A DNA stretch of 23,883 bases from IMG/VR virus record IMGVR_UViG_3300042335_000391, positions 1-23,883 of that record; one strand, given 5' to 3'. This DNA is from a virus. Below are positions 1 through 23,883 of the stretch, piece after piece; the first letter of the stretch is position 1; each line of letters starts with the position of its first letter. The notes under the pieces are model-generated. The model ran no database searches, was not told the origin of the DNA, and worked only from the letters and a program-made list of their open reading frames with translations. The translations under genes and the position numbers were made by a program.

Positions 1-486
1 AGCCTGTAATACTTCACCGGCCCATTCTGAATATGTTAAACAGGCGTCCGCTGATTCATATGTTGCTATCCACTGTCTAGCTTGTGGCCTAGCATCAACG
101 GTCGGCATAATGCACCACTTATAAAATGGCCTAAAAGGAGAACGCTCTTGGAAATCTAACATCCAAAAGTCTCTAATATCACACACAATATCTGGCTTAA
201 AATCTAAGCATACTGATTCAAATGCTAATTCACCAAATTGTGATGTTGGGTGATTTTGGTATTGTTCTTTTTCTTCGCGTGAGGCATTCTCGTTAGGAAC
301 AACCCCGTAAAACTTCCAGGGAATATTAGAAGCTCTTGGGTCATTCTGCTCTCCGTATGATGCCATTTCAGCAAGTTCATACTTATTGGTACTATGCAAG
401 TAATTTAATATTTCTCTGGTATATGTTGCGTAACCAGTATTTAAAAACGTTGCCTCACTACAAAATAGTATTCTTTTTTTTCTCAT
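1..486 (-). CDS. Glycosyltransferase, group 1 (GT4-like), N-terminal part; runs off the left edge
   Basis: The reading frame is open from an ATG at 486 to the window edge (162 residues; the C-terminus lies outside). The start MRKKRILFCSEATFL is a short beta strand followed by a GYATYTREIL segment and then LAEMASYGEQNDP. This is the usual N-terminal Rossmann half of phage GT-B glycosyltransferases, in which a glycine-rich loop follows the first strand and a 'hyper-conserved' YG sits before helix 2. A later segment (PTVDARPQARQW, then ADACLTYSEWA) fits the conserved middle of GT4 enzymes. The donor-binding C-terminal half is missing, so the sugar and the acceptor are unknown. The gene begins 1 nt after the ssb stop without a strong SD, so it is probably translated by coupling. 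The family call is fairly secure; the role (virion or host glycan modification) is inferred. Confidence 0.7.
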   Translation of the reverse strand, partial: MRKKRILFCSEATFLNTGYATYTREILNYLHSTNKYELAEMASYGEQNDPRASNIPWKFYGVVPNENASREEKEQYQNHPTSQFGELAFESVCLDFKPDIVCDIRDFWMLDFQERSPFRPFYKWCIMPTVDARPQARQWIATYESADACLTYSEWAGEVLQA

Positions 487-487
487 A

Positions 488-799
488 TTAGTCATCAAAT
501 TCCTGTTGGCAGAAATCAAACTCGTTGATTCTAAAGACTATAGACGAATCATCTTTAGAGAAATTTTTAGCTGACGCATGAACTGTAAGCTTAGTCCCTT
601 TGGTAGCATACTTTTCTAGGGTTTCTGCTCCAGTGTGCCACGCTTCACACGGCAAATATGTTGGTATTCGATTTTTTTCTCCACTTTTGGTTTTTCTATA
701 TGTATAAACGACCATTACGAATTCGGCTTTTACAACATCTCCAATCATAGAAATACGTGGATTTTCAACCAAATATCCCGTAAACGAACATAGATTCAT
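488..799 (-). CDS. ssb: Single-stranded DNA-binding protein (short SSB)
   Basis: A 103-residue single OB-fold protein. It opens with MNLCSFTGYLVENPRI, matching the SSB pattern of a first beta strand followed by G-L-x-x-(D/N)-P. It continues with VVYTYRKTKSGEKN, then PCEAWHTGAETLEKY, the counterpart of the bacterial 'v.FWgklAE.v..Y' stretch, and ends with an OB strand. The long disordered tail of bacterial SSB is missing; only a short acidic end (NEFDFCQQEFDD) remains, which could be the partner-binding tip. It would coat ssDNA at the phage fork. The start has a strong AAGGAG upstream of the ATG, in a 52-nt gap after the C-terminal polymerase half. SSB directly after the polymerase genes supports the call. 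Confidence 0.8.
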   Translation of the reverse strand: MNLCSFTGYLVENPRISMIGDVVKAEFVMVVYTYRKTKSGEKNRIPTYLPCEAWHTGAETLEKYATKGTKLTVHASAKNFSKDDSSIVFRINEFDFCQQEFDD

Positions 800-851
800 C
801 GCATTCTCCTTGATCTTTATATATTAGCAGTAACAACCACAAAAAACACAA

Positions 852-2414
852 CTAAATTTCATGTATCTGATTCACTATAAAAGATGAGTCATTCTCAGAT
901 ACTGATCCGCAAAAAATTAAATTATTACCTTCGTATAGTACGTACTTATATTTTTCTTTTACTTTTGGAAACACAATCACACTATCTAATATGCATGTAT
1001 CATCTTCAATAGTTAAAAATGACATTAATTGCCCCTTGGACTCTCCCTTGGTTATTTTATAATCTGAAACTCTTTGTACATTAGCAACTATGCACAAGTC
1101 CTTTCCCTTTTTACCGTTTATAACTTCTTTACAAGTAGTATTGGCGGCAGAAGTATCAGATGTTTCAACCTTAGTCATGCTCACTGGACATCCCAAAAAT
1201 TTTACTTCTTGATCTATAACCCAACTGGGATCATCATCTAAACTATAGGGTGGACTAACCAATAGATTAATCTCGTTCTCTATAGCTTGCTTTCTGTCTA
1301 CCTTGCTTGTGCCACCACCCTCTTTTTTCAGTGGCGCTAAATCCTTTAAGGCTTCTATAAATGTTTGCCATTGCTTAGAGTTATAAGACTCTTGCAACCA
1401 AGTAGTTTCAGCCTTTGTTAAAGTCCTATAAATATCATATTCGTATAGAGCTTTATTCCTAGTAATTTTATCAGAACAGTCTCTAAAAAATCCTATAGAT
1501 GCTAGAGCTTTAAAAGCTGTTGAACTGATTTTTGGACTTAGATATAATAATATTTCTAACCAGCTAAATTTATGTATTTTCTTGCCAAGTTGTTGTGTGA
1601 CTTCTTCTATGGCTTCTATAAGCTTATCGCCCGTTTTGCCCGTCAACGATTTGATATCCTTAATTCCAAAAAAGATTTTATTATTTTTTACATTAAATTT
1701 GCTATCAAAATTAGACAAACTTGGGGTTTTGGCTTCTATATCAAACAGCTTTGCCTCAGAGATTAACTCATATATTTCTTGGTGAGGATCTGGTTTTTCA
1801 TTAGCATAATATAGATAAGATAAGAAAAATTCTTTTGTATGATGAGCCTTTTGATAAGCACTCCAGTAAGAACACACAGCGTATAATATGCTGTGAGATT
1901 TATTAAACGCATAACGCGATGACTTTTCAATCCATCCAAAGATTTTTTCTGCCTCTTCCTTATTGACCATTTTGACGTTTTCAGCGCCTTGTATGAACTT
2001 CTTTTTTACTTTAGCCATGAGATCAGCTTTTTTCTTTCCAATGGCTTTACGAAGATCGTCAGCCTCTCGTAGATTGAAGCCAGCAATCTTTTGAGCTATA
2101 CGCATGGATTGCTCTTGATAAACTAGAACGCCATAAGTTGGGGCTAATATTTCTTCCAAAGATTCGTGTAAGTATGTTACATCTTCGCGACCGTGTTTTC
2201 TGTCAATAAAATGCTGCGTCATAGATTTGCCATCAACATAAGCTTTTAGGCATCCGGGTCTTATTATCGCAATTAATGCAGATAATTCTTCAATATTATT
2301 TGGTGCTAGCTTTTTAGACCAAGCTTTACCAAGGTTGCTTTCTAGCTGAAAAATACCTTTAGTTTTGCCTTCTGCGAACAGTTGCCAAGTTTTCTTATCG
2401 TTATAATCAATCAT
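852..2414 (-). CDS. dnaE: DNA polymerase III alpha subunit, C-terminal half (fingers, HhH, OB domains)
   Basis: This 520-residue protein aligns with DnaE only from the fingers domain onward. FQLES at residues 22-26 is the DnaE fingers motif (E. coli TAVFQLES). YGVLVYQEQSM, AGFNLREADDLRKAIGKK (about 94-128) and RYAFNKSHS (about 167-175) follow in the DnaE order. Next come two helix-hairpin-helix-like segments (about 247-310), an LGCPVS segment equivalent to 'LGfYlSgHP', and an OB-fold (about 436-520) with the pattern MSFLTIEDD then VIVFPKV. The polymerase aspartates are absent; they lie in the separate protein at 3441-5054. The ATG overlaps the end of the EndoVII-like gene by 8 nt. The protein should bind template and incoming DNA, and it needs the other half to be active. 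There is no intein residue pattern at its N-terminus, so assembly is probably non-covalent (inference). Confidence 0.9.
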   Translation of the reverse strand: MIDYNDKKTWQLFAEGKTKGIFQLESNLGKAWSKKLAPNNIEELSALIAIIRPGCLKAYVDGKSMTQHFIDRKHGREDVTYLHESLEEILAPTYGVLVYQEQSMRIAQKIAGFNLREADDLRKAIGKKKADLMAKVKKKFIQGAENVKMVNKEEAEKIFGWIEKSSRYAFNKSHSILYAVCSYWSAYQKAHHTKEFFLSYLYYANEKPDPHQEIYELISEAKLFDIEAKTPSLSNFDSKFNVKNNKIFFGIKDIKSLTGKTGDKLIEAIEEVTQQLGKKIHKFSWLEILLYLSPKISSTAFKALASIGFFRDCSDKITRNKALYEYDIYRTLTKAETTWLQESYNSKQWQTFIEALKDLAPLKKEGGGTSKVDRKQAIENEINLLVSPPYSLDDDPSWVIDQEVKFLGCPVSMTKVETSDTSAANTTCKEVINGKKGKDLCIVANVQRVSDYKITKGESKGQLMSFLTIEDDTCILDSVIVFPKVKEKYKYVLYEGNNLIFCGSVSENDSSFIVNQIHEI

Positions 2415-2754
2415 AATTATTTCTTCTTGATAGCAAATAGTTCATAGCATTAGTAACACCAGTTAAATCGTCTCCCAAAATACCAATTGCAGTATTACAC
2501 TTGTCACAAAGCCACCCCCTAAATGAGTTATCATAATGATTATGGTCTAAATGCCACACCTTTGGAATCCTTCCACAGCACTCACACAGTGCTGGTTTTT
2601 CTGGCGCTATTTTATGCAATTCTTTTCGAAGGTTGGATTGTAGCTTTATACAAGATTTACATCTATTGTCAAGCCTATCTTTATTTTGTTTGTGTTTTGG
2701 AAATTCCGTTATTGGTTTAGATTGTTCACAATATATACAAATTTTATTTGACAT
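2407..2754 (-). CDS. Endonuclease VII-like HNH nuclease
   Basis: From the chosen ATG at 2754 the protein has 115 residues. An N-terminal zinc knuckle (C6-x2-C9 and C32-x2-C35) is followed by C57/C59/C60, then HLDHNHYDNSFRGWLCDKCN, a textbook EndoVII catalytic signature (DHDH, RG, LCxxCN). T4 EndoVII (gp49) cleaves Holliday junctions and branched DNA; shorter members like this one are common as free-standing phage HNH genes and may also act as homing-type nucleases. The frame is open upstream to 2784, but the internal ATG overlaps the exonuclease stop by 11 nt and puts the zinc knuckle at the N-terminus, as is usual. It lies between the two polymerase halves, so it could be a resolvase recruited to the replication block or the agent linked to the split. 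The sequence alone does not decide this. Confidence 0.85.
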   Translation of the reverse strand: MSNKICIYCEQSKPITEFPKHKQNKDRLDNRCKSCIKLQSNLRKELHKIAPEKPALCECCGRIPKVWHLDHNHYDNSFRGWLCDKCNTAIGILGDDLTGVTNAMNYLLSRRNNYD

Positions 2755-3424
2755 ATAAATTTCCATCAGCAAAGGCTTTATCAAACGAAATATTTTGATA
2801 TATTGATCTATGAGTCTTCAATAATTTGATAAAAATATTGGCAGTATCTTTAACGTCTTGCAATGCATCGTGAGCATTTTCAAAACTAAGACCCATTCTT
2901 TCTCTCAAAGAATCCATGCTAATTGATTTGAAACTAGGATCGCTTTCAGTCCACATAAAAACATTATCCATTAAATCAACTTTGTATACTTTACTAAACA
3001 TCTTCTGTTGATTTTTTGTCTTGTCCCACGGGCCAAATTGTTCACATAATCTATTAATAATTATCATATCAAAGCCGATAATGTTATATCCTACCGGAAT
3101 AGGATTAAAAAATGGATCACCTTTCCAATTGTATTGGTCTACAAACTTAGTAAACTTAGACCATACAGATTTTAATGATGGGGCTTCTGCTAGCTTTTCC
3201 CTAGTTTTGCCAGTAACTTTTAATGCGCCATCCTCAATTGGATCAACACCGGCAGCAATTGCTTTATCATCATCAAGTATTGGGCATATTTCGCTATTGA
3301 ATGTACCTTTTACTGATAGATTTCTTCCATCTAATGCTATAGCTGCAATTTGAGTTGGTTGTGTTTTGTGCGGGTTGCGAGAACCACTTTCAAAGTCGAA
3401 CACAATATAGTCCCTATTAGCCAT
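2744..3424 (-). CDS. DEDDh 3'-5' exonuclease (DnaQ/RNase T superfamily), probable polymerase proofreading subunit
   Basis: A 226-residue protein with the three exonuclease motifs in order. ExoI is IVFDFESG (first D and E), ExoII is VGYNIIGFD, and ExoIII is NAHDALQDVKDT with the HxxxxD spacing of the DEDDh group. It therefore fits the DnaQ epsilon-like family, which removes mismatched 3' ends by two-metal hydrolysis. DnaE-type alpha subunits lack an intrinsic exonuclease and use such a partner in trans. Its location between the two halves of the alpha subunit strongly suggests proofreading for that enzyme. An AGGAA precedes the ATG by about 9 nt; the gene starts 17 nt after the N-terminal polymerase half and overlaps the EndoVII-like gene at its end. 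I saw no clear clamp-binding peptide. Confidence 0.88.
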   Translation of the reverse strand: MANRDYIVFDFESGSRNPHKTQPTQIAAIALDGRNLSVKGTFNSEICPILDDDKAIAAGVDPIEDGALKVTGKTREKLAEAPSLKSVWSKFTKFVDQYNWKGDPFFNPIPVGYNIIGFDMIIINRLCEQFGPWDKTKNQQKMFSKVYKVDLMDNVFMWTESDPSFKSISMDSLRERMGLSFENAHDALQDVKDTANIFIKLLKTHRSIYQNISFDKAFADGNLYVK

Positions 3425-3440
3425 TAGTTAATTCCTTTTG

Positions 3441-5054
3441 TTAAATTAAATCTGATATATACATCAATTTGTCAAGAAGTGAAAGACTTAAAACATCAAA
3501 TTTTGGACGCCCCAAAGCTTCTAAATCTGCCATTTCTAATCCAGCAATCTTTTCAGATGAACCTTTTTGTTTTACCATCGGGCAAACCTTATGTAGTGGC
3601 TCTTTTGATATAACAACGCCAGCAGCATGTTTGCCCTGTGTTTTGAATGTTCCCTCTAAATCAATTGCTTGCTGAAAATATTCAGCGTAGTCACCGTCTA
3701 GCTTTCCGTCTTCTGCGATATGGCAAAAATCTCTCAATTCATCTGAACGGTTTAATAATGCCCAACGAATAATAGACCTATCTTCGTCATCCATTTCTGC
3801 TAATTGATCAGAAATTTCTGCTTCGTTGGGAACACTCTTTGTTATAGCATTCATTTCTCCAAAAGAGCAAGCTTCATTTACGCGAAGAACTTCTTTTATT
3901 GCGCTTCTGCCTTGCAATCTACCGAATGTAATCATTTGGCTTACATGATCTTTTCCGTATTTCTCTTTAAGGTAATTAATAACATCATCACGCTTTTTAG
4001 CCGGAACGTCCATGTCAATATCTGGTAGAGAAACGTGATCGTCTGTATTTCTACCGGCGTTATAAAATCTTTCAAACAATAAATCATATTCAACTGGATC
4101 AATTTGGGTAATACCAATTAGATATGATATTAAGCATCCTCCTACACTTCCTCTACCGGGACCACTCATCCATCCAGAATTATTTACATATTTAATGATA
4201 TCTTGTACAATGAGAAAATATCCGAATAGATTAGCTCCTTTAATAACATCAAATTCTTCTTTGAATCTGTCTAAATATTTTTGCTTGGATGCTTCATCAG
4301 AAACTTTATCATTATCAATAAGGAGTTTCTTCCATCCATTTCTGCACAATTCCTTGAGATATTCTTCTTCGGACATATTATTAGGGCATGAAAACTTTGG
4401 TAGCACTGGCTTGCTTAATATATTATAGTCTTCACATTGGTCATAAATAGACTTTAACTCTTTTGTATCTAAATCTTTGGATTCTTCCTTATTTAATACA
4501 TAAAAAGAATCCTGCATGAAATATACTAGCTTATCCATATGCTCTTCTGGATATTTTGAATCAACGCTAATTCCGCCACGATTATCTGGCCTAATTGTTT
4601 TTTGTATTTTAGGAAGCGTGGTTTTCATATCTGAGCATAGCAACACTCTATGAAGTCTAGCATCTGCCTTTTCAGTATAATAACTGTGTGGCATATTCTT
4701 AGATGGAGAGCTAGAAAGCTTGATCAGATTCTTTTTAGCTAGCGTTTGATCTAGCAATTCTTGTGATAGATTACCATTTTCATCTAGCGATGAAACTAAG
4801 GCAATAAGATCATTCCACCCATCTTTATTTTTGGAGAAAAGAGAGAAATTATCAAATGAACAACCTATGATTGGCTTGATCCCAACCTTTTTACAAGCTT
4901 GATAAAATGATACAGCACCAGATATTGTTTTATGATCACAAAGACCACATGCTGGATAATCATTATCTTTGCATTTTTGGGCAAGTTCTTCTGGCTTTGA
5001 AAAGCCACGCAATAGACTATAATGTGTAAAATTCTTCAATGGAAACCAATTCAA
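3441..5054 (-). CDS. dnaE: DNA polymerase III alpha subunit, N-terminal half (PHP-like and palm domains), TTG start
   Basis: This is the N-terminal part of a DnaE-type polymerase, 537 residues from the TTG at 5054. Residues about 1-70 form a PHP-like domain (FTHYSLLRGFS, then KVGIKPIIGCSF), but the metal-binding HxH of active PHP domains is replaced (PLKNFTHYS). GPGRGSVGG (about 298), LFERF and PDIDMDVP (about 344-351, two catalytic Asp) follow, then ITFGRLQGR, KHAAGVVIS (about 475) and KFDVL (about 519, third catalytic Asp). It stops 18 residues past that Asp, where E. coli DnaE runs on into the fingers domain. The frame extends to another TTG at 5075, but CTCCT on the plus strand (AGGAG in the message) lies exactly 7 nt before the TTG at 5054, so that start is preferred. 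No ATG is available near the N-terminus. Confidence 0.9.
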   Translation of the reverse strand: MNWFPLKNFTHYSLLRGFSKPEELAQKCKDNDYPACGLCDHKTISGAVSFYQACKKVGIKPIIGCSFDNFSLFSKNKDGWNDLIALVSSLDENGNLSQELLDQTLAKKNLIKLSSSPSKNMPHSYYTEKADARLHRVLLCSDMKTTLPKIQKTIRPDNRGGISVDSKYPEEHMDKLVYFMQDSFYVLNKEESKDLDTKELKSIYDQCEDYNILSKPVLPKFSCPNNMSEEEYLKELCRNGWKKLLIDNDKVSDEASKQKYLDRFKEEFDVIKGANLFGYFLIVQDIIKYVNNSGWMSGPGRGSVGGCLISYLIGITQIDPVEYDLLFERFYNAGRNTDDHVSLPDIDMDVPAKKRDDVINYLKEKYGKDHVSQMITFGRLQGRSAIKEVLRVNEACSFGEMNAITKSVPNEAEISDQLAEMDDEDRSIIRWALLNRSDELRDFCHIAEDGKLDGDYAEYFQQAIDLEGTFKTQGKHAAGVVISKEPLHKVCPMVKQKGSSEKIAGLEMADLEALGRPKFDVLSLSLLDKLMYISDLI

Positions 5055-5061
5055 TTTTTTT

Positions 5062-5066
5062 CTCCT
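5062..5066 (-). promoter_or_regulatory. Shine-Dalgarno that fixes the TTG start of the N-terminal polymerase gene
   Basis: The message reads AGGAG, then a run of seven A, then TTG. The 7-nt spacing is ideal for the TTG at 5054 and places this SD downstream of the alternative TTG at 5075. No in-frame ATG exists between the upstream stop and the PHP-like domain, so initiation at a weak codon is the best reading. Confidence 0.65.
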
Positions 5067-5097
5067 ATCAAACAATAAGGTAACCGCAATATTCTAC

Positions 5098-5337
5098 CTA
5101 CAGCAAGTCTTTTTTACAATCCGATAGAAAGCTTTCTCTTTCTGTAAATACTTTTTCTAATCTATGCACTAATTCGCTACCAGCGTGTTCATAATAACAC
5201 GGAAAGAAACCATGTATTATCAAATATAATCCCGCCTTTAAGCACGTAATTCCATGACCTACCGCAAACATCAAGTGCTTGCAGTAAGTCATGTTATTTT
5301 TTTTTAAGTGATTTTTCCACTTTCCTATCAAGTCCAT
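5098..5337 (-). CDS. DUF6356-like small protein
   Basis: A 79-residue protein from the ATG at 5337. The centre reads YCKHLMFAVGHGITCLKAGL, then YLIIHGFFPCYYEHAGSELV. This resembles the DUF6356 pattern (Y-x-x-H-x-x-x-A-x-x-fG-x-x-x-x-x-A-g-x-x-x-i-H-g-x-f-P-f-x-f-x-x-x-g-S), small proteins with a central hydrophobic stretch and conserved His residues, known in proteobacteria and in phages. Its function is unknown; one hydrophobic helix (about residues 23-45) suggests membrane association. The frame is open up to 5478, but that part overlaps the coding end of the upstream gene, whereas the ATG at 5337 lies only 4 nt after its stop codon. Family recognition is from memory of the pattern. Confidence 0.65.
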   Translation of the reverse strand: MDLIGKWKNHLKKNNMTYCKHLMFAVGHGITCLKAGLYLIIHGFFPCYYEHAGSELVHRLEKVFTERESFLSDCKKDLL

Positions 5338-5341
5338 TATA

Positions 5342-6373
5342 TTACCAAGCTTTGCATGACCAATATCTAGGTGTAGTTTTATCTTTTGCTGTATCGCAAT
5401 TATGTCTTGCTCTAAAGCTTTTTCTACGCTCTGGATTGTTTTTCTTAATCGACATGTTTGGATCTCCAAACCTAACAATCACAACATTACCGCTTTCATT
5501 CTTAACATATACAGCAAACTTCTTTGGCCCACTAGGTGTTCTAAATGGCTTATTGAGTGTTACCTTACGACCTTGATATTCGGAAGCTTTACCAACATAA
5601 ACTAATCTATTGCCATTTTTCTCATATATACCATGTCTTTGATAAGTATATATTTCTCCACTTTCTGGATCACGATATTGGAATTTTTTACCAGAAGCTT
5701 CCGTTTCATCAGGATCCTCTGTTTCTAATTCTGACGGTTCTTCTACTTCGTCTTCATCTTCTGTATATTCATCTTCGTACTTGCCGGGTTCATAATATTT
5801 TACAAAGTCGTAAACATTTTGAATATAAATTTCAGCCTTGGAAATCATATCTTTTGTCCAATCTTGGAACTCTACTGATAGAGTCATACCCTTTAATCTC
5901 ATTACAATTTCCATTAACTGGTCATGCATTTTCTGAATTTGCTCTAAAGCCATTTCGTTACCACTATCAGATTGAGCCTTTTTCCAAGCGCTCTTATCTG
6001 GTCGATCTGGATCACCCGGCTTGGCTGGTTTATAATTCTTACCTTCTCGCTCTTTTTTCTTTCTAATGTTTTCCCACAGTCCCGGCTTTTCGCTAGCAAT
6101 ATCCCACTCTTCTGTTGCTTCACCAAAATCTTCATATTCAGCTTGAGAAGGAACATAAAAATTATCTTCTGTTAGTTCTTCTGTATATCCAGCTTCCATC
6201 TGCAATTCATAATCAGCAGCTTCTACGCAGTCGCAACCAGCCGTCGCTTGCTGCATACAAATAGCAACTCTTTGCTGCTGATCTGGATATTCTTTTTTCA
6301 TTGTTTCGTTACTCATACATCTTGAAACAAATGAGTCTTTTTCTTCTTCTTTTCTTCTAGATGGAATTGGCAT
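5342..6373 (-). CDS. Multi-motif phage protein with SRCM and RARHNCD modules (possibly structural)
   Basis: 343 residues made of short modules seen repeatedly in phage proteins. Residues 14-43 (SFVSRCM...EYPDQQQRVAIC) form the N-terminal 'SRCM' module often found on capsid, portal or protease-linked phage proteins. Residues about 98-131 (GLWENIRKKKEREG, then PAKPGDPDRPDKSAW) form a second lysine-rich module. An acidic linker (about 200-225) follows, then a beta-rich part (KKFAVYVKNESG, VRFGDPNMSIKK) that ends in RRKSFRARHNCD...TPRYWSCKAW with conserved Cys and His. No enzyme fold is evident. The ATG has AGGAG 7 nt upstream and overlaps the glycosyltransferase stop by 17 nt. Its place among replication genes is unusual if it is structural; the function is unknown. 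Confidence 0.6.
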   Translation of the reverse strand: MPIPSRRKEEEKDSFVSRCMSNETMKKEYPDQQQRVAICMQQATAGCDCVEAADYELQMEAGYTEELTEDNFYVPSQAEYEDFGEATEEWDIASEKPGLWENIRKKKEREGKNYKPAKPGDPDRPDKSAWKKAQSDSGNEMALEQIQKMHDQLMEIVMRLKGMTLSVEFQDWTKDMISKAEIYIQNVYDFVKYYEPGKYEDEYTEDEDEVEEPSELETEDPDETEASGKKFQYRDPESGEIYTYQRHGIYEKNGNRLVYVGKASEYQGRKVTLNKPFRTPSGPKKFAVYVKNESGNVVIVRFGDPNMSIKKNNPERRKSFRARHNCDTAKDKTTPRYWSCKAW

Positions 6374-7229
6374 AATCTTCTCCTAAAATTAGTTTTTTAG
6401 CGTTAGTGAAAATGTGATCTATACTACCTTGTGGAATTTTATTCTTAAAATATTCATATATAGCAGTAATCATTTTATGATTTGGATCTCTAGTTATCTC
6501 TAGCCATCCTATGAAATAGTTCCAAATCCTGTCTTCCAATATAAGTGGATACTTTACTCCGTTTGGTCGCCCAAATCTATGATTCCATTTTAGTGATGGT
6601 AAGCATATGTTTTTACCACCCCACTGTCTAAACTTTTCTGCTATATATCCTTCTTCTCCACCAAATCCTTTAAAGTGTTGATTAATACCCTTCCAAGATG
6701 CTTTTTCATATGCTAACAAGCCCATGCCCTGCATTGGTATTTCAAACGGTAATCCTTTATCATATTGTTCTTTATTTGTGGCCCATACTCCATACATATC
6801 TCCACTCCACTTAGGATCAAAATGAGTAGAAATATTCTGTAAATCGTCGTATAATAGTGGGCCTTGAACCAGATTTTTGCAATTAGGATTATTCTGAAAA
6901 TATGCTAATAAAGATCTAATACCACCGTACTCTATTAAAACGTGTGAATCTATAATTAGAACATACTTTCCACTAGCATAATCATGCACTTTGTATTTAT
7001 TAAAAGAGCTAGGAGTATCGTGTAGTGGGATATATCTAATATTTGGGCTACTATTTGCAAAACCTTTGCATGTTTCTCCATGATGTCCGTTTGGATTATT
7101 ATCTAATATGAGATACTCTACGTAGTCCGTTTGACATACGGGATGATACATGCGTAGCGATTGGATGGAGAAAAATACCCCATCAAAATCGTCATACGTT
7201 GACATTCCAATAGTTAGTAGTTTATTCAT
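6357..7229 (-). CDS. Glycosyltransferase family 2/27-like (polypeptide GalNAc-transferase-like)
   Basis: A 290-residue GT-A enzyme. The N-terminus (LLTIGMSTYDD, then YLILDNNPNG) is the nucleotide-binding start of GT2 proteins. LIIDSHV (D94, H96) has the D-x-H metal motif typical of polypeptide GalNAc-transferases (GT27) in place of D-x-D. PMQGMGLLAYEKASW and GFGGEEGYIAEKFRQWGGK (about 188-206) match the acceptor-side GG-E-x-x-E-x-x-x-x-W-x-x-GG region. It probably transfers a sugar onto a protein or glycan acceptor in the infected cell. It begins 1 nt after the RecB-like gene stop codon and overlaps the next gene by 17 nt. The donor sugar cannot be determined. Confidence 0.8.
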   Translation of the reverse strand: MNKLLTIGMSTYDDFDGVFFSIQSLRMYHPVCQTDYVEYLILDNNPNGHHGETCKGFANSSPNIRYIPLHDTPSSFNKYKVHDYASGKYVLIIDSHVLIEYGGIRSLLAYFQNNPNCKNLVQGPLLYDDLQNISTHFDPKWSGDMYGVWATNKEQYDKGLPFEIPMQGMGLLAYEKASWKGINQHFKGFGGEEGYIAEKFRQWGGKNICLPSLKWNHRFGRPNGVKYPLILEDRIWNYFIGWLEITRDPNHKMITAIYEYFKNKIPQGSIDHIFTNAKKLILGEDYANSI

Positions 7230-7230
7230 A

Positions 7231-8253
7231 TTAACCCGGAGCAGAATAGTATCCTATGTCGAAACCGTCCTTGGTACACTTTTTCAGAGTATTATCCAGC
7301 CCGTGGGTTTTTAGGTGATCCTCTATATAAATACACATATTTTTATCGGTATCTGGCCATTTGTTCTTATAATAATGGCACAATTTAGTGCATTTCCAGC
7401 TATCTCTGGACTGAGAAAGTGGCTTTGGATCGTTATTTAGCTTGATTTCTTCAAACTTTTTCTTAAGCATTTCTAAGAATCTGCCGTGATCTTCCTTGTC
7501 AAAACACATAGAAAATGGACCGCCATCCTTAATAAAAAAGATGCTCATAATGGATTGCTTATAGTCTGGAAATAGCTTAGCAATAGCATAGTTATATAGC
7601 AATAATTGAGGGTCTGAGCATAGCTTTTCGTATGTTTTTTCCTCGCCAGTAGCCCAATCTAGCCTTCTTCCCGTTTTCCAGTCTATAACTTCTATTATAC
7701 CATCGCTGGATTCTGTTACAAGATCTATAGTACCTTTAATGGCTAATTGACCGTTGATAACTCTACCGTCTGGAAACGTATATTCATACTTTGCCCACTC
7801 TTCTTCTATTGGAATATCAAAGTGCGGCTCTGCTGCGACCACCTTTCTGTTGCGTGGATCAAATTGACCATCATTATATAGCAATGTATCGTATACTAAT
7901 TGTCTACAGTTTGTATTATCGGCTTTTGAGAAATCATGATGAGAATCTTCTGTATAAAAATCAAAACTTTTCTTGAGTAAAACATCTACACATTCGTCTG
8001 TAAATAGTTCCGACTTTTTAAAGTTAAGCTCACCCAAGGCATCGTCGTTTACTATTAGTTTAGTTTTCTTTGGATTGTCTTGTGCAAACTGTTTTAGTTT
8101 TGCTAAAGACTCCATTACTTTGTGGACAATAGTTCCAATTTCTGCACGTTTCCCAGATGGCTGCTGAAATCCGAGAACATAAGTAATAAAATAGCTCATT
8201 TGACAATATGAATATTGATTATATGAAGAGCTTCTAATATAAGTACATAGCAT
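7231..8253 (-). CDS. RecB/Cas4-type PD-(D/E)XK exonuclease with probable Fe-S cluster cysteines
   Basis: 340 residues. GTIVHKVME (His44) is motif I of the RecB nuclease family. GTIDLVT (D177) and IEVIDWKTG (D191, K193) form the D-x13-DxK catalytic core, and DPQLLLYNYA (Q216, Y220) is the QxxxY motif. One Cys near the N-terminus (C17, in the SYNQYSYCQMSYF context) and three near the C-terminus (C288, C292, C307) match the spacing logic of AddB/Cas4/Dna2 nucleases, where four Cys hold a 4Fe-4S cluster around the nuclease fold. It would process DNA ends during recombination or degrade DNA; no helicase domain is fused. The start directly abuts the stop codon of the HNH gene (TAAATG). No cas genes are nearby, so CRISPR adaptation is unlikely. 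Confidence 0.85.
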   Translation of the reverse strand: MLCTYIRSSSYNQYSYCQMSYFITYVLGFQQPSGKRAEIGTIVHKVMESLAKLKQFAQDNPKKTKLIVNDDALGELNFKKSELFTDECVDVLLKKSFDFYTEDSHHDFSKADNTNCRQLVYDTLLYNDGQFDPRNRKVVAAEPHFDIPIEEEWAKYEYTFPDGRVINGQLAIKGTIDLVTESSDGIIEVIDWKTGRRLDWATGEEKTYEKLCSDPQLLLYNYAIAKLFPDYKQSIMSIFFIKDGGPFSMCFDKEDHGRFLEMLKKKFEEIKLNNDPKPLSQSRDSWKCTKLCHYYKNKWPDTDKNMCIYIEDHLKTHGLDNTLKKCTKDGFDIGYYSAPG

Positions 8254-8940
8254 TTAATTTCCCCTAGTAGTAATAATTCGACATAGTTCTAAAAATCTGT
8301 CTTGACTTAATTCCCACTTCATTTTATTCACATCTTTGTGCAACCATTGTATATTGTCTTTAGTATAACCTAGATCGCTATTTATTCTATCTAATGACGC
8401 TGTTTGCTCTGTCGCTTTTTCTCCAAAAGTCGGAAATTTTAATTCTAATCCAGACAAAGCACATTTATGATTTTGTTTCTCAAATTGATTCCAAATGTCA
8501 TTAATGCTAATTTCAAATATAATATTCCTTCTATCAGCACCATAAACTAATGATTGAAAATATCTTGATGGTATATGTGGGTGTATTCTATTTTTTTCTA
8601 TTGCTAATTTAAATTTTTCACTTTTTGTATGTTCTCTCTCTGGTATTCCGTGTTTTTCCAGAGCCTTCTTTACTATGCTTTTTCTTTTGAATCCAGCTTT
8701 TATTGCTACATCTTTTAGGCTTAAATTTTGTTTTACATAATGCTCTTCTAAGAATTCTTTAGTTAATATATTAGAGCTGTCTTTTAGACTAGATCTATAT
8801 AATCCATATTTTTTAATATATTGATCTATCGAATTATGAGAACTGATATTAAATTCTTTTGCTATTTGATTTATGCTTTTTCTTTTCTCTAAATAATGAT
8901 ATTCTAAAAATTCTTTGGTCAATAGTTCTTTTGGTTTCAT
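8254..8940 (-). CDS. Free-standing HNH-type endonuclease with tandem HTH repeats
   Basis: 228 residues. The N-terminal half holds two copies of a roughly 45-residue unit, beginning LLTKEFLEYHYLEKRKS (about 6) and ILTKEFLEEHYVKQNLS (about 58). Each runs into a helix-turn-helix such as INQIAKEFNIS or LKDVAIKAGF, as in the DNA-binding repeats of intron and free-standing homing endonucleases. The C-terminal half has CALSGLEL, then ASLDRINSDLGYTKDNIQW and HKDVNKMK, a phage HNH-like nuclease core. It is the only gene in this tight cluster with a large upstream gap (82 nt, with a hairpin at 8954-8975), while its stop abuts the next ATG. That fits a mobile homing gene inserted between the dNMP kinase and the RecB-like nuclease. 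The SD is AGGAA about 6 nt upstream. Confidence 0.8.
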   Translation of the reverse strand: MKPKELLTKEFLEYHYLEKRKSINQIAKEFNISSHNSIDQYIKKYGLYRSSLKDSSNILTKEFLEEHYVKQNLSLKDVAIKAGFKRKSIVKKALEKHGIPEREHTKSEKFKLAIEKNRIHPHIPSRYFQSLVYGADRRNIIFEISINDIWNQFEKQNHKCALSGLELKFPTFGEKATEQTASLDRINSDLGYTKDNIQWLHKDVNKMKWELSQDRFLELCRIITTRGN

Positions 8941-8953
8941 AATGTGTTCCTAT

Positions 8954-8975
8954 AAAAAGTACGCTGATGCATACT
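8954..8975 (-). terminator. Hairpin with T-tract, possible intrinsic terminator after the dNMP kinase gene
   Basis: On the minus strand AGTATGC, loop ATCA, GCGTACT form a 7-bp stem with one G-U wobble, followed by a run of T (TTTTT counting the last stem base). This is the form of a weak rho-independent terminator. It lies in the 82-nt gap between the dNMP kinase stop and the HNH endonuclease ATG, upstream of the SD. It could limit read-through into the endonuclease gene. The short stem makes efficiency uncertain. Confidence 0.45.
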
Positions 8976-8984
8976 TATATACAC
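8966..8984 (-). promoter_or_regulatory. Candidate promoter motif, copy 1 (upstream of the HNH gene)
   Basis: The minus strand reads GTGTATATAAGTATGCATC. A similar 19-mer occurs in the nrdA-nrdB gap (19981-19999), matching at 14 of 19 positions by direct comparison. Both lie in the two largest intergenic gaps. The AT-rich TATA(T)AA core resembles phage late promoters. It overlaps one arm of the hairpin at 8954-8975, so one of the two readings may be coincidental. Confidence 0.25.
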
Positions 8985-9022
8985 AAAATTTGAGAATTAT
9001 AACCAAATAAAATTTATACTAT

Positions 9023-9766
9023 CTATGTTCCCCAAGTAAATGAGTTTGACTTTAGACAATAACATAGTTCTTCTATATTGATAGAAGTATTATCTATAAT
9101 ATGATCGAAGTTTTTCCAATCGTAATTTTCTTTATCCAAAGCCACTTCTGACTCATGATCACTATGGTGCAAATCTCTTGTCAGTCTTATAACCACGCCG
9201 CCATTTTTCTGTATGGCTTCTACTTCGTTAGGAAATCTTACGTCTGGAATAATAGCTATTTCTGAATCTTCTGCCACTATCTTGTTAATCGTAGCATTAA
9301 CCCAGGCATTGTTATATATCTTTCTAACTATATTGGTTCCAAAGTGCTGTAGAAAATCTCTAACCGTCATAAATCCATTTTTATCTGGTGGGCAATTTGG
9401 TAAATCTTCCCACTTAAGATGAGTCACCGTATTCTTATCTTTATCTGACCCATAAACATGTTGTGGATTTAATCCAAATACATTGATTGCCATTTCCTTA
9501 AGAGAATCGGCAAAATGATACACTTTGATATATGGCCACAACTCTTTATGGGCATATTCTATAAAAGCTCTATCTTTTCGTGTAACATCAAATTCGCCAA
9601 ATCCTTCTTCTCCACTATTGTCTGTAGTTTTAACAATTAATTTACCGTTTTCATCAATATAGAAATCGTTAATCATCTCTCTTGAAATTAATACATGCCC
9701 ATTAATATAATTTGCAACTGTATTTTTACCGGCTTGCTTTCTACCGGCTATTCCGACTATTTTCAT
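9023..9766 (-). CDS. Deoxynucleoside monophosphate kinase
   Basis: 247 residues. The N-terminus MKIVGIAGRKQAGKNTVANY carries a P-loop (GRKQAGKN, residues 8-15) of the form found in phage dNMP kinases such as T4 gp1. DFLQHFGTNIVRKIYNNAWV and IIPDVRFPNEVEAI (the 'DvRfpNE' motif), followed by LTRDLHHSDHESEVALD, match the conserved substrate and lid region of this family. It phosphorylates dNMPs to dNDPs and so feeds DNA synthesis together with NrdAB and dUTPase. Its ATG overlaps the primase stop by 4 nt (ATGA), showing translational coupling. The following 82 nt hold a hairpin and a candidate promoter rather than a gene. Confidence 0.88.
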   Translation of the reverse strand: MKIVGIAGRKQAGKNTVANYINGHVLISREMINDFYIDENGKLIVKTTDNSGEEGFGEFDVTRKDRAFIEYAHKELWPYIKVYHFADSLKEMAINVFGLNPQHVYGSDKDKNTVTHLKWEDLPNCPPDKNGFMTVRDFLQHFGTNIVRKIYNNAWVNATINKIVAEDSEIAIIPDVRFPNEVEAIQKNGGVVIRLTRDLHHSDHESEVALDKENYDWKNFDHIIDNTSINIEELCYCLKSNSFTWGT

Positions 9767-10782
9767 ATACGGCTTCCCTTTATTTGTGGTAAAATAATAT
9801 TATGTATTTGTGCTACAGACATATCCCCAATATCTTTGGTGGGAATTTTTGGAAATGATAGTTTATATAATCTGTTTAGTTGGCGTTGTATTTGCATCTT
9901 AGATTCTCTGCCCGCTTGATCGTTATCAGTTAAGACCACAATATGAGTCAGAGGGAGCTTATTCAGTTTTGCTTCTTGTTCTTTGCTGAGTGATTTACCA
10001 AATATACTCACAGCGTTATAAATTCCAGCCTCATATAATCTCCATACATCTCCTTGCCCCTCTATTATAAATACTGTATTTGTTTCATTAATTTTCTGTA
10101 TTGCTCTATGATAATTGTATAATAAGCCAGTTTTAGAGAAACCGGGAGGATGAAATAGGAATTTGGGCATCTTATATTCTTTAACCGATCTTCCTATCAT
10201 TGCTACTATATTTTCTCCGCTATCATCATGAATGGGTATAATAGCTCTGTTATGCATTTTTGACTTTGGGTTATTACAATCACCAACGCCAAAATGCACC
10301 AATGTTTCTGAAGCAAAACCCCTAGATATAAAATAGTCTGATGGGCAATCTATATTTTCAATTGTAATTGGCTCATAGGTTCTACTTATTATATCTTCTT
10401 TGAAGGAACTAACCAACTGTAAAAAATCGTCAGACTCGTTTTCTGTAATCTCAATATTAGAGTGCTTATGTTTAACTTTTAATAGATCACAGGCCCACTT
10501 TAAAGCCTCAGAAAACCCAACATCATAACCTTGCTCATTTGATAATGTGCCACGTATTAGACCAAAGATATCGTTTCTATATTGGTGCTGACAATCTCTA
10601 GTCCAACACTTCCATATACCCTTATCAACAGCAAATGAAAACGCTCTAGGATTATCGCTAGAATCATGAACGGGACAAGTGGAATATATATTATTCCCAA
10701 ACTTCTCGCACTTCATTCCTAGTTTTTCAAAAACCAAATCTGATTTATTATTCAGAGTCGTTTTCAGTGTCTGTAAGTCCAT
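9763..10782 (-). CDS. dnaG: DnaG-type DNA primase
   Basis: 339 residues. The zinc-binding domain is CPVH (C36, H39) followed by CWTRDC (C59, C64), the CHC2-type arrangement that recognises template. The Toprim catalytic domain has FIIEGQGDVWR (E241, D245) and VLTDNDQAG (D286, D288), which bind the metals for RNA primer synthesis. HNRAIIPIHDDSGENIVAMIGR is the conserved RNA polymerase-basic region. It is much shorter than bacterial DnaG (about 580 residues) and lacks the C-terminal helicase-binding domain, as is usual for phage primases. It starts inside the end of the helicase gene (35-nt overlap) and should act with that helicase as the primosome. Confidence 0.92.
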   Translation of the reverse strand: MDLQTLKTTLNNKSDLVFEKLGMKCEKFGNNIYSTCPVHDSSDNPRAFSFAVDKGIWKCWTRDCQHQYRNDIFGLIRGTLSNEQGYDVGFSEALKWACDLLKVKHKHSNIEITENESDDFLQLVSSFKEDIISRTYEPITIENIDCPSDYFISRGFASETLVHFGVGDCNNPKSKMHNRAIIPIHDDSGENIVAMIGRSVKEYKMPKFLFHPPGFSKTGLLYNYHRAIQKINETNTVFIIEGQGDVWRLYEAGIYNAVSIFGKSLSKEQEAKLNKLPLTHIVVLTDNDQAGRESKMQIQRQLNRLYKLSFPKIPTKDIGDMSVAQIHNIILPQIKGSRI

Positions 10783-12223
10783 CTTGCTGTATTTTTGTTA
10801 AGGTGTCGCTATTGATTAATCCAGAATCACCAACGGGTTGATTTTTAAACTCATTGCGTGTTTTTAGTTCTCTCAACTTGGCATATGTTCCTTGCATCAC
10901 CATATTAATATAATCGCCATCGTCTAATCCGGCACCATGACGAGAAACAATTGGTACTAACTTTCTATTACCAGCATTTGGCCCATCTTCTGCCAACTCT
11001 TCTGGAGACTTAATCTTGAAGATACTAAAAGATGTACATAGCCATATTAGCCTATCTGAACCAGACACAGCATCTGTACTTTCTTTTGTAATACCATCAC
11101 GGTTTAGTTGTACGAATGATAAGCATGGAATATCTAGCTTAACACACAGATTATGTAATGAAGTAATCTGAAAGCCTAGAGCTTGATATTCTTGTATATT
11201 GTTGGTTATAGAACTAGATGACATTAACTTCAAATAGTCATATATAATAACACAGTCAGCCGTTTGACCGTATTCATTGGTCTTAACATCCTGTACAACC
11301 CACCTTCTAACAAGATTTAGAATTTGTTCAAATGGTTTGCCAGCAACGCTAATATAATTGTAGGGTATCTTTTCCAGAAGCTTCATTGCTTCTACGATCT
11401 TATCATATTTATCTTGATCATCCGTAAACTGACCGGTAGCAATTTCATTAATTGGTATGCCACTGATATTGGCTAGTAGTCTGTTTAAATGATCTTCCTT
11501 TGACATTTCTGTGTCTAGCATCAGCACGGGGATGTTTTTACTAGCAATGTTTAGTGCGACATTATCAGCAAAAACACTCTTACCAACTTTTGGTCGTGCG
11601 GCAACTAGATCAACACACTTCCTTCTTAATCCGCCGCCAATGGCTTCGTCATATCTAGAAAATCCAGTTGGTATACCAATAATATCACATTTGTTCTTCT
11701 CTAGAAAATCTATATAGTCCTTGATATTCTCGCCTATTTTTTCTGGACTCTCGCCTCCATCATCTTCCCTTAGAAAATCTGTTACTGGATTCTCTAGTAT
11801 CTGAATAATCTCATTAATACTCTCATTACCAGTAACATCGTCTATATCTTTATGTATTTTGGCTGTAAGCTTTTTGATCTTACGAGCAAACTCAAACTTC
11901 TTTAACTGAACTCCAAAACTAAAGATATTATCCTTATTGATAGGAAAGTCAAACAGGGATTTTATATACTTCAACTCTTGTGGAGTATTAATATTATCAG
12001 ATAAATTTAGCTGCGATGCGGCAGATAATAAAGCTGGCAGATCTATTTTCTGCTCATTACTAATAACCTTTTCTACACACTTGTATATAGTTTGATTATT
12101 AATATGACCAAAGCTATCAACATTGATCAAATCTGAAACAGTAATATAACCATCTATACCATGCTGCAATATGCCAGCAAGAACCGCTCGTTCAGCACCA
12201 ATATCTGTTAAATTATTATCCAT
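10748..12223 (-). CDS. dnaB: Replicative DnaB-type DNA helicase
   Basis: 491 residues from the ATG at 12223. The N-terminal domain (NNLTDIGAERAVLAGIL...) is the DnaB helical domain, which contacts primase. The RecA-like motor has a P-loop AARPKVGKS (about 208-216), PVLMLDTEMSKEDHLNRL and Walker B region DCVIIYDYLKLM, then SFVQLNRDG (motif H4). It unwinds DNA 5'-3' ahead of the fork as a hexamer. The open frame extends to 12316, but those 31 residues overlap the zinc-ribbon gene. The ATG at 12223 lies 1 nt after that gene's stop codon, with GGAAGG just upstream, and gives a normal DnaB start. Confidence 0.93.
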   Translation of the reverse strand: MDNNLTDIGAERAVLAGILQHGIDGYITVSDLINVDSFGHINNQTIYKCVEKVISNEQKIDLPALLSAASQLNLSDNINTPQELKYIKSLFDFPINKDNIFSFGVQLKKFEFARKIKKLTAKIHKDIDDVTGNESINEIIQILENPVTDFLREDDGGESPEKIGENIKDYIDFLEKNKCDIIGIPTGFSRYDEAIGGGLRRKCVDLVAARPKVGKSVFADNVALNIASKNIPVLMLDTEMSKEDHLNRLLANISGIPINEIATGQFTDDQDKYDKIVEAMKLLEKIPYNYISVAGKPFEQILNLVRRWVVQDVKTNEYGQTADCVIIYDYLKLMSSSSITNNIQEYQALGFQITSLHNLCVKLDIPCLSFVQLNRDGITKESTDAVSGSDRLIWLCTSFSIFKIKSPEELAEDGPNAGNRKLVPIVSRHGAGLDDGDYINMVMQGTYAKLRELKTRNEFKNQPVGDSGLINSDTLTKIQQDGLTDTENDSE

Positions 12224-12224
12224 A

Positions 12225-12626
12225 TCACCTTCCGGTACACTTGTTGCATCTTGGGAATTCGCCATATACATATCTTGCGTCCTGCTTGAATGTTTTTCCA
12301 CAAACGTGGCACTCAAGGTCTACCTTTTTGGACGGCTCTCGTTTGCGGGGGGTTCTTTCAAAGCTAGGGGTTTCAATATCCCTAGACTCTCCCTCGTCTT
12401 TCCATCTGTTTTCTCTACCTCTCACGGCTTCTTTTCTCCTGTTACTAGTAGCATCTGTCCTTCTAACAATAAAATTCTCATCTACATTGACAGAGGATGA
12501 AGATGAACGGCTTGGCTGTGGACTAGGCTTAGTCTCTTGTGGTTCTGATTTGTTTAATAGTGCTTCGACCAATTTTTGCTTTTGGTCATCTGACAATGAC
12601 GATAAAAATGCATCAAAGTTACTCAT
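12225..12626 (-). CDS. Zinc-ribbon protein with disordered linker
   Basis: 133 residues, not assigned to a named family. A short helical N-terminus (FDAFLSSLSDDQKQKLVEAL) leads into a long Ser/Pro/Arg/Glu-rich, probably disordered part (about 27-98). The C-terminus has one zinc finger: CHVCGKTFKQDARYVYGEFP then CNKC (C-x2-C ... C-x2-C). Such CxxC/CxxC fingers often bind nucleic acid or act as adaptors. It lies directly upstream of the helicase (stop and helicase ATG as TGATATG) and overlaps the previous gene by 4 nt, so co-expression with helicase is likely. A helicase-accessory role is conjecture. Confidence 0.7.
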   Translation of the reverse strand: MSNFDAFLSSLSDDQKQKLVEALLNKSEPQETKPSPQPSRSSSSSVNVDENFIVRRTDATSNRRKEAVRGRENRWKDEGESRDIETPSFERTPRKREPSKKVDLECHVCGKTFKQDARYVYGEFPRCNKCTGR

Positions 12627-13099
12627 AACTTTTTACCTTTCTCTAATAATATATCGGCTCTTCTTTTTAGTTCATAAACTTTGCCGTCTAAGGATTGTAG
12701 TCTCGCTTCTGCTACTTCTCTCATATTCTCAAGAGATGCCGCATATGAATTATTTGCGGCCAAAATATGTTTTTTAGACTCATGCTTGGTATATTGTCCA
12801 AAGTCCTGACTATGTTTTACTATCATTCTTTCCATCTGATCGTGACACCAATTTAATGCTATTTTATTCTTATTTATTTCATCTTGAATATATGTAGCAT
12901 ATCCATATAGTAAATACGCAGCATCTATAGCTTCTTGTTGTGTTAGATTTTTTAGTTGATCTAGAGATAGATCTGATACCAATAGATATTCTTCTCTAAA
13001 TGAAGAAAATTTAGTATTACTTAGCTCTATATATGATGTGATAGCATCAAGATGTTCCGCTAGTTTTTCAGACGCTTTTAATTCTTTGTCGCCACTCAT
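12623..13099 (-). CDS. Helical protein, candidate UvsY-like recombination mediator
   Basis: 158 residues, strongly helical throughout, with no cysteine-rich or enzymatic motif. The C-terminal half has a Y-x-x-HE-x-KK-x-IL pattern (YTKHESKKHILAANNSY), then ENMREVAEARLQSLDG and a Lys/Arg-rich helix ending in LEKGKKL. By eye this order resembles T4 UvsY (137 residues), where YEKSEMKTVLSAD is followed by a helix and a C-terminal basic helix. UvsY loads the T4 recombinase onto SSB-coated DNA. The gene sits two genes from recA and just upstream of the helicase block. The resemblance is weak and unproven. The start has AGAAAG 5 nt upstream of the ATG and overlaps the nuclease gene by 32 nt. Confidence 0.65.
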   Translation of the reverse strand: MSGDKELKASEKLAEHLDAITSYIELSNTKFSSFREEYLLVSDLSLDQLKNLTQQEAIDAAYLLYGYATYIQDEINKNKIALNWCHDQMERMIVKHSQDFGQYTKHESKKHILAANNSYAASLENMREVAEARLQSLDGKVYELKRRADILLEKGKKL

Positions 13100-13490
13100 C
13101 GTCGCTTTCTGTATATTTAAGGGTAATTAGTGTTATCCCGTTGAGTTCGCACCAAGTTATTTTATCCTCATCCCTAGCCTTGGCTTTTAAAAAATCTGCC
13201 CTACTTCTGTAAAAGAACGGGCTAAACTCATAATGCTGTTGACCATGAACCTCAACCGCCAGTGTAATGGAAGGAACGTAAAAATCAAGGTACAATACGG
13301 ATTTTCTATGAAGCTCCGTACTTCCCGGCAATTTTACTTCTTCAAGTATTCTATAACTATGAAATAGTTCCTTCAAAAGCTTTCTTGCACGTATATGATA
13401 TTTGGATCTTTTTTTGGCGTCATCATTAAATACATCATACCCAGTAAGATTCCAAACATATTCTTTACCATTGATGCCAACAACTTTCAT
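13068..13490 (-). CDS. Vsr/DUF559-like PD-(D/E)XK endonuclease
   Basis: 140 residues from the ATG at 13490; a TTG one codon upstream is unlikely to be used because TGATG links this ATG to the recA stop. ARKLLKELFHSYRILEEVKL is followed by VLYLDFYVPSITLAVEVHGQ and QHYEF, then KARDEDKITWCELNGITLIT. The order 'LDF.p...avEvhG.qH' is that of Vsr/DUF559-type restriction-like nucleases that recognise mismatches or branched DNA; the final part (WCELNGI) matches the family's 'k...l...G..vir'. The catalytic lysine of PD-ExK appears as His (E-V-H). It sits between recA and the putative mediator, so a recombination or junction-processing role is plausible. Confidence 0.75.
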   Translation of the reverse strand: MKVVGINGKEYVWNLTGYDVFNDDAKKRSKYHIRARKLLKELFHSYRILEEVKLPGSTELHRKSVLYLDFYVPSITLAVEVHGQQHYEFSPFFYRSRADFLKAKARDEDKITWCELNGITLITLKYTESDDEWRQRIKSV

Positions 13491-14590
13491 CAATGAAGTT
13501 CCTTGATTTTGGTATATATAAACTGTGCAATATCATTATGAGAATTGAGAAATTCAGCAACAGCATTGACACCTTGGAACTTAAGAGCTTTTTCCATTTC
13601 ATCTGGAGTTGTAGCATTTTGTGATGCTAAATATGACTGAACCACTGGATGATTCGGCTCATCTAAAGCACAAGAAATTGTATACCATGCACCAGCGGTT
13701 TTAATCAGTCTGAATTCGCAGGCAATTTGAATAACTTCTTGTACTTCATCTACTCCAACACCATATCTAATCCACCCTTCCGCAGTGCTATTAGGTCTTC
13801 CACCAGCGTTAGATGTTTTGATAGACCAGTTGGCTATTTGACCAACGTGAGGGCCAGTATCCTTTGGAACTTGCCATTTGCCACGATGGGTGATAACCAT
13901 ATTGGTTCCGGCTTGATACTGCAACATGTTTCCACAGTCTGCCATCTTTTGTGGTGCATATGGTGATCCACCAGTATTAGCAATATTGTGAGTGATGCAA
14001 ATGAGAATAGTCTTGTTCTTCATAAGCGTACCGCTAATGCGTTTAAAAAACATGGATAGCAGTCTTGGCAGAGCGTTACGAACGCCCGTTCGCACTTCAC
14101 CCTCAAGTTCACACGCTGGCACCATGTTGGATAGCGAATCTGCTATAATCAAACAGCCGGGATCATTGTTGATATAATATTCTATGATATTTAAAAAGTC
14201 TTCTGCTGATAATACTCTTTCATCTGTGGATTCAATAATAAGAATATTCTCAGGCTGCAATCCCTTAATGCCATCAAAGTTTTGTTTAGATAGTCTACCT
14301 TCTGTGTTAACATAAATAACACGCTTGTTCTTTTGTTGGCACTTGGAAGCAAAGTGTAGGGCAGTTGTGGTTTTGCCACTCTTTGGATCGCCCGTCATAA
14401 CAACAACAGAACCTTCTCTAAGACCGCCACCAAGAGCTATATCTAATGCTGGAGAAATACCAATAATGTTAAGGCTATTGATATTCTGTAATACTTCTGT
14501 GCCACTTCTAACAACATCTCCGTATTTAGTAACTATAGAGTTGCTAACATTATCTTCAGTGAATTTGTTGGTCTTTTTAAGTTTGCTCAT
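13490..14590 (-). CDS. recA: RecA-family recombinase
   Basis: 366 residues with a RecA core: Walker A GDPKSGKT (67-74), the catalytic glutamate in VIYVNTEG (E97), Walker B CLIIADS (D151), and VRTGVRNALPRLLSMFFKRI. ICITHN (with Gln/Asn switch position) and a region with GGSPYAPQKMADCGNMLQY correspond to the L2 and following part, where bacterial RecA has GGNALKFY. It would coat ssDNA with ATP and pair homologous strands, driving recombination-dependent replication. It differs enough from host-type RecA to be a phage lineage. It is coupled to the upstream gene by a 4-nt overlap, and its TGA overlaps the ATG of the nuclease gene. Confidence 0.88.
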   Translation of the reverse strand: MSKLKKTNKFTEDNVSNSIVTKYGDVVRSGTEVLQNINSLNIIGISPALDIALGGGLREGSVVVMTGDPKSGKTTTALHFASKCQQKNKRVIYVNTEGRLSKQNFDGIKGLQPENILIIESTDERVLSAEDFLNIIEYYINNDPGCLIIADSLSNMVPACELEGEVRTGVRNALPRLLSMFFKRISGTLMKNKTILICITHNIANTGGSPYAPQKMADCGNMLQYQAGTNMVITHRGKWQVPKDTGPHVGQIANWSIKTSNAGGRPNSTAEGWIRYGVGVDEVQEVIQIACEFRLIKTAGAWYTISCALDEPNHPVVQSYLASQNATTPDEMEKALKFQGVNAVAEFLNSHNDIAQFIYTKIKELH

Positions 14591-15108
14591 AGATTCCTCA
14601 ATTGATTGATCGTGTTTCTTCTTGTATTATAGCTCTTACCGGCCCTAGTTTCAAGTTCGTTTTTCTCATTTTCTACCTTAGCCTCTAGATTGACTTCTAT
14701 TTTATTTTGAGCGTCATCTAGCATTTGCTGATATTTAGCGATAACCTTCTCTGCTAAAGGATTAATTTTGTATCCTCTGCCATTTTGAATACCAAGTACC
14801 AACAATCCTTCAAAATCTTTAGATTTAATTGCTGATAATATAGCTTCTTCACTATATTTCTTTTTTAGCTGCAAAGCTGCACCGTGCTGCTTTTTCCAGA
14901 GCCAGTGTAAAGGATCTCCCTTTGTCCAAAATTTATAAGATGGCTTTCCTAAGTTCAACTTTTCTGATCTACGTAGCACAATGTATTCTGCTACATATGC
15001 TTCAAAAGTACAATATTCACCAGTATGAATATGTTTATATTTATGAGTTTCTGACCATTCTTTTTGATATTGCTGATTAAATAGTTCTGGTTTCTGCTTG
15101 CGTGTCAT
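14587..15108 (-). CDS. Hypothetical protein upstream of recA
   Basis: 173 residues, not recognised. The N-terminal part is rich in aromatic and basic residues (GEYCTFEAYVAEYIVLRRSEK, then SYKFWTKGDPLHWLWKKQHG), followed by a small alpha/beta part (AILSAIKSKDFEGLLVLGI) and a C-terminal highly charged helix (about 130-160) likely to form a coiled coil. No Cys pair or enzyme motif is visible. It overlaps the previous gene by 32 nt and recA by 4 nt, so it is made with the recombinase. Because the window lacks a recognised helicase loader, that role is one possibility, but no sequence motif supports it. Confidence 0.7.
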   Translation of the reverse strand: MTRKQKPELFNQQYQKEWSETHKYKHIHTGEYCTFEAYVAEYIVLRRSEKLNLGKPSYKFWTKGDPLHWLWKKQHGAALQLKKKYSEEAILSAIKSKDFEGLLVLGIQNGRGYKINPLAEKVIAKYQQMLDDAQNKIEVNLEAKVENEKNELETRAGKSYNTRRNTINQLRNL

Positions 15109-15517
15109 AGTTCAAAATCAAAGCCTCTTTAAAGGAATCCTCAACTGTATCTTCTGTTTGTAACTCTTCAATTAATTCTGGAGTAACCCACATGGTTTTC
15201 TTTATGGTATTACCATATAGTTTACCAATAGTAATAGTTTGCTTACTATTTTCGCCCATTACTCCAATCAACGATCTAATAAGATAAACCCCATCACAAT
15301 CAGATAAATCAACTTCAATAGAGTGCGATCTATATTGTAGTCCTACTTTTAGCACTCTCAGTTTATTATTTTGACAAAATTGTTTAAGATCAACCCACTT
15401 GGTGAACTCTGGTAGATAATACTCTTGATGATTGGACAAAGTGGCTCTAATCCACACCTTATATTTATCTTTGCGATATTCATTTAGCCAATCATTATAT
15501 GATGTTATGAAGCTCAT
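15077..15517 (-). CDS. Hypothetical protein
   Basis: 146 residues, not recognised. The sequence alternates short beta-type segments (KVWIRATLSNHQEYYL, LRVLKVGLQYRSHSIEVDL, DGVYLIRSLIG) and ends with a charged tail. It looks like a small globular alpha/beta protein without signal peptide, transmembrane helix or zinc ligands. The ATG overlaps the stop codon of the methyltransferase gene by 4 nt, and the end overlaps the next ORF by 32 nt, so it belongs to the same transcript. The overlap with the next gene is in a different frame, with a well-placed ATG for that gene, so both are kept. Confidence 0.7.
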   Translation of the reverse strand: MSFITSYNDWLNEYRKDKYKVWIRATLSNHQEYYLPEFTKWVDLKQFCQNNKLRVLKVGLQYRSHSIEVDLSDCDGVYLIRSLIGVMGENSKQTITIGKLYGNTIKKTMWVTPELIEELQTEDTVEDSFKEALILNYDTQAETRTI

Positions 15518-16029
15518 TGTTTAAATCCTATAAATAACATTCTTCCCTTTAAATCAATATCTATAAGGTGAGACTTAAATTTAGTTGACACAATATCTTG
15601 CTCCAATTTAGATAGTTGCTCAAAATCATGAATAGCTAATATGTTGCATATGTTAGAGCATTGTATATACTCATTCATTGCTTTAGATCCATGTACAGCA
15701 TCATGAAAAATAAAATCATAATAAGTATTAGTTTGGTTCAAAAATTGTTCTGCTGAACACGCGAATGGTGTTATATTCTTAATACCAAGACTGTTCCAAT
15801 AAGATACTCTAGCGTGTTGAGGTATGGTATCACAAAGATCAACAGAGTCAACAGTAGAATTTGGAGAGGCTAGAGCCAATGCTGCCGTACTTATTCCAGC
15901 GTGGCTACCAAGTTCTAATATCTTATATGAATATCCGTTAACTAAATCACATAGTTTATGTATATGCTTTTTATCAGTTGTCATTTGATGAGAATCGTCT
16001 ATATTCTTAACGTATTTATTCCAGTTCAT
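15514..16029 (-). CDS. Class I SAM-dependent methyltransferase
   Basis: 171 residues. SYKILELGSHAGISTAALA (about 34-52) is motif I, the SAM-binding E-x-G-x-x-x-G loop. VDSVDLCD is the acidic strand-2 motif, and YDFIFHDAVHGS (about 104-115) matches the 'fDlifiDg.H' of Methyltransf_24-type O-methyltransferases, with another IHD near the end of the core. The acceptor is unknown; in this family it is often a sugar or small phenolic group. The gene follows the glycosyltransferase with a 14-nt overlap, and its SD (AGGAG, 7 nt before the ATG) lies inside that gene, so the two are probably a functional pair that adds and methylates a glycan (inference). Confidence 0.8.
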   Translation of the reverse strand: MNWNKYVKNIDDSHQMTTDKKHIHKLCDLVNGYSYKILELGSHAGISTAALALASPNSTVDSVDLCDTIPQHARVSYWNSLGIKNITPFACSAEQFLNQTNTYYDFIFHDAVHGSKAMNEYIQCSNICNILAIHDFEQLSKLEQDIVSTKFKSHLIDIDLKGRMLFIGFKQ

Positions 16030-16678
16030 TGTTTGATCTCCTATCCCATTCCTTCATTTTTTCTATTCTATTATGCCATGTTGTTGCGTGTAACATAACG
16101 CCATCAACTTCCCAATCACGTTCATTAAAACGCATATCATTTTTATGAACATTAAATTCATATGGTAGAATATGACATAAACTCTTTAACTCTGGATAGG
16201 AATTCATTAAATGAATATTTGCCCCCTGTTCCCACCACTTATGATTTATATAGTCACTTTGATTCCATATATTATCTAATAAATCTATAGCTGACTTTTT
16301 CAATGACCAAATTCCACAATTGGGAACAACGCCCTCATATCTATCATAGTGAGTCACTAAAGACTGATTGCATGCGCTTGTTAAGAAATCCTCATTGATA
16401 TCTTTGTCAAATTTATTGATTATTACATCGCAATCTATCCATTGTACAACATCATATCCATTTGTCAAATAGTGCTTAATGATAGGAACTTTTAACCAAG
16501 AAATAGGTCTATTATAGTTCCATGAATAATTATAGCACCAGTGCCTCACAGTATTGTAGGTTGGTATGTGCAAATCATAACTATGTTTATGAGCATACTT
16601 ATAGAATCTAGGCAAAGCTATGCTTAGCATGTTAGCAAAGGTGCTACCATGAGCAAAGCTGACTATGGCTTTATTCAT
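16016..16678 (-). CDS. Glycosyltransferase (GT34/GMA12-like, GT-A fold)
   Basis: 220 residues from the ATG at 16678. IVSFAHGSTFANMLSIALPR and KYAHKHSYDLHIPT form the N-terminal donor domain. WLKVPIIKHYL and VVQWIDCDVIIN (D82-x-D84) carry the DxD metal motif for a nucleotide-sugar, and VPNCGIWSLKKSA matches the 'n.G.f.ik.s' segment of GT34/galactosyltransferase-like enzymes. A longer frame to 16753 exists, but it overlaps the HTH gene fully at its end. The ATG at 16678 overlaps that gene's stop by only 8 nt and starts exactly at the first beta strand. It probably makes a glycan bond that is then methylated by the next gene product. Confidence 0.78.
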   Translation of the reverse strand: MNKAIVSFAHGSTFANMLSIALPRFYKYAHKHSYDLHIPTYNTVRHWCYNYSWNYNRPISWLKVPIIKHYLTNGYDVVQWIDCDVIINKFDKDINEDFLTSACNQSLVTHYDRYEGVVPNCGIWSLKKSAIDLLDNIWNQSDYINHKWWEQGANIHLMNSYPELKSLCHILPYEFNVHKNDMRFNERDWEVDGVMLHATTWHNRIEKMKEWDRRSNNELE

Positions 16679-16970
16679 CTTTGATTTTGGTAATGCAACT
16701 AAGCGATGATGGAGATTTTCTTGATCGTGTAGCGTCACCCATTGTAGAAGCATTTTCTGTCATAACAGTAACACCTGGGCGACGAGCAAATTGGTCAGAA
16801 GTTAATGGTGACTTTTTGAGTTCTTTTTGAACTTTAGTTACGCACTTCTCTATAGATTTGACTGCACGATCTAAATCAGTTGCAATTTCATTAATATCCT
16901 TACCAGACTTAATATGTTCTTCTATATAAAAAACTTCCGCCTTACTTAGTGGTCCTCGTTTACTACCCAT
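16671..16970 (-). CDS. Small helix-turn-helix DNA-binding protein
   Basis: 99 residues. The N-terminal part (LSKAEVFYIEEHIKSGKDINEIATDLDRAVKSIEKCV) reads as a homeodomain/resolvase-type helix-turn-helix: helix, I-x-E-I-A turn, then recognition helix. The second half is basic and carries ARRPGVTVMTENAS, a segment I associate with small phage proteins that share this N-terminal HTH. It may bind DNA or an RNA polymerase subunit and act as a transcription regulator; neither is shown here. It overlaps the neighbours by 8 nt on each side. Confidence 0.7.
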   Translation of the reverse strand: MGSKRGPLSKAEVFYIEEHIKSGKDINEIATDLDRAVKSIEKCVTKVQKELKKSPLTSDQFARRPGVTVMTENASTMGDATRSRKSPSSLSCITKIKDE

Positions 16971-17307
16971 TGATATAACTCCTTTGAGCCTTCGTCATGT
17001 GCAATCTATTTCGTGTTTGTAGATAAGATAAATAAGCATCAAATGTAGACTGATTTACTTTCTTAAGCTCTGTTCTTCTCCATATATCACGCCTTGAGTC
17101 TGGACCAATAGGGTCTAGTGGAGTATTATTATATGTTCTAACAAAGAATTGTTTTTGCGTCTCGTTGTCTCCTAGGTCGATAATAAGCATTTTAGCAAAT
17201 ATCTTAGACTCTGAAGTATCAAGCAAATTTCCACGCTCGTCATATAATGATTCTAAACTGTGTTTAGACTTTAAGTTTTCATTTGAGAATGCGTCAATAA
17301 ATTTCAT
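16963..17307 (-). CDS. Hypothetical protein
   Basis: 114 residues, no known domain recognised. After a short N-terminus the sequence has two beta-type segments (KMLIIDLGD, QKQFFVRTYN), then TPLDPIGPDSRRDIWRRTEL and KVNQSTFDAYLSYLQTRNRL, MTKAQRSYING. This C-terminal pattern (F-D-x-Y-x-x-Y-L-x-T-x-N-x-x) looks like one conserved in large phages, but I cannot name it. It overlaps the FmdB-type gene by 4 nt and the HTH gene by 8 nt, so it is expressed with them. Confidence 0.7.
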   Translation of the reverse strand: MKFIDAFSNENLKSKHSLESLYDERGNLLDTSESKIFAKMLIIDLGDNETQKQFFVRTYNNTPLDPIGPDSRRDIWRRTELKKVNQSTFDAYLSYLQTRNRLHMTKAQRSYING

Positions 17308-17657
17308 TTGTCACCTGTCATAATATATTTTTTTTGTTGTTCAGCGGACATTTTATTAATTTCCTTTTTGGTGGCGTTTCCAGCAAAACTAAAAGCAGAC
17401 TCTTCTTTGGTTTGATTTTGCTTTCGCTTAGCTTCTAATTCTGATTTCTGATAATGTCCCATCTTGCCCCAGTTGCTATCGGCTAACTGTCCGATAGTTT
17501 TTACATCTTTCATAAATGATCCTACACCACCATATATTACTCTGATCAAGCTGTCTTTTCCACAGTTAGGACATTTGACTAAAGCTTCATCATGAATAGA
17601 TTGATAAACGTCTATCAATTCATGAGAACAGTTATCGCACTTATAATCGTATAACAT
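17304..17657 (-). CDS. FmdB-type zinc-ribbon protein
   Basis: 117 residues. The N-terminal zinc ribbon MLYDYKCDNCSHEL...KCPNCGKDSLIRVIYGG has two CxxC pairs (C7, C10 and C29, C32) and the terminal 'RvI.GG' seen in FmdB-family putative regulatory proteins, which start M-P-x-Y-x-Y-x-C-x-x-C. The remaining part is Lys/Glu-rich and probably helical, ending in MSAEQQKKYIMTGDK. FmdB-type ribbons are frequent in large phages, with no settled function. It is 6 nt downstream of phoH and overlaps the next gene by 4 nt. Confidence 0.8.
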   Translation of the reverse strand: MLYDYKCDNCSHELIDVYQSIHDEALVKCPNCGKDSLIRVIYGGVGSFMKDVKTIGQLADSNWGKMGHYQKSELEAKRKQNQTKEESAFSFAGNATKKEINKMSAEQQKKYIMTGDK

Positions 17658-17663
17658 ATTTCC

Positions 17664-18344
17664 TCAAGATTCTAATGCGTGTAATATCGCTCCTAAAATT
17701 CCATTTCGTTGAATATCATTATAATCTAACTTGCAAATACCAACACCATTTAAATTACATAGTTTATTTAAACAGTATGTTAATCCATTAGCATCATATA
17801 AGTCTGTTTGTTTTATATCTCCATTTATAATAACCTTAGAGTTTTCGCCCATTCTTGTAATGAACATTTTGATTTGTTCTAATGTGCAATTTTGAGCTTC
17901 GTCTAAAATCATATAGGAATTGTGATATGTAGCTCCACGCATAGTTTCCAGCGGTTCAAACTTGATGCGTCTAGTATTATAATAGAGTCCAAACTTATCT
18001 CTTCCAAGAAAATATTTTAAATTTTCCTCCATTGGTTGCAAATAAGGCTTAATTTTATCCGATAATTCTCCGGGTAAAGAACCTATATCTTTCCCCGTAC
18101 AAACAAGAGGTCTAGTCACAATAATAGTTTCTATTTTATCCTTTAGTAAGTGTTCTGCTGCTATACCAGCCGATATGAACGACTTACCGGTTCCAGAAGG
18201 GCCGGTGCAAAAAGTGATATCGTTTTCAATTATTGATCTAATATATTCTTTTTGATTATTAGTTTTAGCTATTAATACGTTTTCTTTTGGTTGATTTTTG
18301 TTTTTCTTGTTTTTCTTCGGATTGTTATTTGCCGCTGCTGCCAA
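17664..18344 (-). CDS. phoH: PhoH-like ATPase, TTG start
   Basis: 226 residues. After a Lys/Asn-rich, disordered N-terminus, NQKEYIRSIIENDITFCTGP leads into the Walker A motif GPSGTGKS (48-55). VTRPLVCTGKDIGSLPGEL and DKIKPYLQPMEENL are the PhoH signature, MILDEAQN (D148, E149) is Walker B, and VIINGDIKQTDL is the sensor region. PhoH ATPases are widespread in phages and probably act as RNA/DNA-linked helicase-like enzymes. The first codon is TTG; GGGGAG lies 9 nt upstream inside the end of dut, and no ATG precedes the P-loop. It overlaps dut by 20 nt. Confidence 0.9.
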   Translation of the reverse strand: MAAAANNNPKKNKKNKNQPKENVLIAKTNNQKEYIRSIIENDITFCTGPSGTGKSFISAGIAAEHLLKDKIETIIVTRPLVCTGKDIGSLPGELSDKIKPYLQPMEENLKYFLGRDKFGLYYNTRRIKFEPLETMRGATYHNSYMILDEAQNCTLEQIKMFITRMGENSKVIINGDIKQTDLYDANGLTYCLNKLCNLNGVGICKLDYNDIQRNGILGAILHALES

Positions 18345-18771
18345 AGCCGTTGTCTCCCCGTTGCGAGGAACCTAACGATTCATGGACCTCCATAATTACG
18401 CGAGGAACCTCTTGGAATATAATCTGAGCGATTCTATCCCCGATATGTATCACAACATCCTCGTCTGAGGTATTGTATAAACATACCATAATCTCTCCTC
18501 TATAGCCGCTATCCACTACTCCAGCTAAAACATCTATTCCTTGCTTAACTGATAGGCCCGATCTAGGCCAAATTAAGCCAGCAAAATGTTCTGGCATGTG
18601 TATTGCTATCCCAGTATTGACAGTTTTGCGTTGTTTTGGTGGTATGATGGTTTCAACAGTAGCATATAAATCCCAGCCAGCATCATTTTCGTTTGCTCTT
18701 GTTGGCAATTTACTATTAGGTGTTAATAATTTTGTTTTTATAGTAAAAAGCATATCAATGTCTGTTGTCAT
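18325..18771 (-). CDS. dut: dUTP diphosphatase (trimeric dUTPase)
   Basis: 148 residues with all five dUTPase motifs: DAGWDLYA (motif 1, about 30-37), PRSGLS (2, 69-74), GVVDSGYRGEI (3, 84-94, with the catalytic Asp and the Tyr that stacks on uracil), GDRIAQIIF (4, 111-119) and RGDNGFGSSGK (5, 138-148, the C-terminal arm that closes the active site). It hydrolyses dUTP to dUMP and PPi, keeping uracil out of phage DNA and supplying dUMP for dTMP synthesis. The ATG overlaps the nrdB stop (ATGA), so it is translationally coupled to nrdB. The full motif 5 shows it is complete. Confidence 0.95.
   Translation of the reverse strand: MTTDIDMLFTIKTKLLTPNSKLPTRANENDAGWDLYATVETIIPPKQRKTVNTGIAIHMPEHFAGLIWPRSGLSVKQGIDVLAGVVDSGYRGEIMVCLYNTSDEDVVIHIGDRIAQIIFQEVPRVIMEVHESLGSSQRGDNGFGSSGK
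18354..18359 (-). promoter_or_regulatory. Shine-Dalgarno for the phoH TTG start
   Basis: The message reads GGGGAG, then 9 nt, then TTG at 18344, all inside the last codons of dut. The frame downstream offers no ATG before the Walker A motif, so this SD supports initiation at TTG. Confidence 0.5.
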
Positions 18772-19847
18772 ATATCAAGTCCTCCTAAGTCAATTTCATC
18801 AAGATCGTTTTTACTAGCACCTATCTTATAAGATGTAATCTCATGCTCTTGCGGTGCTACTTGTACAGCTTCACTGTTCATCCAGGGGTCAGTCCATCCA
18901 GAAATGGGATTTTTGCACCCCTTATCATATGCAAGCCCGATAGTTTTTCGTCGGCTCATACATAGCCAATCTATATACTCTGCCATAACTTTTTGATTTA
19001 AACCAATAATGGAACCGTCTTTGAAAAGATATTCTGACCAAGCTTTTTCTTCTGACGCAGCCGATTCAAACATAGCGATGGCTTCTTCTTCGCACTCTTC
19101 TGCTACTTTGATAAATCCTTCGTCTGGATTATTACGAAGAATCTTGATAATTTCTTGAGTGTTATAAAGATGTAGAGCCTCGTCGCGTTTAATCAGCTTA
19201 ATAATATCGGCATTTCCTATCATCTTTTTGTTTTCTGCAAACGCAAAAGCGCAAATAAATGATACATAAAAACGTATTGCTTCTAGAATATTAACGCTGA
19301 TGAGAGTTAGGTAAATCTGCTTTTTAATGTCTTTAAGCTTGCCGGAATGTCCTATCTCCCTAAGAGCGTTATATTCCTTAATCGCTACGTTAGCTCTTTT
19401 TAAAATTTCTTTATCTGTTAAGCAACTATCAAGAACTTCACTGGGATTACTGTAAACATTCTTAATAATATAAGTATAGCTATAGCTGTGGATTTGCTCA
19501 AAGAACTGCCAAACATTCATGCAGGCTTCTAATTCTGGATTAGAAACATACTCTACAAGTGTTGGAACTCCACGACAAATCACGCTATCCATCATTGTTT
19601 GATATTTGAGATTTGATGTGAAGATAAAACGCTCATTGTCTGACATTATATCATCATTTTTGAAATCATTTCTATCTTTCTTAAGTTCTATTTCTTCTGG
19701 CCTCCAGAAAAATTCTAGCTGCTTTTTATATAGATCAAAAAAGACAGGATACTTAAACTTATCGTATCTTTGTAGAGATAAGTCTTCCCCCAAAAAGAGC
19801 GGCTGATTAAGATAATCTACGTTGTGCTTATTTAAGATTGTTTTCAT
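18768..19847 (-). CDS. nrdB: Ribonucleotide reductase class I, beta subunit
   Basis: 359 residues. The di-iron ligands fit the NrdB spacing: D87 (YQTMMDSV), E117 and H120 (FFEQIHSYSY), E189 (NILEAIRFYVSF), E223 and H226 (RDEALHL). The radical tyrosine is Y124, four residues after H120. The C-terminal tail is acidic and hydrophobic (NDLDEIDLGGLDI), as needed to dock on NrdA. It makes the tyrosyl radical used to reduce ribonucleotides to deoxyribonucleotides. Its ATG overlaps the TGA of a tiny upstream ORF, and its TGA overlaps the dut ATG, so expression is coupled on both sides. Confidence 0.96.
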   Translation of the reverse strand: MKTILNKHNVDYLNQPLFLGEDLSLQRYDKFKYPVFFDLYKKQLEFFWRPEEIELKKDRNDFKNDDIMSDNERFIFTSNLKYQTMMDSVICRGVPTLVEYVSNPELEACMNVWQFFEQIHSYSYTYIIKNVYSNPSEVLDSCLTDKEILKRANVAIKEYNALREIGHSGKLKDIKKQIYLTLISVNILEAIRFYVSFICAFAFAENKKMIGNADIIKLIKRDEALHLYNTQEIIKILRNNPDEGFIKVAEECEEEAIAMFESAASEEKAWSEYLFKDGSIIGLNQKVMAEYIDWLCMSRRKTIGLAYDKGCKNPISGWTDPWMNSEAVQVAPQEHEITSYKIGASKNDLDEIDLGGLDI

Positions 19848-19936
19848 GATTTTAGCCTTGCAAAGTAATCTTCTTTTGTGTTGGGAAACTTACTTAACAC
19901 CCACAGATCTTGCTCAAATTGAGAATACGATTTCAT
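19844..19936 (-). CDS. Tiny ORF between nrdA and nrdB; possible FkbM-methyltransferase N-terminal remnant
   Basis: A 30-residue frame from the ATG at 19936 to a TGA that overlaps the nrdB ATG (ATGA). It contains KSYSQFEQDLWVLSKF, then TKEDYFA. This resembles the N-terminal start of FkbM-family methyltransferases (SQF-x-QD-x-W-V-L ... G-Y-F-v-D-i-G), but the SAM-binding GxG that should follow is missing. The frame stays open upstream to a GTG at 19999 (51 residues: YKYVYQEKNLSNIW...). It may be a gene remnant, a leader peptide coupling nrdB, or chance. The amino-acid composition looks protein-like. No strong SD precedes either start. Confidence 0.4.
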   Translation of the reverse strand: MKSYSQFEQDLWVLSKFPNTKEDYFARLKS

Positions 19937-19980
19937 AAGCGTAAAATTTAGACTCCAAATATTGCTTAAATTCTTCTCTT

Positions 19981-19999
19981 GATACACATATTTATACAC
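19981..19999 (-). promoter_or_regulatory. Candidate promoter motif, copy 2 (upstream of nrdB)
   Basis: The minus strand reads GTGTATAAATATGTGTATC. It contains TATAAATA (19996-19989), the T4-type late promoter octamer, within a direct repeat of GTGTAT. The 19-mer matches the motif at 8966-8984 at 14 of 19 positions. It lies in the nrdA-nrdB gap, about 45 nt before the ATG of the tiny ORF. No late sigma factor gene is in the window, and an AT-rich octamer can occur by chance. Confidence 0.3.
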
Positions 20000-20049
20000 G
20001 CTCTAATATTGCGTATTACTTTTGTTGAACCGTCTTCTCGCCCCAAAGT

Positions 20050-22275
20050 TTATATCTCGCATGATCCACCAGCACAAGATTCTTTTTCTGTATGACCATC
20101 TCCGTCTGGAGTATTGCAATAATAAAAGTTTTTAATTCCATATTTAAAACCATAAATTTGATCTTTTATCAAAATACTCAAGGGTATATTGCCGTCTGGA
20201 TAATGGCTATAATTATAGTATAAATTGACGCTGATACTCATGTCCACGAATTTTTGTAAGATGGCACAAATATTTAGGATAGCCTTATTATCCTTCATGT
20301 CCCACGCCAAACTGTAATAATTTTTACGTGATGCGTAATTTGGCACTAGCTGTTTTAAAACGCCATTTTTAGCCTTTTTGTATGGTAGCAAACTTCTTAC
20401 TGGTTCTATGCCATTTGTGCTATTTTGAATCACGCTAGATGACTCGCATGGCATAATGGCTGTGAGCGTAGAATGTCTTAGTCCATACTGTTTTATTCTG
20501 GATCTTAGACCTTCCCAATCCATAGTATACTCTGGCTTCACTAGTTCGTCAACCGTTTTTTTGTACCAATCTATAGGTAATAACCCCTTAGAATATTTAG
20601 TCTCATTAAACTTGCTACAAGGCCCAAATTGTTCTGCTAATTTACAGGATTCATTTAGTAAATACCACTGAATTTTTTCCATTGTTTGGTGAACTAGTTT
20701 TAATGTTTCTGGATCATCATACTTTAACTTATGCTTCGCTAAAAATCCAGCAAGATTAGTTATACCAATTCCTAATGATCTACGATTTTTAGTAAAGTTT
20801 TCACCAGCAGCAACTGGATAATCTTGATAATCAATAACATTTTCTAATGTTCTAACGGCAATAGAACATGCTTCTTCAACATCATTATCATTTTCTAGTT
20901 CTAAAAGATTTAATGCTGATAAAATACAAATACCAATCTCGCCCTCTTTATCATCAATAGAACTAATTGGTTTGGTTGGATGGAGAATTTCTTGGCAAAG
21001 ATTACTCATATAAACTGGAGCATCCCATGATCCATGCTCATTAGCATTATCAATATTCATAACATAAATACGACCAGTTTCTAGTCTTTCTTTAGCAAAA
21101 ATTTCAGCTAGTTTTCTAGCATTGATTTTCTTCTTCATTTTTACATAGCGAGCATTCTCATACTTTTCATATAACTTCTTAAAGTCTTCATTATTATTCA
21201 TAGCAGAGTAAAGACCGCCCGTTTCACTGGGACTCATTAATGTAATGTCTTCATTCTTAATAAGACGTTCATAGAATAGTTTATTAAATTGAACAGAATA
21301 ATCTAATTTCCTTACTCTGTTATCATCTGTGCCAGCGTTATTTTTAAGAACAATAATATCCTCTATTTCATAATGCCAAAATGGAACGTGTACTGTTGCT
21401 GAACCTCCGCGAATACCATTTTGACTTGTGGCTTTTACGGTCGATTCAAATATCTTTAAGTATGGGATAAGACCGGTATGAATTACTTCCCCGCCACGAA
21501 TACTAGAATTGATTGGCCTAATACGACCAATATTCAAGCCTATGCCCGCTCGTCTGGCTGTATATTTTCCCACGGCATGTACGCTTGAAAAAATAGAGTT
21601 TAGATCATCTTCTACGTCAACCAACACGCAACTGGCAAATTGCTTTATCCTAGTTCTAACTCCAGCCATAATTGGGGTGGGAAGATTGATCTTAAAAGTA
21701 GAAAAGCACTCATAGGCTTCTTTTACATCTTTTACATTGTTAAATAGTGCTAGAGCTATGCACATATATGCAAATTGTGGAGTTTCATAAATTTCTCCAG
21801 TGGCACGATTTTTAACAAGATACTTGTCTATGAGTTGCTGCAAACCAGCGTAAGTAAATAGATAATCTCTATCATGATCTATAAACTCATTGAGTTCATC
21901 TAGTTGATCTTTGGTCCACTTTATTAATAGTGTCTCATCGTATATTTTTTCTTCAATGTTTTTTTGTAGATGCTTATGTAAAGATGGCGGATTGTCATAC
22001 CGATCCCAAAGATCTTTTCTAAGGGACATATTGAGTAGCCTAGAAGCCACGTATTGATAATTGGGCTTATTAGGGGATGTGAGATCATTAGCAGATTTAA
22101 TCAGCATCTGGTGAATTTCTTTAGTGGTCGCTCCTTCTCCCAACGAGAGCTTTGCGTTCATTTCTATATCTGACCAAGAAACATTATTAATATCCTTGAT
22201 CGCCCACTCTAATACCTTGTGTATTTTTTCCACATTGTATTGTTCAAATTTACCATTTCTTTTCTGAACCTGCAT
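20050..22275 (-). CDS. nrdA: Ribonucleotide reductase class I, alpha subunit
   Basis: 741 residues. The N-terminus (QVQKRNGKFEQYNVEKIHKV, about 1-95) is an ATP-cone, the allosteric activity site. Catalytic residues fit class Ia: C216 (QFASCVLVD) and C450 (IGICILSALN) as the redox pair, N425-x-C427-x-E429 (MSNLCQEI) as the radical site, and Y718-Y719 (FYYCNT) in the electron-transfer path. The C-terminal CAGGSC (C734, C739) is the shuttle pair that takes electrons from thioredoxin or glutaredoxin. It reduces NDPs to dNDPs with NrdB. The ATG has AGGGG about 11 nt upstream, within a 42-nt gap that shows no other feature. The gene is complete at normal length. Confidence 0.97.
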   Translation of the reverse strand: MQVQKRNGKFEQYNVEKIHKVLEWAIKDINNVSWSDIEMNAKLSLGEGATTKEIHQMLIKSANDLTSPNKPNYQYVASRLLNMSLRKDLWDRYDNPPSLHKHLQKNIEEKIYDETLLIKWTKDQLDELNEFIDHDRDYLFTYAGLQQLIDKYLVKNRATGEIYETPQFAYMCIALALFNNVKDVKEAYECFSTFKINLPTPIMAGVRTRIKQFASCVLVDVEDDLNSIFSSVHAVGKYTARRAGIGLNIGRIRPINSSIRGGEVIHTGLIPYLKIFESTVKATSQNGIRGGSATVHVPFWHYEIEDIIVLKNNAGTDDNRVRKLDYSVQFNKLFYERLIKNEDITLMSPSETGGLYSAMNNNEDFKKLYEKYENARYVKMKKKINARKLAEIFAKERLETGRIYVMNIDNANEHGSWDAPVYMSNLCQEILHPTKPISSIDDKEGEIGICILSALNLLELENDNDVEEACSIAVRTLENVIDYQDYPVAAGENFTKNRRSLGIGITNLAGFLAKHKLKYDDPETLKLVHQTMEKIQWYLLNESCKLAEQFGPCSKFNETKYSKGLLPIDWYKKTVDELVKPEYTMDWEGLRSRIKQYGLRHSTLTAIMPCESSSVIQNSTNGIEPVRSLLPYKKAKNGVLKQLVPNYASRKNYYSLAWDMKDNKAILNICAILQKFVDMSISVNLYYNYSHYPDGNIPLSILIKDQIYGFKYGIKNFYYCNTPDGDGHTEKESCAGGSCEI

Positions 22276-22317
22276 ATATATATTATCCCCTATGAATTTA
22301 CAAAGTTTAATGTAAAA

Positions 22318-22974
22318 TTAATTAAAGAGCTTTTTAAACCAGCGCTCAAGTACAAATTTCAATACTACTGGCAATACTACATATAATAATAAAAATGTTA
22401 CGATAACTGAGCCAGCAACAACTTCTTCATCGTTTTTAATGTTGTCCATTACAAAGTTTTTGCACTTTCTTTTCAATTGTTTTTTAGATATTTCTGTGCA
22501 ATCATTAAAATTGACCCCGCCGTTGCTAGTTATTGTAGTCCACTCATTGGCATAATGCAAACACTTCTTAGCTATTTTTTTTCTTTCGTTGTCACCATAT
22601 TCTTGTTCTATATCTTTTTCTATGTCACTATAATCATAATTTACCATCTTCGTCAATATAAAAATCTTTGATCCAAATAATTTGGGAGACGGATCATCAT
22701 AAGCAAATTTAATATCAGGAAAATATTTTAACTTTAAAACACCCTGAGTTGGCCCCAGGCTAATACCCTGTACCCATGCTGTAAAATTGATAATTTTTTT
22801 CCAACCCACTTTGGGTAGTGCCTTTGTAAAATCTAAAGAAATATTATCATTAGAATTTTTAGTAATTTTGATATCTAGCGGATGCGGAAATTGCACATTA
22901 AAATTATTTATAATATATCCGCTATCAGAAAAAATAGAATAAATAATATTTTTAATTTCTTGAATTGGTAACAT
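22318..22974 (-). CDS. Hypothetical protein with C-terminal membrane anchor
   Basis: 218 residues, not recognised. The N-terminal part is a soluble beta-rich domain (VQFPHPLDIKIT, ISLDFTKALPKVGW, FTAWVQGISLG, TQGVLKLKYFPDIKF) with several charged loops. A lysine-rich region (KKQLKRKCKNF) follows, then a single hydrophobic helix near the C-terminus (about 187-210, VAGSVIVTFLLLYVVLPVVL) and a short basic tail (RWFKKLFN). The layout suggests a tail-anchored membrane protein with the main domain in the cytoplasm. The stop of the previous gene lies 1 nt upstream (TAAGATG). The function is unknown. Confidence 0.7.
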   Translation of the reverse strand: MLPIQEIKNIIYSIFSDSGYIINNFNVQFPHPLDIKITKNSNDNISLDFTKALPKVGWKKIINFTAWVQGISLGPTQGVLKLKYFPDIKFAYDDPSPKLFGSKIFILTKMVNYDYSDIEKDIEQEYGDNERKKIAKKCLHYANEWTTITSNGGVNFNDCTEISKKQLKRKCKNFVMDNIKNDEEVVAGSVIVTFLLLYVVLPVVLKFVLERWFKKLFN

Positions 22975-22975
22975 C

Positions 22976-23440
22976 TTATTTGCTCTTTTGAACTAATGAC
23001 CAAGCTAAACCCATAAAGTGATTAGATATTTGCATTTTTTCTTCTGGTGATAGAATATGATTATCCGTTCCCACAATAGATTCTAATAATTTAACTAATT
23101 CTACATCTAAATCAGCATATTTATCTTTAAGAGAATCCTTAAAAAAATAACTAGCAGCTAAAACGTATACGTCATTAACCTTTTGGTTATCTGTTGTATA
23201 TTTTGTTACTCTGTTGGCAAAATCTTGGTTAAAGATTGCTAGTTTCGCTCTATCTGTTGGATCTGTTATAAGGCTTGATAAGGGCTTAACCTTTAATAAA
23301 ATATCATCACTTGGTTTTTCTATATCTAATAATAGAATAGGATTATTATCAACCGTGGGATAATTTCGTACTGCTAAAAATGTGCCAAATAATATTAAAC
23401 TGATTCCAATTAAATTTTTCAGATTAATCAGTTTCTTCAT
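22976..23440 (-). CDS. Hypothetical protein with N-terminal membrane anchor
   Basis: 154 residues from the ATG at 23440; a TTG two codons upstream (23446) is the longer alternative. A basic start (KKLINLKN) leads into one hydrophobic helix (LIGISLILFGTFLAV, about 10-24), which is either an uncleaved signal anchor or a signal peptide without a clear cleavage box. The rest is helical and acidic (DRAKLAIFNQDFANRV, VYVLAASYFFKDSLKDKY, HILSPEEKMQISNHFMGLAW). The start overlaps the preceding gene by 17 nt, with a GGAG about 9 nt upstream. It probably lies in the periplasm or on the membrane; I cannot assign a function. Confidence 0.7.
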   Translation of the reverse strand: MKKLINLKNLIGISLILFGTFLAVRNYPTVDNNPILLLDIEKPSDDILLKVKPLSSLITDPTDRAKLAIFNQDFANRVTKYTTDNQKVNDVYVLAASYFFKDSLKDKYADLDVELVKLLESIVGTDNHILSPEEKMQISNHFMGLAWSLVQKSK

Positions 23441-23714
23441 CTTCAAGCACTCCGTTCAAAAGAGGAAAAACTTCATCAAGCTTTTTAGATGCTACTGTTA
23501 AATTAAAAGAGTCGCATTTTTCTTTTAGTTGATACCATAAACCTACTATGGTTAAGAATTCTTTCTCTTTGTTAGATGTATTAGTTTTTACTACAACATT
23601 AGACTTATTATTTAAAAACAGTTTTGAAATTAAATATGAAAAGTCAACCATATTAGACAATAATATTAGTATGCCTAACCCAATTGAGCCGCATATTATA
23701 TATGTTATATTCAT
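23424..23714 (-). CDS. Small hypothetical protein with N-terminal membrane helix
   Basis: 96 residues. MNITYIICGSIGLGILILLS is a hydrophobic N-terminal helix, continuing through a second partly hydrophobic stretch (MVDFSYLISKLFLNN). A charged helical part follows (NTSNKEKEFLTIVGLWYQLKEKC) with an acidic end (LEDEETD). It could be an inner-membrane protein with a small soluble helical domain. Together with the next two genes it forms a block of three membrane-anchored proteins. An i-spanin/o-spanin pair was considered, but no lipobox is visible. Its ATG is 6 nt after the stop codon of the partial upstream gene. Confidence 0.65.
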   Translation of the reverse strand: MNITYIICGSIGLGILILLSNMVDFSYLISKLFLNNKSNVVVKTNTSNKEKEFLTIVGLWYQLKEKCDSFNLTVASKKLDEVFPLLNGVLEDEETD

Positions 23715-23720
23715 TTATAA

Positions 23721-23883
23721 TTACCTTTTATTAGAAACTTTGCCGTGATAAGGGCAGACCGTTTTGTGTCCATCGCCCTGTACTATTATACCAGTTCCTT
23801 TGCAAATACACTTAGAAACATCTGGATTAGTTCCATCATTTGGCTTTGGAATATCTGGCTTAATAAATACTTCTTTTTCTGCT
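23721..23883 (-). CDS. Partial protein with C-x-C ... C-x-x-H metal-binding motif; runs off the right edge
   Basis: The last 53 residues of a gene whose start lies beyond the window. The visible part has a Pro/Lys linker (KPDIPKPNDGTNPDVSK), then CICKGTGIIVQGDGHKT and VCPYHGKVSNKR at the C-terminus. The C-x-C-x-G-x-G pattern with a distal CPYH resembles a DnaJ-like or rubredoxin-type small zinc knuckle that recurs in large phages. The N-terminal part would be needed to name it. It stops 6 nt before the next ATG. Confidence 0.6.
   Translation of the reverse strand, partial: AEKEVFIKPDIPKPNDGTNPDVSKCICKGTGIIVQGDGHKTVCPYHGKVSNKR

What the first reader, a model, noticed from the sequence alone, without database searches (positions are those of the whole stretch)
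852..5054. Pol III alpha subunit split into two proteins at the palm/fingers junction, without an intein
Seen: the protein at 3441-5054 ends 18 residues after the third catalytic Asp (KFDVL), and the one at 852-2414 begins 21 residues before FQLES. Joined end to end they match DnaE with only the variable linker of about 20 residues missing at the seam, so little or nothing conserved is lost. The N-terminal half holds all three catalytic Asp; the C-terminal half holds fingers, HhH and OB. Known: the cyanobacterial DnaE split lies elsewhere (before the CFNKSHS segment), and that stretch is intact here (YAFNKSHS). Inference: an alpha subunit assembled non-covalently, with a split site different from the intein one.
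Basis: partly seen in the sequence, partly recalled or inferred. Interest (0 to 1): 0.8.

Follow-up and report, generated by a model that had tools for sequence, protein, structure and literature searches.

The report
Phage replicative DNA polymerase in two pieces
A large group of uncultured phages encodes its only detectable DNA-copying enzyme, a bacterial-type Pol III alpha subunit, as two separate proteins cut between the catalytic palm and the nucleotide-gripping fingers, with the proofreading gene usually between them; the cut happened once, long ago, has been kept under strong selection, and nothing in the sequence rejoins the halves.

Summary
On the minus strand, 5054-3441 encodes PHP+palm (all three catalytic Asp) and 2414-852 encodes fingers to OB fold; about 15 linker residues of E. 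coli alpha are missing at the seam. No intein or known intron lies there, and the cyanobacterial intein site (YAFNKSHS) is intact. It is not an assembly error: the same split occurs in well over 100 distinct viral loci, all on one branch of the DnaE tree (SH-aLRT 99), so it arose once. 14 split records (13 of 132-200 kb, one 33-kb fragment) hold exactly one palm gene, one fingers gene and no PolA or PolB. Both halves evolve under strong purifying selection (median dN/dS 0.06 and 0.04), and AlphaFold2 folds each with high confidence as its part of alpha. The usual order is palm - DnaQ exonuclease - fingers - SSB. The HNH gene is a later passenger that took the fingers gene's start codon in some members; it did not cause the split. 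Best reading: a non-covalent two-chain alpha subunit plus a separate proofreader. Split Pol III alpha proteins are known elsewhere (group 2.2 jumbo phages; phage phiT1, independently, at this seam), so this is a new variant of a known kind. Chain pairing and activity are untested.

The parts
3441..5054 (-). dnaE N-half (alpha-N): PHP + palm/thumb, all three catalytic Asp (D347, D349, D520; codons at 4016-4014, 4010-4008, 3497-3495); TTG start, AGGAG upstream; 537 aa
   Evidence: Pfam PHP and DNA_pol3_alpha; aligns to E. coli alpha up to residue 565; Asp invariant in 82 homologues; AF2 pLDDT 92.7, Foldseek to Pol III alpha E 1e-33; start site
2744..3424 (-). DnaQ-like DEDDh 3'-5' exonuclease gene between the halves, probable proofreading subunit; 226 aa
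   Evidence: RNase_T E 7e-14; phrog_192 DNA polymerase exonuclease subunit E 7e-26; DFE, FD and HDALQD motifs conserved; lies between the halves in 132 of 138 loci scored
2407..2754 (-). HNH / endonuclease VII-family gene (homing-type passenger); its ATG at 2754 is the position of the fingers-gene start codon in HNH-less relatives; stop overlaps the C-half start by 8 nt
   Evidence: Endonuclease_7 E 6e-11; present in 31 of 132 loci with the exonuclease between the halves; junction comparison
852..2414 (-). dnaE C-half (alpha-C): fingers, HhH, OB fold; intact YAFNKSHS (cyanobacterial split-intein site); 520 aa
   Evidence: DNA_pol3_finger E 2e-49; aligns to E. coli alpha from residue 590; AF2 pLDDT 92.1, Foldseek to Pol III alpha E 1e-20
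488..799 (-). SSB-like OB-fold protein, usually next after the fingers gene
   Evidence: Pfam SSB E 5e-7; follows the C-half in most loci where that stretch is held

Best explanation
The two ORFs are the halves of one C-family replicative DNA polymerase that lost its single-chain form once, in an ancestor of a large clade of uncultured phages. The break is in the variable loop between palm and fingers. Shown: each half carries a complete set of domains, both are intact and under purifying selection, and no other polymerase was found in the large related contigs. Inferred: the halves associate non-covalently after translation from one operon, the palm chain giving the metal-binding Asp triad and the fingers chain giving the primer/template and nucleotide-binding surfaces. 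In the window's subclade the PHP domain has lost its metal-site residues, so proofreading is probably done by the DnaQ-like exonuclease encoded between the halves. In HNH-less relatives the start codon of the fingers gene lies inside the end of the exonuclease gene, which suggests coupled, near-stoichiometric synthesis. The HNH gene in the window is a later homing-type insertion into the start region of the fingers gene.
For: Anatomy and no lost block. Same split in well over 100 distinct loci. One clade, SH-aLRT 99, sister to a fused viral DnaE. Exactly one palm and one fingers gene, no PolA or PolB, in 13 contigs of 132-200 kb and one 33-kb fragment. dN/dS medians 0.06 and 0.04 over 18 pairs. 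High-confidence folds of each half matching Pol III alpha. Catalytic Asp invariant. PHP residues lost in the window's subclade, kept in clades B and C; DEDDh motif conserved in the exonuclease. Gene overlaps. No intein domain in either half, no Rfam family.
Against: No complex prediction, no biochemistry. In the deep clade C the two genes lie 5-10 kb apart, so tight co-translation is not universal. None of the contigs is shown to be complete, so an unseen second polymerase cannot be excluded. No beta-clamp family was found and no clear clamp motif was seen in the C-half, so how processivity is achieved is unknown.
Confidence: 0.85

Rival explanations
1. The split is the work of the HNH endonuclease now between the halves (genes-in-pieces created by homing).
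For: An HNH gene lies directly before the C-half in the window and in 31 of 132 loci; homing endonucleases are known to split phage genes (Aeh1 nrdA with MobE; from knowledge).
Against: 41 loci have neither HNH nor other cargo at either junction. The HNH ORF starts exactly where the fingers gene starts in HNH-less relatives, i.e. it inserted into an already separate gene. The deepest branches show no HNH at the junction.
Confidence: 0.05
2. The halves are joined after all, by a diverged split intein or trans-spliced intron.
For: Some relatives do carry a split intein in the N-half (L140, L141) or an intein in the C-half (L219, L220, L228, L229).
Against: Those inteins are at other sites (GRG|S in the palm, or inside the fingers). 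At the seam the N-half stops 17 residues after the third Asp and the C-half starts about 21 residues before FQLES, with no room for intein blocks. No Rfam intron at E <= 1.
Confidence: 0.03
3. Decayed remnants: the phage relies on a host or other polymerase and the halves are on their way out.
For: PHP metal-site residues are lost in the window's subclade.
Against: dN/dS about 0.05 for both halves, invariant catalytic Asp, intact ORFs across deep divergence, no other polymerase detected. PHP loss goes with a conserved DEDDh exonuclease.
Confidence: 0.04
4. Assembly or sequencing error in one contig.
For: Corynebacterium phage P1201 shows what such a case may look like: two overlapping frames at the same seam while its relative Zion has one ORF.
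Against: Same arrangement in well over 100 distinct loci with whole genes between the halves.
Confidence: 0.01

Closest known systems
Split minimal Pol III alpha of group 2.2 jumbo phages (Iyer et al. 2021, PMC7824862)
   Same: Pol III alpha in two phage proteins, no intein reported, proposed to reconstitute the enzyme
   Different: There a minimal nucleotidyltransferase/template-binding core, genes far apart, alongside a family B polymerase; here full PHP-palm and fingers-OB halves, usually in one operon with DnaQ between, and no other polymerase found
Rossellomorea phage phiT1 gp20/gp18 (GenBank PV767480)
   Same: dnaE cut at the same palm/fingers seam, without intein
   Different: Independent origin on the tree; a 49-aa ORF, not an exonuclease, lies between; linker residues retained; no close split relative among annotated phages
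Cyanobacterial split-intein DnaE
   Same: Alpha subunit from two genes
   Different: Cut at Y|CFNKSHS and ligated by a trans-splicing intein; that site is intact here and there is no intein
Fractured genes with split inteins and a Vsr-like endonuclease (Dassa et al. 2009; from knowledge)
   Same: Relatives L140/L141 have a split intein inside the N-half at GRG|S, L140 with a nuclease-like ORF between the intein halves
   Different: The alpha-N/alpha-C seam of the finding has no intein
Cellulophaga phage phi13:1 / phiST dnaE (gp038/gp039)
   Same: Two adjacent Pol III alpha ORFs in a phage
   Different: Cut inside the palm, between the GRGSAGG motif and the DIDTD catalytic Asp pair; different tree position
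Split family B polymerase genes of some T4-like Aeromonas phages (from knowledge, not checked here)
   Same: A replicative phage polymerase in two chains
   Different: Unrelated polymerase family

Membership tests
C-family (DnaE-type) DNA polymerase III alpha | PHP + palm with three catalytic Asp, then fingers, HhH and OB fold | tested here: met
C-family (DnaE-type) DNA polymerase III alpha | Single polypeptide | tested here: not met
   Two ORFs with two genes between
C-family (DnaE-type) DNA polymerase III alpha | Polymerase activity of the assembled enzyme | not testable with these tools
   Needs protein; only conservation and folds tested
Active PHP nuclease | HHDHEH..DH metal-site residues | tested here: not met
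   Window has K,F,R,H,S,N,H,Y at the aligned positions; clades B and C have the full set
DnaQ / DEDDh 3'-5' exonuclease | DxE, D and HxxxxD motifs | tested here: met
   FDFE, FD, HDALQD conserved in nine sequences; RNase_T
Split-intein DnaE | Int-N after one half and Int-C before the other | tested here: not met
   No Hint or intein domain in either half; seam ends
Homing-endonuclease-created gene in pieces | Endonuclease gene at the split in the original event | tested here: not met
   HNH present in a minority of loci and inserted into an existing junction
Group 2.2 jumbo-phage split Pol III alpha | Minimal core lacking the other alpha domains | tested here: not met
   PHP and OB parts are present
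Group 2.2 jumbo-phage split Pol III alpha | Accompanying family B polymerase | tested here: not met
   No PolB in 14 related split records

The most novel reading that the evidence does not exclude
A standing clade of phages replicates with an obligate three-protein polymerase core (palm chain, fingers chain, DnaQ exonuclease) whose active site forms only on assembly, the exonuclease helping to hold the two alpha chains together.
Probability: 0.3. Interest if true: 0.8.

Novelty: new variant of a known kind. Interest (0 to 1): 0.62.

Why it matters
In the cases known to us the C-family replicase is one chain, or is made one by an intein. A diverse clade that has kept palm and fingers apart shows that this catalytic centre can be built from two polypeptides in nature. 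The repeat of the same cut in phiT1 points to the palm/fingers loop as a tolerated break point, and so a rational site for two-component Pol III assays. The clade also lets one ask why a split state persists: PHP decay goes with a DnaQ gene between the halves.

Tried and rejected
Assembly error: rejected by the many independent contigs. Intein at the seam: rejected; inteins occur elsewhere in relatives. Introns: no Rfam match. HNH-caused split: rejected by the HNH-less loci and the junction comparison. Second polymerase: none found. Bacterial origin of the split: in the bacterial and archaeal collection nearly all hits are fused; the exceptions are three contigs that carry the phage-type split (L238, L239, L240) and one with two adjacent frames (L277, possibly a frameshift). 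A query with the fused sister L227 found only L227 itself. Literature searches found no report of this clade's split, but only open-access papers are held.

Full report
OBSERVATION. On the minus strand of this 23.9-kb viral fragment (IMG/VR record) the order is alpha-N (5054-3441), DnaQ-like exonuclease (3424-2744), HNH/endonuclease VII (2754-2407), alpha-C (2414-852), SSB (799-488). Alpha-N has PHP and the Pol III alpha nucleotidyltransferase domain; alpha-C has the fingers domain and runs through HhH to the OB fold. Alpha-N aligns to E. coli alpha up to residue 565 and alpha-C from 590; with the unaligned tails, about 15 residues of the variable palm-fingers linker are absent. phrog_405, a full-length phage DnaE profile, gives the same picture: N-half to 612, C-half from 626.

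DISTRIBUTION. Close and distant searches of viral contigs gave well over 100 distinct loci with the same split. Of 138 scored, 132 have the exonuclease between the halves: 41 with nothing else of note, 31 with the HNH gene, the rest with other inserts at either junction. Six, from the deep clade C and L240, show no such exonuclease, with gaps of 1 to 8 kb. No annotated isolate phage belongs to the clade by identity: the best hits are about 30% and the ones examined are fused.

ORIGIN. In a 52-row tree all 23 split rows form one branch (SH-aLRT 99) whose sister is L227, an unsplit viral DnaE. A second tree with more phages keeps the clade (99) and places two other cuts at this seam elsewhere: phage phiT1 (gp20/gp18, with a 49-aa ORF between) and Corynebacterium phage P1201, which may be a frameshift, as its relative Zion is fused. 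These are quick trees without bootstraps, and some end branches are long.

FUNCTIONAL STATE. The catalytic Asp are invariant in 82 alpha-N sequences. Nei-Gojobori dN/dS medians are 0.06 (N) and 0.04 (C) over 18 pairs. Fourteen split records (13 of 132-200 kb and one 33-kb fragment) have exactly one palm and one fingers gene and no PolA or PolB match; the fifteenth record searched, L230, is a fused one. No beta-clamp family was found in 13 of them. AlphaFold2 on each half alone gave pLDDT 92.7 and 92.1, with Pol III alpha as best solved match.

PROOFREADING. The window's subclade has lost the PHP metal-site residues, while clades B and C keep them. Clades A and B have the DEDDh exonuclease between the halves with motifs conserved; in clade C an RNase_T family member was found in one of six contigs. 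So one proofreading site seems to have replaced the other; this is inference.

HNH GENE. In HNH-less relatives the fingers gene starts at an ATG inside the last codons of the exonuclease gene (M-x-N then the D-Y-N-D-K region). In the window that ATG (2754) starts the HNH ORF, and the fingers gene starts at a new ATG overlapping the HNH stop by 8 nt. This is the mark of an insertion into an already separate gene.

INTEINS IN RELATIVES. L140 and L141 have the N-half itself in two ORFs around a split intein at GRG|S, L140 with a DUF7487/TnsA-like nuclease ORF between; L219, L220, L228 and L229 have inteins in the fingers half. Some clade members therefore have alpha in three genes, two of them presumably joined by trans-splicing and the third not.

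LIMITS. The claim that the halves pair rests on conservation, sole-polymerase status and domain logic.

Noticed in passing
L140:4076-6840, L141:6001-7966: Split intein in the palm at GRG|S; L140 has a nuclease-like ORF (DUF7487/TnsA-like) between the intein halves, giving a three-gene alpha subunit.
   Followed up: partly
L219, L220, L228, L229 (C-half): Inteins inside the fingers half at several places, one with a LAGLIDADG domain (L228).
   Followed up: no
L054, L223, L208, L226 and others, start of the C-half: A short CxC...C extension precedes the fingers in clades B and C; possible metal knuckle or interface element at the seam, absent in the window's subclade.
   Followed up: no
window 3441-5054, PHP part: PHP metal-site residues lost in the window's subclade but intact in clades B and C, in step with the exonuclease gene between the halves.
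   Followed up: partly
L238, L240: Contigs binned in Lokiarchaeota MAGs carry the split dnaE; co-binned phage contigs or a virus of that host, not resolved.
   Followed up: no
13 related contigs of 132-200 kb: No beta-clamp domain 2 match, so the clamp is host-derived, diverged or unused.
   Followed up: no
window 8254-8940: ORF with two helix-turn-helix-like repeats and an HNH-like end, resembling cargo found at the alpha-N/exonuclease junction of L134 (7704-8387); judged by eye.
   Followed up: no
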